Source of the DNA: Candidatus Thorarchaeota archaeon
GTDB taxonomy: Archaea; Asgardarchaeota; Thorarchaeia; Thorarchaeales; Thorarchaeaceae
Direction: 5' to 3'
Assembly: GCA_020348985.1 (NCBI GenBank)
Contig: CP070761.1
Location: 1,009,713-1,073,712 of the forward strand
Length of the DNA stretch: 64,000 nt
Within the stretch, counting starts at the first letter, position 1; each line of letters opens with the position of its first letter. The position numbers were made by a program, and so were the translations under genes. This document shows, piece after piece, positions 1-64,000 of this stretch. Below the pieces are notes generated by a model, which saw only the letters and a list, made by a program, of their open reading frames with translations, searched no databases and was not told where the DNA came from.

Positions 1-1395
1 CGGCTCATATACTACACCTGCACTTTTCATGTCGGAGAGAGTCTTTGCCGCCTCATGAGTCTGGACATTGGCCTCTCTTGCGATCTCGTCAAGTGTAGGT
101 CCCAAGGAACCTCTTTTTCCTGTGTCTAGCCTTTCTAGCGCACGCCACACCTTTGAGTTGAACTCATGTAGGCGAGCAGAGTTCCCATACTTTTGAATTG
201 AGTCCGCTTTGAACTGTGACAGTTCGATGAACTCCTTGAGAGCAGGTTCTAGTACACGATTCCAAGACGCTTGCAAATCCTTGGAAGTAACCTTGTCCCT
301 CCATCCTGCTCGTGCTGAAGATCTGGCAATTCTGAGGGTACTGAGCGGCCGGCCCAACGAGTCTGCGTCCAACAGTCCACCTCTACCTAGAACAATCTCA
401 TCAAAACCAAAGCTCTCTCTGAGAATATCTATGCGGGAGATTACGTGTTTCGTAGCGGAATCGACCGATCGCGATGCGACTGCAGGATTCAGCATATGAC
501 TAGTGATGACCGCTTTGATAATCGGAAGCCTTAGCTCTTGGGCGTTGCTACTTTCGACCCAGAAATCCTCCGCTGCTAGTGCGAGAGGCACATCAGGAAG
601 TGTCGCCGTCGTTGTAGTCGTCAATGCCGCTATTGAGACCTCGGAGAATCCGGCAGAATCTATTCGTTCAACGCAAGGTTTGAACATGTCCGCCTTGGAG
701 AGCTGTCCTATCTCAAATCGCCAACTTCGATTTGATAGAACAGGGATTCCACCGACTATCCGTGTGGTCCTGCTCCTACGGCGTAGAGCAGGCGGTAGAA
801 TGTTCCTCATGAAGGAGAGCAGTCTCTGAACCTGTGGACGGGATGCAATCGCTTGAATTCCTGCCGTCATCCCACCAATGTGTCCTTCATATGGCGGACT
901 TGAAACAAAGAGTCGTGCAAAGACTCTCTTGCTTGCCTCGGCCATGCCCACATGCTCAAAGAGCAGACTGGAGAGTTGCCTGAGTCCTAGAGGAGGATCA
1001 ATCTCGGACAGAACATCAACAGGTAACATTTCGATCGATTCGACAAGGAATGCCCTCTGTAATCCTATCTCGGACAAAGAGATACTGTTGGCAAGGACTT
1101 CAACGCGAGCACCGTCAGGGGGATGGTTGATGCCTTCCGTGAGGTATAGAAAGACTCCACCGTGCATCCAAGGGCTGGGAGTCAACAGCACTATCGACCT
1201 ATTCCTAGTTTGGCGAGCAAATCCGCGTAGTCGATATGAGCGACCGCCTGCTCTATCTATGAATTGGCGCTGATATCGTAGCTCCCACGATGCCAGCTGG
1301 GCGCCGAACTCTCTGTCAAACAGATCGCTTGAAGCGATAACATCGCCCAGTCTGTCTCTGGTCATGTCTTTGGAGAGCAAGCGATCATTGTCCAT
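1..1395 (-). CDS. MCM-like protein without a visible Walker A, C-terminus cut by window edge
   Basis: The frame is open for exactly 465 codons from ATG at 1395 to the window edge, so the gene continues to the left. The last 35 residues read as a winged helix ending in GVVYEP, very like the C-terminal winged helix of archaeal MCM helicases. Before it, around residues 348-392, lies a helical stretch (LSTLRIARSSARAGWRDKVT then SKDL) that matches the AAA+ lid of MCM, usually RQLEALIRLAEA followed by VTxED. Residues 65-122 could be an OB fold. Between them I see no Walker A (GDPGxxKS), Walker B or arginine finger. It may therefore be a degenerate, non-hydrolysing MCM relative. A TATA-like stretch near 1412-1418 sits just upstream. 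MCM kinship is my inference from motif similarity; the reading frame itself is secure. Confidence 0.6.
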   Translation of the reverse strand, partial: MDNDRLLSKDMTRDRLGDVIASSDLFDREFGAQLASWELRYQRQFIDRAGGRSYRLRGFARQTRNRSIVLLTPSPWMHGGVFLYLTEGINHPPDGARVEVLANSISLSEIGLQRAFLVESIEMLPVDVLSEIDPPLGLRQLSSLLFEHVGMAEASKRVFARLFVSSPPYEGHIGGMTAGIQAIASRPQVQRLLSFMRNILPPALRRRSRTTRIVGGIPVLSNRSWRFEIGQLSKADMFKPCVERIDSAGFSEVSIAALTTTTTATLPDVPLALAAEDFWVESSNAQELRLPIIKAVITSHMLNPAVASRSVDSATKHVISRIDILRESFGFDEIVLGRGGLLDADSLGRPLSTLRIARSSARAGWRDKVTSKDLQASWNRVLEPALKEFIELSQFKADSIQKYGNSARLHEFNSKVWRALERLDTGKRGSLGPTLDEIAREANVQTHEAAKTLSDMKSAGVVYEP

Positions 1396-1488
1396 GCCTT
1401 GATTTCACAACCCTATACTTCGTTCTACATCGTTGTTCCTGTAAAAGGCTTCTAAAGGCCGTATGGAGGTGTTCACAACCGGCACAAT

Positions 1489-2610
1489 CTAGGTTTGCCT
1501 CAACTCTTCGAATCGATGACAACGAACCCAGTATCCTGATTCGACTTCCCGATACTCAGGGACTTCTTCCTTACAGATTTCTGAAGTGTGTTCACATCTT
1601 GTTTGAAAGACACACCCGGAGGGAAGATCTACTGGATTTGGAGGAGGACCAGTTATGCCCCGAAGACGTTGTCCCTTCTCCTTCATACGTCTAATCATTT
1701 CCATTGTCGGGAACGCCATCAGAAAGGCCTCTGAAAATGGATGGCCAGGCTCATTGAGGACACGTGATGTATCGCCATATTCGACAATATGACCGCCAGT
1801 CATGACAGCAATCTTGTCAGCAGTCTCAGCGACAACGGCCCGGTTGTTGCTAATTACCAAGAAGGAAAGGCCCATCTCTTCCTTTGCGATTCTCAGTGCG
1901 TCAAGTATCCATCTCTGTACGGTTGAATCAACAGCCGTCGTTGGTTCATCAGCGATGACCAAAGAGGGATTTGGAATCAAAGCCATGGCAGTAAGCATTC
2001 GTTGAGATTCACCAACACTAAGACTTCCTGGATTGTCGATCAAGTCGTCGATCTCCAGATCAACAAGATCGAGGGTTTCCAGGACTCTTCTCCTGACCTC
2101 TTTCTCCGGAACACTATAGTCTTGTGCACGCAGCGCGTCAAGAGCCTGGGTCCAAAGACCGACAGTCGGATTGAGTGACTGAGATGTTCCCTGAGGAATG
2201 TATGTTATATCGCTTCCAATGATTTTCCGCCGCTCCTCTTTGTCCATGGTTAGGAGGTTCCTTCTATCAAAAACGATCTCGCCCTCTAAGCCCGGCAAGT
2301 CTTGGCCAATATCCTCAGAAGTAAGTCCTTTGCTTCGTGCGTCCTCACGGAGTGCCCAGAGATCTTTCGATTCTTTGTCGGCGCTTGAGGATGAATGAGA
2401 TCTAGCGATAGTCTCGAAGATTCCAAGGATTGCCAGTGCAACTGAGGACTTTCCTGATCCAGACTCTCCGAAAAGACCGACAGTCTCCCCTTTGTGCACC
2501 TTCAGACAAATGTCATTGACTGATTTGACAAGCTGGCCCCGGACAAGATAGTATGCCTTGAGACCTCTAATCTCAAGAATCGGAATCTCCCCAGATGGCA
2601 TATACTGCAT
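1489..2610 (-). CDS. Oligopeptide/dipeptide-type ABC transporter ATP-binding protein
   Basis: This is a 373-residue ABC ATPase of the OppD/DppD class, which would power uptake of peptides or similar solutes from the cytoplasmic face. Walker A is GESGSGKSS at about residue 48, the Q-loop is in ITYIPQGTSQSLNP, the signature is LSVGESQRM and Walker B is LVIADEPTTAVDS. The C-terminus carries the oligopeptide-transporter extension with cysteines (GCVFQTRCEH, then CKEE and RCHRF). The signature has Val where LSGGE is usual. An insertion of about 45 residues, charged and Ser-rich, follows Walker A. No permease, binding protein or second ATPase lies beside it, so its partners must be elsewhere. It is the only transporter gene in this part of the window. 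Confidence 0.88.
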   Translation of the reverse strand: MQYMPSGEIPILEIRGLKAYYLVRGQLVKSVNDICLKVHKGETVGLFGESGSGKSSVALAILGIFETIARSHSSSSADKESKDLWALREDARSKGLTSEDIGQDLPGLEGEIVFDRRNLLTMDKEERRKIIGSDITYIPQGTSQSLNPTVGLWTQALDALRAQDYSVPEKEVRRRVLETLDLVDLEIDDLIDNPGSLSVGESQRMLTAMALIPNPSLVIADEPTTAVDSTVQRWILDALRIAKEEMGLSFLVISNNRAVVAETADKIAVMTGGHIVEYGDTSRVLNEPGHPFSEAFLMAFPTMEMIRRMKEKGQRLRGITGPPPNPVDLPSGCVFQTRCEHTSEICKEEVPEYREVESGYWVRCHRFEELRQT

Positions 2611-2665
2611 TCGTTAACGATTGCACAAATATCCTGCGAACAGCGCTTTGAGCAAGCCGACGCCG

Positions 2666-3631
2666 TCAGGATGCCCTATCTTGTTTCGTTCTCTGACGAA
2701 GATACTCCTTGTAGGCTCGTGGATACATCGCTCCCAGTTCCTCTATTGAGGGAAGCCTGTCGGAATAAGGAATATAAAACTGGCCAGGTTTCACGCTCCA
2801 GACTTCTTGGTCTATGATTTCCCGCAGTTGCTTATTGATTTCAAAGCCAATGAAGTGTCTCCAGTTGCCGCGAGCGGCTGCGGCTGTGGTTCCATTTCCC
2901 ATGAATGGATCCAGGACCAAATCACCAGGCTGAGATGAGAAGTCAATACATCGCTGAACAACCTGTAAGGGTAGCTTCGTGCTATTCTTCGATTGCCCGG
3001 GTCTGTAATCTCGATTTATGATCCAGACATCTTCAGGGTAGTTCTCCCATTTGTTGAAGAAGTAGTTCTTTGGATCATTTGTGAAGAGAATCAAATGATA
3101 ATGGCTTGTCACGAATCTTCTCTTAGTGAATACACCGAACTGATACTTCCAGATGATGTGGTTCATCATGGCAAGTCCTGCTTTGCGCGCGGATCTGAGA
3201 ATGTCCTCGAGATTGTTCCACCCGCTGAATATGTAGGCTGAGCCCGTGTCTTTCAGAATACGCGGAATCTCACCAATCCATTCGCTTGTGAATTGATCAT
3301 AGGAAGAGAGGACTTCTTCATAGCCTTCAACAACTCTTGTACCATCGCGATTGTACATACTGCTCTTGCCATCGAAATCAATTCCAAACGGCGGATCTGC
3401 AACAATCAGATCAATGGAATCAGAAGGTAGATCTCGCATTCCTTTGACACAGTCTACATACCGGACAGAGTCGAGCTTGACGTCATCTCTGGAACGTGAA
3501 TTCTCGTAGAGATTCTTTGCCTCCTCAGCGGACCAGTCAAAGTCCGGGCGAAAGAAGAACTTCGCTAGATGCGGAACATACTTCCGCCTAAGTCCATCCT
3601 GGGACTTCTTCTGGTCGGTAGATTCATCCAT
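2666..3631 (-). CDS. DNA (cytosine-N4 or adenine-N6) methyltransferase, beta-type motif order
   Basis: This 321-residue protein has the catalytic motif IV DPPF at residues 79-82 near the N-terminus and the SAM-binding motif I LDPFMGNGTT near residue 240, so the motif order is that of beta-class amino-methyltransferases. It would transfer a methyl group from S-adenosylmethionine to an exocyclic amine in DNA. DPPF rather than DPPY is tolerated in the family, and substrate base cannot be told from sequence. The segment between the motifs should hold target recognition. No restriction endonuclease gene adjoins it, so it looks like an orphan methylase, as in epigenetic marking, or a remnant of a restriction system. 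It is separated from the downstream ABC gene by 55 bp. Confidence 0.88.
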   Translation of the reverse strand: MDESTDQKKSQDGLRRKYVPHLAKFFFRPDFDWSAEEAKNLYENSRSRDDVKLDSVRYVDCVKGMRDLPSDSIDLIVADPPFGIDFDGKSSMYNRDGTRVVEGYEEVLSSYDQFTSEWIGEIPRILKDTGSAYIFSGWNNLEDILRSARKAGLAMMNHIIWKYQFGVFTKRRFVTSHYHLILFTNDPKNYFFNKWENYPEDVWIINRDYRPGQSKNSTKLPLQVVQRCIDFSSQPGDLVLDPFMGNGTTAAAARGNWRHFIGFEINKQLREIIDQEVWSVKPGQFYIPYSDRLPSIEELGAMYPRAYKEYLRQRTKQDRAS

Positions 3632-3720
3632 TGACTACAGCTCACCTGAAAGAGGCTCTACGCTACTACTTCAGCAAGGCCAGCTGATAAGATTATGCCA
3701 TTGCGTTTGAGCGTAAGTCA

Positions 3721-4803
3721 CTACCAAAGGTCGGAGGGGTCTACTCCTCGTGATATTGCCTTCTGAGTCATCCAGTCCGTGAACTTCTCAGGAGGTTCGT
3801 GCTTCTTGTCGCTTCTGGGTGCCAGACTAAGTGCGCCTTCAGGGCAGACTGTTGTACAGACACCACAACCAATGCAGGTGTTCTTGTCAATCTCCAGTAT
3901 GTCTCCTGGCACGCTCAGAGCGTCAAATTGGCATCGTTCAATACAGGTCTCACAGCCAGTGCAAAGATCCTCATCGACATAAGCGAGGAAGTTGGACTTT
4001 ACAAAAGCATGTGGTGCACCAGATTCGTAAACACCCCTAAGGATGCTACAACAACAAGTACAGCAATTGCAAATGTAAGTATGTCCAGTTTGGATGTTCA
4101 TAGTGCAGTGAACCAACCCTGCTTCTTCCGCCTCTCGGAGATGCTGAAGAGATTCTTCCTTAGTGATTGCTCTGATCGTGCGATTATCGTCAAACGCATT
4201 CTCTTTTTTGGGTGCGAATGTAAGACAAATAGAAGTGGGATACTTGCAGGTGTTGTCAAGAAGAGCTTGCTGCGTCCTGCAGATGCAATCCTGTACACCC
4301 CACGATTTTGAGTTCTCTACTATCTGCTCTGCAACTTCATACGGGTACACTTCAAGCTCTGTGTCGATAGCTCGATTAACTGGAAGGACTTGGAAAAGCT
4401 CCGGCTTTGTGCCAAAGAGATCTCCCCCCTTGCTCTTTAGGAAAAGATCCTCTGAGAGCTTGGCAAACTCAGAGTCCATTCTGCCTAGCTGTTCTTCGAA
4501 GATGCCGATGACATATGGGATTAGGCAGTACCGCCTTCCTGTGCTCGAATTCCAGGCATGTATCTGTCCTTTCTCCGCCATGGTTTCGAGGATTGTTACG
4601 AGATTGCCTGGTTCTCTATCTAGACGCGTAGCCATTTCCTCAACCGTTTCGCCTCGAAGCCTCATGTTGCTGGCAAGTTCTGCCTCCTCCGGAGTGAAGA
4701 TCCATTTCAACACCTTGAGATGGGTTCCATCTTCAGTTTGAGGAAAGCTGTTGGGAATCTTGTCGAGTACGTCCGCAAGTCTTTGATATACATCGTCAGT
4801 CAT
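3721..4803 (-). CDS. Winged-helix/iron-sulfur protein with CNCC-type clusters and two [4Fe-4S] ferredoxin motifs
   Basis: A 360-residue protein with four parts. Residues 25-85 look like a winged helix (TPEEAELASNMRLRGETVEE, then GNLVTILETMAEKGQI). The middle has a Cys array (DCICRTQQ, CKYPTSICL). A dense CNCCTCCC cluster lies near residue 245. The C-terminus carries two ferredoxin motifs, CTGCETCIERCQFDA and CIGCGVCTTVCPEGA. It is probably a cytoplasmic redox protein, possibly coupling an Fe-S relay to an unknown enzyme or sensor. A close paralogue of nearly the same length lies at 8582-9667, so the family was duplicated locally or retained in two copies. I know similar architectures from archaeal and deltaproteobacterial 4Fe-4S proteins but no established function. 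Nothing in the sequence identifies a substrate. Confidence 0.8.
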   Translation of the reverse strand: MTDDVYQRLADVLDKIPNSFPQTEDGTHLKVLKWIFTPEEAELASNMRLRGETVEEMATRLDREPGNLVTILETMAEKGQIHAWNSSTGRRYCLIPYVIGIFEEQLGRMDSEFAKLSEDLFLKSKGGDLFGTKPELFQVLPVNRAIDTELEVYPYEVAEQIVENSKSWGVQDCICRTQQALLDNTCKYPTSICLTFAPKKENAFDDNRTIRAITKEESLQHLREAEEAGLVHCTMNIQTGHTYICNCCTCCCSILRGVYESGAPHAFVKSNFLAYVDEDLCTGCETCIERCQFDALSVPGDILEIDKNTCIGCGVCTTVCPEGALSLAPRSDKKHEPPEKFTDWMTQKAISRGVDPSDLW

Positions 4804-4888
4804 TGTGTTTTCCTACATTGATGTTTTGGAGTTCGTGGCCTGAATCTTTGGAAATCCATCTTATTAAGGGACTGTTCTTAATCTAGAA

Positions 4889-6226
4889 TCATGCCGGGCA
4901 CTGCAGTGTGATTCCAATCGGCCCGAGCTCATAATTGACTCGAACAATTGCATCACTGCACTCGACGCCTCTTCCCAGGAGAGCGAGCAGGAGAATCTGT
5001 TGGTAAGGTGGTAGGTATGGAATCCCACTGGCCTTTAGAACCGCTGAGTAGGATTCTCTAACGTCATCTCGTTCTAGACAGGACTCAAGCTGTTTTAGTG
5101 TAGCCTTGTTTTCGAGGAGCATCTCAGAGATTTTCTTCAGGAATATATCCTTTGGAACATTTACTGATGGGCCAAACAACCTCTCTACATTAGCCTCGAA
5201 CCAGTCACGAAGCTGTTCGACTGTGTAGTGAGGAATGACTGTTGGAGGGTTTCCTGCTTCATCTGCGGCAAGAACCCTGACGAGACCCCGTTTTTCAGCC
5301 GAAATCACGAAATCAGTCATGCGTTGGTAGCCAATGTCCTCGTACTCCACACCACTTTCCTCGAGTCCCTCGTCCAAGGCTTGAATCTCTGTGGAAGCAC
5401 CTTGGTCAACTCGGTCTTCGACAAGCTTGACGAAAGTCTCATACGCGGTCTTGGTTTCATTGACAATCTTTACTGTCTCAGGTGTGACACTCTCGGGAAC
5501 AGTCAGTAGGGTCCCAGGCAGGGTTCCCTCCAGTGAAACATATCCTTCACTCTCGGCCCACTCTAGGAACTCTGTCCAACCAGAGAAGCCCATGAGGATT
5601 TCGTTAAAGTCAGGGTTGAGTGACACCATCACGTGTTTGACATGGCCCATTCCTGGCTTGTTCCCAGCGTCAACAACGGCACGAATCGCTTCCTGGAGCT
5701 TAACTGCGACAATCCTGCGATACTCATCAGAGCCCATTAAGCTGGCATCACATTCACTGGGATCTCTGCACTCGATGGCCGACGGCCGATACGAATGGAT
5801 GTCGGTATACTTTGTAGCCAAATCAAAAAGGTCGGACGCGGTTATCAAAGGGTTGCTGATGAGCCAGATTTGCAGGCCCTTCTGTCGAAGTGCTCCCAAT
5901 ACAAGCTTGAAATCACCATCACCAGTAATCAGGACGTAATTTGTTGTCTCTGAGTAGTGCATCAGGTGATCAATGATGTATGCAGCCATTTTGTAGTCTG
6001 CTGCATTCTCGGTGTCAGATGGAATATGGACGAGATCATATCCCAGTGAATAGAGGTCTTCAGCAAGCTCACGTCGATTATCCCAATCTGCAAATGCATA
6101 CATTCTGTCGACAGTGCCCAGAGAATGGATTGCCTCGGTCATCGTTCGGTGCGTATCACTATCGTCGTGAACGTTTTCAACATCCCAGAAGACAGCTAGA
6201 TGCGTAGCACTATCTGTTTCGGTCAA
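4889..6226 (-). CDS. NYN-domain nuclease with OST-HTH/LOTUS domains
   Basis: This 445-residue protein begins with a NYN (PIN-like) nuclease domain, residues 8-148. The expected acidic residues are visible: D15 in FWDVEN, D77 in AADYKM, and D103/D105 in ITGDGDF. Residues 168-245 read as an OST-HTH/LOTUS domain (LQEAIRAVVDAGNKPGMGHV, then FSGWTEFLEWAESEGYV), and residues 260-335 look like a second one. The C-terminal 100 residues are unassigned. NYN plus LOTUS is the layout of eukaryotic MARF1-type RNases and of bacterial LabA-like proteins, so an RNA-targeting endonuclease is the best guess. It lies alone between the EEP gene and an Fe-S gene, on the same strand as both. The NYN call is strong, and the LOTUS calls are by eye. 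Confidence 0.85.
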   Translation of the reverse strand: MTETDSATHLAVFWDVENVHDDSDTHRTMTEAIHSLGTVDRMYAFADWDNRRELAEDLYSLGYDLVHIPSDTENAADYKMAAYIIDHLMHYSETTNYVLITGDGDFKLVLGALRQKGLQIWLISNPLITASDLFDLATKYTDIHSYRPSAIECRDPSECDASLMGSDEYRRIVAVKLQEAIRAVVDAGNKPGMGHVKHVMVSLNPDFNEILMGFSGWTEFLEWAESEGYVSLEGTLPGTLLTVPESVTPETVKIVNETKTAYETFVKLVEDRVDQGASTEIQALDEGLEESGVEYEDIGYQRMTDFVISAEKRGLVRVLAADEAGNPPTVIPHYTVEQLRDWFEANVERLFGPSVNVPKDIFLKKISEMLLENKATLKQLESCLERDDVRESYSAVLKASGIPYLPPYQQILLLALLGRGVECSDAIVRVNYELGPIGITLQCPA

Positions 6227-6409
6227 ATGACCACCACCTGGATTCGAGTGTCAGGGACAGGCTAATAGGATTGTCGAATGCGAGCTGTTCAGACTGTTTC
6301 GAGACGAATAACAGACCACATGTCATCTAAGGAGATTTGAGAGGCTGCAGTCATACCAATCGTCTTGCTTTAGACCCAGATACTGGGCCTGGAGCGCTTG
6401 GTCAGACTC

Positions 6410-7258
6410 TCAAGGCAATTCTACAGTGGATACAACTGGCAGATGATCGCTTCCTAACGCAGATGAAATGACCCAGCATGACACAACATTGATGTCAGGA
6501 CTAACCCAGATGTAGTCAATTCGTTCATAAGGCCCGATGCTTGGCCATGTGAAGCCTTCTGGGGGGTTGAGTACGTTTCCGGCTGCGGTCCATGTATCAT
6601 TGAGATGTTCTGAGATATCTTCATAGATCGTATCGTTTTCGCTGACAACACCAGGCTCTGGTTCTCCTGTCGGCTGGGTATTGAAATCTCCCATCAGTAC
6701 CTTTGGGAATGGAGCAGCATTCACAATACCCATCACCTCTTCGGCCTGTGTGGTTCGATCGACGTAGGAGAGTCCCAAATGTACCACGAAGACTGTCAAT
6801 TGCGTGGCTCCAACTTCGACAGTTGCTTCAATGAGGACGCGAGGCAATTCCTCGTGCGAAAGCAAATGATAGGTGGCATTTGCGATTGGATACTTCGATA
6901 GTAGCGCAACCCCTATAATCTGTTCACTGGAGGGCGGGCCATAGTAGCTGTACATGTTCAACTCATTCGCAAGCCAGAGGATTGTGTCTATGTTCATCGA
7001 GCTAATCCTGGTGGTATCACATTCCTGAAGACCGATTATGTCAGCATTTCCGGCGACGATTGTGTCTCTAATGGCCTCAAGATTGATAGCTCCTTCGGGG
7101 GTGTAGCCCTGATAGATGTTGTATGTCATCAGAGCAAGCGGTTGAGTCGGAGTTGTATCGGGTGTAGGCGGCAGCGTCTGCACGAGACCAATCATGGAAC
7201 CCAAGAGGAAGATGATGGACAAGAATACCGTGATTCTGAACGTATTTGTAGAACTCAT
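6410..7258 (-). CDS. Membrane-anchored endonuclease/exonuclease/phosphatase (EEP) family protein, PGAP2IP/CWH43 C-terminal-like
   Basis: A 282-residue protein with one N-terminal hydrophobic segment (residues 8-28) that should place the enzyme domain outside the membrane. EEP fold landmarks are present in order: MTYNIYQGY, GLQECD with the metal-binding Glu, VVHLGLS, MGDFNTQP, DYIWVSP and GSDHLPV with the catalytic His. These enzymes cleave phosphodiester bonds in nucleic acids, inositol phosphates or sphingolipids. Its start codon overlaps the stop of the upstream multi-spanning membrane gene by 4 bp (ATGA). That gene order, polytopic membrane part then EEP, is the order within eukaryotic CWH43/PGAP2IP, a GPI-lipid remodelling factor. 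A lipid head-group substrate is therefore more likely than DNA. This is an inference from architecture only. Confidence 0.85.
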   Translation of the reverse strand: MSSTNTFRITVFLSIIFLLGSMIGLVQTLPPTPDTTPTQPLALMTYNIYQGYTPEGAINLEAIRDTIVAGNADIIGLQECDTTRISSMNIDTILWLANELNMYSYYGPPSSEQIIGVALLSKYPIANATYHLLSHEELPRVLIEATVEVGATQLTVFVVHLGLSYVDRTTQAEEVMGIVNAAPFPKVLMGDFNTQPTGEPEPGVVSENDTIYEDISEHLNDTWTAAGNVLNPPEGFTWPSIGPYERIDYIWVSPDINVVSCWVISSALGSDHLPVVSTVELP

Positions 7259-8448
7259 TCCACCGCCTCCTGTGTAAGAAGTCTCGGTGATGCCAATAGA
7301 GATGAGAGAATCAGAAGACTGAATGCTAGGACGACTATGTAAGGTGAGAACCCTTCCAGTGCGGGCAGTACCTGTCCTGCGACGAATGACAGAACGAAGA
7401 ATAGTGTGAAGAAGAGCAGAAAAGTCATTCCTATGAGATGAAAAATGCCGCTACTTGACAGGCGGCCACCAGACCTGTTCAGATAGCTCCATAAGACTCC
7501 TAGGTCCATCAGCAGCACAAATGACCCAAGACCTGCTACAATACCCGCTAAAGGAGAATGAAAGAGAATCAGGTCAGCCGCCGCCAGAGCCAAGAATGCG
7601 TTTGCCACCAACACTCCGTCAATTCGTTTCATGATGCACCTAAATGACGGATGATGAACCACGATTGCATAAAGCAGCGTTCCAATCAGGATCATTACGA
7701 GTGAGGTTTCGTAGTCAGTGCCAGTCCATCTGGCGACACTACTGGGATATGCAAAGAATGACGTTACGAGAAACATGAATCCACCAAAGCCCGCTCCAAG
7801 AAACACGATCATGAGTCTTGATCCCATTCCTTCCGAGAACTGTGCGTCTTCCAAAACAGCACCCTTGTTGTCCTTGTACACAATACAAAGCACTATGAAT
7901 GCCACCGCCGAAAGAACAGCACTCACAAGAATGCCGGAATATCCGACTGTGAAATCCCAGGTTGCCCCCAACGCCCTGAACATAATGTCACATGCCAAGG
8001 CTAATGCAAAGCCGGCAACAGTCATTTCTGACCGAGAAGGGATACTAGTTGGATAGTCCACAGGATTAATCGCCATTGTTGAGGGAAGATAGACACCGTA
8101 GAAAGCCGTCAGGAGTCCAGCCACTAGGAGGGCTAATGAAGCATAACCAGCAACAAAGGGCAATGCCAGTCGAAGGGCAACAATTCCCATGCCGGTCACG
8201 ATAGTTAACATGAATGATCCAAATCGTTTCAAGATAAAGACAGCAATTGGCGAAAGCAATAGGAACACATACAGAACAGAGATTCCTATGGCCATTGCAC
8301 CAAGATTCTGGAAGTAGATTTGACCAATGAAGACCCTGAGCGATTCCAAAAAGAACAGCGTCATCATCATCGGTTGAACCAAATCCCGAAGAAGGACAGG
8401 TCCTTCATCTCCAAAAACTCGTTGAGATAATTGAGTCTGTACAGTCAT
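7255..8448 (-). CDS. Polytopic membrane protein, possible PGAP2IP/CWH43-like membrane moiety
   Basis: About 12 hydrophobic segments fill this protein (397 residues from ATG at 8448). Gly and aromatic residues are rich in the helices, and there are no recognisable transporter motifs. An in-frame GTG at 8520 would add 24 residues. However, a TATA-like element on the minus strand (GTATATTGG, about 8502-8510) predicts transcription starting near 8481, downstream of that GTG, so I prefer 8448. The 3' end overlaps the EEP gene by 4 bp, implying translational coupling. In eukaryotic CWH43/PGAP2IP a polytopic domain precedes an EEP domain in one chain; here the two parts look split. I cannot assign a transported or modified substrate. 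The membrane protein call is certain, the family link tentative. Confidence 0.8.
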   Translation of the reverse strand: MTVQTQLSQRVFGDEGPVLLRDLVQPMMMTLFFLESLRVFIGQIYFQNLGAMAIGISVLYVFLLLSPIAVFILKRFGSFMLTIVTGMGIVALRLALPFVAGYASLALLVAGLLTAFYGVYLPSTMAINPVDYPTSIPSRSEMTVAGFALALACDIMFRALGATWDFTVGYSGILVSAVLSAVAFIVLCIVYKDNKGAVLEDAQFSEGMGSRLMIVFLGAGFGGFMFLVTSFFAYPSSVARWTGTDYETSLVMILIGTLLYAIVVHHPSFRCIMKRIDGVLVANAFLALAAADLILFHSPLAGIVAGLGSFVLLMDLGVLWSYLNRSGGRLSSSGIFHLIGMTFLLFFTLFFVLSFVAGQVLPALEGFSPYIVVLAFSLLILSSLLASPRLLTQEAVE

Positions 8449-8500
8449 GACTGATGCGCCCTTTCCATCCAAAGCGACTTCCTTGAGGGGCCAATCTGTC

Positions 8501-8510
8501 CAATATACTT
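8501..8510 (-). promoter_or_regulatory. TATA box for the membrane protein/EEP pair
   Basis: The minus strand reads AAGTATATTG here, a good archaeal TATA element. A start of transcription about 26 bp downstream (near 8481) would exclude the GTG at 8520 and favour ATG at 8448. The same GTATATTGG string occurs in front of psmA at 45609-45617. Confidence 0.5.
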
Positions 8511-8581
8511 TCGCGCTCACGCACCAATTGACAAATCATTTGACTAACGGGATGACAACGTCCGGTATTTCTGAAGAGAAT

Positions 8582-9667
8582 TCAAACCAGATCGGTGTAG
8601 TCCACTCCACGAGCACGCACCTTCGCCTTTGTCCACTCCCATAGAGATTCTGGGGGGGTAGTCCTCTCACTTGGGTCCCGTAATATGAGACTCAATGCAT
8701 TCTCAGGGCAGACGACCGAACACACCCCACACCCAACACACCGCACATGATCCACTTGGCAAAGATCATCAACAATGGACAAGGCGTCGAACTGGCATCT
8801 GTCAATGCATGATTCGCAGCCCGTGCATGTGCTGTCATCAACATTCGCAAAATAGTCTGATTTCAAAAAGGCATGGGGCTGACCCCATTCCGCGGCCCCT
8901 CTAAGCATGGTGCAGCAGCACGTACAACAGTTGCAGATGTAGCTATGTCCCTTCTGCGCATTCATTGAGCAATGAATCAACCCGTCCTCTTCTGCCTGAT
9001 GGAGTATCCTAATCGCCTCATCTTTGGAGATCGGTTTTGTCAGTGGATCGTCATCATAGGCATTCTCGCGTCTAGGGGCGATGAGTAGACAGACAGAGGT
9101 GGGATACTTGCACTGCTCACCAAGAATGCCCTTATGATTCTTGCAGGCACATTCTCGAAGACCCCACGATTTTGCGCTCTCTAGAATCTTCTCAGCAACT
9201 TCGTAGGGATAAACCTCAAGCTCGGCTTTAACAGCCCGATTCACTGGAATAACCTTGAAGATAGGAGGCTCGGTGGTGAACAGTCCATCGCCTCGGCCCT
9301 TCTGAAAGTATTGCTCAACAAGCTCCGCAAATTCCTCGTCGGCACGGCCCATCTGCTCTTCCCAGATTCCGCCTATGAAGACGAGTAGAGCATATCTCCT
9401 TCCTGTGCTTGAATCCCATGCCCTAATCTGCCCTTTCTTGGCCATGGCTTCAAGCTTGTCAACAAGCCCCTCCAACGGTATAGCGATTCTAGTAGACAGT
9501 TCTTCTGCGGTTTCGCCGCGGGCCTTCATCTTGCTGGCCAGGTCTGCCTCCTCTGGGGTAAAGATCCACTCAAGAACACGCAAATGCGTGCCATCCTCAA
9601 TGTGCGTGAATCCGTTTGGTAACTTGTCAAGTGTAGCAGCAAGCCGTTCATAGGGACTGGACGACAT
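8582..9667 (-). CDS. Winged-helix/iron-sulfur protein with CNCC-type clusters, paralogue of 3721-4803
   Basis: This 361-residue protein matches the 3721-4803 product along its whole length. It has the same DGTHL..LEWIFTPEEA opening, a winged helix near residues 25-85, ECACKNHK and CKYPTSVCL in the middle, CNCCTCCCTMLRG near residue 247, and two ferredoxin motifs (CTGCESCIDRCQFDA, CVGCGVCSVVCPENA). All cluster cysteines are conserved between the copies, which argues that both are functional. The best guess is a cytoplasmic redox or electron-transfer protein. It is the first gene of a minus-strand run that continues into the membrane/EEP pair, with 133 bp between it and the ATG at 8448. The function is unknown. 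The duplication suggests distinct partners or conditions for each copy. Confidence 0.8.
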   Translation of the reverse strand: MSSSPYERLAATLDKLPNGFTHIEDGTHLRVLEWIFTPEEADLASKMKARGETAEELSTRIAIPLEGLVDKLEAMAKKGQIRAWDSSTGRRYALLVFIGGIWEEQMGRADEEFAELVEQYFQKGRGDGLFTTEPPIFKVIPVNRAVKAELEVYPYEVAEKILESAKSWGLRECACKNHKGILGEQCKYPTSVCLLIAPRRENAYDDDPLTKPISKDEAIRILHQAEEDGLIHCSMNAQKGHSYICNCCTCCCTMLRGAAEWGQPHAFLKSDYFANVDDSTCTGCESCIDRCQFDALSIVDDLCQVDHVRCVGCGVCSVVCPENALSLILRDPSERTTPPESLWEWTKAKVRARGVDYTDLV

Positions 9668-9924
9668 GGGGGGTCAACACTTCGAAAGCAATCCTACGGA
9701 TATTTCTTGTTGTAAAGGCGGCACTCCTAACGCATGAAGTAGCCGGCGTAGCCAAGTGATGAATCCGGGTACAGAGTTTCCAGGTCTATCGGTCAAGAGA
9801 GCAAAGTGAGTTTATGTACACGGTCATTACAGCACGGCGCCCAGTAGAATTCGCGGAGTTCGATATCCTCTTATCGAATCTGTGCGAGTTATACTGTTCC
9901 AATTGCGGTTTGGGAGGTGATAGA

Positions 9925-10212
9925 ATGAAGTACGTTGTGTTCTGGGAATACAATCCAAACGAGATCGATAGTGCGGTCAAGAAGCTCAAAGCTTTCAGAG
10001 AAGAGGTCAAGAAGAACCCGGAGAAATACGCGAAACCGCTAACTCCAAACTACACAATGAGTGTTGGGTTCAAGGGATTCCAGATATTCGAGTCTGACGA
10101 CCCTGAACAGCTAGCAAGAATGGTGCTTCACTACAGACCTGAAGTGAAATTCGAGATTGTACACATCACTGAAACAAAGAAGACCGTCAGTCTCTATGAC
10201 GAATACAAATAA
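9925..10212 (+). CDS. Small conserved-looking protein (95 aa), DUF3303-like
   Basis: I place the start at ATG 9925 because a perfect Shine-Dalgarno sequence (GGAGGTGAT) lies 8 bp upstream; the frame is open further back to 9814 but that extension has no such support. The 95-residue product starts MKYVVFWEYNP and predicts a small alpha/beta ferredoxin-like fold: strand, Lys/Glu-rich helix (residues 14-32), strand SVGFKGFQIFE, helix DPEQLARMVL, strand FEIVHITE. This resembles the DUF3303 group of dimeric alpha/beta barrel-type proteins, whose role is unknown. No transmembrane segment or cofactor motif is present. It stands alone, on the opposite strand to both neighbours. Confidence 0.75.
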   Translation: MKYVVFWEYNPNEIDSAVKKLKAFREEVKKNPEKYAKPLTPNYTMSVGFKGFQIFESDDPEQLARMVLHYRPEVKFEIVHITETKKTVSLYDEYK

Positions 10213-10342
10213 TGATGACCAAAACGAAGCACCATCCTTTTCTCAGAGCTTGTCTCCTGTCATGCATTATTCCACTCAGAATTTGAAGTGAGGGAGCAAC
10301 TAGGATATGTCAGTCAAGTTAGGGATAACTAACTGAACTTAT

Positions 10343-10789
10343 CTAACGTTCAACTCTAACCACGGACTCAAAGTCACTCACAATATACATCTTGTCAATG
10401 CCTACCTTCACAATGGCGCAGTCATCTGATTCGACAAAGTTCCGTAGACCTGGATGTCTTGCAAGCAAGAACTCGGCCAATTCTTGGCGGGATTTGCCGG
10501 ACACATCTTCTGCATCTCCAATAAGAGCGACCGAGATTGTTTCCTCGAAATCCGATGGTCTGTTCTTCCTATTATCAATCATGAGTGTAACTCGGGGGTT
10601 TTCAATCATGTTTCTGTACTTCAACCTCTTCCGCTTGGTGGCGAACACAATTGATCCATAGTCCTCAGTGACAGAGAATGCAACTAAGCTGAGGTAGGGA
10701 TCTCCTTCACCTCTTGTACCCAGAACAGCAAATAGCTGGTCTCTGTATAGGTCGCCTAATCGTGATTGGTCCGAATCGCTGATCTTCAT
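10343..10789 (-). CDS. Pyridoxamine 5'-phosphate oxidase-like FMN-binding split-barrel protein
   Basis: The 148-residue product has the split-barrel pattern of the PNPOx-like family: LFAVLGTRGEGDPYLSLVAF, then IVFATKRKRLKYRNMIENPR and VTLMIDNR, then VALIGDAEDV. The Lys/Arg-rich KRKRLKYRN stretch is where the phosphate of FMN or F420 is usually bound. Members include flavin reductases, F420-dependent reductases and haem-degrading enzymes, so the reaction cannot be named. It is cytoplasmic, with no signal peptide. It is monocistronic here, with 120 bp of non-coding DNA separating it from a divergent membrane protein gene whose promoter carries a palindrome. Confidence 0.82.
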   Translation of the reverse strand: MKISDSDQSRLGDLYRDQLFAVLGTRGEGDPYLSLVAFSVTEDYGSIVFATKRKRLKYRNMIENPRVTLMIDNRKNRPSDFEETISVALIGDAEDVSGKSRQELAEFLLARHPGLRNFVESDDCAIVKVGIDKMYIVSDFESVVRVER

Positions 10790-10876
10790 CTTGGCACACC
10801 TTTATGTTCGGTGTTGAGTAAATCAGACACAACGACGTACAGCCGAACAGATTAGTATTGTTGCCCATCTGCAAAT

Positions 10877-10909
10877 GCTTATATTAACTCCGTATTAACT
10901 ATAGTTAAT
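10877..10909 (+). promoter_or_regulatory. Promoter region with a perfect 16-bp palindrome
   Basis: A TATA-like GCTTATATTA lies at 10877-10886. It is followed by a perfect 16-bp palindrome, ATTAACTATAGTTAAT, at 10894-10909, directly before the reading frame that opens at 10910. Half of it, CTATAGTTAAT, recurs at 50647-50657 upstream of another membrane protein gene. Two readings are possible: the first TATA gives a leaderless TTG/ATG start at 10910-10913, or the palindrome itself contains the TATA box and transcription begins at the GTG at 10928. In the first case the palindrome would sit at the start site like an operator. Confidence 0.45.
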
Positions 10910-11941
10910 TTGATGGGTGTGTTAAAAGTGAGAAAAGAGATAGCCATCGTAGTTCTGGTTTCATTCGCATTGCTAGCTTTGACCAGTACTGCAGCGGCGC
11001 ATGTCCCAATTGGCATAGGCACAGGAGATACGCTCGATGATGCGGTTGAGATTCCTGACGCCACAAAATCCTGGGTAATCTACTCTGAAGTGCATGAGGC
11101 AAGTGAAGGCCATTACTATAGATTTCACATGCATCAAGGAGAACGTATTCGATTCACACTCATGATTCCGAACTATATGTCTGATACTGGATTTGCACCC
11201 GGAGCAGTCTTGATGGGACCGGGCTTGGTCAACCAAGGTGTCGCGCCCTCCTATGTTGAAGTAGCCAACGGCACCGGAGTCATTGTTATAGAAGGTGTTG
11301 ATCCAGAGCACGCCGAGTATGAAGGTTTCACTCCCAGCACCTTCAGAGTTGTGGTAGATGTTAACATTATTGCTCCTGAAAGCGGGGAGTATTACTTAGT
11401 GGTACATGATGCTGACATGGGAGGCCCTTTTGGCATGGCAATTGGCTACGTGGAGTCGTTCACACTTGATGAGTGGATACTAGTTCCTGTCAACGTCATA
11501 GGGATATACCTTTGGCAAGGACAGAGTCTTGCTATTGTCTTTGCTCCTATGCTTGCCACAGTCATCGTGGGACTCTGGGTGGTCGCGACAAAGAAGAATG
11601 AAGATTTGAAAGATGGAGGGCTGACAAGCTGGCTCGGCTTGCTGGCAGGCGTGCTATTCTTGGGTAGTGCGGCTTCATTCGGATTTCAGATTGTCTATTC
11701 AGCTCTGCAATCAGCAGCTTCGGCACAGATCTTGATCTCCGTGCTCTTTGCACTGATTCCAGCGATACTCGGACTGATGACGATTCGAATAGTTCTTGAC
11801 GGAGAAGCATTTCAGAAGAAATCGGGTCAAATCAAGCTAGTAGGAATCGGGATTCTCTCTCTATTCGGTTGGGCAGGACTTCTAATTGGACCTGTCCTCG
11901 CAGTTGCGGCTGGTTCCATCAAATACGCCAACACGCGCTAG
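10910..11941 (+). CDS. Secreted-domain membrane protein with C-terminal helices, unknown function
   Basis: A 343-residue protein with an N-terminal signal or anchor segment (residues 8-28). An extracytoplasmic domain of about 160 residues follows, rich in beta strands and acidic residues, with SGEYYLVVHD near residue 165. Four hydrophobic helices fill the C-terminal half, with a short charged loop KKNEDLKDG near residue 225. The luminal domain recalls bacterial and archaeal pre-peptidase or jelly-roll C-terminal domains (HYYRFHMHQGERIRF), but I do not recognise a family. Possible starts are TTG 10910, ATG 10913 and GTG 10928; the last gives the cleanest signal peptide. It is monocistronic and preceded by a palindrome in its promoter. 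Confidence 0.8.
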   Translation: MMGVLKVRKEIAIVVLVSFALLALTSTAAAHVPIGIGTGDTLDDAVEIPDATKSWVIYSEVHEASEGHYYRFHMHQGERIRFTLMIPNYMSDTGFAPGAVLMGPGLVNQGVAPSYVEVANGTGVIVIEGVDPEHAEYEGFTPSTFRVVVDVNIIAPESGEYYLVVHDADMGGPFGMAIGYVESFTLDEWILVPVNVIGIYLWQGQSLAIVFAPMLATVIVGLWVVATKKNEDLKDGGLTSWLGLLAGVLFLGSAASFGFQIVYSALQSAASAQILISVLFALIPAILGLMTIRIVLDGEAFQKKSGQIKLVGIGILSLFGWAGLLIGPVLAVAAGSIKYANTR

Positions 11942-12037
11942 AAGAGGATTTTCAGCATCTCCAATATCCTAGAAAACCTTTACTGGGACAACATCGACTA
12001 CTCTAATGATTGAATCAATCGTTAGGGTGGTCATGCA

Positions 12038-13237
12038 TTGAGAGTATGCAAGTGTGGAAAAGCGAACAACCCGACACGGAAATTCTGTGTTCGGTGTGGC
12101 GCGAATCTCATTACTCAAGCCATGGAGGAAGAACCAGCGAAGGAAGCTGTGGCTCCTGTTAAGGCAGAAACAACCCCACCTGCAGCAGAGGTGGCTACGA
12201 CTGCACCTAGGACACCCCCGGCTGAATCCGCACCCGAAAGAATGGTTCGACCAAGTGAAGTCAATCAAGATAGAATGAGGAGAACGGAACCCAAAGTCAA
12301 GTCAGAATTGGAAAAGGCAAGGGAGGCCTTTGCTAGGGCAGAAGAGGTAGGTATAGAAGAAGGAGGAGAGGGTATCGTCGAATCCAGAATGCTCCGGGCT
12401 AGTGAAGTGCGGGAGCTCCTGGAGAAGGCAGAGGATTTCGCAGTCCAAGTGGAACCTCCTGTGCCGGAAGCACCATCAGAAGGAGTAACAACGCCTGCAG
12501 CACCAGCGGTACCTACATCTAGAGATCTTGAGGAGAGCATTCTTGGTTCAAAGTCTGTACTCGTGGAACATGATGAACCTGTTGTGGAAGCCGCACCTGA
12601 ACCAGAGCCATATGTTGAACCAATTGTGCAACCAGAACCCGCTGCAGCACCACCTCCCGAACCTGCTGCTCCAGTGACACCTGTGGAGTCTAGGCCTGAA
12701 CCAATTGTCGAAGCGGCAGCTCCACCACCTAAGCCCGAACCTGTCGTTGAAGTTGCTCCGGCAAAAGCTCCGACTACCGAGGCGGTCCCAGCAGTTGTGC
12801 CGGAGGTCAGTGAGATTGAGATGAAGATTCTTGACACTGACTATCTAAATGACAAGAAGATCAACGGCTCTTTGACAGATTTGAGGCATCTCTACACGGA
12901 GTTGAAACATGTCCAATCCGAATTGGAGGATGTTACTACTCGTCAGGACGAAATAGTTCAGCAGTACCGCAACGATATGGAAGTCAAGAGAGTACGCTAC
13001 GAGGGTCTGAGAGAGCAGACCCTGGCGGCCAAGGACGAGTGGAAAGACGCAGAGAAAGAACTCGAGCTATCTGACAAGCGGAGAACGAAGGAGATCTTGA
13101 GCAGGCGGAAGCGCCTGGAGAAGATCGATTCCGGCATAAAGAAGGGTAAATCCACGATCGAGAAGCGGGTCCGTGACCTTGACAAGGAGAAAGAGAAACG
13201 CGCGGAGAAGGCAAAGAAGCTAGCCGAAAAGAAGTAA
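12038..13237 (+). CDS. Zinc-ribbon protein with Pro/Ala/Glu-rich linker and C-terminal coiled coil
   Basis: This 399-residue protein opens with a zinc ribbon using C4, C6, C17 and C20 (KCGKANNPTRKFCVRCG). Residues 30-255 are a low-complexity Pro/Ala/Val/Glu linker with repeated PEP and PAAP units, surely disordered. From about residue 265 to the end is a long charged coiled coil, ending in a Lys-rich tail (KAKKLAEKK). Start is TTG at 12038. No enzymatic motif is visible; such a layout suits a scaffold or tether. It lies two genes upstream of, and convergent with, actin. A cytoskeletal role is conceivable, but location alone is weak evidence. A very acidic spacing peptide follows residue 100. 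Confidence 0.8.
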   Translation: MRVCKCGKANNPTRKFCVRCGANLITQAMEEEPAKEAVAPVKAETTPPAAEVATTAPRTPPAESAPERMVRPSEVNQDRMRRTEPKVKSELEKAREAFARAEEVGIEEGGEGIVESRMLRASEVRELLEKAEDFAVQVEPPVPEAPSEGVTTPAAPAVPTSRDLEESILGSKSVLVEHDEPVVEAAPEPEPYVEPIVQPEPAAAPPPEPAAPVTPVESRPEPIVEAAAPPPKPEPVVEVAPAKAPTTEAVPAVVPEVSEIEMKILDTDYLNDKKINGSLTDLRHLYTELKHVQSELEDVTTRQDEIVQQYRNDMEVKRVRYEGLREQTLAAKDEWKDAEKELELSDKRRTKEILSRRKRLEKIDSGIKKGKSTIEKRVRDLDKEKEKRAEKAKKLAEKK

Positions 13238-13280
13238 TGGACCCATCGTCCCATACAAATCTTGCTGGAGGGCAGTTCTA

Positions 13281-13664
13281 GTGGCGCTCACAGAAACAGT
13301 AGTGACTATTGCACTCGCCATGATTACGATGGTCGTCTCGATTGTCGTGGGCCATGTTCTTGGTCGTGGTCGAGGCACAGGGTGCCTCCTTTCGCTTCTA
13401 ACAGGCGGCTTGGTTCTGCCAGTAATCTTCAGCATTGTACTTGTTCAGCTCACTCCATATATGATTGTACTTGACTGGCCTACTGGAAGTCCGTTTCTAT
13501 TGCCACCACCCTTCGCAATCTGGATGGGCGGAATCATAGGCGGGATTCTAGGATGGAAGACCTCGGACTTATGGAATCAGGATGAGGACACTAGCTGCCT
13601 ATACTGCACTTTGGTTCCTGTTCTATTGGTGACTGCCGTCTCCTTGATTGCTTTGCTACTGTGA
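13281..13664 (+). CDS. Small four-helix membrane protein
   Basis: The 127-residue product has four hydrophobic segments, at about residues 4-24, 36-56, 74-90 and 108-126. A Gly/Arg-rich turn (GRGRGTGC) follows the first helix and a Pro-rich loop (SPFLLPPPFAIW) precedes the third. Start is GTG at 13281. It resembles generic small archaeal membrane proteins and I cannot name a family. It follows the zinc-ribbon coiled-coil gene by 43 bp on the same strand, so the two could share a transcript. Its end is 64 bp from the convergent end of the actin gene. Confidence 0.7.
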   Translation: MALTETVVTIALAMITMVVSIVVGHVLGRGRGTGCLLSLLTGGLVLPVIFSIVLVQLTPYMIVLDWPTGSPFLLPPPFAIWMGGIIGGILGWKTSDLWNQDEDTSCLYCTLVPVLLVTAVSLIALLL

Positions 13665-13728
13665 AAATGATAGGAAAAAGGAGATTTCGAAGGCAGGCCT
13701 TGCAGCCCACCTTCTGAAACTATGGCGT

Positions 13729-14868
13729 CTAAATGCACCTGTGGATGACTTCTGGTCCTGCCTCTTCGAACTCCTTTCGAGTGACCCACATCTTCTGGAA
13801 TGTCTTGAGTGAAGCAAGAATGCTTCCGCCAATCCAGACAGAATATTGTCTCTCGGGTGGAGCAATGATTCGGACCTCGACGTTCTCAGGTACGAGCTCA
13901 GTGATCTCCTTGTGGAGTCGCTCCTTGAGACCTGGGAACATGGTTGACCCGCCCGACAGTACGACGTTTGCGTACAGGTCACGTCGCAGGTCGACGTCAC
14001 AGTCCTTGATAGACTGGACAATGTGCTCATCCAGTGGTTGGGTATCAAGCCCAATTCCACTTGGGTTGAAGAACAACTCGGGTGCTTGGAACCTCTCCGC
14101 ACCAACTGTGATTACCTCACCGTCAGGTAGCATGTAGGGTTTATCAACACCAGCCTTGTCAGCGACAGTCCTTTCCCTCTCGGGATCGAGAGCCACGTAA
14201 CATAGCTTCTCCTTGATGTCTCTTACTATCTCCTTTTCAGCACCGCTCACGAAAGTTCTACCTCTCTGCCTGAGCAGCCTGCGGAGATACTCGGTAATGT
14301 CTCTTCCAGCCAAATCGATTCTTCGGATGGCGTGTGTAATTGCAAAGCCCTCATAGATTGGGACTATGTGGGTAACACCATCACCAGAGTCGATGACTAG
14401 ACCGGTTGTTCTTCCAGACGCATACAGTGAGAGCACTGCCTGTGTTGCAACGTACACAGCTGGTACATTGAACTGGTCAAACATGACAGATGCCATGCGC
14501 TCTCTGTTTTCTCGTGGGTTGAATGGCGCCTCGGTTAGCAAGACTGGGTTCTCGCTCGGGTCAACTTTGAGATCGTTATAGAACGTATACGACCAAATCT
14601 TCTCGATAGCATCCCAGTCGTCGATGACACCATGTGTGATTGGGTAGACCAGTCGTAGGACACCTCGGAGGTTGATTGCTTCTTCTCCAATGTAGTAGTC
14701 CCTTGTGTAGTGGTCCACGTCGGTCATGATGGATTCATATCTAGGATATCCTATCAGGGTCGGCCATACGCTTCGCGGCTGATCTTCGCCAGCGTAACCA
14801 TTCTTGCTGAGACCGGTACCGTTGTCGATAACAACGGGCTTTGCGCCAAGAAATTCGTCTTCAGCCAT
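13729..14868 (-). CDS. Actin (Asgard actin, lokiactin-type)
   Basis: At 379 residues this is almost exactly the length of eukaryotic actin (375). Phosphate loop 1 reads [16 protein letters not shown] and phosphate loop 2 reads [17 protein letters not shown], both nearly identical to actin. The next stretch, [17 protein letters not shown], tracks actin's HAILRLDLAGRDLTDYL. The adenosine motif is [12 protein letters not shown], and the C-terminus [11 protein letters not shown] mirrors ESGPSIVHRKCF. It should bind ATP and form filaments in the cytoplasm, working with profilin- and gelsolin-type proteins, none of which are in this window. It is monocistronic with a 319-bp upstream region. The similarity is too high for MreB, crenactin or an Arp-like outlier. 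It is the main reason for assigning this window to Asgard archaea. Confidence 0.97.
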
Positions 14869-15187
14869 TTTCTATCGGTCCTCATTTTCTTTCAGAAATC
14901 TAAATCCCTGCGCTGAGCTTTAAGAGCTCTATGCTGGCAGAATATGGCTTCCCCACGTATTTAAGCGTTATTTGGATACTGACAGATAGATTAGAGATAT
15001 ATCTAACATATGTAGGTCGAGTAGGTTGGCGAATTATGCCCTGAAATCTTCATAGACAGCATTTCCGCACTCGACTATGCTGTGGAAGAAAATGAACTGC
15101 TATCATGAACAAGTATGAAATTCTCACCACTGTTCCGTGCACACACTATGCAGAAGATGATTATATATAGTTCGTATATGTGTCTAA
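14869..15187. other. Intergenic region between divergent actin and CARF-like genes
   Basis: No reading frame of note lies here. It should hold the actin promoter on one side and the CARF-like gene promoter on the other. Visible structures are: an inverted repeat GAGCT-TTAAG-AGCTC at 14915-14929, close to the actin start; TTAGA-GATATA-TCTAA at 14991-15006; and two 7-bp complementary pairs that interleave. The first pair is GTCGAGT at 15016-15022 with ACTCGAC at 15069-15075. The second is ACAGCAT at 15056-15062 with ATGCTGT at 15077-15083. Interleaved pairing would form an H-type pseudoknot if transcribed. Confidence 0.5.
15161..15170 (+). promoter_or_regulatory. TATA box of the CARF-like/RNase III-like operon
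   Basis: TTATATATAG at 15161-15170 is a strong archaeal TATA box. Its centre is 26 bp before ATG 15191, so the transcript should be leaderless and begin with that ATG, the second of two adjacent candidates. Confidence 0.65.
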
Positions 15188-15988
15188 ATGATGAGCGTAA
15201 TGTTCTGGACTACTCCTGATGAAGTCATAAGAAGAGAAATCGAGAGCGTCCGTGCCCGTCGAATGATACTTGACCAGCTTGAGGGAGGTCCGAAGACTGG
15301 GTCTGAGCTTCGAGAGAGCATTCGAAAGGACATGGCTGCCCAAGCTGCAAGGAAAGGCGGACGGAGGTTCAAACCGGACAAGATCAAGGTGACAGATCCC
15401 AAGCTCTACTTCAATACGAAACACTTGGAAGACATTGGGATAGTCATGAGTCAAAAAGAGTCGCAACAGAGAGTCTTCAGTCTAGCTCCAAAGGCAGTCC
15501 ATCCAGTCCGCCGCGTCATTGGAGTGACTAGACCCAACCTTCTTCTGACATCCATGGCACGTCCAGAAGACCAGAGGCCATTTGTTGCATGGGTCTCTAG
15601 TGAGAGACGATTCAGGGCGAAAGCAGTCAAGATATTCGTCGAGGCTGAGCGGTTCTCCAGAGGGGTCTCAAGAAACCTGGAGAAGTTTGTCCCAGAGGGC
15701 TCCAGAACCAGATGGAAAGCAGATTGGTATGATCTTCCTATCGAAGTCGCTGGTGACAATGAGAGTGGAGTGAGAGGAGATCTCATAGCAACCTATGACG
15801 AGATTGAAGAAGCTGTTAAGGAAGACGTTGGAGAGTTTGACATAGTTGTGGACTTGTCCAGGGGCCCGCCCACAATCAACATAGCCCTGATGCTAGTGGC
15901 CATGGAATACTCGCTGATGGCGATTCATGCATCAGCCTACGAGGGAGAAAAAACAGACCTCACACAGATTCTACCAAGGGGTGAGTGA
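15188..15988 (+). CDS. Winged-helix protein with C-terminal CARF-like Rossmann domain
   Basis: The product is 266 residues (or 265 from ATG 15191, favoured by the TATA spacing). Residues 20-100 are basic and helical with winged-helix features (ARRMILDQLEGGPKTGSELR, then LYFNTKHLEDIGIV), typical of transcriptional regulators. The C-terminal 150 residues alternate strands and helices. They end with FDIVVDLSRGPPTINIALML, where a strand is followed by a Gly-containing loop and helix, then AIHASAYEG. This strand-loop-helix placement matches CARF domains, which sense cyclic oligoadenylates or related nucleotides in Csa3-type regulators. No CRISPR or cas gene is in the window. The stop overlaps the next gene's GTG start. 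The CARF assignment is by pattern only; the winged helix is more secure. Confidence 0.65.
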   Translation: MMSVMFWTTPDEVIRREIESVRARRMILDQLEGGPKTGSELRESIRKDMAAQAARKGGRRFKPDKIKVTDPKLYFNTKHLEDIGIVMSQKESQQRVFSLAPKAVHPVRRVIGVTRPNLLLTSMARPEDQRPFVAWVSSERRFRAKAVKIFVEAERFSRGVSRNLEKFVPEGSRTRWKADWYDLPIEVAGDNESGVRGDLIATYDEIEEAVKEDVGEFDIVVDLSRGPPTINIALMLVAMEYSLMAIHASAYEGEKTDLTQILPRGE

Positions 15989-16697
15989 CCTGAACACAAG
16001 GCGAGCCTCTGATCTTGAGTGGGTTCCATTTGGGCTCACAGAGAAGCTTGAGACACTGACAACGGCAGTCATAGAATCTCAGAGAGAGGCCCCTTCACAG
16101 AATACACGACTGGTCTCGAAGCTGATGAAATGGTCTAAGCAGCTGGAGTACATTCGCTTAGCAGTCGATAAGATTACCCATGATTTGCAACCAGAAGTTC
16201 AGAATGCTCTTGGCTTGATTATTGAAGAGACCGAGCTATTTCAAATAATCATGTTTCAGCCCAGCACGAAGAATCTGTTTCTGGAAATCAAGGCTCACTA
16301 TCTGGCCGAGTCAGAACTGCCATTGACCGAGAGACAGATGGAGTTCCTTATTTCAACAAGTGAACTGTCCAGGGTCATTGCCCTTGTTGGGGATGGTGCA
16401 ATATCCATGGCAGTACTTCATCAGCTTTGGAGCCCCGAATCTGATGAAGTTGGGACCATGACTGAAAGAAGGGCAGGCGTTGTGAGCAATGAGAATCTTG
16501 CCAGGGTATGTGATAGATGGAATCTGTATGAACATAGAATCCACTTCGATCCTCCAACGCCCACCAAATCCGAGATTGAACATATCAAAGGGACACTTGT
16601 GGAAGCCGTTTATGGGATCATATACATAGAAAGAGGGCTTGATGGAGTGAAGGACAGCATTCGTCATCTCAAAATGGCCAGCAATGATGTTGACTAG
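15981..16697 (+). CDS. RNase III-like fold protein with altered catalytic residues
   Basis: I start this at GTG 15981, which overlaps the previous stop by 8 bp and follows an AAGGGG ribosome site, giving 238 residues. Residues 130-150 (LSRVIALVGDGAISMAVLHQ) follow the RNase III signature ERLEFLGDAVLxxxV. Residues 168-187 (VSNENLARVCDRWNLYEH) match its VSNexLAxxAxxLGL stretch. Residues 201-219 (HIKGTLVEAVYGIIYIERG) match xxADxFEAlIGAIYLDxG. D138 and E208 are kept, but the other two metal ligands appear as A134 and T205, so classical double-strand cleavage is doubtful. No dsRNA-binding domain is present. Residues 1-110 form an unassigned helical domain. Overlap with the CARF-like gene implies one operon and coordinated function. 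Confidence 0.72.
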   Translation: MSDLNTRRASDLEWVPFGLTEKLETLTTAVIESQREAPSQNTRLVSKLMKWSKQLEYIRLAVDKITHDLQPEVQNALGLIIEETELFQIIMFQPSTKNLFLEIKAHYLAESELPLTERQMEFLISTSELSRVIALVGDGAISMAVLHQLWSPESDEVGTMTERRAGVVSNENLARVCDRWNLYEHRIHFDPPTPTKSEIEHIKGTLVEAVYGIIYIERGLDGVKDSIRHLKMASNDVD

Positions 16698-18205
16698 TAA
16701 TCAATGAGGTCATACTCATTTTCACGATAATTCGGCTTTCTTTCAAGTGGGAATATCTTGTCAAACTTCTCACGAACATTGTCATAGTGTTTACGATCAG
16801 CATATACCCTAACTGATGGAATTGTAAGCCGCTGCTGTTTTAGAATTTGCATTAGAGGCCTGCCTTCGTCAGTCTGTTCTAGACTTACCAGATCGAGACC
16901 AGTTTCACCACCAACCAAGACCGGAATCTCACTCAGAAACCGTTCTCCAAGCTCTGGGTTGACAATGTCGATGACACAGCTACCGGGGTCATCAACTAGC
17001 TCCAGCTCAGCTTCGAGCAGGTTCTCTATGTTTTCTTCCATATCCATTAGACGTCCCTTTGCATCTGAATCGAATGCGGCGAGGGGTCTGGAAAGAACCA
17101 CCTTGAATAGTCGGCGATAGCGGATTCTAGCCGCATATTCCCGAACAAAGTCTATCTCTGACTTCTCAAGCCATCTGAATAGGTCTCCATCGGTCATTCT
17201 TGTGAATAGCCCAATGCATTCACTCTTCGAGAGTCCTTCTTCTCTCAATCTGAAATACGTGGCCTTTGACACGAGTGCCTCTGCCAACCTGACGGCATGA
17301 TGAAGATAGAGATCAGAGAACATCCAATTCCGGCTAAGGATGAGTGCCTCCAAAGAATGAAGTGCCTTCAGCATGAATGCTCTTACAAATCGTCCTTCCT
17401 CGTTGCGGGCCACTCTGTTTGTCAGGAGGACTCTCTCAGCTGGAAAGACTCCGAGCTGAACTCCGCTGAAGTGGGCGTCCCTGATTAGATAGTCGGTCTT
17501 ATCTATGTCGAGAGGACTATCAAGAAAGTCTGACATTAGAGAAAGAACAGCGTCAGAAGTCCTACGCCGTAGAATATCAACGACTGTCTTACCTTCAATG
17601 CCGTTTCTCTCGAGCGTGTCAGTGAGATCGCTGTGAAGAATCAGAAACTCTCCCAGATCTGAATGATCTAGACCCACCCACATTCTCAGGGAGAACTCGA
17701 TGGTATGGGAAGTGGGCGGGTGACCCACATCATGAAGCAGGGCTGCGGTTCGGAAGATCTTCTGCTGATACTCATCCAACAACTCTGTCAGAGGAACAAA
17801 ACAGGGTTTTGAGAGATCTTCGCAGTAGTTCACTACCTTGATACATTTCTGGGCCAAGTAGTTGGTCCCTAGGCAGTGTTGGAATCGTGTGTGAGTTGCA
17901 CCCGGATAGACTATGTGTGCAGGCCCAAGTTGGCGGACGTACCTGAGTCGAAGCATCTCCCAACCTGAGATAACGTCAAGTTCCCAAGGTTCTAGGAGAA
18001 TGGCACCATGCACTGGATCTTGTACTGCTTTCTGTCGAGTATGCTTCTCGGCCATAGAAATGAAATGCTCGTGAGCTTGAGTGATGCTCTCGACTCTTGT
18101 CCATTGGCCATTCTTCTCTTTCCTGGCCTGAGTCAACTCATGCTCTCTCATTCCGGTCAGACGAATCAGACGGACGATATCCAGGTCAACATCTTCACTT
18201 GACAA
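16694..18205 (-). CDS. HD-domain phosphohydrolase, SAMHD1/dGTPase-like
   Basis: The 503-residue product matches the SAMHD1-type dNTPase core closely. It has DPVHGAILLEPWE, then LRYVRQLGPAHIVYPGATH and TRFQHCLGT with H110, ALLHDVGHPP with H158-D159, and DIDKTDYLIRD as the final metal-binding stretch. Such enzymes hydrolyse dNTPs to nucleoside and triphosphate, limiting nucleotide pools and virus replication. Related proteins act on other phosphate esters. The C-terminal 200 residues are partly helical and divergent. No SAM domain is present. The last 4 bp overlap the end of the convergent RNase III-like gene. Together with that operon it makes a nucleotide- and RNA-themed neighbourhood. Start is ATG at 18205. 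Confidence 0.85.
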   Translation of the reverse strand: MSSEDVDLDIVRLIRLTGMREHELTQARKEKNGQWTRVESITQAHEHFISMAEKHTRQKAVQDPVHGAILLEPWELDVISGWEMLRLRYVRQLGPAHIVYPGATHTRFQHCLGTNYLAQKCIKVVNYCEDLSKPCFVPLTELLDEYQQKIFRTAALLHDVGHPPTSHTIEFSLRMWVGLDHSDLGEFLILHSDLTDTLERNGIEGKTVVDILRRRTSDAVLSLMSDFLDSPLDIDKTDYLIRDAHFSGVQLGVFPAERVLLTNRVARNEEGRFVRAFMLKALHSLEALILSRNWMFSDLYLHHAVRLAEALVSKATYFRLREEGLSKSECIGLFTRMTDGDLFRWLEKSEIDFVREYAARIRYRRLFKVVLSRPLAAFDSDAKGRLMDMEENIENLLEAELELVDDPGSCVIDIVNPELGERFLSEIPVLVGGETGLDLVSLEQTDEGRPLMQILKQQRLTIPSVRVYADRKHYDNVREKFDKIFPLERKPNYRENEYDLIDY

Positions 18206-18281
18206 GGCTTGAACCTGATTTCAGGAGGTGAGTCTGTTCCTTAAGAAGGCTAGGCATAGGTGAACGGTGATTCATTCTCCT

Positions 18282-18815
18282 TCATCTTGATTGCTTGACC
18301 TTCTCACGTGCCTTGATGTACTCCAGTGTGTAGTCCTTCTCCATTGCTCTGCAATACTCATCTTCGCTACAGTAGCCCCATCTTCTCATAGCCCGACAAC
18401 CAGGGGCTCTTCGTATCTTGTAGAACGGCGGATGTATCAAATTCGCCTTCACGAGATAGTCAGCGACGTTCTTGATACTCTTCTTCCTGAACGCTGATCT
18501 AATACATGGTGGTGCTCTTCTTACTAGCTTCCACTCAACCACATCAAAGAGGCGGAACCAGAGAAGACATTCTTTGGCGACATAGAGTGAACTACATCTC
18601 GGGCAATGACCATGGTGAATAGACACCTCGCAGAACTCATCACGTGTCTCTATAGTTAAGCCAGATTGACGCAGCAGATGGAATTTGATCTGAACGAAAT
18701 GTTCAGGCGTAAAGGAGCCCATTTCAGAAATGAATAAGCGTAGTTCTTCCGCCAGCTCATTGGCAGTGCAATTCCAGCTCTCCTCACTCAAACTGGGTGG
18801 ATTATCATTGGCCAT
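18282..18815 (-). CDS. Cys-rich protein with a primase large-subunit-like Fe-S motif
   Basis: I start at ATG 18815 (177 residues); the frame extends back to 18908, but that part looks like leader sequence. Cysteines at residues 71 and 74 (CPRC), 104, 140, 149 and 155 dominate. The segment from APPCIRSAF, through a helix, to APGCRAMRRWGYC resembles the C-terminal Fe-S domain of archaeal/eukaryotic primase large subunit (PPC...C...GlC), though it is much shorter and lacks the fourth ligand at the usual place. A zinc or Fe-S protein interacting with nucleic acid is plausible. The resemblance may be convergent. It is a single gene, divergent from the beta-propeller gene next to it. Confidence 0.6.
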   Translation of the reverse strand: MANDNPPSLSEESWNCTANELAEELRLFISEMGSFTPEHFVQIKFHLLRQSGLTIETRDEFCEVSIHHGHCPRCSSLYVAKECLLWFRLFDVVEWKLVRRAPPCIRSAFRKKSIKNVADYLVKANLIHPPFYKIRRAPGCRAMRRWGYCSEDEYCRAMEKDYTLEYIKAREKVKQSR

Positions 18816-18971
18816 TTTCGAAAGTACGTGTACTGAAGGAGTCTTAAGTTCATCAGTCGGACACAGGCTCCGTGGATTCAGAAGCTCTAGCGGTGTCGAG
18901 CTGAACAACTCTTAAATTGTGCACAAACCGTCATCGCATCAGAGTCCACTTTTGGCTAGTGAGGTCATTGA

Positions 18972-19988
18972 TTGATGCATGATTTGGAAGTCACCTCGGA
19001 GATCGCACTCAAAGAGGCCATCATGTCAATCGAAATCAGTTCACTCAGTGATGATGACAACGAGAAACTCGTCCTCACTACAATCAACGGAGATGTCAGG
19101 GTCTATGACTATGTGTCAGGTGACAAGAATCCGTTGCAGGAGGTTTGTGTTACTAGCGGCTTTCCTCCAGTGTCAACACTGGCGCTTGGAGATGTGACTG
19201 GAAACGGAGTCACTGACTTCATTCTAGGGTGTATGGACAACACAATGAGGACTGTTGTGTTGTCTGAGGGTGAGCTTGAGGAGATATCTTCAACACCTCT
19301 TGGAGGTCTGCCTACAGCTATATGTGCTCTGAATGTTCTTGATGATGACGCAGCTGAAGTTGTGGTTGCCTCTAATGATGGTGCACTGAGATGCTATCAG
19401 TGGTTTGATGTGGTTCTTGATAAACTGGCACACAAGGTGTTAGAACATCCGGTTTTCTCGATCCGACCATTGTCAACGAGAGGAGTCTCATACAGTAGGT
19501 TTGTCTTCGGAGACGAATCTGGTAATCTCTACGTCTATCAATATGCAGACGACCGACTTCATGAGCGTACCAGGGTGAAACTACAAGGAGACGTAAACCT
19601 TGTCGCAACCGGCAATATTCTAGACGATCGCAACGATGAGATTCTCACTGTGTCAGACGGAAGGCGGCTAACTCTCCTGACGCTTGATCAGGGTGGAATC
19701 TCCGTTCTGGACAGAATCAGGGCACCAAGCCCAATCACATCAGTTCGTCTTGGAGTTCTTCAATCTGACGAATCATCAGAAGGTCTGATCATATCATGTC
19801 AAGGCAACTCCAAGGTGACTATCTTCTCCTTTGAGGAAAACCAAATGAAAGAGCAGGCTTCGATTAAGACGGCCAAGAAGTCTGTTGAGGCCCAGATAGC
19901 TATGGGCGACTTGAGTGGTGATGGATCGGCAGAGATTGTACAGGCTGTACGGAACTCGATTTACGTAATGTCGCTGGTTGAAGAGTAG
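18972..19988 (+). CDS. FG-GAP/VCBS-type beta-propeller protein
   Basis: A 338-residue protein built from about seven blades. Each blade has an acidic turn such as LGDVTGNGVTDFILG (residue 72), NVLDDDAAEVVVAS, GNILDDRNDEILTVS and MGDLSGDGSAEIV, followed by a strand pair ending in GxLxVY-like sequence. This DGxxE/DGNGxxD pattern is that of FG-GAP or VCBS propellers. Those mediate protein contacts, sometimes binding calcium. There is no signal peptide, so it acts inside the cell, unlike most FG-GAP proteins. Intracellular propellers of this style occur in eukaryotic BBSome and KICSTOR (ITFG2) subunits, and in several archaea. I cannot assign a partner. Start may be ATG 18972 or 18975. Confidence 0.8.
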   Translation: MMHDLEVTSEIALKEAIMSIEISSLSDDDNEKLVLTTINGDVRVYDYVSGDKNPLQEVCVTSGFPPVSTLALGDVTGNGVTDFILGCMDNTMRTVVLSEGELEEISSTPLGGLPTAICALNVLDDDAAEVVVASNDGALRCYQWFDVVLDKLAHKVLEHPVFSIRPLSTRGVSYSRFVFGDESGNLYVYQYADDRLHERTRVKLQGDVNLVATGNILDDRNDEILTVSDGRRLTLLTLDQGGISVLDRIRAPSPITSVRLGVLQSDESSEGLIISCQGNSKVTIFSFEENQMKEQASIKTAKKSVEAQIAMGDLSGDGSAEIVQAVRNSIYVMSLVEE

Positions 19989-19994
19989 CTTCTG

Positions 19995-20477
19995 TTAACA
20001 TAGATCGGGCATGTAGAGCTCATTAGGTTCAGCAACCCTAATAGTCTTGACCGGAATCTTCGAAGTGATCTCCGGGATTACCTTACCCTCAATCCATTCT
20101 CTGACATTCTTGCGAGCCTCATCGATTGTTTCCCCCTCAGCATTCATATCGAATCTGACAAATAGCTGGTACGGTTCGCGGTCTGTTGTATCTCTCTTGA
20201 TCATCGCCCAGAAAGCTTTGGACCCCGCAGGTACATCAATCCGACCAAGGATCTCCAACCATGATTTGTCCTCAAGTTTCTTGGTCACCATGGCCAAGTC
20301 CTTGAGCTCAGTTAGCATCTTTAAAGCATCCAAGACCTTCGGACCATCAGATCGAAGGTCGAGTTGCTCGAACTCAGCAACTAGATAGTGATCAGCTCGA
20401 AAGATTGCCATGGGCATCAGACTCCATTCGATGATATTTGCGCCCCTTTGACTTGGACTCTTAAGGTTAGTGGTCAT
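19995..20477 (-). CDS. Uncharacterised small protein
   Basis: The frame gives 160 residues from 20477, but in-frame ATGs at residues 21 and 23 (MPMAIFRADHYLVAEF) give a more natural start of about 138 residues. The sequence has no hydrophobic helix or cysteine motif. It has a mixed alpha/beta look: strand FRADHYLVAEF, helix PKVLDALKMLTELKDLAM, strands WLEILGRI and YQLFVRFDM, helix TIDEARKNVREWIEG. I do not recognise the family. It is convergent with the propeller gene (6 bp gap) and lies downstream of the CDP-alcohol phosphotransferase gene on the same strand, with 57 bp between them. Confidence 0.6.
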   Translation of the reverse strand: MTTNLKSPSQRGANIIEWSLMPMAIFRADHYLVAEFEQLDLRSDGPKVLDALKMLTELKDLAMVTKKLEDKSWLEILGRIDVPAGSKAFWAMIKRDTTDREPYQLFVRFDMNAEGETIDEARKNVREWIEGKVIPEITSKIPVKTIRVAEPNELYMPDLC

Positions 20478-20534
20478 CAGACTGCCGAAGAATGAGCTGT
20501 CTGACGAAGCTCCAGAGCCATGTCACGATGAGGA

Positions 20535-21128
20535 TTAGTATATTTGTCGGCTATAGTGAACGAAACGATAGGCAGCCGTGAGCACACCTACGAATGTCAC
20601 TATCACGAGGCCCAGCAGCAACATACTTGCAAGTGACATTATCACGAGAATCAGAAGTCTCTCAGAACGACCGCCCAGACCGATGTCCAAATCATTTGCA
20701 CCAAGAGTCTCCGCGCGTGATCGGGAATAGCTAGTCATTATCCAGCCAAACATGCAAACAATAACCCAGAGATTCACAGAGAGACTGAAGACTGAAGCAG
20801 CAGGATACGCGATGATGATTGCCATCAGGATGACAAACTCGGATACTTTGTCAGTAATCGAATCGGCAAAAGCTCCTTGTTGAGAGCTCATCTCCCGAAT
20901 CCTAGCGACTGCTCCATCGACTCCATCGAAGAATCCAACCAGAAACACGAGAATTCCGTACAGCGGCTCAGAGTGTGTCACGACAAGAGCTAGAAATGCT
21001 GAAAGTGAAAGGAGGATTGAGAAGTAGGTGATTGTTATGGGTCGAACTCCAGCCGACGAAAGAGCTCGTGCCACTACAAGTATAGGCCCCTTGAACACTC
21101 TTCTAGCTCGAAGTTTACTTGGCAGTTT
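20535..21128 (-). CDS. CDP-alcohol phosphatidyltransferase family membrane enzyme
   Basis: The start is ATG 21128, preceded by AAGGGGG, giving 197 residues and overlapping the upstream gene's end by 14 bp. The family signature D-x2-DG-x2-AR-x8-G-x3-D-x3-D is complete (DGVDGAVAR, then GAFADSITD). About five hydrophobic helices follow. The enzyme transfers a phospho-alcohol between a CDP carrier and an acceptor, as in archaetidylinositol phosphate or di-inositol phosphate phosphate synthesis. Translational coupling to a nucleotidyltransferase that could make the CDP-activated substrate suggests the two form a pathway, as in the fused IPCT-DIPPS enzyme of hyperthermophiles. The exact alcohol cannot be read from the sequence. 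Confidence 0.85.
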   Translation of the reverse strand, partial: KLPSKLRARRVFKGPILVVARALSSAGVRPITITYFSILLSLSAFLALVVTHSEPLYGILVFLVGFFDGVDGAVARIREMSSQQGAFADSITDKVSEFVILMAIIIAYPAASVFSLSVNLWVIVCMFGWIMTSYSRSRAETLGANDLDIGLGGRSERLLILVIMSLASMLLLGLVIVTFVGVLTAAYRFVHYSRQIY

Positions 21129-22158
21129 CATTGGCCCCCTTTTCCAGTATTGCTTCTCCACATACTATTGCCTCAAGGAGGATATTACCTTCTGGTAGTT
21201 GCGCCCCTCCAAAGAGCATGCAGTCTCTTATATCGCAGTGGTCTCCTAAGACTGTGTCCGTTCCTATACTCGCACTCGGACCAATGTGGCACTCTCTGCC
21301 AATCCTCACATTTCTTGCAATAAAAACAGGACCAACAATCTGAGTGCCGGCGCCGATTGTGGGACCAGATTCTGACTCCAACAGGTTTCCAATCTCAAGA
21401 GTATCTCGGGGGTGGAGATAGAGCCCACCTGAAACATCCCCCGGCATTGCTTCCAGCAGCTCTCGGTTCGCCTCAATGTAAGCATCCAAGTCATCAAGGT
21501 CTCGCCAGCTTCCTTTTTCCACTTGAATCATGCCTGCCGTTGCGCCAGATTCAAGGGCAAGATTCACGGCATCTGTCACTTTTGCTGCGTTCACTTCTAG
21601 TGCTTTGGTGCAATACTGCCGGAATGTCCAGTCAACAGCCATCATCATAGCTGAACGAACCACATTCGTCGCTACCTCGGAAGGGGCTCCAATTCGGATC
21701 AATCGTCCTTCATCTGTTACCTGAACACGGGTTCCCTTGTCCACAATCGAGTCAACCGACAATGTGAGCAAGTGAGCCCCCTCTGCGGAAAGATGAGCAT
21801 CAATTAGTCGTCCAACATTCTCTGGACTCACAATCATGTCGGCGGGACATACAATGAACGGGTTTTTGTCCAGTGAGCTCGATGATGAAACCAGTGTTTG
21901 TAGGGGCCCACGTTTCCATTCAGGTACTTCGATCACCTGTACTTGACCGCTTCCAATTGCGGTTTTCAGATGATTTTCAATCACATTACCCAGCCACCCG
22001 ATTCCCACAGTAATGCTCTGGACTCCTCCTTCATTAAGAGACTGAATCAGTCTTTCAAGAGTCGACATTCCAGCGCAAGAAATGAGGGACTTTGGAACCA
22101 GACGAGTGATTGGGTCCACACGCATACCCCTTCCAGCGGCGAGGATGACTGCGTGTAT
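21115..22158 (-). CDS. NDP-sugar/CDP-polyol nucleotidyltransferase with left-handed beta-helix, probable AUA start
   Basis: The nucleotidyltransferase motif LAAGRGMR is only complete if translation begins before the first ATG (22125). In frame, a TAA stop precedes it by a few codons and no ATG, GTG or TTG lies between. Seven bp after a perfect GGAGG is ATA at 22158-22156, which I take as the start, giving 347 residues. The catalytic domain (to about residue 230) has FIVCPADMIV as the metal site and WRDLDDLDAY near its end. Repeats such as GAGTQIVGPVFIARNVRIGR form a left-handed beta-helix, as in GlmU-type enzymes. It would couple CTP or another NTP to a phospho-sugar or inositol phosphate. 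The downstream CDP-alcohol phosphotransferase overlaps by 14 bp. Confidence 0.82.
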   Translation of the reverse strand: MHAVILAAGRGMRVDPITRLVPKSLISCAGMSTLERLIQSLNEGGVQSITVGIGWLGNVIENHLKTAIGSGQVQVIEVPEWKRGPLQTLVSSSSSLDKNPFIVCPADMIVSPENVGRLIDAHLSAEGAHLLTLSVDSIVDKGTRVQVTDEGRLIRIGAPSEVATNVVRSAMMMAVDWTFRQYCTKALEVNAAKVTDAVNLALESGATAGMIQVEKGSWRDLDDLDAYIEANRELLEAMPGDVSGGLYLHPRDTLEIGNLLESESGPTIGAGTQIVGPVFIARNVRIGRECHIGPSASIGTDTVLGDHCDIRDCMLFGGAQLPEGNILLEAIVCGEAILEKGANETAK

Positions 22159-22243
22159 AGTTATTCCTCCTTCCTGTTAGGTTACTGTAAACATCATAAC
22201 CTCAATATGTGGGTTTTGCAGTATACTTGTTTGTGAAAAACGG

Positions 22244-22939
22244 TTGAATGTCAGGACATTGAAGGTGGAGGAAGATCGTTTTAGCGACATTGTCAAAGAT
22301 GCAACCCGTGTGTTGCAGGAGGGAGGCCTCGTAGTCTATCCAACTGATACAAGCTACGGACTTGCATGTGATCCTCGATTGCCAGATGCTTTGGAACGCC
22401 TGATTCAAGCAAAGAAAAGGGACAAGAAACATGGAGTGCCTCTTCTCTTCGCAGATTTTGACCAATGCAAGACATTCCATGACTTTCTTGGTCTTGAAAG
22501 CGTACTGGCCCGACTATTCTGGCCTGGTGGCATGACATTGCTAGTCACGGCCAAAAGAGACGTGCCTGATGAGATTACGGGAGGCAGAGACTCGGTAGCA
22601 ATAAGGGTACCTGATCATGAGATTCCAAGAAGTATTGCACGCGAGTTGGGGGCCCCGATCGTTGGTACCAGCGCCAATGTTCACCATGCCCCTACTCCCT
22701 TTGACATCGATACAGCCAAACAGCAGCTCGGCGACAGCGTAGAGCTCTACATCGATGGCGGCCCTTCATCGGCCACAAAAAGCTCGACCATTATTAGCGT
22801 GATCATGGAACAAGACCGAGGACACATCAAGGTCTATCGAGAAGGTCAGCTGAGTCTTGAAGAGTTGGAGTCGAGTTTGAAAGTTGATTCGGACGCTATC
22901 CGACTTTGGACTACAACGTTTCTACAGGCCGACATGTGA
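22244..22939 (+). CDS. Threonylcarbamoyl-AMP synthase, Sua5/YrdC family
   Basis: The 231-residue single-domain product has the YrdC core. It shows GGLVVYPTDTSYGLACD near residue 26, the KKRDKKHGVPL basic loop, WPGGMTLLVTA, IAIRVPDH-like VAIRVPDHEIP, and APIVGTSANVHH. It condenses threonine, bicarbonate and ATP into threonylcarbamoyl-AMP, the first step of t6A37 formation in ANN-decoding tRNAs, which KEOPS completes. It lacks the C-terminal Sua5 domain, so it is the short form. Start is TTG 22244. The THUMP gene overlaps its 3' end and the KEOPS subunit Cgi121 is convergent 550 bp away, so tRNA modification genes cluster here. Confidence 0.92.
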   Translation: MNVRTLKVEEDRFSDIVKDATRVLQEGGLVVYPTDTSYGLACDPRLPDALERLIQAKKRDKKHGVPLLFADFDQCKTFHDFLGLESVLARLFWPGGMTLLVTAKRDVPDEITGGRDSVAIRVPDHEIPRSIARELGAPIVGTSANVHHAPTPFDIDTAKQQLGDSVELYIDGGPSSATKSSTIISVIMEQDRGHIKVYREGQLSLEELESSLKVDSDAIRLWTTTFLQADM

Positions 22940-23481
22940 GGCGAAGTCAGCTGCAGGAATTCAATCTCCTCGTCGGTTGTCCCAGAGACCGTGAACAGGC
23001 AGCACGTTCGGAGGTTCAGTACTTCATCGGTGATCTCCTAGAGGATGATGGCCTCAAAGTCTACAGTACAAGGATTTCTGGACTAATTACGTGCATGACA
23101 ACTCTGGATCCATTCGATGTCGTGAAACGCCTGAGGGAGTATGCTGATGAGAACCCCTATCAGTTTAGATTCGCCATACGATTCACTCCTCTGGAACTTT
23201 GCGTTGAATCAAGTCTGGAACAGATAACTCAGGCTGCAGCCAGATTGTTGCCAAAGATAGACAAAGACAGCACATTTCGAGTAACTGTGAGACGAAGACA
23301 CACAACGCTCGAAAACATGGAGATCGTTGAGGCCGTAGCTGAGAAGATCCCTCGTAAGGTCAATCTTGAAAATCCTGACAAGACCGTGTGGATCGAGGTT
23401 GTGGGCGAACTCACTGGTATTTCGGTGCTCGTGGAAGACGATATCCTATCAGTGATGACGTTGCGTGATGACATGTACTAG
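22936..23481 (+). CDS. THUMP-domain protein, Tan1-like
   Basis: I start at GTG 22936, overlapping the Sua5 stop by 4 bp, for 181 residues. The sequence carries a THUMP domain: LGLCVE-like PLELCVESSLEQITQAA, then FRVTVRRRHTTLENMEIV, VNLENPDKTVWIEVVGE and ISVLVEDDILSV. THUMP domains bind the acceptor end of tRNA. A stand-alone THUMP of this length is the layout of Tan1, the adaptor for N4-acetylcytidine formation in tRNA, whose acetyltransferase would be encoded elsewhere. Thiouridine synthases and m2G methylases also carry THUMP but are much longer. The gene is translationally coupled to Sua5, another tRNA modification enzyme. Confidence 0.85.
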   Translation: MRRSQLQEFNLLVGCPRDREQAARSEVQYFIGDLLEDDGLKVYSTRISGLITCMTTLDPFDVVKRLREYADENPYQFRFAIRFTPLELCVESSLEQITQAAARLLPKIDKDSTFRVTVRRRHTTLENMEIVEAVAEKIPRKVNLENPDKTVWIEVVGELTGISVLVEDDILSVMTLRDDMY

Positions 23482-23489
23482 TCAGTGTT

Positions 23490-24089
23490 CTACGATTCGA
23501 ACGCAACAAGTGAGACTCTACTTGCTACGCATCTGGTTAGTGCAGACATCTTCTCTTCAAGTTTGGCGGAGCTGGTCAAAGCCTCGATCTCATTAATCTT
23601 AATATCAAAGTGGGTCATGACCTTTTGAAGGCGTTCGGCGCTTGCTTCGAACATTGGATCGGCTTCAGTTCCAATAGCTTCTATCAGATTCTTTAGACAG
23701 CTCTCGATGTCTGACTGGTCTTTGCCTATCACAGCAATTGCAACGGACTCCATACCATCACGTACTCCCATCTCTTCTAATGCCCGTCCAATCTGTCTCT
23801 GTGCGGAGGAATAGACCAAGAACTCCATGCTTAGGCTCCTTGTCTTGCCATATCCTCCCTGCCATGCATTTACAGCGTTCTGGGCAGCTGAGAGAACGTG
23901 CCCCGCGCCAGAAGTAACATCGGCTCTGAAGAACTGAAGGGCCAGAAAGTCATCCACGGAGTCACTTGCCAAAGAAAGAAGCTGATCTTTGGTTAGTCCT
24001 TTGGAGTTTACAGCCTCTGTGAGACCTAGTGTGATTTCGTCATCTCCAATCGAGAGCTTCTCAACTAGCATCTCAGCACCCTCGCCCAT
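23490..24089 (-). CDS. cgi121: KEOPS complex subunit Cgi121
   Basis: A 199-residue protein, or 193 from MLVEKLS at residue 7, matching the Cgi121/TPRKB family. It has SGAGHVLSAAQNAVNAWQGG, then SLSMEFLVYSSAQRQIGRAL and GVRDGMESVAIAVIG, the characteristic run of helices and strand. The C-terminal LTRCVASRVSLVAFE stretch also fits. Cgi121 binds tRNA and activates the Bud32 kinase/ATPase in KEOPS, which makes t6A with Kae1 and Pcc1. Pcc1 is encoded at 40033-40308 in this window; Kae1 and Bud32 are not. It is convergent with the Tan1-like gene (8 bp apart) and shares the strand with the phosphoribosyltransferase gene just upstream. Confidence 0.85.
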   Translation of the reverse strand: MGEGAEMLVEKLSIGDDEITLGLTEAVNSKGLTKDQLLSLASDSVDDFLALQFFRADVTSGAGHVLSAAQNAVNAWQGGYGKTRSLSMEFLVYSSAQRQIGRALEEMGVRDGMESVAIAVIGKDQSDIESCLKNLIEAIGTEADPMFEASAERLQKVMTHFDIKINEIEALTSSAKLEEKMSALTRCVASRVSLVAFES

Positions 24090-24098
24090 TCTGGTCTC

Positions 24099-24680
24099 CT
24101 ATAGTCGCTTGATGAAGTAGTCTGCGACGGGAGGCTCAAATCCAACCTCGAAGACAAGCTTGTTACGAATCTTCTTCATTTCAAGCGTATCGTCCTCTTC
24201 TTTGAAATGTTTCACAAGTGAGATGATCGATTCTCGGTGCTCCCATGGATATACCATCCACTTGTCAACAATCTGCATATAGTAGTCCGGCTCAATCTTC
24301 GAAGTGGGTTTGAGATGAAGCACAGCAGTTCGGACCTCTTCTGCACCCAGGTCTTCAACATACCCCTTGGCGTGCGTAAGGCTATCGCCAGTGTCAGCGA
24401 CTTCGTCAACCAGCAGTATCCGTCTTTGCCCAATTGGAACTGACAATGGTTGTGTGACCTTGGGTTCAGGGCCCCTCCGTCCAATGTCGCTATAGTATTC
24501 AATTCGAATGTTGAACATCGCATCTGTATAGAGCACATCAGACAATATCCTTGCAGGGATCCACCCACCACGGGCTATTCCAACTATTATGTGTGGTCTA
24601 TAGCCACTGCCCACAATCCTTTCTGATAGCTGAAGCGTAAGGTTGTAGACATCATCCCAGGAGAGTATTTCGTATTCCAT
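24099..24680 (-). CDS. Purine phosphoribosyltransferase (hypoxanthine/xanthine type)
   Basis: The frame is open to 24866, but the conserved part starts at ATG 24680 (193 residues), and the extension would run into the divergent hutI promoter. The fold is type I phosphoribosyltransferase: HIIVGIARGGWIPARIL binds pyrophosphate, the PRPP loop is ILLVDEVADTGDSL, and KPTSKIEPDYYMQIVDKWMVYPWE carries the base-binding loop and tail. It would salvage hypoxanthine, guanine or xanthine with PRPP. The C-terminal 40 residues add a helical tail seen in archaeal members. It lies upstream of Cgi121 with 9 bp between, so they are probably cotranscribed. A 13-bp inverted repeat (TAGGT-CCA-ACCTA, 24720-24732) sits upstream. 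Confidence 0.87.
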   Translation of the reverse strand: MEYEILSWDDVYNLTLQLSERIVGSGYRPHIIVGIARGGWIPARILSDVLYTDAMFNIRIEYYSDIGRRGPEPKVTQPLSVPIGQRRILLVDEVADTGDSLTHAKGYVEDLGAEEVRTAVLHLKPTSKIEPDYYMQIVDKWMVYPWEHRESIISLVKHFKEEDDTLEMKKIRNKLVFEVGFEPPVADYFIKRL

Positions 24681-24800
24681 CTTCAATCTACCACTCAGGT
24701 AGTACCCTAAGTCATTCGATAGGTCCAACCTAATTAAGGCAATTGGCAGTGAATAAAGCCACAACGTAAATGAGGGGCCTCTTTCCATCGTCCGGTCTGT

Positions 24801-26069
24801 GTGAGTCCCATGAAGCCCGACCTCCTGATTTCCAGCATTGGCCAGCTGGCTACACTTGCTGGCCACAGCAAGCGTCCTAAGTCTGGCGCCGAGATGATGG
24901 AACTATCGATTATTGAAGATGGCGCCATTGCTATAAAAGATGGGAGAATATCTGCGGTTGGGAAGACATCTGATATTATGTCGGTGGTTGATGATGAGGC
25001 TACTCCCACAATGCAATTCCCTGATCAGCTTGTACTACCGGGGTTTGTAGATAGCCACACACATCTTGTCTTTGGGGGATCACGCGAACAGGACTTTCCT
25101 ATGAAGCTAGCTGGGAAGAGCTATATGGAAATCCTCCAAGCAGGAGGGGGAATTCTCAGCACGCTTCGTCACACCAGAGAAGCAACACAATCTGAACTGA
25201 CAGCGTCTGCATTAGTATATGCCACACGAATGATGCACAGCTCAGCGACTACAATCGAGGCCAAAAGTGGTTATGGACTTGACCTTGAGAACGAGGTCAA
25301 GATGATGGATGCTCTCAATGACCTACGACATAAGGTCGACATTGATCTGGTTAGCACATTCATGGGAGCTCATGCGGTACCTCCAGAGTATGAAGGGAAG
25401 ACTCAGGATTATGTGGACCTTGTTGTTGGCGAAATGATTCCTGTTGTCGCGGAGAGAGAACTAGCCGAGTTCTGTGATGTTTTCTGTGAAGAGGGAGTCT
25501 TTGATGTAGAACAATCCAGAGAAATCCTGATGGCCGCCAAGAAGGTGGGCTTGTTTCCGAAGGTCCATGCAGATGAGATTGTTCAGCTTGGAGGGGCTGA
25601 GCTTGCCGCAGAGACTGGCGCAGTCTCTGCTGACCATCTCCTCAAGTCATCGGAAGACGGACTTGAGCAGATGATGAAAGCTGGAACAGTAGCTACTCTA
25701 CTTCCTGCAACTGCTTTTAGTCTAGGCACAGATTATGCGGATGCTCGCCGCATGATAGATATGGGACTACCTGTGGCATTGGCGACGGACTTCAATCCCA
25801 ACTGTGCCAACGAGTCATTGTTCTTCACAATCGCTCTTGCGTGCTACAGAATGAAAATGAACCCCAGAGAAGCCATCTCCGCGATTACGATAAACGGGGC
25901 ACATGCCCTAGGCAGAGGGCAGGAAACTGGCAGCATCGAGGTTGGTAAGAGGGCCGATGTTGTTATTCTTGATTGTCCGAACCCAGACTTTCTGGCTTGG
26001 AGATTCGGTGCGAATCTGACAAATACTGTTGTTGTAAATGGAAAGGTAATCTACACGAAACTGGACTGA
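24801..26069 (+). CDS. hutI: Imidazolonepropionase
   Basis: This 422-residue enzyme (GTG 24801, or ATG 24810) catalyses the third step of histidine breakdown, hydrolysing 4-imidazolone-5-propanoate to N-formimino-glutamate. It is an amidohydrolase with the metal ligands in DSHTHLVFGG near residue 86, KSGYGLD, the KVHADEI histidine and ATDFNPN with the catalytic Asp. The substrate-binding GGGILSTLRHTREA stretch is typical of HutI. The C-terminal GKRADVVILD stretch completes the beta-sandwich. Length is normal (about 400-420). It is single, with hutH and hutU separately placed nearby on the opposite strand, and a DtxR-type regulator gene convergent with its end. Confidence 0.95.
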   Translation: MSPMKPDLLISSIGQLATLAGHSKRPKSGAEMMELSIIEDGAIAIKDGRISAVGKTSDIMSVVDDEATPTMQFPDQLVLPGFVDSHTHLVFGGSREQDFPMKLAGKSYMEILQAGGGILSTLRHTREATQSELTASALVYATRMMHSSATTIEAKSGYGLDLENEVKMMDALNDLRHKVDIDLVSTFMGAHAVPPEYEGKTQDYVDLVVGEMIPVVAERELAEFCDVFCEEGVFDVEQSREILMAAKKVGLFPKVHADEIVQLGGAELAAETGAVSADHLLKSSEDGLEQMMKAGTVATLLPATAFSLGTDYADARRMIDMGLPVALATDFNPNCANESLFFTIALACYRMKMNPREAISAITINGAHALGRGQETGSIEVGKRADVVILDCPNPDFLAWRFGANLTNTVVVNGKVIYTKLD

Positions 26070-26084
26070 GAGGTTCGCCTGACA

Positions 26085-26516
26085 CTACTTCGAATCCGAG
26101 ATTGCGGCCTGGAACTCCCTGATCCAGGGAGCTTCGTCACCTGCAGACTTGACATAGTCAGCGAATCTCGTGAGTTTCTCTATTGTCTCTGGATGAGCAA
26201 TGTGCTCGATCTCGCACGCATCGGCTTCAGCGATTTGACTGTCAATTCCAATCAGTCGAAAGAACCACCTCAGGGTCTCATGCGCCTTTTCCAGCTTCTC
26301 CGCCAGTTTCAGCCCTTTCCGTGAGAGAACGACGCTCTTGTAAGGCTCGTAATGCACGAAACCGGCCTCACTGAGCTTCTGAAGTACATATGTTACACTG
26401 GGTGATCTAACACCACGAATCTTCGCAATGTCTGTGACACTAGCGGACCCAGACTGCATCTGGAGCTCATAGATTGTTTCCAAATACGGTTCCAAAGACT
26501 TGGAGAGGCCTGTCAA
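26085..26516 (-). CDS. DtxR/MntR-family metal-dependent transcriptional regulator
   Basis: The 143-residue product has an N-terminal winged helix (ETIYELQMQSGSASVTDIAK, then SPSVTYVLQKLSEAGFVHYEP) and a dimerisation domain with metal ligands in EADACEIEHIAHPETIEKL, where the Cys, Glu and His positions match DtxR/MntR. It lacks the SH3-like domain, so it is a short MntR-type protein. It probably represses metal uptake genes when iron or manganese is plentiful. Its own promoter holds an inverted repeat GTTAGA-TGAT-TCTAAC that resembles DtxR boxes, so autoregulation is likely. Candidate targets in this window include the znu transporter at 46297-49242, but that region has a different repeat. Convergent with hutI. 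Confidence 0.88.
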   Translation of the reverse strand: MTGLSKSLEPYLETIYELQMQSGSASVTDIAKIRGVRSPSVTYVLQKLSEAGFVHYEPYKSVVLSRKGLKLAEKLEKAHETLRWFFRLIGIDSQIAEADACEIEHIAHPETIEKLTRFADYVKSAGDEAPWIREFQAAISDSK

Positions 26517-26543
26517 TTATCGAATACATCCTCAAAGCTCTTT

Positions 26544-26568
26544 GTTAGATGATTCTAACTATATTGGC
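26544..26568 (-). promoter_or_regulatory. TATA box and DtxR-like operator
   Basis: On the minus strand a TATA-like CAATATAG (26560-26567) is followed immediately by a 16-bp inverted repeat, GTTAGA-ATCA-TCTAAC (26544-26559). The arms resemble TTAG..CTAA half-sites of DtxR/MntR boxes. A repressor bound there would block RNA polymerase loading on the regulator's own promoter, 27 bp before ATG 26516. Confidence 0.5.
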
Positions 26569-26637
26569 TGTACCTATTTCAGCGGACATAAGTGTTCATA
26601 ATCGTGAATAGCGGCATGCTCCTGGCTGCAGTACAGG

Positions 26638-28170
26638 CTATTCTTCGAGCAAGAACCCAGTGATCTCTTCTGCTGCAGAAACGATAGACCTAGACCGCAT
26701 CAAATCTCGTATTCCTGAAATGTCCTTATACAGAGCTCGGTCATCCTTGAGCGTTTTGACTTGCCCCCGTATAGCAGCAAGTGCCCTCTGAAGCGGATCA
26801 GATGTCGTGAGTGGTGCAAGAAGTTCAAGTCCCTGAGCAGCGCAAAGATACTCGATGGCAACTACGTTGGTTGAGTTCTCTAGGATTTTGCGTGCTTTCC
26901 TTGCGGCGATTGTCCCCATGCTCACATGGTCTTCTTGGTCTGCACTTGTTGGAATGGAGTCAACGCTTGCGGGATGGGCTAGAATCTTATTCTCCGATAC
27001 AAGTGCTGCCGCAGTATACTGTGCAATCATCATACCGGATTCAAGTCCGCCCTTTGTTGTAAGAAAGGCTGGAAGTTCGCTAAGATTTGGATTTACCAAT
27101 CTGTTAATCCTTCGTTCGGCGATGCTGGCGATTTCAGACAATGCAATGCCAAGAAAGTCCATAGCAAGTGCTACTGGCTGTCCATGGAAATTGCCTCCTG
27201 AGACCACGGATCCATCTTCAGCAAAGACCAAGGGATTGTCAGTAGCCGAATTGATCTCAGTCTCTAGAATGCTTCTTACGTATCGGATTGTGTCTAGAGA
27301 CGCCCCTAGTACCTGAGGAATGCAACGTAGGGAGTATGCGTCCTGAACTTTGCCACAGTCAACATGTGACCGGTTGATCTCGCTATCACCAAGGAGCAAT
27401 CTCAATATCCGTGCAATATCACTCTGCCCCTCATGAGGTCGTACTGAGTGAATCCTCTCATCGAGAGCAGCTCGTGTGCCACGTAGGGCCTCGAGACTCA
27501 TCGACGCGGCAATAGATGCATCACGAACAAGATTCATGGCGTCATGGGAAACTAATGCACCAATTGCGCTCATGCATTGAGTGCCGTTGATAAGAGCGAC
27601 CCCCTCTTTCGCCTGGAGTCTCAGGGGCTTTAGCTTGGCCTTCTTCAGCGCTTCCTGTCCAGAGACAATCTTGTCTCCAATGAATGCTTCACCTTCTCCC
27701 ATGACAACTAATGCCATGTGGGCTAGGGGAGCAAGGTCACCGCTCGAACCTACTGATCCTTGTTCCGGTACAGCGGGGGTGACATTCGCGTTAAGCATTC
27801 CAAGGAGTGACTCAATGACCTCTTTCCTCACTGCCGAGTAGCCTTTGGCGAGGGCGTTCGCCCTAAGAAGCATCATTGCTCTAACTATCTCTGGGTGCAA
27901 AAGACCACCCACTCCAACACTATGACTCCGTATTAGATTGACTTGGAGCTGTTCAATATCTGCAGGTTCGATGCAGACTTGCGAAAGATCACCAAATCCC
28001 GTGTTGACACCATAGACAGATTCTCCTGCCTGCAGAACTCTCTCTATGACTTCGCGGGAGGCCTCAATTCCGGTCTTGGCAGATTCGGCGAGGACTGCTT
28101 CTCTTTGCTGTCTGGAAACAAGCACGATGTCCTCGACCGTTAGATTTTCTCCATCAATCTGAATTGGCAT
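26638..28170 (-). CDS. hutH: Histidine ammonia-lyase, with Ser-Ser-Gly at the MIO site
   Basis: This enzyme removes ammonia from histidine to give trans-urocanate. The start is ATG 28170 (510 residues; an upstream frame to 28194 is possible). Family motifs are clear: YGVNTGFGDLSQVCI near residue 46, RSHSVGVG, GSVGSSGDLAPLAHMA, NGTQCMSAIGA, and GNFHGQPVALAMDFLG. The MIO electrophile normally forms from Ala-Ser-Gly; here the triplet is Ser-Ser-Gly (codons TCG AGC GGT, a single-base change from GCG). The central Ser is kept, so cyclisation is still possible. It lies next to the DtxR-type gene and divergent from a carotenoid-type oxidoreductase. Confidence 0.94.
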   Translation of the reverse strand: MPIQIDGENLTVEDIVLVSRQQREAVLAESAKTGIEASREVIERVLQAGESVYGVNTGFGDLSQVCIEPADIEQLQVNLIRSHSVGVGGLLHPEIVRAMMLLRANALAKGYSAVRKEVIESLLGMLNANVTPAVPEQGSVGSSGDLAPLAHMALVVMGEGEAFIGDKIVSGQEALKKAKLKPLRLQAKEGVALINGTQCMSAIGALVSHDAMNLVRDASIAASMSLEALRGTRAALDERIHSVRPHEGQSDIARILRLLLGDSEINRSHVDCGKVQDAYSLRCIPQVLGASLDTIRYVRSILETEINSATDNPLVFAEDGSVVSGGNFHGQPVALAMDFLGIALSEIASIAERRINRLVNPNLSELPAFLTTKGGLESGMMIAQYTAAALVSENKILAHPASVDSIPTSADQEDHVSMGTIAARKARKILENSTNVVAIEYLCAAQGLELLAPLTTSDPLQRALAAIRGQVKTLKDDRALYKDISGIRDLMRSRSIVSAAEEITGFLLEE

Positions 28171-28282
28171 ATCTGTCACAACCTGCATCAACACTAGAAC
28201 CAGAACTTAGCCCTTTTGGCAGACAGCACCAAATGTTTTCAAGGTCTTGTCGTTCATCTTAGGCTACTGATCCAAGGTTGAG

Positions 28283-29464
28283 ATAACAACGAGTAGTGTC
28301 ATTATTGTCGGTGCTGGCCTGGGCGGGCTTATGTCAGGTGCGCTTCTTGGACAAAAGGGTTTCAGAGTAAATATCCTTGAGCGGATGAACTTCATCGGCG
28401 GTCGCTTCACCAGCTTCGAAAAAGACGGCGTGCCTATACCCACCGGCGCCGTCCATATGATTCCACACCGAAAGGGACCCATGAAACAGATTCTGGTAGA
28501 CAAACTAAATCTGCCGATAGAGCTGATAGATGCGGGAAGACCTGCAATAGTGAATGAGAAGGGAGAAGGGATTGAGCTCGGAGGACTTGATGCGGCCAAA
28601 TTGTTCCTCAAGTCCCTGATGGGATTCTCTTCTGCGAAGAGAGCAATGGATTCAATCTATGAGTTTTCAATCGGGCTCAAAGGTTCGAGAATTCCACTTC
28701 TAGACCGATTTGCCTTCATGAGGAGAATCGGATCTTATTCTCATCACGTGACTCCAAAAGGTGGAGTGAAGAGTGTCATTGACGCTCTTGCTAGTTCTAT
28801 TAGGGAGAGTGGGGGTAGAATCAGAATCAACCATAATGTCATTTCTGTGAAACCAATAGATGAAGGGGGCTTCGAAGTGACAACTGAAGGTGAGAACTAC
28901 AGATCTGACATTGTCATTGCCAACTGCAGTCCAGCAGTACTGTTTAGGCTGTTGGGTGGCGAGGCCAGACTTCTCGGTTCTTCATTCGAAAGGAAAGTCA
29001 CTGAGTGTGAACCAGTCCCAGGTATCAAGATAGCTGTGGTCTGCAATCACCGGGTATGCCCAAGCTCAATAACATTCACACCGTTTCTTCAGGTGATTTC
29101 CGGATTCTCGGAGCCCACGATTGCTGATCCTGAACTTGCAGGGGAAGGCCGTCATCTAATAATGAGCCATCAAGAAGTGGGACCAGGATCCCTCTACGAT
29201 CAAATCGAACGGGCTATGGAGGATTTCAGAGAGTTCATACCTAACTTCCAAGATAGCTGCAAAGTTGTATCAACTCATGTGTACAGGGATGTCTATCCGG
29301 TCAACCACGCATCACAGGGTCAAGATTTCAGGCCGATTACTAGGATTCAAGGCCTGTACTTGGTGGGTGACGGCGTTAAACCTCGTGGCTACATAATGAC
29401 CGAAGGTGTTGCGAAATCGGCTGAGATAGCCGTCAAAGCAATCTTTGGAGGAAACGGTTCATGA
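28283..29464 (+). CDS. FAD-dependent phytoene-desaturase-like oxidoreductase, probable AUA start
   Basis: The first ATG (28331) falls inside the FAD-binding GxGxxG fingerprint (IIVGAGLGGLMSG). A stop at 28268 leaves no ATG, GTG or TTG in frame between. I take ATA 28283 as start, giving 393 residues that begin MTTSSVIIVGAGLGG, normal for this family. The AAGG at 28274-28277 is a weak ribosome site. The protein has the flavin amine oxidase/carotenoid desaturase fold, with VNILERMNFIGGRF early and LYLVGDGVKPRGYIMTEGVA near the C-terminus. Substrate could be an isoprenoid lipid (geranylgeranyl reductase-like) or carotenoid. The ferredoxin gene overlaps its end by 4 bp, probably supplying electrons. 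Confidence 0.82.
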   Translation: MTTSSVIIVGAGLGGLMSGALLGQKGFRVNILERMNFIGGRFTSFEKDGVPIPTGAVHMIPHRKGPMKQILVDKLNLPIELIDAGRPAIVNEKGEGIELGGLDAAKLFLKSLMGFSSAKRAMDSIYEFSIGLKGSRIPLLDRFAFMRRIGSYSHHVTPKGGVKSVIDALASSIRESGGRIRINHNVISVKPIDEGGFEVTTEGENYRSDIVIANCSPAVLFRLLGGEARLLGSSFERKVTECEPVPGIKIAVVCNHRVCPSSITFTPFLQVISGFSEPTIADPELAGEGRHLIMSHQEVGPGSLYDQIERAMEDFREFIPNFQDSCKVVSTHVYRDVYPVNHASQGQDFRPITRIQGLYLVGDGVKPRGYIMTEGVAKSAEIAVKAIFGGNGS

Positions 29465-29655
29465 AATTGCCAGAGATCGACGCTGAACTATGTGTTGGTT
29501 GCGCACAGTGCTTTCTTGTTTGTCCTGAAGATGCGATGGATGTGCTTGTCGAGGCCAAGCCCAATGAGAGATGCACTGGATGCGGAAGATGTGAGACGGC
29601 ATGTCCAGCACTTGCAATCAAAATGATTGAAACCGGATTCATTGTTTCGGAATAG
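29461..29655 (+). CDS. Two-cluster [4Fe-4S] ferredoxin
   Basis: The 64-residue product carries two clusters, CVGCAQCFLVCPEDA and CTGCGRCETACPALA, in the classical 2[4Fe-4S] ferredoxin spacing. It is a soluble electron carrier. Its ATG overlaps the stop of the FAD oxidoreductase (ATGA), so the two are translationally coupled and the oxidoreductase is its probable partner. There is no other feature in the short sequence. Confidence 0.92.
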   Translation: MKLPEIDAELCVGCAQCFLVCPEDAMDVLVEAKPNERCTGCGRCETACPALAIKMIETGFIVSE

Positions 29656-29772
29656 ATGGAAGAGACTGATGATGGCAATATGGTCACACATATGAAGCAG
29701 GGTGTCAACTGACCTCCACACATCGTTTCATCATCGTCATAAGAACTATTGAACTCTGGAGAATCACAGGCA

Positions 29773-30687
29773 ATGGACCGAATTGATAGAGCGATAGTGT
29801 GGCTGCTTGATTCCAACTGCAGAACCACGTACGAAACTATGGCCAAAAAGCTGGGCCTTACGGCTAATGCAGTCAAGAAAAGAATAGACAAAATGATAGA
29901 TTCCGGAATCATATCCCAATTCAGCGTCATGTTCTCTTCGGCTATGATTGACGCAGATATTCTTCTTGCTCTGGTTCATACAGATGGATCGGAGGATGTT
30001 GATGAAATCATACAACAGATTGGATCTAACCCACTTGTTCTCCAAGTTTCGGCTGTGGCCAGCGGCATAGGAGAACTATATCTGATATTTGCTCAATACG
30101 TTGGTACCACTGAGCTGGCTTCACTAGGAACATTCCTTCGGGGAATCGAGTCGGTCAAAGAGGTAAACCTTCACAACATAATCTACCCCCGGGGAAAGAA
30201 GATGGAACTTAAAAAAACACATCTCAAAGTTCTAGATAGTCTTGTTACGGATGCGAGGATGTCTGTCAGAAACATTGCCCGCGAAACGGGAATGACCGCC
30301 AAAAGGGTTCGTAGGATAATAGGAGAATTGGAGAAGAGCGGTGCCTTCCTGTTCACCTTAAGGTGGAATATAAGCGCCGGCGGAAACTCGGCATTTCACC
30401 TCAGAGTGGATGTTGATATGGGTCAAACGACAGCAGAGGAGGTTGCTCAATGGTTGAGAGATAAATATCCGAGAGAACTATGGTATCCTTTCATGTCTGC
30501 TATTGAACCAGTAATTTTCGCGGCCTTTGTTGTAGATGACCTTTATGCAGTGCAACGAATATCATCAGAGGTCAGGAAAGCGTCCTTTGTAAAGGCAACA
30601 GCCATATTACTAAGCTATTCAGATCACAAGTTCCCATGGCCCGCTGAGATGAAGCTCAGAGAACTGTTGTCCAGAGAAAACGGATAA
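29773..30687 (+). CDS. Tandem Lrp/AsnC-type transcriptional regulator
   Basis: The product is 304 residues from ATG 29773 (a TTG at 29749 would add 8). It is built from two Lrp/AsnC units. Helix-turn-helix one is at residues 5-50 (MDRIDRAIVWLLDSNC, then GLTANAVKKRIDKMIDSGII), followed by a RAM-like ligand-sensing region. Helix-turn-helix two is near residues 145-190 (THLKVLDSLVTDARMSVR, then TAKRVRRIIGELEKSGAF), followed by a second RAM-like region. It probably works as an amino-acid-responsive regulator. A homologue with the same layout lies on the other side of the hutU gene at 33625-34590, so histidine utilisation is a reasonable target, though only position supports this. Confidence 0.86.
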   Translation: MDRIDRAIVWLLDSNCRTTYETMAKKLGLTANAVKKRIDKMIDSGIISQFSVMFSSAMIDADILLALVHTDGSEDVDEIIQQIGSNPLVLQVSAVASGIGELYLIFAQYVGTTELASLGTFLRGIESVKEVNLHNIIYPRGKKMELKKTHLKVLDSLVTDARMSVRNIARETGMTAKRVRRIIGELEKSGAFLFTLRWNISAGGNSAFHLRVDVDMGQTTAEEVAQWLRDKYPRELWYPFMSAIEPVIFAAFVVDDLYAVQRISSEVRKASFVKATAILLSYSDHKFPWPAEMKLRELLSRENG

Positions 30688-30701
30688 GTAGATCCAGAAG
30701 G

Positions 30702-31196
30702 CTAACGCAGGTATCGCTTGCCAATCCAAAAGGCACAAGACGCCAAGGCGATTGCGGCCAATGACAGCAAGAGAATGGGGGATTCTGGATTCGTCCATAC
30801 TACTCCGCCTGACATCTGGTCATAGAACTGCGAATCAACAGACGGATCAAACGCCTCTCCATAGGCCTCTATTGATTGCTCAGTTCCATGTTCTGAGAGT
30901 TTTGCACGGTACGTCCTCGGATTGAAGAGAACAGTCACACCATTTAGCTTCAAGAAGACAAAGTCGATGTCAGCCGAAAGCACAGTGTCAATGAGAAGCT
31001 GAATGTCAACCCAGGCGCCTTCTCTCTGAATCGAGAATCCGTCATCAGGCGATATAAGCTCCCCACCGTCAAACGTCAGATTTGCTTTCAAATCAAACCA
31101 GCTCTCATCACTCAGTCTACTCTGCCCTGCCACTGGCTGGCTAACCAGAGGAACTAAAATCAGGGCTATCAGAACAATGAAGAGTGAACGTCGCAA
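30702..31196 (-). CDS. Signal-peptide protein with C-terminal membrane anchor
   Basis: The product is 164 residues from TTG 31196 (169 from ATG 31211). The TATA box at 31214-31225 (minus strand ACATATAATTA) is 26 bp before 31196, so a leaderless TTG start is favoured. It also gives a clean signal peptide, RRSLFIVLIALILVPLV. The central 100 residues are a beta-rich exported domain without cysteines. A second hydrophobic segment (LLLSLAAIALASCAFW) near the end is followed by KRYLR, so the domain is held outside the membrane. I do not recognise a family. It lies between the Lrp-like gene and hutU. Confidence 0.7.
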   Translation of the reverse strand: MRRSLFIVLIALILVPLVSQPVAGQSRLSDESWFDLKANLTFDGGELISPDDGFSIQREGAWVDIQLLIDTVLSADIDFVFLKLNGVTVLFNPRTYRAKLSEHGTEQSIEAYGEAFDPSVDSQFYDQMSGGVVWTNPESPILLLSLAAIALASCAFWIGKRYLR

Positions 31197-31213
31197 GGGA
31201 ACATGCCTCATCC

Positions 31214-31225
31214 TAATTATATGTA
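31214..31225 (-). promoter_or_regulatory. TATA box for the anchored exported protein
   Basis: On the minus strand TACATATAATTA lies just before ATG 31211. It is centred 24-26 bp upstream of TTG 31196, which fits a leaderless transcript starting at that TTG rather than at the ATG. Confidence 0.5.
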
Positions 31226-31280
31226 TTAACAGTGGCTAATACCAAAGCGTTTTCACAAGCTGTAACCAAAGGCAATCTGT

Positions 31281-33293
31281 CTAGGATAGACGTACCTTTA
31301 CGAGGTCTTCCACTAGATTATTCTCCGGTACGAATGGCAAAGTAATGTGACCCTTGCCTCTTGACGCTCGATTCCACTCTGTGACTGTCTCGATAGCTGG
31401 TGGGTTCGTTGCCCAAGCTCTACGTGCGACTCCACCCATGACGTCCCAGTCGAGAGCTGATCGGATAATTGAGTCGACTCTTTCACTGCCATCAAGAACA
31501 AGACCAAATCCGCCGTTGATGGCCTTGCCCGTACCTACTCCTCCGCCATTCGAAAGCACACAGAGGGTCATACCCCTTGATGCGTTGCCGGCCCAGCACT
31601 GATGTGCCATGTCGCTCATTATGCTGCTGCCATCTCGAATATTGGCGGTCTCTCGGAACGGAGAATCGGTTCCTCCAGTATCATGATGATCACGCCCAAG
31701 CATAATTGGTCCGACATTTCCTTCTCTCACAGCCCGGTTGAACTCTAGGGCGATGTTGACCCTGCCTCCTGCATCGGCATATAGTATCCTGGCCTGCGAT
31801 CCAACAACCAGCGCATTCTTCTCAGCATCTCTTATCCACACGAAGTTGTCTCTGTCTTGTCCCCTTCTTGTTGGGTCTATCCGGGACATGGCAATCCTGT
31901 CAGTCTCGGTGAGGTCAGATGGCTTGCCAGACAAGCAGACCCATCTAAAGGGCCCGTAGCCATAATCGAAGCAGACCGGCCCCATAATATCTTCTACGTA
32001 GCTTGGAAAGATGAATCCTTCACTCGTATCCCGTCCATTCTTCGCAATCGCAGTTGCACCTGCATCAAATACGGCCTTCATGAATGAGTTTCCATAATCC
32101 CAGAAGAACGTGCCTCGCTTGGACATCATCTTGATCAAGCCAAACTGCGTTCGCAGGGATTTGTCAACAAGCGTCTTGAATTCATCTCGATCGGTCTTCA
32201 GAAGCTCACGTCCATCCTCGAACGATATTCCCTGGGGAGTATAGCCGCCGCTGTAGACATCGTGGCAAGATGTTTGATCCGATGAAAGCTCCACAATGAT
32301 TTCACGGTCAACTACATATTGCCATAGATCAACTACGTTTCCATAGTAACCGATCGAAATCGGTTCCCTGCTAACTCGAAACTCGTCAACCCAATTGAAA
32401 ATCTCGTCCAGGTCGTCAGACCATCTTTTCAGCCAGTCCTGCTCTGATCGGGTGTCAATTCGGCTCTTGTCTACTTCTGCGATGACTCCGATTCCGCCCG
32501 CGATTTCTACAGCCTTCGCTTGAGCGCCACTCATTCCCCCAAGGCCTGAAGTCAAAAACAGCCTTCCGCTTAAGTCTTGGTCTTCTGGAATCCCCAAGTA
32601 TTGGCGACCTGCGTTGAGAAGTGTGATGTAGGTTCCATGAACAATGCCCTGTGGGCCAATGTACATCCACCCTCCCGCTGTCATTTGAGCCATCGAAGCA
32701 GTACCCAGCTGTTGCGCTCGCTGGAAGTGTTCAGGCGTGTCAAACATTCCTACCATTAGCCCGTTGGTCAAAATGGCCCGAGGAGCGTTTCTATGAGAAG
32801 GAAAGAGTCCGAGAGGATGACCCGACATCACTGCTAGTGTTTGTGTCTCATTCATCTGCTCGAGATACATCTTGATGAGGCGGTACTGCATCCAGTTTTG
32901 ACATACTTGACCGCTCTCACCGTATGTCACTAGTTCATACGGATAAAGAGCAACATCGAAGTCCAGATTGTTATCAATCATTAGCTGTAGCGCACGGGCC
33001 TCCAAAATCCCGGTGTATTCATCAACAGGTTTAGCCTTGATTGGACCCGAGGGCCTGTATCTGTAACCGTAGATTCTTCCGTACGTGACAAGCTCCTCAA
33101 GAAACTCCGGTGCAAGCTGCTCATGGAGTTTAGGAGGAATGTATCTTAAGGCGTTCTTTACCGCTAGGACGGTCTCTCGCTCATTCAATGTATAGGCTCT
33201 GTGAGGAGCTCTTCTGTACTTGGGGTCGAAAGAGGGCTCTGGGGGTAGCTCTTTCGGGAGTCTAAATGTCATGGCCTCTGAGACATCGGACAA
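31281..33293 (-). CDS. hutU: Urocanate hydratase
   Basis: The 670-residue enzyme hydrates urocanate to 4-imidazolone-5-propanoate using a tightly bound NAD as electrophile. NAD-binding motif TSGLGGMSGAQAKAVEIAGG is near residue 250. SYGNNIRQVA-like YGNSFMKAVFDAGATAIAK follows at about residue 400, then FDYGYGPFRWVCLSG carries the active-site Cys region, and GGGVGTGKAINGGFG lies near the end. At 670 residues it is longer than most bacterial enzymes (about 555) and close to the animal type (about 676). Upstream, 331 bp without a gene separate it from a tandem Lrp regulator, so it is transcribed alone. It acts between HutH and HutI, both encoded within 7 kb. Confidence 0.95.
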   Translation of the reverse strand: MSDVSEAMTFRLPKELPPEPSFDPKYRRAPHRAYTLNERETVLAVKNALRYIPPKLHEQLAPEFLEELVTYGRIYGYRYRPSGPIKAKPVDEYTGILEARALQLMIDNNLDFDVALYPYELVTYGESGQVCQNWMQYRLIKMYLEQMNETQTLAVMSGHPLGLFPSHRNAPRAILTNGLMVGMFDTPEHFQRAQQLGTASMAQMTAGGWMYIGPQGIVHGTYITLLNAGRQYLGIPEDQDLSGRLFLTSGLGGMSGAQAKAVEIAGGIGVIAEVDKSRIDTRSEQDWLKRWSDDLDEIFNWVDEFRVSREPISIGYYGNVVDLWQYVVDREIIVELSSDQTSCHDVYSGGYTPQGISFEDGRELLKTDRDEFKTLVDKSLRTQFGLIKMMSKRGTFFWDYGNSFMKAVFDAGATAIAKNGRDTSEGFIFPSYVEDIMGPVCFDYGYGPFRWVCLSGKPSDLTETDRIAMSRIDPTRRGQDRDNFVWIRDAEKNALVVGSQARILYADAGGRVNIALEFNRAVREGNVGPIMLGRDHHDTGGTDSPFRETANIRDGSSIMSDMAHQCWAGNASRGMTLCVLSNGGGVGTGKAINGGFGLVLDGSERVDSIIRSALDWDVMGGVARRAWATNPPAIETVTEWNRASRGKGHITLPFVPENNLVEDLVKVRLS

Positions 33294-33624
33294 AGTAACT
33301 CACATCCGTACCAATACTCACTGCAAGACACGTCTGATATAGGACTTTCTCTAAGTATCGGAGTCACTCATCGTCAGAGTGTCTCAAGAAGGCTGTACGA
33401 ATTGATGAAGGGCTTCGAAAATCGCGCCTTCTATTTCTCGTGTCACTAGTTAATCACCATGTGAAGACATACAATATTTTCTAAAATCCCTTTTTGACTA
33501 AATTTTCATGACACCTGGAGTTGTCAAGAAATCAACCGATTCGACGTGCAGCTCCGGCTTTGCAAGAAATCCTTTTGCATGAACGTAACATCTATGGATG
33601 GATAGTGTAATTCAAGGGGCTCAG
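33294..33624. other. Intergenic region upstream of hutU
   Basis: No credible reading frame or RNA gene is visible in these 331 bp. The hutU promoter should lie near 33330-33340, where the minus strand reads CCTATATCAG. The remainder is AT-rich near 33475-33510 and shows no repeat I could confirm. The 3' end of the Lrp-type gene at 33625 faces this region. Confidence 0.5.
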
Positions 33625-34590
33625 CTATTCAAGAGCGGCATTCTGAATCAGTTGTGCTAGTGTCTTCGATCTTAGTCCCCGGAAATATCCGTGATAAGTG
33701 CTAACTGTAACTTTCACCGTGTCTACAAATTCTGCATTTCTTATCGCTCGTGTTATACTGTCAAGCTCTGTCAGAGTTTCTGTTGAGAAGAGTGCAAAAA
33801 CGACAGGTTCGGATGCAGAGATGAAGGTCTGCCAGAGTGGAACAAAATACTCGTCTCTAATCCAATCCACAACCTCGTGTGCACTCTTCGCGGTCTCGTC
33901 AAAAGCTGTTCTGACGATGAAGGGAATGCTTCCTGCGGCACCGAGTTCTACGAGTGCAGCAAACCGGACGGCCATGCTGTCTGTGAACCTCTTGAGTGTC
34001 TTACGCACTCTTCTTGCCGTAAGGCTGGTCTCTGCTGCAATATCCACGACCGATTTCTTCGGATTGTCTGTGAGGGACGACAGAACTCTCAAGTCGATAG
34101 GTGTGAGGTCAATCCTATCCCCGGGATCTATCACCAAAGGGTGAATTTCAACTCTTTCAGATCCCGGCAGTGTACGTACTAGCGATCCGACACCTAGCAA
34201 TTCATTCCAGTCTGTGTACTCCCCTATGAAATAGAAGAGCCCATTGCTGTAGGCTGCTGCAGCAATTATGTTATCGGATGCACCTAGCCGATCAACGAGT
34301 TCGACTTCATCATGAGATCCATCTGTCCAAATCATTCCCAGAATTGTCTCACATCCAACCATTGCGGAAGCGAGTTCAATTTGATATCCTGTAATGACTC
34401 CAGATTCCTCTAATATGCGAATTCTTCTTCTAATCGCGTTGGCTGAAATTCCGTATTTCCGGGACATGTCCTGAAACGTAATTCTGCAATTCTGCACCAG
34501 ATCCTCGAGAATCCGTTTGTCTATTGTGTCCAATTCAGCTCCTTGCTCCGCATACTGAGTGTGCTTCCTGAAAACGTGCCTGTTCTCCAA
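33625..34590 (-). CDS. Tandem Lrp/AsnC-type transcriptional regulator (second copy)
   Basis: This 321-residue protein has the same two-unit layout as 29773-30687. One helix-turn-helix begins near residue 20 (LDTIDKRILEDLVQNCRITF, then SANAIRRRIRILEESGVIT) with a RAM-like region after it. The second is near residue 168 (LTPIDLRVLSSLTDNPKKSV, then TARRVRKTLKRF) with another. The last stretch GYFRGLRSKTLAQLIQ parallels FPWPAEMKLRELLS in the other copy. The paralogues flank the hutU gene and an exported protein gene. It probably senses amino acids or a catabolic intermediate and regulates nearby hut genes. This remains inference. Confidence 0.86.
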   Translation of the reverse strand: MENRHVFRKHTQYAEQGAELDTIDKRILEDLVQNCRITFQDMSRKYGISANAIRRRIRILEESGVITGYQIELASAMVGCETILGMIWTDGSHDEVELVDRLGASDNIIAAAAYSNGLFYFIGEYTDWNELLGVGSLVRTLPGSERVEIHPLVIDPGDRIDLTPIDLRVLSSLTDNPKKSVVDIAAETSLTARRVRKTLKRFTDSMAVRFAALVELGAAGSIPFIVRTAFDETAKSAHEVVDWIRDEYFVPLWQTFISASEPVVFALFSTETLTELDSITRAIRNAEFVDTVKVTVSTYHGYFRGLRSKTLAQLIQNAALE

Positions 34591-34747
34591 GAGCGAACTA
34601 GAAGTGTCTCCTCGCCATAAAACGGAATCGGATTAAACAAACTTCATTGGAATCCATCAAGCTGTGCACCACAAGATGGCAGACAACAATGACAAGCCTT
34701 TTTCAACAGAGGCGATTCGTCTTCTCGCAATGGAGTGTTCCCTTTAG

Positions 34748-35107
34748 ATGCAAGGAATCATCTTCTTTAGAACTGGACAGCTTGGCGAAATTGTACGTTT
34801 CTACACCGAAATCTTAGGCATGAGCATATGGCTAGAGCAAGAGGATTGTGCAATTCTTCAATATGGGAATATGCTCATCGGGTTCTGTCAGCGTGAGACA
34901 ACCGATACGCAAGGAATGATCACACTTGTTTATGAGAATAGTCAGGAGGTTGACAATGTCTACGAAGAACTGGATGCGCTTGAGAAGACACATCCAGAGG
35001 AAAACAAGAAGTATAGAATCTACCAGTTCTTCTCATCTGATCCGGATGGGAGAGCATTAGAATTTCAGGCCTTTCTGCATCCAGTCAAACCTCTCCAATT
35101 CCAATGA
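34748..35107 (+). CDS. Glyoxalase/bleomycin-resistance (VOC) family protein
   Basis: The 119-residue product is one VOC module: strand IIFFRTGQLGEIVRFYTEIL with the usual aromatic helix, then GMSIWLEQEDCAILQYGNMLIGF, and the second half DPDGRALEFQAFLHP with the metal-ligand Glu. VOC proteins are metal-dependent lyases, dioxygenases or binding proteins, and a specific reaction cannot be given. It should form a dimer. It is transcribed alone and convergent with a TPR-like gene whose end is 57 bp away. Confidence 0.82.
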   Translation: MQGIIFFRTGQLGEIVRFYTEILGMSIWLEQEDCAILQYGNMLIGFCQRETTDTQGMITLVYENSQEVDNVYEELDALEKTHPEENKKYRIYQFFSSDPDGRALEFQAFLHPVKPLQFQ

Positions 35108-35163
35108 GTGAATTATGCAGGCGTAGGATAAGTTGTCCTAGAAATCAGTTGACTCCTCCAAAC

Positions 35164-35742
35164 TCAAAGAGCCACAACGGTCGAACTATGGATGTCCCAC
35201 CCGAGCTTCTTGGCTCTGCGAAACGCTTCGCTGGCCTCCTTGTAATTGCCAATGATCCAAAGAAGGAGCCTGAGTTTGTACCACGCGTTTGGGTCTTCAG
35301 GGCTAGCCTTGGTTTCATCTTTTGCAGCCTTGAGCATCGATTTGTATCTTTTGGCTTCGATCTTGCGGAGCTTCTCGGAACCAAGCAGTAGGCTATGGAT
35401 ATATTTGGGGGACCGTTTGAAAACATGAGCCAAAGCCGCATCTGGTAGCTCTTTCATGGCCCGAGTAATGGCGGCCCCGGTTGTGTCTGTTGCCTTGTAT
35501 AGGACTCCTTCGAGAAGCTGTCTTTCGTAATCATACTGCATGAAATTGAGAAGTGTTCCCAAACCAATTGTCACATCGCTTTCAGGGCCCATCTCCTTTA
35601 TGCAACAGTTCCATTCAAAGTAGACCAGCTCGGATCCTATTCTGTAGGTAACGCTTGGCGTCGGATCGATTCTCTTCAGGTCAGTCAAGACGTCTTTGAC
35701 CCTGTATTTCTTGCGAAGCTGCAGCTTCTTCTTGTCAGCCAT
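35164..35742 (-). CDS. Cytoplasmic helical protein with TPR-like C-terminus
   Basis: A 192-residue protein with no membrane segment. The first 30 residues are basic (KKKLQLRKKYRVKDVLTDLKR). The middle holds a strand pair (SVTYRIGSELVYFEWNCC). From about residue 135 helical pairs appear, the last (DPNAWYKLRLLLWIIGNYKEASEAFRRAKKLG split by a turn after W) matching the tetratricopeptide consensus for W, A and P positions. One TPR unit is therefore likely. I do not recognise the rest. It is the last gene on the minus strand after the ECF transporter genes, with a 111-bp gap. Confidence 0.65.
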   Translation of the reverse strand: MADKKKLQLRKKYRVKDVLTDLKRIDPTPSVTYRIGSELVYFEWNCCIKEMGPESDVTIGLGTLLNFMQYDYERQLLEGVLYKATDTTGAAITRAMKELPDAALAHVFKRSPKYIHSLLLGSEKLRKIEAKRYKSMLKAAKDETKASPEDPNAWYKLRLLLWIIGNYKEASEAFRRAKKLGWDIHSSTVVAL

Positions 35743-35853
35743 CTCCGTCCACTCGGGAAACTGTATGTCAATATGGAAAATAAATCATCTTTTGATGTGG
35801 GTGTAACCTTCCATACGTATGTGCATGCCCTAACCGAGCTTTTTCTACTTAGA

Positions 35854-36624
35854 CTAGAAGCCGATGTTCCAAAGAAAGAGATCTGGCAGTCCAACAATGA
35901 AACGGAGGTAGAGCACTGTGACGAGGACTCCAAGAGAAACAATCACTAGACTCCAGTCGCGCCTCCGAAATTGCAGTCTCTCCATGTATGTACGATTCTC
36001 CGAAGCGCCAAACCCTCTTGATTCCATACTCTCCGCGATAGATAACGCCCTACGGATTGAAACGATGATAAGTGGTACAATGATGGGGATAATGTTCCGT
36101 ACTCTTTGAACGAAATTCCCCTTGTCAAGCTCAACACCGCGCGATCTCTGGGCGTCCATTATTGCATACGCCTCATGACCCAGTGTAGGGACGTATCTCA
36201 TGGCCATGCTCATTGCAAAGGCAAACTCAAACCTCACTCTCATTTGGATAAGTGCCTGCGACAGTTCGTCTGGATGAACCGTGAGGAAGAACAGTGAGAA
36301 GGATGTCATTAACGCAACTAAACGTAGTGTCAACGAAACCGAGTAGGAGAACGGGTATGGTCCGGTAGACAGGAGTGTATTGAACACCATAATGAAGACC
36401 AGAAGAACTAGCAGACCTTTCATGCTCTTGGCCCAACGACGAAGTGACTTGGCTGCAGCCAGAAGTGGAAGAAGGCTGGCAAAAATGATGAGAAGTGGGA
36501 TTATGTCAAGGAAGAGAAGTGAGATAATAGCACAGACCAAAGTAAGAAAGAGCTTGGATCTCGGATCAAGTCTGTGGATTATCGAATCTTGTCGGGTGTA
36601 TTGGAAGATCTCCAAAAACGACAA
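35854..36624 (-). CDS. ECF transporter T component (EcfT)
   Basis: I start at TTG 36624, one bp beyond the stop of the ATPase gene and 8-9 bp after GGAGGG, giving 256 residues; the frame is open to 36702 but without support. Four or five hydrophobic helices lie between residues 25 and 115 and near 210 and 235. The coupling helices contain the EcfT signatures ARG-like MDAQRSRGVELDKG and AESMESRGFG. These grip the two ATPases. The complex imports vitamins or metal ions with an S component, which is not encoded nearby. It forms an operon with the two ATPase genes upstream. Confidence 0.88.
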   Translation of the reverse strand: MSFLEIFQYTRQDSIIHRLDPRSKLFLTLVCAIISLLFLDIIPLLIIFASLLPLLAAAKSLRRWAKSMKGLLVLLVFIMVFNTLLSTGPYPFSYSVSLTLRLVALMTSFSLFFLTVHPDELSQALIQMRVRFEFAFAMSMAMRYVPTLGHEAYAIMDAQRSRGVELDKGNFVQRVRNIIPIIVPLIIVSIRRALSIAESMESRGFGASENRTYMERLQFRRRDWSLVIVSLGVLVTVLYLRFIVGLPDLFLWNIGF

Positions 36625-36625
36625 T

Positions 36626-37450
36626 CTACGCGCCCTCCAATAGTGTTGTTGCAATGCTTTCGATGTCAGACAAAGAGGCCAGTCGATCGGAAACATTGTC
36701 AAATCTGTGTCTAAGAGCTTTTGCCGCTTGGGTCATCTGAGGGAGGGTAAGCGAGCAACGCTCTAGGACCTCTTCATGTGTTAGTACAGATGAAGTGTCA
36801 CCGTCAGCCACAATCTGTCCGTCTGACATGGCTATAGTCCGGGGAAAGTGTTCTATTACGAACTCAATGTCATGGGTGACAACTATGACTGTCCTGCCCT
36901 TCTTGTTCATTTCCATGAGCATTCGTGCGAGGCTTTCTTTCTGTCTCGCATCTTGACCAATCGTGGGCTCATCAAGCGCAAGTACGTCCGGCTCTGTAGC
37001 CAGGACTGATGCTAGAGCGACACGCTTTCGCTCACCACCGGACAGAGCAAAAGGAGATCTTTCGGCAAAGCCTTCAAGTCCCAATCTCGAGAGAGTCTGA
37101 TCGCATCTTTCCTCTGCTTCTTCTTGAGTGAATCCCAGATTCTTGAGCCCAAATGCAATCTCCTTCTTGCAGCTCTCCAGAAACAACTGGTGGTCTGGGT
37201 TCTGGAAGACTAGACCAACTATCTTGGCCATCTCTGCCACCGACATCTGAGAAGTGTCTTTACCCTCAAGAAAGACATTCCCAGCCTGAGGTCTAAGGAG
37301 ACCATTGAAATGTTTGATCAATGTGGTTTTTCCGGCCCCATTAGTCCCCATTATGGCAACGCTTTCGCCTCGGTCAACCTGTAGAGTGACTCCTCTGAGA
37401 GCAGTATAGATTCCATCGTATGAATACTCCACATCTTCGAGGATTATCAT
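36626..37450 (-). CDS. ECF transporter ATP-binding protein (EcfA2-type)
   Basis: This 274-residue ATPase has Walker A GTNGAGKTT, Q-loop VGLVFQNPDHQLF with the ECF-type NPxxQ, signature LSGGERKRVALASVLA, Walker B VLALDEPTIGQD and H-loop VVTHD. The sequence TIGQDxxxxE is typical of the energy-coupling-factor ATPase. It pairs with the ATPase at 37447-38286 and the T component at 35854. The C-terminal 45 residues are an extra helical tail. Its ATG overlaps the upstream stop (4 bp), and the T gene starts 1 bp after its stop, so the three are tightly coupled. Confidence 0.93.
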   Translation of the reverse strand: MIILEDVEYSYDGIYTALRGVTLQVDRGESVAIMGTNGAGKTTLIKHFNGLLRPQAGNVFLEGKDTSQMSVAEMAKIVGLVFQNPDHQLFLESCKKEIAFGLKNLGFTQEEAEERCDQTLSRLGLEGFAERSPFALSGGERKRVALASVLATEPDVLALDEPTIGQDARQKESLARMLMEMNKKGRTVIVVTHDIEFVIEHFPRTIAMSDGQIVADGDTSSVLTHEEVLERCSLTLPQMTQAAKALRHRFDNVSDRLASLSDIESIATTLLEGA

Positions 37451-38286
37451 ACTGTGCCCTCCTGAATAAGCAGTGCAAGTTCCTCTCCAGTGAGTGGGAC
37501 ACTGCCAAGCCTGAGACCCTTTGCATTGAGTCGCTTGTAGATTTCAGTAGCTTTGGGTATTCCGACTCCGATATCCTGACAGATATCGGCTACAAGAACT
37601 TCTGTTGGCGTTCCGTCAGCTACAATCCTTCCTCGATCCATCAACACGACTCGCGTAGCCTCCTTTGCCACCAGATCTAGTCTGTGTTCCACAAGGACTA
37701 CTGTCATTCCTCTCTTGTTGAGAGTGGAGATGATCTCCAATATCTTCTCGGCACTCTTGGGGTCAAGATTGGATGTAGGTTCATCTGCTACCAGTATCTG
37801 AGGATTTAGGGCAAGAGTAGCGGCCATAGCCACTCGTTGCTGTTCGCCGCCGCTCATCTCATGAGGATGTTTGTCACGCAAGTGTTCCAAGTCAAGGAGG
37901 TCGATTATCTCTTCTACTCGACGCCGTACTTCTACGGGATTGACACCAAGATTCTCCGGTCCAAAAGCAATCTCCTTTTCAACATTCAGCGTGACAAGCT
38001 GGTTCTCTGGGTTCTGGAAGACTAATCCAGCTATTGCTGCAAAGTGAGCGACCTCGTGCTCCCTTGTATCCTTCTCATCAACATAGACGTGACCCGCTAT
38101 GTATCCCCTATGAAATCGGGGCACAAGTCCATTTATTGCTCGGCACAATGTAGTCTTTCCGCATCCTGAGGGACCGGTGATTACAACGTATTCCCCATTG
38201 TCAATAGTGAGATTGATCTTCTTCAGTGCCAGAGAGTCTGCGCCGTAGTACTTGTAACTGAAGTCATCGAATTTAACAAGTGCCAC
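37447..38286 (-). CDS. ECF transporter ATP-binding protein (EcfA1-type)
   Basis: The 279-residue product is the second ECF ATPase. It has Walker A GPSGCGKTT, Q-loop AGLVFQNPENQLVTLNVEKE, signature MSGGEQQRVAMAATLA, Walker B ILVADEPTSNLD and H-loop VLVEHRLD. SNLDPKSA after Walker B is the form seen in EcfA1. It is transcribed 4 bp after the DHH phosphoesterase gene and overlaps EcfA2 by 4 bp. Position suggests it is carried at the end of the long superoperon transcript. Substrate depends on the missing S component. Confidence 0.93.
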   Translation of the reverse strand: MALVKFDDFSYKYYGADSLALKKINLTIDNGEYVVITGPSGCGKTTLCRAINGLVPRFHRGYIAGHVYVDEKDTREHEVAHFAAIAGLVFQNPENQLVTLNVEKEIAFGPENLGVNPVEVRRRVEEIIDLLDLEHLRDKHPHEMSGGEQQRVAMAATLALNPQILVADEPTSNLDPKSAEKILEIISTLNKRGMTVVLVEHRLDLVAKEATRVVLMDRGRIVADGTPTEVLVADICQDIGVGIPKATEIYKRLNAKGLRLGSVPLTGEELALLIQEGTV

Positions 38287-38290
38287 GCCT

Positions 38291-39343
38291 TCAAGACCCC
38301 CTAGTATCCGAAGCCTCCTCAGTGCCTTTGCATCTAGCTATTGCAGACCTTAGAAGCTCAACTGCCTGTTCTAGTGCTTTTGTGCGGTTTCTTTTGCCAT
38401 TTGCCCCTGCCGCATTTGGATGGCCCCCTCCCTCGCCCCCGATTGTTTCTCCGAGGTGTTCCATGACGTCTTTGCCCAGATTAATCCCAGTCTCTACGTG
38501 AAACCTGTGGGTACTTCTCGAACTGAGTCGTACAACGTCCTTGGACGGTTGGCCTCCCACAATGGCAACATCAGCGCCTAGATCCAGCAGTCCTCTACAT
38601 GCACTTGCCTCGAAGGCACTGACTTTCGCCGTGACTACTATCCATTCCTCTATCTGGTGTATCTCAAGCCGCCTTGCAGCTTTGAGTCGAGCAATTCGCT
38701 CCGACCTGTCCTGCTGAATCCTGAGAGAGTTGACACATCTCTCGTAATCGGCTCCAGCGTCTAGAAGTTTCAAAGCAATGCTAAGTGCCCTCTTGTCAGC
38801 GTATAGAAACCTTCGTGTATCAAACAGCATTCCTGTTAGAAGCAAGTTTGCAGTCTTCTCAGAGATGTCAAGACCATTCTGCTCATACAGCTCGTAGATA
38901 ATCTCACATGTAGATGACCTATCGCTGTCAGCAATAACGTGCGCTGCCAAGAACGCAATCTCCGGATTTGGCTCATGATGATCAATAACGAGAGTGGTTG
39001 GCGGATGTAGGAGAACATCCTTCATCCCAACTCCCAATTGAAATCTGCTGTTGGTGTCAATTAGAACGACAAAGGGGTAATCTTCTGTCACTTCTTCCAA
39101 GATTTTTGCTGAGGAGTCGAAACTATCGATGACCTGTCTGGCAAGCCGGCTCACGTCGTCACATGCCATAACAACCTGACCACGAGGGTTCAGTTCCTGG
39201 TATAGATTGGAGAAAGCAATCATAGAACAGACAGCATCAGGGTCAGCATTGTGGTGTCCAAGCACTAGGATCTGATTATGTTCTGAGACTAGTGCTTTCA
39301 GATTCAATCTGATTTCATCTCCAAAAGGCGTTTTTCTATCCAT
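38291..39343 (-). CDS. DHH-family phosphoesterase (RecJ/NrnA-like)
   Basis: The 350-residue protein shows the DHH core, with GHHNADPDAVCSM near residue 29, DTNSRFQLG near residue 95 and VIDHHEPNP near residue 119. The DHHA1 domain ends with GGEGGGHPNAAGA. These metal-dependent enzymes degrade nanoRNAs, pAp or cyclic dinucleotides, or act as single-strand exonucleases. Similar archaeal proteins work in RNA turnover or with the replisome. It overlaps the DUF3194 gene by 40 bp, and so follows prefoldin beta and Pcc1, matching the usual archaeal gene order. It may degrade the short RNA products of the exosome encoded upstream. Confidence 0.9.
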   Translation of the reverse strand: MDRKTPFGDEIRLNLKALVSEHNQILVLGHHNADPDAVCSMIAFSNLYQELNPRGQVVMACDDVSRLARQVIDSFDSSAKILEEVTEDYPFVVLIDTNSRFQLGVGMKDVLLHPPTTLVIDHHEPNPEIAFLAAHVIADSDRSSTCEIIYELYEQNGLDISEKTANLLLTGMLFDTRRFLYADKRALSIALKLLDAGADYERCVNSLRIQQDRSERIARLKAARRLEIHQIEEWIVVTAKVSAFEASACRGLLDLGADVAIVGGQPSKDVVRLSSRSTHRFHVETGINLGKDVMEHLGETIGGEGGGHPNAAGANGKRNRTKALEQAVELLRSAIARCKGTEEASDTRGS

Positions 39344-39603
39344 TCAGTACCTTGTTGGGTGGCTTGCGCAACAATCTCGTCTAGGTTGTGTTCCGTTTGA
39401 TACTTCTGAGTGATTTCTATACTAATCTCAAGGTCAAGTTTCTCGTCAAGGTCCAGTGAGCAGACCACGGAAATCTCTTCTATGCTCTTCTGTGGCACTT
39501 TTCCCAAGATGAAATTGGTGACCTCGGCTTCACAATCTTGAACGAGCTGCTCCAAGTCATCCTCGGAGAGGTCTGGGAGCCCGATCTCAGCTATTGGATC
39601 CAT
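39304..39603 (-). CDS. DUF3194-family small archaeal protein
   Basis: The 99-residue acidic protein begins MDPIAEIGLPDLSEDDLEQL and has a helix, then strands KSIEEISVVCSLD and LDLEISIEITQ, then a helix AQATQQGTEWIEKRL. This fits the DUF3194 family, found across archaea between prefoldin beta and a DHH gene, as here. Its function is unknown. The start lies 6 bp after the prefoldin stop and its end overlaps the DHH gene by 40 bp, so translation of all three is likely linked. Confidence 0.75.
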   Translation of the reverse strand: MDPIAEIGLPDLSEDDLEQLVQDCEAEVTNFILGKVPQKSIEEISVVCSLDLDEKLDLEISIEITQKYQTEHNLDEIVAQATQQGTEWIEKRLLEMKSD

Positions 39604-39609
39604 TTTCCT

Positions 39610-39972
39610 TCACTGAAGTTGAAGATTGTGCTTACCAAGCTCAATCTGTATCTTGTTTTGAAGCTCTTTGAGCTTCTCACTCAGACTCTCTAGTTGTTTC
39701 TTCCTTGAAGCTAGGCCCATCTCCAAGGTCTTGGCCTTGTCATCAAGCTCCTCAACAAGCTTGGCTTTGTCAGCCCTAAACAGCACCTGACCGACTGCCT
39801 TGTAGGTGGCAACATCGTCAGGCTGCTTTCTCAACTCTTCAAGCGTGGCTTTCGTCTCAGAAAGCTCTTGCTGCATTGACTGAACCAGCATCTGAAGCGT
39901 TTCGTGATTACGCCGCATAGTATCGAATTTCTGAAGCTCCTGTTCTAGTGCGGGAGGCAATGTCTGAGCCAT
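39610..39972 (-). CDS. pfdB: Prefoldin subunit beta
   Basis: The 120-residue product is almost entirely coiled coil: an N-terminal helix from residue 5 to 55, a short beta hairpin with YKAVGQVLFRADKAKLVEEL in the middle, and a second helix to the end. This is the beta prefoldin pattern. Six subunits (two alpha, four beta) form a jellyfish-shaped chaperone that hands unfolded proteins, including actin in eukaryotes, to group II chaperonin. Prefoldin beta sits at its usual place after pcc1. It may assist the actin encoded 25 kb away, which is an inference only. Confidence 0.93.
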   Translation of the reverse strand: MAQTLPPALEQELQKFDTMRRNHETLQMLVQSMQQELSETKATLEELRKQPDDVATYKAVGQVLFRADKAKLVEELDDKAKTLEMGLASRKKQLESLSEKLKELQNKIQIELGKHNLQLQ

Positions 39973-40032
39973 GATTCAACTACTCCTTCTAGCTTATCCT
40001 TGGTCATTCGAGCTCGCCTCTACACTCTGGAC

Positions 40033-40308
40033 TTAAGATTTTTGGCCTGTGACGTCGTCTAGTACTCTACTGCAGCCTGAAACCCATGCCAAGTATGAAT
40101 TCATTGCAGCCCTGAGCGCAGTGATGTCTGAAGCTGAAATGAAAATGACCAGGTTCGAGTCCTCAACAGCTAGACGCACTTTTGCCCTCTCAGCCGGAGA
40201 TGAGCTTGTTTCAGGGTTCAGTGCCGAGAGAATCAACCTGGCAGATTCCGGAGAACCCAGATCGAGGGTCAATGTCGCCTCTGCATCCTCTATTGGAAGG
40301 TCATTCAT
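40033..40308 (-). CDS. pcc1: KEOPS complex subunit Pcc1
   Basis: I start at ATG 40308, 9 bp after a GGAG site, giving 91 residues; the frame extends back to 40356 with a poor leader. The sequence has the Pcc1 pattern: ATLTLDLGSPESARLILSAL, then KVRLAVEDSNLVIFISASD and ALRAAMNSYLAWVSG. Pcc1 dimerises the KEOPS complex by binding Kae1, which makes t6A in tRNA. Cgi121, another subunit, is at 23490-24089. Its position after the Brix gene and before prefoldin beta is conserved in archaea. Confidence 0.85.
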   Translation of the reverse strand: MNDLPIEDAEATLTLDLGSPESARLILSALNPETSSSPAERAKVRLAVEDSNLVIFISASDITALRAAMNSYLAWVSGCSRVLDDVTGQKS

Positions 40309-40384
40309 AAAGCATCTCTCCGATTTAGTAGTACTCGTATACTTCGTAGATTGCACAGACTAAGAGATGAGGTCACCACTTAGG

Positions 40385-40966
40385 TCATTCGTTATTCAGA
40401 GTTGCTATCCGAATTCGTGGTCCAACCTCTGACTTCTCATGAGAATTGTAGAATGTCCAAAGAATCTTCCCGGCAGGCAAGTCTTCAAACCACATAATTC
40501 CCTCTCGTAGTCCCGGCTCATGTGACAAGGCAGGTTTCTCCACTACGTCCAAGGAGAGACCGAGGATTTCTGCAATGACCTGCGCAAGACTTAGTGTTTG
40601 CTCAGAAGACCCTGTTCGAACAGCGACTGAATTTGCTTTGAAGATACGAGGGCTCTTCTTGCCGCTGGTTTCCCTACGGAGCATGGCACTCTCAACTAAG
40701 ACTGTTACAAGATTAGACCCGTTGGCATCAATCAGCTGAATGATTCGAGGGTTCCCCTTCTCCATAGAAACAATGCAAGCTGCCCTTGCTCCAGATGCAT
40801 TAATTCTCGAAATCAGCTCTTTGAGACTCATTCCTCCACGATTGAATCGTTCGGAGTCAGGAATCACTTGACTTAGATCTCGTATGAAGGACCGAACTCT
40901 GTTTGATGTCTTTCTTGAAGAAGTGATGAGCAGTGAGGGCATCAGTAATCCCTCTCTGAGGGTCAT
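40385..40966 (-). CDS. Brix-domain rRNA-processing protein (Imp4-like)
   Basis: The 193-residue protein (186 from MPSLLITSS) carries the Brix fold: SLLITSSRKTSNRVRSFIRD, then RFNRGGMSLKELISRINASG, followed by strands in RIIQLIDANGSNLVTVLV and MWFEDLPAGKILWTFYNS. Members bind pre-rRNA during ribosome assembly; archaeal versions are about this size. Its ATG overlaps the eL43 stop by 4 bp (ATGA). In most archaea the small RNA polymerase subunit gene rpoP lies between them; here it does not. The next gene down is pcc1. Confidence 0.85.
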   Translation of the reverse strand: MTLREGLLMPSLLITSSRKTSNRVRSFIRDLSQVIPDSERFNRGGMSLKELISRINASGARAACIVSMEKGNPRIIQLIDANGSNLVTVLVESAMLRRETSGKKSPRIFKANSVAVRTGSSEQTLSLAQVIAEILGLSLDVVEKPALSHEPGLREGIMWFEDLPAGKILWTFYNSHEKSEVGPRIRIATLNNE

Positions 40967-41397
40967 TCGAGAGGCTCTTCGAAGTATTCCTCATCAGTGC
41001 CCTCAACGGGCTCGCCCGAGCTTGGAACGTCTGTAGCAAGAAGCGCGGGTTCTGGCTCTTCTTCCTTCTTCAAAGTCTCCATGAATTCCGGAATCTCTTC
41101 TTCGTCTGCATCATCCCGGAGGGCCAGAAAGTCTCCGGAGACTCTTTGAGCTATGGCCCTCTTGGCAGCCTTTCCGGCATCTGTGTAAGGAACGTAAGCA
41201 CCCCCAGCGAACAAGAGACCGCACTTTCTGCAGCTCCAAAGACCTACGGCTTTTCTCTGAAGGGAACGCGTTGCACAAGACGGACAACGATGTGGTTCTC
41301 TTCGTCGACGCTCGAGATCTAGAACTCTTCTGCGCAGCTTCGCACCGTATCTGGCGCCGAATCGTCCGGTGCTTCCAACTTTCTTTGTTCTCGCCAA
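40963..41397 (-). CDS. rpl37ae: Ribosomal protein eL43 (L37Ae) with acidic C-terminal tail
   Basis: The first 90 residues are a standard eL43: GSTGRFGARYGAKLRRRVLD, then the zinc ribbon with C38, C41, C56 and C59 (CPSC...CRKC) and AGGAYVPYTDAG. eL43 is part of the large ribosomal subunit, binding rRNA. Typical length is 70-95 residues; here 144, with a tail from about residue 95 that is very acidic (DDADEEEIPEFME to YFEEPLE). The tail is unusual. The gene overlaps the Brix gene by 4 bp and follows rrp42 by 129 bp. Confidence 0.93.
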   Translation of the reverse strand: MARTKKVGSTGRFGARYGAKLRRRVLDLERRRREPHRCPSCATRSLQRKAVGLWSCRKCGLLFAGGAYVPYTDAGKAAKRAIAQRVSGDFLALRDDADEEEIPEFMETLKKEEEPEPALLATDVPSSGEPVEGTDEEYFEEPLE

Positions 41398-41526
41398 CTT
41401 GGCAGTCTCCAGTTCTTGTTCGCCATTACTGGGTTCTAAGTGACAGTTTCAGAACCTACAGGTCGCCCAGAAGTTCTACTTATTAGCGTATCTGTCGGTC
41501 ACAATAAAGGAGAGGAGAGGATAACC

Positions 41527-42354
41527 CTACTCCCTCTCTTTCGCCGTGCTTCTAATGAGTTCGCGAATCATTCTTGTGCCGTCGAGAGCCATTCCAAACG
41601 CTTGGTCTACTTGTTCCAAAGTCATTGGTCCGGCACCGCCGCCTTTCTGAATCGCGGTGAAGTTCTCCCCTTCATCAACCGCCATCGTTATTCTGCAGTC
41701 CTGGACCATTTCCTCTTTGAGCACCGGATCAATGATCAGATGATCTTCAATCTTGGCCACGGTTGCTTCAACTGCCAGATTCTTGAGGGGGACGGAAATC
41801 TTGTTTCCAGTGGGAACCGCTTCACCGTTTTCCCATTTGTGCTCGGGAAACTCTGTTGTCAGAAGAGCCGCATTCGCTGCAATTGATGCGCAGTCAATGA
41901 GATTACCATCAAACTCTAGAGCGTAGACATCACAGAAGACCATTTGAACCACCTTTCCGGGTTCAACGCAGAGTTTCTTGACTTCAACTGTCTCCGATTC
42001 GCGGACTCCACGGTCGACGACTCTAGCAAGTTCAATGGCATCTTCCCTCGGAGGACCCAACTCGAACAACGGTGATGCCAGCGGGGGCATTTCTGCCGTC
42101 ACCATGATAACACCCTCGTCGGGCGTATCGGGATAAGGCTCTCCCAAGAGAACCTTAACACCAGCAATCACACTGGTTCCACCCATTCGCACCAGAGCAG
42201 ACCCTTCTGCCTTTGCTGATACAACGTCGTATTCAATCTCGATTGGGCGAAACTCATCATATGCGCGACCGTCGATTCTTTCACCCTGAGCAAGCAAATC
42301 TGCTATGTAGTTTCGATCAATACGACTGATTATCTCAGCGCTGTAGTCACCCAT
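41527..42354 (-). CDS. rrp42: Exosome subunit Rrp42
   Basis: The 275-residue RNase PH-like protein has YIADLLAQGERIDGRAYDEFRPIEIE, a hallmark N-terminus, then GEPYPDTPDEGVIMVTAEM and CDVYALEFDGNLIDCASIA with the conserved Asp-bearing fold, and ending GGGAGPMTLEQVDQAF. In archaea Rrp42 lacks the catalytic aspartate, but pairs with Rrp41 in a hexameric ring that degrades RNA from the 3' end by phosphorolysis. The gene starts 2 bp after Rrp41 ends, and follows Rrp4, so the exosome is made from one transcript. Confidence 0.95.
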   Translation of the reverse strand: MGDYSAEIISRIDRNYIADLLAQGERIDGRAYDEFRPIEIEYDVVSAKAEGSALVRMGGTSVIAGVKVLLGEPYPDTPDEGVIMVTAEMPPLASPLFELGPPREDAIELARVVDRGVRESETVEVKKLCVEPGKVVQMVFCDVYALEFDGNLIDCASIAANAALLTTEFPEHKWENGEAVPTGNKISVPLKNLAVEATVAKIEDHLIIDPVLKEEMVQDCRITMAVDEGENFTAIQKGGGAGPMTLEQVDQAFGMALDGTRMIRELIRSTAKERE

Positions 42355-42356
42355 GA

Positions 42357-43166
42357 TTACTCATCCTCCCCGACTAGGTCGGCTTCTCCAAGGTCTGTCT
42401 CAAGGTCGTCCTCATAGTCGTCGTCTTCTTCTTCTGCAGGAGCTCTTGATGCATATGCCCTCCTAAGAGCTTCCTTCTGGAGCTCGTGAATGTATTTACA
42501 GGCCTGCACTCCCATTTGCATTGCCTCTACAAGCTCCTCGCGAGTGAATGACCCATCCTGTTGAAGGAGAGTAACCTCGTCAGTGGTTGGGATGATTGCC
42601 ATTGGAACGTCACCCTGACCATACTTGTCTTCTTCATCTCCAAGATCCACCACTAGTGTTCCGTCAGCCTTGCCGACTGCAACAGAGGGGACCAGAGAAC
42701 GCATCGGGACTCCTGCATCGGCGAGAGCTAGTGATGCTGCATTTATTGCTGCACATCTTGTACCCCCATCAGCTTGGATGACCTGAATGAAGACATCAAC
42801 AACAGCTTTGGGATAGTCTTCTAGGAAAAGCACGGGTTTGAGTGCATTTGCAATTACCATAGATATCTCTCGCTCTCTTCGAGATGGCGCCGGACGCTTT
42901 CGGTCGGGCACAGAAAATGTTGCCATTCTGTAAACGACTCGTAGAAATGCCCTATCATTCAGTGTCAGATGTCTGGGATGCAGCTCACGTGGGCCATATA
43001 CCGCAGCCATGATGAACGTCTTTCCTTGTTTTATGTATGCTGAACCATCAGCCTGTTGTAGAACACCCACCTTGAACTCAATTGGACGTAGTTCGTCGGG
43101 CCTCCTGCCATCAAACCTTAGTCCTTCAGTACTTATCAAAAAGTCAGGCTTAACCTCTGGACTCAT
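42357..43166 (-). CDS. rrp41: Exosome catalytic subunit Rrp41
   Basis: The 269-residue product is the active RNase PH-like subunit: EGLRFDGRRPDELRPIEFKVG, then GSAYIKQGKTFIMAAVYGPRE, RKRPAPSRREREISMVI, DVFIQVIQADGGTRCAAINAA-like sequence (split at Gly), and KADGTLVVDLGDEEDKYGQGDVPMA, which carries the catalytic acidic residues. It phosphorolytically removes nucleotides from RNA 3' ends, and adds them in reverse. The C-terminal 25 residues are a Glu/Asp tail (EEEDDDYEDDLETDLGEADL), longer than usual. Overlaps rrp4 by 4 bp. Confidence 0.96.
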   Translation of the reverse strand: MSPEVKPDFLISTEGLRFDGRRPDELRPIEFKVGVLQQADGSAYIKQGKTFIMAAVYGPRELHPRHLTLNDRAFLRVVYRMATFSVPDRKRPAPSRREREISMVIANALKPVLFLEDYPKAVVDVFIQVIQADGGTRCAAINAASLALADAGVPMRSLVPSVAVGKADGTLVVDLGDEEDKYGQGDVPMAIIPTTDEVTLLQQDGSFTREELVEAMQMGVQACKYIHELQKEALRRAYASRAPAEEEDDDYEDDLETDLGEADLVGEDE

Positions 43167-44053
43167 TCTTCTTTCACTTCCTCCGTATCATTTTCTTTTT
43201 CTCTAATTTCGTCTTCTACACTTGAAGTGGTTTCGTCTCCTGTAGGAGTTTCTTCCTTCTCCACATCTTCTGTGGTGGTCACCTCATCTATTGGAGCCAC
43301 TTCTTCTGAAGCAGCTTCTGTTTCATCCTCAGGAGTTTCAGCCTCCGCCTCATCTTCTGGCAGGATTTCCCCAATTGCTGCAAGTTCTTCATCAATCATG
43401 GCAGCGACACGATCGGTCAGCTTGGAGGTATGGGCTTCGCTCTCAATCATCTTGAATGCTTTCACTGCTATTCTCATGATTGAGCTTCCGGGAGCCTTTA
43501 TCCAAATCCGCCCGTTCTGACCAACAAACGTCTGAATTCTCAGCCGGTCCTTGATCATGTTGATCATGGAACCCCTCCGCCCGATAATCCGGGGTATCTT
43601 CGATGGACTGACTTCGAGGATCATACCATCAGTTAGCTTCCTTAGCCCTCTTCCTTTTATTGTTAGGAATGGGCCACCAGATCTATCAAATGCGATTACC
43701 TCTGCGGCAATGACTTCGCCGATGTCAAAGTAACGCGATATATCCTCGTCATAGGGTCGCCTCAATGCGTTGTTCACATGCAGAGATGCGATGTATGGCC
43801 CCCCTATGTCCACCTTCCAATTGTTGCCAGCCACGACCGTGATTGTGCCAATAACAAAATCTCCCTCGTGAGGGATATAGACTCCCTCTAGGGGTACTAC
43901 TTTGATAGTGTTCCCTCTGAGTTCTGCCAGACCTACCAAGGAGGCGAATATCTTGCCACCTTCATCATAAGTACCGATGGAAGGACGATATCTTCCCTCT
44001 GCGAGCAGTTGCCCGGGAACTACTATTTCTCTTTTCTGAAAGTATACAGCCAA
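43163..44053 (-). CDS. rrp4: Exosome RNA-binding cap subunit Rrp4
   Basis: The 296-residue protein has an N-terminal domain (QKREIVVPGQLLAEGRY), an S1 domain (GDFVIGTITVVAGNNWKVDIG) and a KH-like domain (SPSKIPRIIGRRGSMINMIK), the standard Rrp4 order. It caps the Rrp41/Rrp42 ring and feeds RNA in. After residue 225 an extension of about 70 residues follows, very acidic and Thr-rich (EEAAPIDE-like and TTTEDVEKEET), with no family counterpart I recall. Similar acidic tails occur in Rrp41 and eL43 from the same operon. It lies 64 bp downstream of SBDS and overlaps rrp41. Confidence 0.94.
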   Translation of the reverse strand: MAVYFQKREIVVPGQLLAEGRYRPSIGTYDEGGKIFASLVGLAELRGNTIKVVPLEGVYIPHEGDFVIGTITVVAGNNWKVDIGGPYIASLHVNNALRRPYDEDISRYFDIGEVIAAEVIAFDRSGGPFLTIKGRGLRKLTDGMILEVSPSKIPRIIGRRGSMINMIKDRLRIQTFVGQNGRIWIKAPGSSIMRIAVKAFKMIESEAHTSKLTDRVAAMIDEELAAIGEILPEDEAEAETPEDETEAASEEVAPIDEVTTTEDVEKEETPTGDETTSSVEDEIREKENDTEEVKEE

Positions 44054-44117
44054 TGTATTCCCTCATTCTATTTTGGTTAGTTTGTTCGATTATCTTAATC
44101 AGCCAAGCATGCATTTT

Positions 44118-44843
44118 CTAGCGTACGGCTTCAATACGGACCTGCCCCTTCGTCAATTTCGAGAGCTCGTCATACAGGCTCTGACGCTGCTGAGCCGGAA
44201 TCTCTACGAGTCCACTCCAAGAGCCATCCTGTCCCCATTCCTCAGTCTTGATGACACCAGTTGTTGCCACCAGATTGTATCCCTTCCCAGTAAACGATGC
44301 TGGGAGTGTTATTCTCAGCTTCACGCTCTCAAATGATATCGGAATGATGACTCGAAGTGCCTTCACGACTTGTGGAACTTGTTCATCTACGCTGATGAAA
44401 GGGTCAACTGTTACCTTGGCCTCGTCAAGTGCTTGCCGTATTCTATCGGGAGGATGTGGATGCCCGGTCTGGGGGTTCATTGCTCTCTTGGCAATCGATT
44501 CTATGATTGCCTCTCTCTTCTCCTCAACAAGCTGCGTTCGCTGTTCATGGGTGAGCCTAAACTCTCCCTGCCTAATTATCTCAGGAGCAATGACAAAGAC
44601 ATCGTCTGAGCCGAAAGTGTCCTTTGCAAGGTCCGCAGAGGCTTTCTCTCCTCTCTTCGCATCCTCGTAAATCTCATAGGACTTGAGAATATCTTCGAGT
44701 GGAATCTCCTCTCCACGTCGGTACTCAAATGCGAGATGAGGATCTACAAAGAGCTCGAAGCGTAAGTGACCTTTCTGAATACCAACAACGACTGCATCCA
44801 GCTCTAGCCACTTGTCACCAGTCTTCCTTCCGGAACCCATCAA
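44118..44843 (-). CDS. SBDS ribosome maturation protein
   Basis: The 241-residue product matches archaeal SBDS: domain I AVVVGIQKGHLRFELFVDPH and GEEIPLEDILKSYEIYEDAK, domain II RGEASADLAKDTFGSDD-like and QTRTQLVEEKREAII-like runs, and the C-terminal ferredoxin-like domain (VSFESVKLRIT-like, then GSWSGLVEIPAQQRQSLYDEL). With the EFL1-type GTPase it releases eIF6 from the 60S/50S subunit. It sits second in the superoperon, between psmA and rrp4, its usual archaeal place. Confidence 0.95.
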   Translation of the reverse strand: MMGSGRKTGDKWLELDAVVVGIQKGHLRFELFVDPHLAFEYRRGEEIPLEDILKSYEIYEDAKRGEKASADLAKDTFGSDDVFVIAPEIIRQGEFRLTHEQRTQLVEEKREAIIESIAKRAMNPQTGHPHPPDRIRQALDEAKVTVDPFISVDEQVPQVVKALRVIIPISFESVKLRITLPASFTGKGYNLVATTGVIKTEEWGQDGSWSGLVEIPAQQRQSLYDELSKLTKGQVRIEAVR

Positions 44844-44870
44844 TTGTAGGCCATCCCCTAATCTGTTGAA

Positions 44871-45611
44871 TTAAGCTGGCGACAATATCTCACGTATCTC
44901 AGAACGACTTAGCTTGTGAAACTTGGATGTGCTCACAGGAACCCGAGCGATTTCGATACTGTCCTCTGTGAGTTCAGCGTCTCTAGACTGACGCAGAGCA
45001 TCCAAAGCGAGAGTCATTGCGTCAGCGAGCTTCATCTTCTTTTTGTAGTGTTTCTCAAGGTATTCCCCAACCGCGACATTCCCTCTGCCAATAACTGCAG
45101 CAAGGAAGCCCCAGTAGGTACCCACGGGATCGGTAACATAGAGCTTCGGTGAACCATCATGGTCCACGGATCCTATAATCATAGCAACCCCATACGGACG
45201 CGCCCCGCCACCCTGAGTGAATTGGGCCTTGACATCACAAATGTAATCGGCCAAGGCCTCCGCTGGCACTTGTTCCTCAAAGGTCAGCCAATAAGACTGA
45301 GCCTTGACTCTGGCATCTGCAATCAGTCTTCGGGCATCAGCCATGAATCCTGATGTTGCAACTCCAACGTGATCATCAATCCTTGATATCTTCTCAATGC
45401 TATCGGGTTCATGCAAAGGTAGTGTCTTCTTCCTTGCGAGAAGAACCACTCCCTCGTCAACTAGCACTCCGATTGCCGTTTCGCCCTGCTCAACTGCCTT
45501 CTTGGCATACTCTGCGGCGAAGATTCGACCGTCTGGACTGAATATGCCTGTGCTAGTATCGTAGCCGGTACCACTGATTCCGAAGATATCAATTTCCTCC
45601 AAGTAGTCCAA
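44871..45611 (-). CDS. psmA: Proteasome subunit alpha
   Basis: The 20S core alpha subunit is about 238-246 residues: GYDTSTGIFSPDGRIFAAEYAKKAVEQG, then TAIGVLVDEGVVLLARK and GVATSGFMADARRLIADAR, YWGFLAAVIGRGNVAVGEYL. It forms the outer rings of the proteasome and gates entry. TTG 45611 gives 246 residues, with about 15 before GYD, where archaeal proteins have about 7. A TATA box (GTATATTGG, 45609-45617) predicts transcription starting near 45587, where an in-frame ATC lies 8 bp after GGAGG. The start may thus be ATC 45587; canonical alternatives are TTG 45611 and 45602. Confidence 0.94.
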   Translation of the reverse strand: MDYLEEIDIFGISGTGYDTSTGIFSPDGRIFAAEYAKKAVEQGETAIGVLVDEGVVLLARKKTLPLHEPDSIEKISRIDDHVGVATSGFMADARRLIADARVKAQSYWLTFEEQVPAEALADYICDVKAQFTQGGGARPYGVAMIIGSVDHDGSPKLYVTDPVGTYWGFLAAVIGRGNVAVGEYLEKHYKKKMKLADAMTLALDALRQSRDAELTEDSIEIARVPVSTSKFHKLSRSEIREILSPA

Positions 45612-45799
45612 TATACAACAAACAGGAAGTCAGAACCTGGATATGGGGCGAAGCCTGACAATTCCCGTTGGTTGATGTAAGACTTGTTTGATTTCGCCAG
45701 CCCTCGGCTTATCTGCCACTAGGCTCAAGTCGCTATCACTGGTTAAGCCACATAAAGCTTCTGGTGAGCATCAACATCAAAACGGCTTGGAGTGGACGC

Positions 45800-46192
45800 T
45801 CAATCTTGTAGCAAGTAGAGATAGACCACAAATCCAAATGAGAAGACAGTTGAGAAGATCCCCACCCACTGTCCAAACATCAACCATGAAACGACGAGAA
45901 CCACAATGAGCATGCCAATGATCTCAGTCCATCCGGCCCTGACTTTAGAGAGATAGAGGCGGAAATTGACGACTGTGACTGTTGCAAATACGAAGAACAA
46001 GAACATCAGGAGGATCTCAATAATCGGAACGAGTGTTTCGTTTATATCATTGAGGACTGTGACCGGAGTTGTAATACCTGGAGACGACCATGCCCAGAAG
46101 AGAAGCCCAAGAACTAGAAATATGGACATCAGGGTGACAGTGATGATGCTTGAACGAACTATCTTATTTCTGTCTGGAATCTCAACGCTCAT
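45800..46192 (-). CDS. Small membrane protein with three or four helices
   Basis: The 130-residue product starts with a short polar stretch (EIPDRNKIVRSS). It then has hydrophobic segments at about 14-36, 48-72 and 88-128, the last broken into two. Basic residues (YLSKVRAGW) mark an inside loop between them. No motif identifies it. It is on the same strand as the metal transporter genes (104 bp gap), so it may be cotranscribed with them, but no functional link is visible. Confidence 0.65.
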   Translation of the reverse strand: MSVEIPDRNKIVRSSIITVTLMSIFLVLGLLFWAWSSPGITTPVTVLNDINETLVPIIEILLMFLFFVFATVTVVNFRLYLSKVRAGWTEIIGMLIVVLVVSWLMFGQWVGIFSTVFSFGFVVYLYLLQD

Positions 46193-46296
46193 CGATGGTC
46201 ACTCCGTATTGGACTTCGGGCATCTCTGGTTCCCTCTTAAAGGTAGCGAAGCCTTTAGGAAAGTATGGCATGAAGTAGATGCAGGAGAATCGTTTA

Positions 46297-47241
46297 CTAG
46301 TGGTTATGCCCAGAGTGATCATCTGGGACCACAACACCCTCAAAGGTTGCTGGTATGGTCTCTTCCTTATCAGCTTCAAACAACTTCTGGTCCCTTGCTC
46401 TCTCACGAATCCTTCGAACTTGAAGCGCCACAACGTACGAGAAGGCAGCAATTAGTCCGGCAATCGCGCTTGGTGATACTGCAATCGCAAAAGAGATCAT
46501 GATTCCGATTACTTGGGCAAACAGCGCGATAGAAAAGACTGCGACCATTACTCCCGTCACAGATTTCACAAGCTCATTGGATGCTGCAGCCGGAGCCACA
46601 AGAATCGCATAAACGAGAATAGCACCAACAGCCTTGGTAGCTAGAGCTATAGCTATTGCAGAAACAACAAGCATGACATAGTGATACGCCCGGGCGTTCA
46701 TACCGTGTGCAATTGCTCCCTCATAGTCTACGCTTACGTAGACGAACTCCTTGTTGAGCATGAGAATCACAGCAACAACAAGTGTGGTGGTTATGACGAG
46801 GAGAACAACGTCTTGATTTGTGAGTAGTAGTATGTCGCCAACAAGATAGCCCCAAAGAACGAGTACTTTGTCTGACGGGATATAGTACATCAAGAAGACT
46901 GCAAGGCTCATGGAAAGAGCAAATGAGACCCCCACCGCCACCTCCATCTTCTGGGCAATCCCCGACTCCCCAGCATATCCAGTCATTACGGCGACTAGAA
47001 CTGCAAACAGCACAGCACCTAAGACCGGATCAAACCATGGAAAGAAACCGGTCTCCTGAAGGAAGAACCCTAGCGCGGCCCCTCCCAATGCGGCATGTGC
47101 CACCCCAGAAGCCATGAAAGACAATCCGCGAAATACAAGGAACGTGCCACTTGTTGACGCGATCATAGCAATCAGAATAGCAGCAATCAGTGCTCGCACT
47201 ATGAATGGTGTGCCGAAAATAAGCTGAAGCAAATCAATCAT
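46297..47241 (-). CDS. Zn/Mn-type metal ABC transporter permease
   Basis: The 314-residue ABC-3 family permease begins MIDLLQLIFGTPFIVRALIA and has about eight helices, with FMASGVAHAALGGAALGFF early and KAVGAILVYAILVAPAAASN in the middle, both ABC-3 signatures. It forms the channel for zinc or manganese uptake with the ATPase at 47234-48052 and the binding protein at 48151-49242. The C-terminal tail is charged and ends with a His-containing stretch (DDHSGHNH). Its ATG overlaps the end of the ATPase gene by 8 bp. Confidence 0.92.
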   Translation of the reverse strand: MIDLLQLIFGTPFIVRALIAAILIAMIASTSGTFLVFRGLSFMASGVAHAALGGAALGFFLQETGFFPWFDPVLGAVLFAVLVAVMTGYAGESGIAQKMEVAVGVSFALSMSLAVFLMYYIPSDKVLVLWGYLVGDILLLTNQDVVLLVITTTLVVAVILMLNKEFVYVSVDYEGAIAHGMNARAYHYVMLVVSAIAIALATKAVGAILVYAILVAPAAASNELVKSVTGVMVAVFSIALFAQVIGIMISFAIAVSPSAIAGLIAAFSYVVALQVRRIRERARDQKLFEADKEETIPATFEGVVVPDDHSGHNH

Positions 47242-48052
47242 GGCGGTCTACTCCTGAATCTGGAGTTATGCAGTATCTGTGTCCAGCATATTCGACTACT
47301 TCAGCGGCGGGACCATAGACTCTCTTAATCAGTTCAGGATCCATCACGTCACAGGGTGTACCAATCCCGACTAGAGTGTTCCTCAGCAGAAGGACATGTT
47401 TGACGAAGACGTGGATTGGATTCAGATCGTGTGTGACCATGATTATGGATACATCAAAATCACGTTGATACTCACCAAGTGCTTCCACTATCATTTTTTG
47501 GCTCTCGGCATCGGTACCTGCAAGAGGCTCGTCAAGGACTAAGATCTGTCCTTCTCCTGCAAGGGCCCTCGCAACAAGGACTCTTTGTCTCTGACCACCT
47601 GAAAGCTCCGGAAAGGGACGATCCCAAAGGTCTATCATGTCTACCCTCTTGAGTGCCGACTTGCCGACTTCTCGGTCTTTTCCCGACACAAATCTCGGGG
47701 GAGGTTTCTTCATGAGGCGGCCCATCAACACAATGTCTTTCACTCTCATAGGCACAGTAAGCTCGATATGATCTCTCTGGGGCACGTACCTGATGAGTCT
47801 CTGAATCGTCTTGCTATCCTTGACCGAATCGTGGCCAAGGACTCTGACAAACCCATGAACTGGCTTCATGAGCCCCAGAATCGTTTTGATGAGTGTGCTC
47901 TTGCCCGAACCGTTTGGGCCGATTATGGCGGTGAAGCTTGGGGCATCAATTGAGAAAGTCATGTCATGAAGCGCAAGCTCTCCGTTAGGATACTTGACTG
48001 CAAGGTCCTGTGCCTCCAAGAGAGGCACAGCTAACTGCTCTTCGGTAGTCAT
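47234..48052 (-). CDS. Zn/Mn-type metal ABC transporter ATP-binding protein
   Basis: I start at ATG 48052, 9 bp after GGAGG, giving 272 residues; a TTG start at 48082 would place the inverted repeat inside the coding region. The ATPase has Walker A GPNGSGKST, Q-loop RYVPQRDHIELTVPMRVKD, signature LSGGQRQRVLVARALA, Walker B ILVLDEPLAGTD and H-loop VTHDLN. It powers metal uptake with the overlapping permease. The divergent binding protein gene shares the promoter region, and a 10-bp inverted repeat is found there. Confidence 0.93.
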   Translation of the reverse strand: MTTEEQLAVPLLEAQDLAVKYPNGELALHDMTFSIDAPSFTAIIGPNGSGKSTLIKTILGLMKPVHGFVRVLGHDSVKDSKTIQRLIRYVPQRDHIELTVPMRVKDIVLMGRLMKKPPPRFVSGKDREVGKSALKRVDMIDLWDRPFPELSGGQRQRVLVARALAGEGQILVLDEPLAGTDAESQKMIVEALGEYQRDFDVSIIMVTHDLNPIHVFVKHVLLLRNTLVGIGTPCDVMDPELIKRVYGPAAEVVEYAGHRYCITPDSGVDRHD

Positions 48053-48074
48053 ACGACTTTGCCTCCGCGCCTTG

Positions 48075-48123
48075 TGGTGCAAAGAGGCTTATCATAGTCT
48101 TAATAATCCAATGCTTTGCACCA
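48075..48123. promoter_or_regulatory. Inverted repeat in the divergent metal transporter promoter region
   Basis: TGGTGCAAAG (48075-48084) and CTTTGCACCA (48114-48123) are perfect 10-bp inverted copies, 29 bp apart, in the 98-bp gap between the divergent ATPase and binding protein genes. The spacer is AT-rich (TTAATAAT) and may hold both TATA boxes. This fits two operator half-sites for a metal-responsive repressor, or a site for looping across both promoters. Confidence 0.55.
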
Positions 48124-48150
48124 GAAACCAGGACGAATCCTCTTGCGTCT

Positions 48151-49242
48151 ATGGTGGGAAATATGCGTACTTGGCGCAAATCCAGATTGGTATTCTTGCT
48201 TCTCCTGGTATTCTCGATGATAGTGTCTGGTGGAGTCTCGGTCACAGAAGGCAGAATGCAGACAGGAATCAGCATTGCTGTCACGATAGCACCACTTGAA
48301 GGAATTGTGAGAAGTGTTGGAGGTGCCAATATTGAAACTACAGTGCTTCTCACTGAAGGAGTCGAGCCCCACGCATTCAGTGTTGATCCGAGTGTCATAT
48401 CCGCAGCGCAGGATGCCGATTTGCTGGTCCTGACCGGACACTTTCACTGGGAGGAAGACCTGATCGAGGCAGTTTCTACCGCATTCATAACGATGGACGA
48501 TGAACGTGCATTGGCGAGCTATGAGGAATATGGCGCCGCATTATCAGAAATGCCCGGAAGTCGTGAAGCAGAAGCTACACCAAGTCAACATAATCATGAA
48601 GAAGGTAATCCTCATTCTTGGTGGCTACTTCCAAGGAATGCAATAGCTGTAGCAAATACAACTCGCGTTGCTCTAAACACATTGAATGGTTCATTATCCG
48701 ACTTCTGGACCGCTAATTTCAATGAGTTTGTTGCTGAGATAGACTCACTACAGAGTCTAGTTGAATCACAAGATGAGGTCTACGGTTTCTCAGATATGCA
48801 TGCTATCGTTGTGTTCCCTGCAGAGGCTTACGTCGCCGAGGCATTTGGAATCGAAGTTGAGGCAGTGCTCATGGAGGGGGGTCTCACTATATCAGGTGGA
48901 GAGCTGCTCCAGGTTCAAGAAACACTCCGAAATGGTTCTGTGCAGTTGATCTTAGGCTCTGATGTTGCAAGACTGCAAGCGGGCGGAGAATTCGCAGAGC
49001 AGCTGGTTCAGGACTACGGAGGCACTCTAATCTGGTGGAGAGCAGTGTTCTTCTCTGGTCTCAATGACTATCTTTCACTGATGACCTACAACTTAGGAGC
49101 TCTTACATCAGGTCTTGATGATCGAGGTTCCAATGAATATGATTCCTCGCTGATTCTGCTCTTTGGCGGACTGGCCGGTGTTCTAGGTATCATTGTGCTT
49201 GTTGAGACTATTTTGCTAGTACGGAGATCGCGATCGGACTAG
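48151..49242 (+). CDS. Zn/Mn-type metal ABC transporter substrate-binding protein, membrane-anchored
   Basis: The 363-residue protein has an N-terminal signal segment (residues 11-32) and a ZnuA-like fold: VTIAPLEGIVRSVGGANIE, VEPHAFSVDPSVI with the metal-ligand His, LTGHFHWEEDLI with another, and a His-rich loop (HNHEEGNPHSW) that probably captures zinc. Unlike bacterial lipoproteins it has no lipobox. A C-terminal hydrophobic segment (residues 335-357, ILLFGGLAGVLGIIVLV) followed by RRSRSD anchors it. It is divergent from the ATPase and permease genes and probably coregulated through the shared inverted repeat. Confidence 0.9.
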   Translation: MVGNMRTWRKSRLVFLLLLVFSMIVSGGVSVTEGRMQTGISIAVTIAPLEGIVRSVGGANIETTVLLTEGVEPHAFSVDPSVISAAQDADLLVLTGHFHWEEDLIEAVSTAFITMDDERALASYEEYGAALSEMPGSREAEATPSQHNHEEGNPHSWWLLPRNAIAVANTTRVALNTLNGSLSDFWTANFNEFVAEIDSLQSLVESQDEVYGFSDMHAIVVFPAEAYVAEAFGIEVEAVLMEGGLTISGGELLQVQETLRNGSVQLILGSDVARLQAGGEFAEQLVQDYGGTLIWWRAVFFSGLNDYLSLMTYNLGALTSGLDDRGSNEYDSSLILLFGGLAGVLGIIVLVETILLVRRSRSD

Positions 49243-49254
49243 TCTGAAGTAACA

Positions 49255-49584
49255 CTATCTTTCAATCTTGGTTCCAAGACGTAAATTGTACACTTCAAAT
49301 TCCAGATCTGCCAATTCATCTTGAAGAACTCGATACCTCTCATCGAATTCGGATTGGCCGATAGTTCCCGACTTCTTCTCAATCACAAGGGCCTTGAGCG
49401 CTTTCTGGCGTTCTTTGATCTGCTTCTTGAGCTGCTCCCATTTGCCTTTATTCTCAGAAACCGCTGCATCCCAACTTCGACTTGATGTTTCGTCTTGGTC
49501 TAGCTTGTCCACAACTTCGTCAAGTGATTCCTTAATACGTTCGGGATCAACATCGCGCTCTTTCTCTTCACTCATGAAGCTCAC
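49255..49584 (-). CDS. Small charged coiled-coil protein
   Basis: The 109-residue product (106 from MSEEKERD) is acidic at the start and has two helices with coiled-coil pattern, about residues 45-72 (WEQLKKQIKERQKALKALVI) and 80-108 (QSEFDERYRVLQDELADLEF). The GTIGQSEFDERYRVLQDEL stretch resembles the small SHOCT-like helical hairpin. It has no membrane segment. Function is unknown. It is convergent with the metal-binding protein gene, 12 bp away. Confidence 0.65.
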   Translation of the reverse strand: MSFMSEEKERDVDPERIKESLDEVVDKLDQDETSSRSWDAAVSENKGKWEQLKKQIKERQKALKALVIEKKSGTIGQSEFDERYRVLQDELADLEFEVYNLRLGTKIER

Positions 49585-49640
49585 ATCCTACTGATTCCTG
49601 AGTCAGGTTATATGCATTGAGTTAGCACAGACAGTTGTAG

Positions 49641-50585
49641 CTAGATCAGAATGAGAATGAGCGGGATGAATGGCACAAGGGGAAGAATTAGCAGAGTGCC
49701 AACGGTCACGATTGTTGCAGCTGCTTCCACATCCAAGCGGAATCCGCCAGCGAAGATGACAGTTAAAACAGCTGGAGGCATCATCGCTTCAAGAAGAAGG
49801 ACATCAAGCGTTGTTCCTGAGATTGCTACTAGCTGTAGCAACAACAGAGTGACTATTGGTACTGCGACTTGTCTTATGGAGAATACCTGAAGGGCTAACC
49901 GCAAGTCACTGATTGCGAATCTAGAACCAAGTCCAAGGCCGACCACAAAGAGAGCCAAGTAGGTAGTTGCCAGGCCATTGAATGACAGTATTGGTGCAAT
50001 AACTCCAGGGATGGTAAGCCCAAGAGGAAAGATGACAAGAGCCAAGATGACGGACAAGAATGGAGGCGAGACTATTGTCTTCCTGGCAATTGGAATGATG
50101 CCATCATCTGAGCTTCCGTACGCAGAACCCAAGAAGGACCCTAGCGTTGCAAGTAGAATCATCTGTGTTATCGAAAAGAATGCAACAATAGGTACACCAC
50201 TTTCGCCAATGAACATCAGAATGAGTGGCAACGGCAAGAAGAGCGCATTGTTGAATGTCACACAAAGAAGCAGTGTCCCCGTTGTCTTATCGTCCAGCGT
50301 GCTTCTCTTCAGCCAAACCCACATCAGGGCGAATCCACTCAGGTGAACGAAAAGGGCAATCACAATCACTGAGGGTGTTTCAGCGATTGATTGTGTCGAT
50401 GCAGATAGGACTGTCTGAAAGATTAGTAGCGGAACCATGATGTTGAAAATCAGACTCGTGATGTACTTGTTCAGAGAGTCAGCGCCTTGATATGCTCTGG
50501 AAGTAACGTATCCTAGGACTATGACGACGTAGAACAATCCTATGCTCATTAGTAGCTCATTCGGCGTCTGCATTGGGACATCCAC
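49641..50585 (-). CDS. AEC-family transporter (auxin efflux carrier type)
   Basis: The 314-residue protein has about ten hydrophobic helices, with YVTSRAYQGADSLNKYITSL in the second helix region, FNNALFLPLPLILMFIGESG near residue 108, and EAMMPPAVLTVIFAGGFRLD near residue 264. The last is a conserved AEC motif. AEC proteins export or import small organic acids or malonate in bacteria and auxin in plants; the substrate here is not known. It is transcribed alone, with a divergent membrane protein gene upstream. Confidence 0.88.
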   Translation of the reverse strand: MDVPMQTPNELLMSIGLFYVVIVLGYVTSRAYQGADSLNKYITSLIFNIMVPLLIFQTVLSASTQSIAETPSVIVIALFVHLSGFALMWVWLKRSTLDDKTTGTLLLCVTFNNALFLPLPLILMFIGESGVPIVAFFSITQMILLATLGSFLGSAYGSSDDGIIPIARKTIVSPPFLSVILALVIFPLGLTIPGVIAPILSFNGLATTYLALFVVGLGLGSRFAISDLRLALQVFSIRQVAVPIVTLLLLQLVAISGTTLDVLLLEAMMPPAVLTVIFAGGFRLDVEAAATIVTVGTLLILPLVPFIPLILILI

Positions 50586-50640
50586 GGCTTCCTGAGAGGC
50601 ACCCCCGTATGAACCTGACGGATGGCATCTATTCCGTATG

Positions 50641-50657
50641 ATTTATCTATAGTTAAT
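50641..50657 (+). promoter_or_regulatory. Promoter of the seven-helix-type membrane protein, sharing CTATAGTTAAT with 10899-10909
   Basis: TTTATCTATAGTTAAT contains a TATA-like element, and 11 bp (CTATAGTTAAT, 50647-50657) match half of the palindrome at 10894-10909. Transcription would start near 50675, downstream of TTG 50663, which favours ATG 50705 as start. Confidence 0.4.
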
Positions 50658-50704
50658 CTGTCTTGTCGTTTTGGGAGAATACGTTGTCTGTACAAGAAGA
50701 GAGA

Positions 50705-51790
50705 ATGCCAACGACTGAACCTACTAGTCAATCTGACAACGAATCGCATTCTCAAAGGGCATACTACGCATGGATTGGCGCAATTCTCTTTGCGATTGGG
50801 TTCACGGTTTTAATATCCGGATTAAGTCCAAGTCTGGGCCGCTTTCCACACCTTCCTGATCAAGGTCCCGAATGGTACTATTGGAAGCTGCCAACTGGAA
50901 TTCCTCTTGACCAGGTGATTGTCTGGACCTTCTACCTGGTACACCAATTCGCTCTTTGGGGAGCCATCTATTGGGCCCAGAAGAATCTCAAAGATGTCAT
51001 TGTACGAAGAAACAGTGGACTGACTCGCTACAACTATGCAGCATTCAGCATCAACACTATCTTCATTGCTCTTCATCTAGTTCAGACTCACATCTGGTAT
51101 GATGGGCTTGCACAGACTGTGCCGATTTGGACAAGCCAGGGTTCAGTAATCGTCATGTTGGTTTTCATCCTGATAATAGAGCATCCACGGAGAGGGCTGT
51201 TCCTGGGGAGAAAGATTAACAGGCCTATCAGTGCTCAAGTCTCTGGATTCTTCAGAAGAAACCACTCCTACGTATTCTCCTGGGCAGTGGTATACACATT
51301 CTGGTTCCATCCAATGGATGGTGATGCACAGCTTCTTTCTGGATTCTTCTACATGTTCTTGCTCTTTACCCAGATCAATCTGGCATATACCAAGATCCAT
51401 CTCGACCGAAGATGGATAATCTCGTTGGAGAGCTTCGTTGCAGTACATGCCCTCGTTGTGGCCTACTTCAACACTGTAGTCCACGGAAGCCCTGACATGT
51501 GGCCAATGTTCCTCAGCGGTTTCGTGTTTATGTTTGTGTTCACATACATCTATGCTCTTGACGTGAAGAGAGAGGTGTACGCGGCAGTGACAATCCTTTA
51601 CATTCTCTTCATTACTTGGATCTACCTGCCTGCACCGTTCGGGTATGGAAGGTCTCTGTTGAATCTATTTCGCCTGGAGATGTTATGGATTCCAATAATC
51701 CTGTATGGTCTCGCTATCGTCATAGCAGGTGCTACCTCTCTATACATCAAGAGGGTCAAACCGAGTACTCAACCAGAGAATGGCAATTAA
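50705..51790 (+). CDS. Polytopic membrane protein of unknown function
   Basis: The product is 361 residues from ATG 50705 (375 from TTG 50663, which lies before the inferred transcription start). About ten hydrophobic helices are present, with aromatic-rich loops such as PEWYYWKLPTGIPLDQVIVWTF split after the Pro, VQTHIWYDGLAQTVPIW and FWFHPMDGDAQLLSGFF. Several His and Tyr residues sit in the membrane segments. This does not match a transporter family I know. It could be a redox or lipid-active membrane enzyme. The C-terminus is polar (KPSTQPENGN). It stands alone upstream of the HdrA gene. Confidence 0.75.
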   Translation: MPTTEPTSQSDNESHSQRAYYAWIGAILFAIGFTVLISGLSPSLGRFPHLPDQGPEWYYWKLPTGIPLDQVIVWTFYLVHQFALWGAIYWAQKNLKDVIVRRNSGLTRYNYAAFSINTIFIALHLVQTHIWYDGLAQTVPIWTSQGSVIVMLVFILIIEHPRRGLFLGRKINRPISAQVSGFFRRNHSYVFSWAVVYTFWFHPMDGDAQLLSGFFYMFLLFTQINLAYTKIHLDRRWIISLESFVAVHALVVAYFNTVVHGSPDMWPMFLSGFVFMFVFTYIYALDVKREVYAAVTILYILFITWIYLPAPFGYGRSLLNLFRLEMLWIPIILYGLAIVIAGATSLYIKRVKPSTQPENGN

Positions 51791-51912
51791 GAAATTCGCA
51801 TTGTCAAAGCACTCTTGATCTTTGGAGAGAGGCTCCGCCGTGTCTATGTCAGAAGAATTATAATGCAAACTAGGATGTGGCCAATGTTACTGCTATAGTC
51901 GGAGAGACGGTG

Positions 51913-54900
51913 ATGGTCAGCGAGGCTGCTCAGAAACGAGAGCTCGATATGAAGCCTACAGACGTAGTCGTAATAGGCGCGGGAATGGCAGGTATCAACG
52001 CTGCAATTGATCTGGCTGAGGGTGGGCATCATGCTCACTTGATTGAAAGATCCGTTAACATTGGTGGAAACTACATTCGTGTTTACAAGATATTCCCAAT
52101 GCTTGAGTGTAGCGCATGCGTGATGACCCCTTTGACTTCGTATGTAGGCAAGCATCCCAATATCACAATTCACGCCCTCACCGAAGTGGAGAAGGTCACC
52201 GGAGGAAAAGGCAACTTCTCAGTTCAAGTGAGAAAGAAGGCTCGATATGTCGATGAATCAAAGTGCACCGGATGTGGTCTGTGCGTACGATCGTGTCCCG
52301 TAGAAGTTCCGAATGAATTCGATGGCGGTTTATCACTTAGGAAGGCAATCTACTTCAATTTCCCACAGCAGATTCCTTTGATAGCATGCATAGACCGGGA
52401 TGCCTGCATAGGTTGTGGAACATGCGCAGGAGTATGCCCACAGGATTGCATCATTTATGATGATGAGGACAGAGTGTACGATATTCAGGCAGGGTCAATT
52501 GTCGTGGCGACAGGCTTCGAGGAATACGAGCCTGTAGATTACGCCGAATACGGTTATGGAATATTCCCAAACGTTGTTACTTCTCTACAGTTCGACCGCC
52601 AGAGCCATCCTACTGGACCTACCGACTCGCATATGGTACGCCCTTCCGATGGGAAGGAGCCGGAGAAAATCCTGTTCATCAACTGTGTTGGAAGTAGAGA
52701 TGTTAGAGAGAACATAGAAGGGTACAGTGAACACTGCAATAGGGTGTGTTGCTCTTTCGGACTCAAACTAGCACAAGTAACCAGGATGCATTATCCCGCA
52801 GACCACTGCGACATCATCTACACGTACATGGATATGAGAACTGCTGGAAAGGCACTAGAGGAATTCCTTTGGGATTCTGAGAAGAATCAGGACATAGACT
52901 TCATTCGAGGGCGAGTTGCGGAGGTGTCGGAAGATCCTGACACACACGACCTTTCAGTCAAAATAGAAGATACTGAGACTGGAGAAATCACTGAGATAGA
53001 AGAAATCTCGATGGTCGTCCTCAACGCCAGCTTTAGACCAAGCCGTGGCACCGAAGATTTGGCAAAGATACTGAAGATTGACATGGATGATTCAGGATAC
53101 ATCAGAGAAAATCACCCTAACGCATCCGCATTGGAAACCACTAGAGCGGGAATCTTTGTTGCGGGGTGCGCACATGGACCAAAGGATGGAACTGATACTG
53201 TAAATGAAGGAAAGGGCGCCGCTTTGGCTGCGCATTCAATTCTTCCGGTTCCAATACCACCGATTCCAGAAGAGATTCCACCCGCAGAGATCAGCGATGA
53301 GCCAAGGGTTGGAGTCTTCATTTGCCACTGTGGTGGCATAATAGGGAATGAGATTGATTCCCCGGGCCTGGCTCAGTGGGCTTCGGAACTCCCCAATGTT
53401 GTGTATAGCACTGACTACATCTTCATGTGCAGTGACCCAGGTCAGGAGCTAGTGGCTGAGGCAATCAGAGAACACAAACTGAATCGAGTCGTAGTGGGTT
53501 CATGTTCACCATTGCAGCATGAAGAGACCTTCCGTAGAGCACTAGAAAGTGCGGGATTGTCAAGGTACTATTTCGTTGGACCAGCTGGACTGCGAGAGCA
53601 TCTAGCATTGGTTCACGCTGATGCATCACAAGAGGAGAGACAAAAGAAGGCACAAGACCTGATACGCAGTTCAGTGGCTAAAGCTGTCAACAGTGAGATA
53701 ATACCGACTGAGTCTGTAGAGGTCACACGGACTGTAATGGTCGTTGGTGGGGGAGTCTCAGGTATGACAGCTGCCCTTGATATCTCGAAGAAGGGTTTTG
53801 ACGTTATCTTGGTGGAGAAGCTAGACAAGCTTGGTGGTAGGCTGAATGAACTCCATAATCTGTTCCCACAGATGAAGAGTGCAGGAGAGATTGTGGATGA
53901 AATTGTCGCCCGCGTTAATAGTGACAAGCGAATCACCGTGCTTCTCAACTCGAAGATCGTTGCGAGAGACGGGTCCTATGGAAATTACGAGATTTCGATA
54001 GAGAATACCAAGACGGGCGAAACCGGGACGCACACAGTAGGTTCGATGGTGATTACAGTAGGCACCGACACTTACGAGCCAAGAGATGGTGAGTACGGCT
54101 ATGGAGAAATCCCTGCAGTTATCACTTCACTTGAACTGGAGCGAAAGCTCAGAAACGGCGAACTAAAGAAACCACCGAAGAATCCTGTCTTCATACACTG
54201 CGTAGGGTCAAGACAGAATCCGGGAGAAGGCAACAGATACTGCTCCAGAGTCTGCTGTTCTGCAATCATGACAATGCAACATGAGCTGAAGGAGATGTTC
54301 CCCGACATCAGGGTGTTCTCGGCATACAAAGAACACATTCGCCCTTACGCAAATGGGATGGAAGAAATGTGGCGCGAGAACAGACAGAATGGCATCTCCT
54401 ATCTGAGGTGGGTGAGAGAGAATCCAGTCACCGTGGAGAAGGCAGCGGAAAGTGATGAAGCGATTGTCACTGTATATGACACTCTTTCCCAGGAAACATT
54501 GAGAATCAGGTCAAACATGGTGGTTCTTGCCACGGGCCTTGAAGCACCGAAAGATGTGGACGAGTTAGTAAAGGCAATGGGCATAAACCGAGGACAAGAT
54601 GGTTTCCTTGCTGAGATGCACATGAAGTATCGACCGGTGGATACGACGGTGCCGGGAGTTTTCGTAGGTGTTACCTATGCCAAGAACATGTCAGATTCCG
54701 TAAACCAAGCACGTGCAGCTGCAAGTGCCGCCACGATACCCTTGAATCTAGGAACTGTCAATATTGAACTGGAATGTGCAGAGGTAGACCAAGATCTTTG
54801 TGTCGGTTGCGACCTGTGCCACTATTCTGAAATATGCCCCTATGATGCAATCAGTATGATTGAAGTCTCTCCAGGCGTAAAGAAGAGCGTAACAGATGAA

Positions 54901-55017
54901 ATGCGGTGTGAGGGTTGTGGAGCCTGTTGTGCAATCTGTCCGACTGGCGCCAGGGACCTCCGCTGGTGGAGAGAAAAGAGCCTCATTGATGAGATAGAGG
55001 AAATGCTGCAAGAGTAG
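51913..55017 (+). CDS. Double HdrA-like iron-sulfur flavoprotein
   Basis: ATG 51913 follows GGAG by 8 bp and gives 1034 residues; the frame reaches back to GTG 51877. Two HdrA modules are joined. Module one has FAD motif VVVIGAGMAGINAAIDLAE (about residue 17), the HdrA-specific cluster MLECSACVMTP, and inserted ferredoxins CTGCGLCVRSCP and CIGCGTCAGVCP. Module two begins with VGVFICHCGGIIGN (about residue 475), has FAD motif MVVGGGVSGMTAALDIS, but lacks the Cys cluster after it. C-terminal clusters are CVGCDLCHYSEICP and CEGCGACCAICP. HdrA bifurcates electrons between a low-potential ferredoxin and heterodisulfide-type acceptors. The only adjacent same-strand gene is a DUF2096-like one. Confidence 0.9.
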   Translation: MVSEAAQKRELDMKPTDVVVIGAGMAGINAAIDLAEGGHHAHLIERSVNIGGNYIRVYKIFPMLECSACVMTPLTSYVGKHPNITIHALTEVEKVTGGKGNFSVQVRKKARYVDESKCTGCGLCVRSCPVEVPNEFDGGLSLRKAIYFNFPQQIPLIACIDRDACIGCGTCAGVCPQDCIIYDDEDRVYDIQAGSIVVATGFEEYEPVDYAEYGYGIFPNVVTSLQFDRQSHPTGPTDSHMVRPSDGKEPEKILFINCVGSRDVRENIEGYSEHCNRVCCSFGLKLAQVTRMHYPADHCDIIYTYMDMRTAGKALEEFLWDSEKNQDIDFIRGRVAEVSEDPDTHDLSVKIEDTETGEITEIEEISMVVLNASFRPSRGTEDLAKILKIDMDDSGYIRENHPNASALETTRAGIFVAGCAHGPKDGTDTVNEGKGAALAAHSILPVPIPPIPEEIPPAEISDEPRVGVFICHCGGIIGNEIDSPGLAQWASELPNVVYSTDYIFMCSDPGQELVAEAIREHKLNRVVVGSCSPLQHEETFRRALESAGLSRYYFVGPAGLREHLALVHADASQEERQKKAQDLIRSSVAKAVNSEIIPTESVEVTRTVMVVGGGVSGMTAALDISKKGFDVILVEKLDKLGGRLNELHNLFPQMKSAGEIVDEIVARVNSDKRITVLLNSKIVARDGSYGNYEISIENTKTGETGTHTVGSMVITVGTDTYEPRDGEYGYGEIPAVITSLELERKLRNGELKKPPKNPVFIHCVGSRQNPGEGNRYCSRVCCSAIMTMQHELKEMFPDIRVFSAYKEHIRPYANGMEEMWRENRQNGISYLRWVRENPVTVEKAAESDEAIVTVYDTLSQETLRIRSNMVVLATGLEAPKDVDELVKAMGINRGQDGFLAEMHMKYRPVDTTVPGVFVGVTYAKNMSDSVNQARAAASAATIPLNLGTVNIELECAEVDQDLCVGCDLCHYSEICPYDAISMIEVSPGVKKSVTDEMRCEGCGACCAICPTGARDLRWWREKSLIDEIEEMLQE

Positions 55018-55027
55018 GTGCATTGCT

Positions 55028-55591
55028 TTGGTGTCAATTGAGGGGCTCTACGCGGCCTGGCAGGTCCTCAACGACCTGCTCGGTGAATTACGAGAGAAGG
55101 ATGTCTTCATACCAAATATGACCTATGCGGATCTGCGAAACTCGAAAATGGTTCTAGAATACCTACGGTCGTTTGAGGAAGATATTCAACCTTCGGATCC
55201 AGACCAGCGCCTATGGACAGAAATGGAAACGAAGATGCACAGTCTTCGAGAGACCTTGATGGTGTGGGCAGAAGAGAAGGATGGCGAAGACTACCGTCAG
55301 AGTTGGGAAGAACGGTTCAAGAAGGCCCTACACGAAAAAACCTCAACGGCTCCTGTGGAACACAAGGTTGCAATCTCAGACATTCCTCGGGAGAAAGACG
55401 TTGGTTTCTTTAGAATTCGACTCCCCGAAGAGACACCTGTGGAGATTGTTTCTGAGATAGCTGAAGAATGTGGAGTGTTGATATCTCTCGATGGGGAGCG
55501 GCATCTTCAGGTCAGCGGAAAAAGGGATTGTGTCCGGGACGCAATGAAGAAGCTGGGCGAAGCTTTCTATGGCCAGAGCAAGCTCACATGA
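55028..55591 (+). CDS. DUF2096-like archaeal protein
   Basis: The 187-residue product (TTG 55028 or GTG 55031) is soluble and has helices in the first 90 residues (GLYAAWQVLNDLLGELREKD, then LWTEMETKMHSLRETLM). A mixed alpha/beta C-terminal part ends in VSGKRDCVRDAMKKLGEAF. This looks like DUF2096, a family of archaeal proteins of unknown role, though I rate that by memory only. It starts 10 bp after the double HdrA gene and probably shares its transcript. It is convergent with hdrB. Confidence 0.62.
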   Translation: MVSIEGLYAAWQVLNDLLGELREKDVFIPNMTYADLRNSKMVLEYLRSFEEDIQPSDPDQRLWTEMETKMHSLRETLMVWAEEKDGEDYRQSWEERFKKALHEKTSTAPVEHKVAISDIPREKDVGFFRIRLPEETPVEIVSEIAEECGVLISLDGERHLQVSGKRDCVRDAMKKLGEAFYGQSKLT

Positions 55592-55617
55592 CGAATAACT
55601 CAGAAATCACATTCAGG

Positions 55618-56493
55618 CTAGATACCAAGAATCTCAGATATTGGGTCAAGCGACACACGATTCATTTCAAATCCAAGGCGTTCTGGGTCCAGACCCATTG
55701 CCGCGCCAAGAACTTGAGTCACAAACAGCGCGGGCAGCTCAAGCGATTGACCTGAATCGTCGGTGAGTCCCAAGATCTGTACATCAAACTGTGTGTGACA
55801 TGCTGGGCAGTTTGTCACAACACAGTTGGCGTCGAATTTCTTTGCGTCAGCCATCTTCTCCCTGATGATGCTTGTTGCGACATCCTCGTTCGAGATGAGC
55901 AAGGGCGAACCACAGCATCTCAGTTTTAGGCTCCAAGGAACGCTTTTGGCTCCTGTTAGTTCGATTAGCTCGTCAACCTTTCTTGGGAGCTCAGGATCAT
56001 CAAATCCTGCGACTTTGCTCGGACGAAGCAGATGGCATCCCGGATGGAAGGCAACTCTAAGTCCATCTAATGGACGCTCGATCTTCGTGCTTATCTTGTC
56101 TTTCATTTCATAGAGGACTTCTACGAAGTGACGAATGTTGGTCTTTCCAGTGTATTCCAGGTCCAATGTTGACAATATCTTGTTCATCGCTTTCCGAAGA
56201 GGCTCGTTCTCATGTAGTACGTGGTCTACATCTTTCAGAGAGCCGAAACACCCGTTACATGGTGTGACTATGTCGTGGCCTCTCTTCTCAGCCAGCGCAA
56301 TGTTTCTGCCAGATGTTGTGACCCAGCTTGGCTCATCTATTGACTTGAGAACAATCGTTCCGCAACAAGATGCGCCCTCAAAGTCAATGAGCTTCACACC
56401 TAGAGATTCCGCAACAACCCTCATGCTACTCTCGTAGTTGTTGAATCGATTTGGAATGGCACAGCCCAAGAAGACTTCGTAACTCTGAGTCAT
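55618..56493 (-). CDS. hdrB: Heterodisulfide reductase subunit B (HdrB)-like
   Basis: The 291-residue protein has two CCG domains that bind non-cubane [4Fe-4S] clusters: GASCCGTIV with PCNGCFGSL, and LKLRCCGSPLL with NCPACHTQFD. In methanogens these reduce the CoM-S-S-CoB heterodisulfide; in other archaea the disulfide substrate is unknown. VFLGCAIPNRFNNYE is the usual N-terminus. The gene follows hdrC by 0 bp (stop then ATG) and belongs to an HdrA-HdrC-HdrB operon. A substrate-side role with the fused HdrA/MvhD is expected. Confidence 0.92.
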   Translation of the reverse strand: MTQSYEVFLGCAIPNRFNNYESSMRVVAESLGVKLIDFEGASCCGTIVLKSIDEPSWVTTSGRNIALAEKRGHDIVTPCNGCFGSLKDVDHVLHENEPLRKAMNKILSTLDLEYTGKTNIRHFVEVLYEMKDKISTKIERPLDGLRVAFHPGCHLLRPSKVAGFDDPELPRKVDELIELTGAKSVPWSLKLRCCGSPLLISNEDVATSIIREKMADAKKFDANCVVTNCPACHTQFDVQILGLTDDSGQSLELPALFVTQVLGAAMGLDPERLGFEMNRVSLDPISEILGI

Positions 56494-57012
56494 CTATTTC
56501 CCCTCCTGAAGCTTCAGAAGCCCTGTCTTCTTGAACATCTTCTTTGTATCCTCTACATTCAACTCTGGAACATCGTCAAGTCCCAGATCTTCTCGCTCCC
56601 ATTCAGTCGGAGGGTAGAGCCTGCCAGTGTCGTACAAGGACTGTGCAGCTGCAATGTAGCCGAGAGGTGCAATTCCCTTCTTGTAGGCCATGTTCTTCAG
56701 ACCAAAGAGAATGTCAGTTATCTCAATGGTTTGAGGACACCTCTCTTGGCAAGTGTAGCAAGTCGTGCATAGCCAGATCATGTCGGTCTGAAGGACTTCT
56801 TCAAGTCCAAAGAGCAACATGCGCATGACTTCATGAATTTGGATGTTTACCTTGTCGCTTACTGGGCAGCCTGCACTACACTTGGAGCATTGGAAACACG
56901 AGGTCAGGAGTTGGCCTCCGAGTATCTTGGTTATCTTCTTTGTAAACTCGGGGTCGAGGGTCTCAAACTTGGCTCCGTCGAATGTCTTGAACTGGCCCCA
57001 GGATTCTGTCAC
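56494..57012 (-). CDS. hdrC: Heterodisulfide reductase subunit C (HdrC)-like
   Basis: The 172-residue protein has two [4Fe-4S] motifs, CFQCSKCSAGCPV near residue 39 and CTTCYTCQERCPQ near residue 82, the HdrC pattern. It relays electrons between HdrA and HdrB. Its N-terminus is a short helix (GQFKTFDGAKFETLDPEF). It starts 3 bp after the giant HdrA gene's stop and ends directly before HdrB, so all three are made together. Confidence 0.92.
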   Translation of the reverse strand: MTESWGQFKTFDGAKFETLDPEFTKKITKILGGQLLTSCFQCSKCSAGCPVSDKVNIQIHEVMRMLLFGLEEVLQTDMIWLCTTCYTCQERCPQTIEITDILFGLKNMAYKKGIAPLGYIAAAQSLYDTGRLYPPTEWEREDLGLDDVPELNVEDTKKMFKKTGLLKLQEGK

Positions 57013-57015
57013 GAT

Positions 57016-60000
57016 TTAGCTCCCTCCCTGCCTAAGCGGACTTGGCCCCAGTTTTTCAACAACTTCTGTGAGTTTCTTGACCGTCTCTGCGTATATGGGA
57101 CCTTCACTTGCGCTTATCTGCGTAAACTGAAGCCTGTCAGTTTCAAGACCCGCTTTCTCGATAATCTTCTTTGCAATCGAGTACCGACGTTCGAAGGTGA
57201 CATTACCATCAACATAATGGCAATCTCCAAAGTGGCATCCCGAAATCCAGACCATGTCCGCCCCCAGTCTGAACGCTTCTAGGATGTGGGTCACGCTGAC
57301 TCGACCGGTACACATCACTCTGATATCTCGAACTGTCGTTGGCTGCTGCAATCTCGCTACGCCAGCTGAGTCTGCACCGGCGTAGGTACACCAGTTGCAC
57401 ATTATCGTAAGAATTCTCAACTGATTGGGGGGGACCTCTTCCAGTGCATTTCGCACTTGGGCCATAATCTGGTCGTCGGTGAAGTGGCGCATTGTGATGG
57501 CCCCTGCCGGGCACCCTGCCGCACACTTACCACAGCCCTGGCACAACACGGCATTGGAAACTGCGTAATCGTGACTACCATCGCCCGGAATGACCTCAAT
57601 GGCATTGTAGGCACAGTTGATCTCACATGTTCCACAGCCAACACAGACCTCTGGGTCCACGACAGACACGATAGCCTCTGCTTTCCTAATGCCCTGAATA
57701 AGTGGGATTAGAGCTCTCATGGCGGCACCTTGACCCTGCACTATGGCCTCTGCTGTAGTCTTGGGTGCGGTTGCGGTTCCTGCTACAAAGACTCCGTCTG
57801 TCTGGAAGTCGACCGGACGAAGCTTAGGATGTGCCTCCATGAAGAATCCTGACATGTTGAGGGAAAGCTTGAACAGCTCAGAGACCTCTTTGTTCTGTTC
57901 CCTAGGAATCATGGCGGTTGCAAGTACAACATGGTCAACATCCAAAAGGAGCTCAGCACCGAGGACCTGGTCTCTGACTTTGACCGACAATGGTTTCTCT
58001 TTCTTTCCTTTCTTGACTTCGGGAGGCGAGTCACCATCGTATCGGATGAAGACCGCACCTTTTCTTCTGGCATCACCGTACCTATCTTCTCCATCGTAGG
58101 ACACTCTGAGGTCTCTGTAAAGGTGGAAGACTCTAGAGTTGGGATTCTTCTCCAATAGCTCTAGTGTATGTGTGACAGCAACAGTACAGCAGATTCCTGA
58201 ACACCAAGTCCTTGAACCTTCGAGTGATTCGTCTTCTCTGGAACCTGCGCAGTGAATAATCGCAAAGGTTTGACCGTCCTCGATTCCCTTTCCGTCAGCA
58301 ATCATGCGATTGAAATCAGAGGCAGTTATTACGTTTGGAATCTTCCCCAGACCAAATAGACCCTTTTCCCTAAGCTCTGTTGCACCGGTGGCAACGATAA
58401 CAACGCCGACCTTGAGCTCATGCTTATCTTTTCCTGACTTCACCACAATGTCGAAGTCCCCGATTGCACCTTTGGCCTCGACAACTTCGGAGTTCAACAG
58501 CAGCTCGATGTTGGGGTACTTCCTGATTCTGCTCTCAAGATCTTTGATAACCTCAGATGTTGATGTCTGGCCAATATTGACGGTACGGAGTTCATGCAAA
58601 AATCCCCCTAGCCAGTTGTCCTTCTCAACCAAGTACACTTTGAAGCCCTTGGCAGCGATTACTTCAGCGGCGGACATTCCGGCTACTCCGGCGCCGATGA
58701 CAAGAACAGTGGGCTCAATCTCTGCCACTGCTTCTTCCTGAGGCTCGAGAAGTGCAGAGCGAGCGACCGCCATCTTGACAAGGTCCATTGCCTTCAGAGT
58801 GGCTTCGTCTTTGGCGCTTTGATGAATCCATGAACAATGCTCTCTGATATTGGCCAGCTCGAACAGATACTTGTTGAGACCTGCTTCTTCGATTGTGGCC
58901 CTGAACAGAGGTTCATGAGTCCTAGGAGTGCAAGACGCGACTACGACTCTAGTCAGGCTATGTTCCTGAATTGCGTCCTTTATCACAACCTGTGCGTCGG
59001 ATGAGCATGAGTAGAGGAGATTCTCTGAGTGAACTACGTGAGGAAGACTAGATGCAAATTCTGTAACTTCCCCAACGTCAACGGTGCCTGCAATATTGGT
59101 GCCGCAAGAACAGACGAAAACCCCGATCCTTGGTTCGCCTGTCATCAATTCCAGGTCAGCTTCAGTCAATGCCTCTGTTGAAGTGGACACCTCGGGTGTT
59201 GCTATATCGAGCGCGGCGAGTGCAGCCGCAGCGCTTCCTTGTGCAACGGCGTCAGGAATGTCCTTTGGTCCTTGAACTGCGCCACACATGTGGATTCCGG
59301 GAACGCCCGTCTCTGAGTAGAGAAGGCTGTCTTGAGCTTGAACGAAGCCGTATTCGTCCTCTTTGAGTCCTAGCATATCATAGAGTTCCTTGTTCTTTGA
59401 CGGAACCATGGCAGGACAAAGGACGACGAGATCATAACGGTCCTCTAGGACTTCGTGCCCTTTTGCATCGCTATGTCTGATGATGAGGTCTCTTGTCTTT
59501 GGGTCTTCGAAGATTTCGCTCGGCAGACCCTTCACATAATTGATCGCATACTCGTTTTCACCGCGTACTAGGAACTCCTCAAACCCCTTCCCAAACGCCC
59601 TCATGTCATTATACAGGATGTCAATCTCAACCTCCGGCGTGTGCTCTTTCGTGATGATTGCCTCTTTAGTAGCATAAGTACAGCAGATTCTAGAGCAGTA
59701 CGCACAGTGCGACACGTCACGCGACCCCACACATTGGATAAACGCAATGTGATGCGGCTCTCTTCCTTCGGACGGCCGCATGACTACGCCTCCTGTCGGA
59801 CCACTCGCAGAGACCATCCTCTCGTACTCAAGCGCCGACACAACATTGGGAAATCGTCCGAAGCCGTATTCTGGAATTGATGAGGGATCGAGAAGGTCGT
59901 AGCCCGTGGCAACGATGATAGAACCGGCATCAATCACAACAGTCTCATCAGCGATGTCGAATATGATGGCCTCTGCTTTGCAGGTCTTGACACACGTCAT

Positions 60001-60477
60001 GCATTCTATGCAATTGTCCATGTCAATCGTTGCTATGTTTGGGACAGCTTGTGGAAACGGAATGTAAGCTGCTTTTCGCATTTTGAGTCCCATATCATAT
60101 TCGTTGGGAACCTCGATTGGACATACTCTCTCACAATCACCGCATCCAGTACACTTCTCTGCATCTACTCTCCGAGTTCGCTTCAGAACCTTGACTTTGA
60201 AGTCACCCTGACTCCCAGAAACTTCAGTGACCTCAGAATATGCCAGAATCTCTATGTTTCGATGGCGTGAACAGTCGACCATCCAAGGACCCTGTATGCA
60301 CATACTACAGTCCAAAGTCGGGAAGGTCTTGTCAAGCTGGGACATATGACCTCCTATTGATGGAAGTCGCTCGACAAGATTCACCTTGACACCCATGTCT
60401 GCAAGATCAAGAGCGGCACGCATTCCAGCTATGCCTGCGCCTATAATGACAACCGGCTTCGTTGCGGATTCTGCCAT
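57016..60477 (-). CDS. Double HdrA-MvhD fusion protein
   Basis: ATG 60477 gives 1153 residues; the frame extends back to 60651 but the leader is implausible. Module one has FAD motif VVIIGAGIAGMRAALDLAD, HdrA cluster TLDCSMCIQGP, and ferredoxins CTGCGDCERVCP and CIECMTCVKTCK. Module two starts at IGVFVCSCGTNIAG (about residue 460), then FAD motif VLVIGAGVAGMSAAEVIA without the following Cys pair. Ferredoxins CVGCGTCEINCA and CQGCGKCAAGCP lead into an MvhD domain: IMCNWCTYAGADSAG, VMCTGRVSVTHILEAF, SGCHFGDCHYVDGN. MvhD passes electrons from a hydrogenase or formate dehydrogenase to HdrA; neither is in the window. Operon with hdrC and hdrB. Confidence 0.93.
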   Translation of the reverse strand: MAESATKPVVIIGAGIAGMRAALDLADMGVKVNLVERLPSIGGHMSQLDKTFPTLDCSMCIQGPWMVDCSRHRNIEILAYSEVTEVSGSQGDFKVKVLKRTRRVDAEKCTGCGDCERVCPIEVPNEYDMGLKMRKAAYIPFPQAVPNIATIDMDNCIECMTCVKTCKAEAIIFDIADETVVIDAGSIIVATGYDLLDPSSIPEYGFGRFPNVVSALEYERMVSASGPTGGVVMRPSEGREPHHIAFIQCVGSRDVSHCAYCSRICCTYATKEAIITKEHTPEVEIDILYNDMRAFGKGFEEFLVRGENEYAINYVKGLPSEIFEDPKTRDLIIRHSDAKGHEVLEDRYDLVVLCPAMVPSKNKELYDMLGLKEDEYGFVQAQDSLLYSETGVPGIHMCGAVQGPKDIPDAVAQGSAAAALAALDIATPEVSTSTEALTEADLELMTGEPRIGVFVCSCGTNIAGTVDVGEVTEFASSLPHVVHSENLLYSCSSDAQVVIKDAIQEHSLTRVVVASCTPRTHEPLFRATIEEAGLNKYLFELANIREHCSWIHQSAKDEATLKAMDLVKMAVARSALLEPQEEAVAEIEPTVLVIGAGVAGMSAAEVIAAKGFKVYLVEKDNWLGGFLHELRTVNIGQTSTSEVIKDLESRIRKYPNIELLLNSEVVEAKGAIGDFDIVVKSGKDKHELKVGVVIVATGATELREKGLFGLGKIPNVITASDFNRMIADGKGIEDGQTFAIIHCAGSREDESLEGSRTWCSGICCTVAVTHTLELLEKNPNSRVFHLYRDLRVSYDGEDRYGDARRKGAVFIRYDGDSPPEVKKGKKEKPLSVKVRDQVLGAELLLDVDHVVLATAMIPREQNKEVSELFKLSLNMSGFFMEAHPKLRPVDFQTDGVFVAGTATAPKTTAEAIVQGQGAAMRALIPLIQGIRKAEAIVSVVDPEVCVGCGTCEINCAYNAIEVIPGDGSHDYAVSNAVLCQGCGKCAAGCPAGAITMRHFTDDQIMAQVRNALEEVPPNQLRILTIMCNWCTYAGADSAGVARLQQPTTVRDIRVMCTGRVSVTHILEAFRLGADMVWISGCHFGDCHYVDGNVTFERRYSIAKKIIEKAGLETDRLQFTQISASEGPIYAETVKKLTEVVEKLGPSPLRQGGS

Positions 60478-60577
60478 ACTTCTGCTCACTCCGGGCCAAC
60501 TCGTCGCTGACACAAATCGTGTGATAAATCGTTTGATGTCACCATAAGCCACGATGTCGCTTAGGCGATAGGATGAA

Positions 60578-60859
60578 TCAGCTCGACAGCTGGGCCTGAA
60601 GTCTTCGGGTTCGGAGTTGGTACAGAATGTCAGCCAACATAATGAGGCCAACTGGAATCATCAGAGTAGGGATCCAAGGATTATACGGGATGGTCACTAC
60701 TGGGAACAAGATTATCCCTCCCGCAAGAAACCAGAAAACGAAAGCAACGATACAAAAGATGATTCTGCGTCGGTCATCTATGACAAGCAATCTGCTCAAA
60801 ACATAGACTGCGACAGCAACTCCATAGAGTATTGGGTCATAGGCTATGATAACAGTCAA
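60578..60859 (-). CDS. Small three-helix membrane protein
   Basis: The 93-residue product has hydrophobic segments at about residues 9-25, 33-55 and 63-82. Basic residues RLLVIDDRRR mark the first inner loop, and the C-terminus is Arg-rich (YQLRTRRLQAQ). No family is apparent. It precedes the giant HdrA-MvhD gene on the same strand with a 100-bp gap, so a shared transcript is possible, but a membrane partner for Hdr cannot be claimed. Confidence 0.62.
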   Translation of the reverse strand: MTVIIAYDPILYGVAVAVYVLSRLLVIDDRRRIIFCIVAFVFWFLAGGIILFPVVTIPYNPWIPTLMIPVGLIMLADILYQLRTRRLQAQLSS

Positions 60860-61005
60860 TCCCGGCCGCCTTCATTGAGTCCACTTGTATAGTCCTGATA
60901 TGAACTTCTTTTCATATTAAGCAGATTACACGCATGGTTGACCACAGCATTTTCCGCTGAAATCACTTGATTCATGATGCAAATCCACAATTTGATTGGA
61001 CCAGT

Positions 61006-62355
61006 CTATCCAGATGTAACTCGTACGTTTTCAACTAATATGGTCGGTGAGACTGCCAATTCTGTGACTTCCACGTCTCCTCCAATTCTGACAATTTGTC
61101 TGAGAAGATCGACCGCATTGATGGAGAATATCGTATTGCTTAGAGGGTGTGCAATCTCACCATTCTCAATAAAGTGACCTTCCATAACAACAGCACTTAG
61201 GTCACCAGAAATACGGTCGGGACGGTCTGCAGAGAATCTGCACAGGACGCCTCTACGAATCTCGGAGATAAGTTCATCCTCCAAACCCTTTCCGGGAGTG
61301 ACCACAAGATTCGTTGAAGAGATACCTGGTTTGTCTCTATACGTATTACGACCTGCGTTGCCGGTGTTGACAACTCCTCCTTTGTTTGCAGTATAAGAAT
61401 CATGCAAGTAGCTCTCAAGAACTCCTTTACGGATCAGCGGGGTTTTACTCGAAGGAGTACCCTCTGCATCAAATGGGCATGAGTATATCCCACCCTCTTT
61501 AAGACCATCATCATATAGCGTCAGTCGATCTGATCCAATTTCGGTTCCTAGATGATCCTGAAGAAAAGACTGCTCACTCTGAACATTCGAGGCTTTCAAG
61601 GCTTCAGCTATGCCCATCTTCAGCAGAAAACCAAACGCTGTGGGAGATAGTACGACTGGCATTGTCCCGCTTTCCATTGGCTTTGCACCGAGCATGCCCA
61701 CTGATCTCTCTCCCGCGGTTCGGCCAATCTCTTCCGAATCGATTCCGGAAACTGAGCAGCTGTGTTGCTCATCGAAGCTATTCGCTTGGTCATGACCAGA
61801 CCTAATGGTGGCATCGAGCTCGAGACTCACAAGCGATGACCGCGCGAAGCAAGCTATCCCAAGCGAATTCGCTATAGCCCTTGAAGTGTCTGTGATTCGA
61901 AGATAGCCTGCAATCTTGGGGTTTCTTCCTTGTAACACATCTTGACATGCAGAAACAGCTCTGAGAATCAACTGTGATGCATCATCAGAGCTAGTGCTCT
62001 CTATCTTTGTATCGAAGAGTCCACGAATATCTGAGAAATGGTCACTCAGTTCAGGTAGACTCAGAAAGTGTTGATCGGGTGTTGCGACTTTGGCAAGACG
62101 AATAGAGGATTCAACGGCATTCAGAACATCTTTGCTATCTAGAGTAGTTACGTACGAATACCCAGTCTTTCTGTCCAAGAATGATCTAAGACCACAACCT
62201 CGATCGTTGTTAAGCGAAACGGACCGAACGATGCTGTCTTCAACTGTAATCTCAATTGATTTCCTGAGTTCGACAAACGCTTCCGCCTGGGTCACACCAT
62301 GCTTTTCTGCATGTTTGACAGCTAGTTCACCGACATTGAGCAACTCGTCTCTCAT
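61006..62355 (-). CDS. tldE: TldE (PmbA)-family protease subunit
   Basis: The 449-residue protein has the TldD/TldE fold but no HExxxH: HAEKHGVTQAEAFVELRKSI at the start, SLNNDRGCGLRSF, GTMPVVLSPTAFGFLLKM and the C-terminal GDLSAVVMEGHFIENGEI. TldE is the non-catalytic partner of TldD. Together they form a metalloprotease that degrades unfolded or leader peptides. The TldD gene is directly upstream, its stop at 62356, one base before this ATG. Length is normal for the family. Confidence 0.9.
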   Translation of the reverse strand: MRDELLNVGELAVKHAEKHGVTQAEAFVELRKSIEITVEDSIVRSVSLNNDRGCGLRSFLDRKTGYSYVTTLDSKDVLNAVESSIRLAKVATPDQHFLSLPELSDHFSDIRGLFDTKIESTSSDDASQLILRAVSACQDVLQGRNPKIAGYLRITDTSRAIANSLGIACFARSSLVSLELDATIRSGHDQANSFDEQHSCSVSGIDSEEIGRTAGERSVGMLGAKPMESGTMPVVLSPTAFGFLLKMGIAEALKASNVQSEQSFLQDHLGTEIGSDRLTLYDDGLKEGGIYSCPFDAEGTPSSKTPLIRKGVLESYLHDSYTANKGGVVNTGNAGRNTYRDKPGISSTNLVVTPGKGLEDELISEIRRGVLCRFSADRPDRISGDLSAVVMEGHFIENGEIAHPLSNTIFSINAVDLLRQIVRIGGDVEVTELAVSPTILVENVRVTSG

Positions 62356-63744
62356 CTAAGCCCCTCCAACATTCATTTCCCGCAAACGTAGAGGAGGTCC
62401 GCCTGAAGTATCTGGAACATGCTGGGCGCTTTTACCGCAGGTCCCTGAATACAAATCTACGTCATTGCCGACAGCATCAATCTTCGAAAGGGTGTCTAGG
62501 TGCAGTCCCACCATTGACGCCCCATGAATCATTTGGCCAAGTTCACCATTCTCGATTTCATAGCCATGTGTAGACCTGAACATGAACTGCCCCTTGTCAG
62601 AAAGGGTATAACCACCCCCGACGCCGCACATCAACAGCCCAGTTTTCATGTCCGATATCATTTCGTCAAGGGTCCAATTGCCTGGTTCTACCAACGTAAC
62701 GCCCATTCTAGGGATTGGTTCGTACATAAAGGACTGAGACCTAGCGGCACCATTTGGCACCATGTCTAGTTGAGAAGAAGTGCCAAGTGTGTGGAGAAGC
62801 TCGTTCAGGATTCCCTTTTTGATGAGAACGCGTTTCTTTGATTTTGTCCCCTCCCAGTCGTACTCAAAAGATCCTCGCAGACCCTTTCTTGTTGGATCAT
62901 CGATGATAGTGATGTCCTCAATGCCAAGTCTTTGCTGGAATTTGTCTATGAAGACCGAGCCCTTCGATGTCCAGTTGTCAGCTTCACAAGCATGGCCAAA
63001 TGCTTCGTGTGCAAGGACACCAGTAAGATCAGGATCAATTATGATGTCCTGGACACCTCCTTTCGACTGCCTGGATTCCAAGAGCTTTGCTGCTAGAGAG
63101 GGTGCCTTTTGGGCTGATTCGAATGCGGCATCTCCAGAGACCACCTCGTATCCACCACTACCACCTAGGACGTCGAAGCCCCTGTGAGAACGGGCGCCCT
63201 TTCTCGCAATTGCGAAAACCTTCAACTGAGGCAATGAGAGACTCATTGCAACCTCTGTGCCGAACGAATTGGCAACAAACACGTCAACAGTCTGTTCGTC
63301 ATATGTTGTACGTGCCCTCACTATTGATTCATCAGTTGTGCTTGAGGTTTCATTCAGTTCCTTGAGAAAACCTACCTTCTCCTCCATTGATACTTCTCTC
63401 AAAGATGTCACAGTGGGATGGCTTGCTTTACCAGTAAATGTCGGTCCCTGCAACTCGAACTGATCTTTGACAGTCTTCGATGTCATTCTAGCAACTTGTG
63501 TCACCAATTTCCCGGCCTCAACCATTCCTCCGATTGTTAGGTCAGATGTTTGGGAGAAAGCCCAAGCGCCACCAAGAAAGGCCCTAAGTCCTGCGCCTCT
63601 GATAAGAGCACTTGACGCCTCCTTGACTTCACCATCAATCACCTCCAATCTGACTAACCTAGTTCTTTCGATCCTGATATCCGCGAATTCTGCACCTTCG
63701 TCCAATATTGTCTTGATGGCTTGAGTCGAGAGTTCTTCGTTCAT
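62356..63744 (-). CDS. tldD: TldD-family metalloprotease
   Basis: The 462-residue protein has the metal site TGVLAHEAFGHACEAD (HExxxH) near residue 254. Also present are the preceding VQDIIIDPDLTG, the later SFEYDWEGTKSKKRVLIKKG and CGVGGGYTLSDKGQFMFRS. It forms the catalytic half of a TldD/TldE protease that removes peptides through a narrow channel. Its ATG overlaps the stop of the next gene upstream by 4 bp, and its end touches the tldE start, so three genes are coupled. Confidence 0.93.
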   Translation of the reverse strand: MNEELSTQAIKTILDEGAEFADIRIERTRLVRLEVIDGEVKEASSALIRGAGLRAFLGGAWAFSQTSDLTIGGMVEAGKLVTQVARMTSKTVKDQFELQGPTFTGKASHPTVTSLREVSMEEKVGFLKELNETSSTTDESIVRARTTYDEQTVDVFVANSFGTEVAMSLSLPQLKVFAIARKGARSHRGFDVLGGSGGYEVVSGDAAFESAQKAPSLAAKLLESRQSKGGVQDIIIDPDLTGVLAHEAFGHACEADNWTSKGSVFIDKFQQRLGIEDITIIDDPTRKGLRGSFEYDWEGTKSKKRVLIKKGILNELLHTLGTSSQLDMVPNGAARSQSFMYEPIPRMGVTLVEPGNWTLDEMISDMKTGLLMCGVGGGYTLSDKGQFMFRSTHGYEIENGELGQMIHGASMVGLHLDTLSKIDAVGNDVDLYSGTCGKSAQHVPDTSGGPPLRLREMNVGGA

Positions 63745-64000
63745 TGAGGAGCCTCCACGTTTTCAAAGAGAATGTCTCTGATTCGTTTGAAGGACTTCAG
63801 GTATTCACTATCACCCACAGAGTATGCGTTTAGCAGCCAATGATACATGGCAGTAACATCGGGGTCCGTAACGTCCTCTCTGACCATGTTTGCGATTTTC
63901 GTTCTCCACTTGTCTTGCATGAGTTCGATTCCTACTCTGAGTTCAATCAGTTCCTTTACCTTGTCGGAGGGGATATCAAGGTTGAATGATTTGAGGGTGC
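63741..64000 (-). CDS. C-terminal fragment of an uncharacterised gene, cut by window edge
   Basis: The frame is open from the window edge to TGA at 63741-63743, giving at least 86 residues without a start in view. The fragment is helical and charged: DKVKELIELRVGIELMQDKW, then REDVTDPDVTAMYHWLLNAY and YLKSFKRIRDILFE. I do not recognise it. The stop overlaps the tldD ATG (ATGA), so it belongs to the TldD/TldE operon, placed first. It has no clear relation to proteases. Confidence 0.6.
   Translation of the reverse strand, partial: TLKSFNLDIPSDKVKELIELRVGIELMQDKWRTKIANMVREDVTDPDVTAMYHWLLNAYSVGDSEYLKSFKRIRDILFENVEAPQ

Follow-up and report, generated by a model that had tools for sequence, protein, structure and literature searches.

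The window, a stretch of 64,000 nucleotides, comes from a genome assembled as one contig of 3.16 Mb and rated 86% complete, so the absence of a gene from this genome may reflect missing data. It contains two co-directional genes, encoding a regulator with a winged helix-turn-helix (wHTH) and a CARF domain and a protein with an RNase III domain, which were found where the first-pass annotation had placed them; its observation as a whole was confirmed. Divergent from the CARF gene lies a gene for actin, close relatives of which are encoded by most relatives of the source genome within the phylum, which points to an Asgard archaeon as the source. The features of the locus are as follows:

13729-14868, - strand: actin gene, divergent from the CARF gene (PF00022, E 1.2e-132)
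14958-14965, - strand: CTTAAATA, probable TATA box for actin, 97 nt upstream of its ATG; putative role
15163-15179, no strand assigned: ATATA-N7-TATAT dyad immediately ahead of the CARF start, a weak candidate for an operator or promoter element
15188-15988, + strand: wHTH-CARF regulator gene, 266 amino acids
about 15236-15523, + strand: winged helix, from profile match and alignment; borders approximate
about 15530-15928, + strand: CARF domain, from profile match and alignment; borders approximate
15839-15868, + strand: CARF strand-4 motif VVDLSRGPPT, with P in place of the usual basic residue
15981-16697, + strand: RNase III-domain gene, likely GTG start
16392-16394, + strand: codon of D156, equivalent to catalytic D45 of E. 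coli RNase III and D23 of Mini-III (Mini-III alignment); invariant in alignment A1
16602-16604, + strand: codon of E226, equivalent to catalytic E117 of E. coli RNase III and E106 of Mini-III (Mini-III alignment); invariant in alignment A1

The reading frame of the second gene is open from its first in-frame ATG at 15927 (15927-16697, + strand), from which D156 and E226 are counted. The starts of the homologs favour the GTG at 15981, which makes the gene overlap the CARF stop codon (15986-15988); the second gene thus probably begins inside the stop region of the first, as had been noted.

The first protein had been described as a winged helix joined to a C-terminal CARF-like domain, and profile searches bear this out. 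The CARF_m5 model of PADLOC matches residues 67-247 with an E-value of 3.4e-16, CARF1 and Csa3 scoring more weakly. All 18 homologs scanned match CARF_m5 as well (best 7e-25), and some also match Csa3, CARF1, CARF3 and Csx1 or Csm6 models. Pfam yielded sub-threshold matches alone, to HFX_2341_N and helix-turn-helix families, and a structure predicted from the single sequence reached a pLDDT of 33, too low for a Rossmann-like fold or a dimeric ligand pocket to be read from it. In domain content the protein agrees with the CARF_m5 family (PADLOC-DB PDLC01987), the profile of which extends over winged helix and CARF domain alike. Asgard orthologs from other families match this profile with E-values from 1e-42 to about 1e-80, whereas the subgroup formed by the family of the source genome (f1) is more distant (3e-16), has no basic pocket residue and is accompanied by an RNase III partner. 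Csa3 likewise combines a CARF domain with a winged helix, with predicted ligand-controlled DNA binding; in Csa3, however, the CARF domain is N-terminal and the wHTH C-terminal (PMC8844856). The f1 protein has the reverse order, lacks the motif-2 arginine and is encoded in a genome with neither a Cas10 nor a Cas1 match. Three loci of family f2 (L109, L110 and L111) encode other CARF-like proteins, distant from the CARF_m5 orthologs and with strand-4 motifs such as ELTGSTK.

The basic residue of the published CARF signature, [DN]X[ST]XXX[RK], belongs to the ligand pocket (PMC4012209), and the corresponding arginine of Csa3 touches cA4 (PMC8844856). An arginine or lysine is kept at this position in 19/19 orthologs from other Asgard families (for example DVTDGTR) and in 0/33 distinct f1 sequences, which have DLSRGPP or similar. 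The residue is common but not universal, and for some CARF families without it different ligands have been proposed (PMC4012209). The sequence of the f1 pocket is thus altered and, given the loss of its basic residue, the protein probably responds to some ligand different from cyclic oligoadenylate, or to none at all. No known cyclic-oligoadenylate synthase was detected in the source genome either, and both results weaken the earlier suggestion of a nucleotide-sensing stress or antiviral module.

That the second protein is of the RNase III type, as had been proposed, is confirmed by a PF00636 match at 16380-16637 with an E-value of 1.2e-10 (42.5 bits against a cut-off of 27), which is shared by 23/23 homologs. 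In a profile search of relatives with solved structures, Drosha came out best (E 4.8e-14), followed by Dicers and bacterial RNase III. A model computed from a three-sequence alignment has a mean pLDDT of 69 and is poor across much of the catalytic core; used in Foldseek, it ranked RNase III proteins first, with zero significant hits. The four catalytic acids of E. coli RNase III are E41, D45, D114 and E117. The equivalents of D45 and E117 are kept in the members examined, those of E41 and D114 being alanine and threonine. No double-stranded RNA-binding domain (dsRBD) was matched in the protein or its homologs, and the chain ends about 20 residues past the domain match. Having two of the four acids and no C-terminal dsRBD, the protein falls outside the canonical class 1 of RNase III.

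With alanine and threonine standing in for E41 and D114, half of the four canonical metal-binding acids, the question arises whether the protein is catalytically dead and serves the CARF regulator as a dsRNA-binding or scaffolding partner. We regard this as very unlikely. Alignment reveals the identical A/D/T/E pattern in Mini-III of B. subtilis (its sequence confirmed against 4oun and 6tnn), an enzyme that is active although it carries both replacements, and whose activity is abolished by E106Q, a change at the residue aligned with E226 (PMC5141509). The second protein thus need not be dead; furthermore, D156 and E226 are invariant, as expected of a working site. The active-site pattern and the missing dsRBD liken it to Mini-III (class 4), but the resemblance is incomplete. 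Mini-III consists of the catalytic domain alone, whereas the protein described here has an extra, family-specific N-terminal helical region; its sequence is overall nearer to Drosha, Dicer and bacterial RNase III than to Mini-III, which it resembles weakly (4oun, E 0.27), and its genomic partner is a CARF regulator.

Throughout f1, wherever contigs are intact, the two genes adjoin each other on the same strand, in single copy and often overlapping or nearly so, and the adjacency expected in related genomes is indeed observed. Where a genome of the family has only one of the pair, that gene lies close to or at the end of a contig, and genomes with neither are fragmented assemblies. The mean identity is about 48% for the CARF protein and likewise for the RNase III protein, and over 30 loci the pairwise distances of the two are correlated (Mantel r 0.80, 0/2000 permutations). 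The correlated distances and the family-wide, single-copy presence point to vertical inheritance rather than the patchiness of defence genes, and in f1 the pair indeed looks vertically inherited. Both genes are probably co-transcribed from one transcript. In the open-access literature, which does not include the main 2020 CARF classification, we found no description of CARF paired with RNase III and no report of CARF linked to actin. Both domain families, CARF_m5 and RNase III, have already been described.

The first-pass annotation had read the locus as a nucleotide-sensing regulator and an RNase III forming a stand-alone stress or antiviral module. Its domains and operon arrangement stand, while the proposed function is weakened. 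RNase III enzymes are able to cut viral dsRNA. CARF domains are mostly defence sensors (PMC4012209), and such a module would arise if the CARF protein detected a nucleotide induced by infection and governed the RNase III as its effector. Set against this are the universal single-copy presence and vertical inheritance of the pair in f1, the lost pocket residue and the lack of a detectable cyclic-oligoadenylate synthase in the source genome. The genes have actin rather than defence genes as neighbours, and no relatives of either protein were found in viral contigs. We therefore consider an antiviral module highly improbable. The absence of a CRISPR locus, also claimed before, was borne out: the window contains no CRISPR-like array, no cas genes neighbour the pair, and the source genome, at 86% completeness, has no match to Cas10, Cas1, Piwi or SMODS. 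Most f1 genomes likewise lack a Cas10 match. With neither Cas10 in the genome nor cas genes alongside, the locus does not have the marks of a CRISPR type III accessory protein.

PF00636 is matched in 95 of 148 genomes of the phylum and in none of the archaeal control genomes; the remark that archaea seldom have RNase III needs correcting for the Asgard phylum. At least two types of RNase III exist in Asgard archaea, the canonical one and the Mini-III-like subfamily, which are set apart by alignment and by a tree that is long-branched and was used solely for this separation. The Mini-III-like subfamily also occurs in families f2, f15, f17 and f21 and in Methanoculleus. No CARF gene was seen in the wider neighbourhoods of two of these loci (L061 and L063), and within the 148-genome sample RNase III is partnered with CARF in f1 only. 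The copies in two Methanoculleus genomes (L061, 4974-5678; L062, 4992-5327) adjoin an oxidoreductase-like gene and a gene for an ATP-cone protein; the L062 copy is missing most of the N-terminal half. Another Asgard RNase III domain encoded beside a possible functional partner is that next to HrAgo1, which has a dsRBD and sits with an Argonaute and a helicase (PMC11217426). The protein described here differs in having no dsRBD and in coming from a genome with no Piwi match. An association with Argonaute was considered and rejected, a Piwi match being present in 4/35 relatives and not in the source genome.

Linkage to actin was surveyed in the 148 genomes of the phylum, searched with the CARF alignment and the actin protein. 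Actin is the divergent upstream neighbour of CARF in 30/30 f1 loci examined. The same divergent pair is found in f3, f5, f6, f9, f11, f12 and f16 (14 genomes), seven families in which the linkage occurs without RNase III; f4, f24 and f25 have CARF without adjacent actin. Because the divergent arrangement is shared by f1 and these seven families, the CARF gene looks ancient and vertically inherited. The linkage occurs in many families and the RNase III partner in f1 only, so the former probably predates the latter.

The interval between the two divergent genes contains candidate regulatory sequences. The probable TATA box of the actin gene is conserved in 30/30 f1 intergenic regions. The dyad occurs in 10/23 of these regions, mostly just before the CARF start and not at the actin promoter, compared with at most 3 in shuffled sequences; being AT-rich and overlapping the promoter region, it may be mere TATA sequence. 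The dyad and the TATA elements would fit autoregulation and coupled promoters, although as candidate elements they do not by themselves establish control of actin. In f5 and f16 (loci L095 and L105), only about 115 bp separate actin from CARF; TATA-like sequences, GTATAAAAAGCTTTATAG, face each other there and may form a bidirectional core promoter. An Rfam scan of 13000-18500 gave no match, and the sigma-70 and terminator scan models are uninformative for an archaeon. In the 5' leader of actin (14913-14931, - strand), a 7-bp hairpin chosen by eye recurs across many genomes of f1, and some of the changes in it are compensatory. Of its cells, 75% are paired, above its controls of 67% after shuffling and no more than 50% when the position is slid. 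RNAalifold found no consensus in this leader and did not recover the eye-picked hairpin, which we treat as a lead only.

The position of CARF back-to-back with actin suggests that the locus serves an inherited form of gene regulation and not antiviral defence as a module of its own. The reading we favour, and to which we give about an even chance, is a non-CRISPR housekeeping pair in which a CARF regulator with an altered pocket is co-expressed and cooperates with a Mini-III-like dsRNA endonuclease. The wHTH-CARF protein would be a transcription regulator that binds DNA and most likely controls its own operon; through the shared divergent promoter region, it might possibly control the actin gene too. 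Its sensor pocket, without the basic residue in f1, would take some ligand that is not cyclic oligoadenylate, or no ligand at all. The RNase III is predicted to be a dsRNA endonuclease with a Mini-III-like two-acid site, probably encoded on the CARF transcript, and would probably process or destabilise structured transcripts under the same control as CARF.

Separate roles for the two proteins must also be weighed, the RNase III then being a housekeeping RNA-processing enzyme (for instance in rRNA maturation) that landed behind an actin-linked CARF gene. Mini-III, which acts on pre-23S rRNA (PMC5141509), offers a precedent, and each gene does exist without the other: members of the RNase III subfamily in Methanoculleus and in further Asgard families have no CARF companion, and seven families show the CARF-actin linkage without RNase III. 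That the two genes strictly adjoin throughout f1, run in one direction and often overlap or nearly do so, however, suggests selection for co-expression, and we judge separate roles to be the main rival explanation, though a rather unlikely one. Returning to the regulatory pair, a bolder version of it would have an ancient CARF_m5 factor, paired with actin phylum-wide, tie a nucleotide-type signal to the expression of the cytoskeleton, having been retuned and joined by an RNase in f1. The targets of this Mini-III-like RNase would be structured transcripts, the actin leader perhaps among them. We consider this version unlikely and put it forward as speculation.

CARF proteins have so far been studied almost solely within CRISPR defence. 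The inheritance of an actin-linked CARF gene in genomes that often have no known cyclic-oligoadenylate synthase suggests that such sensors may also be put to housekeeping use, and it names a candidate, testable regulator for the eukaryote-like actin of Asgard archaea. The Mini-III-type subfamily widens the kinds of RNase III found in the archaeal relatives of eukaryotes and is relevant to how Dicer- and Drosha-like enzymes arose.

Gene order beyond the pair is also kept across genera: actin, CARF and RNase III are followed by genes for an HD-domain protein, a small protein, a beta-propeller protein and further genes. The HD-domain gene (16694-18205, - strand) is phosphohydrolase-like (PF01966 with HD_assoc_2) and runs towards the RNase III gene, with which it overlaps at the stop codons; it is kept as a neighbour across f1. 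The beta-propeller protein of this conserved neighbourhood (18972-19988, + strand) gives weak matches to the propellers of BBS7, BBS2 and RSE1/DDB1/CPSF1.
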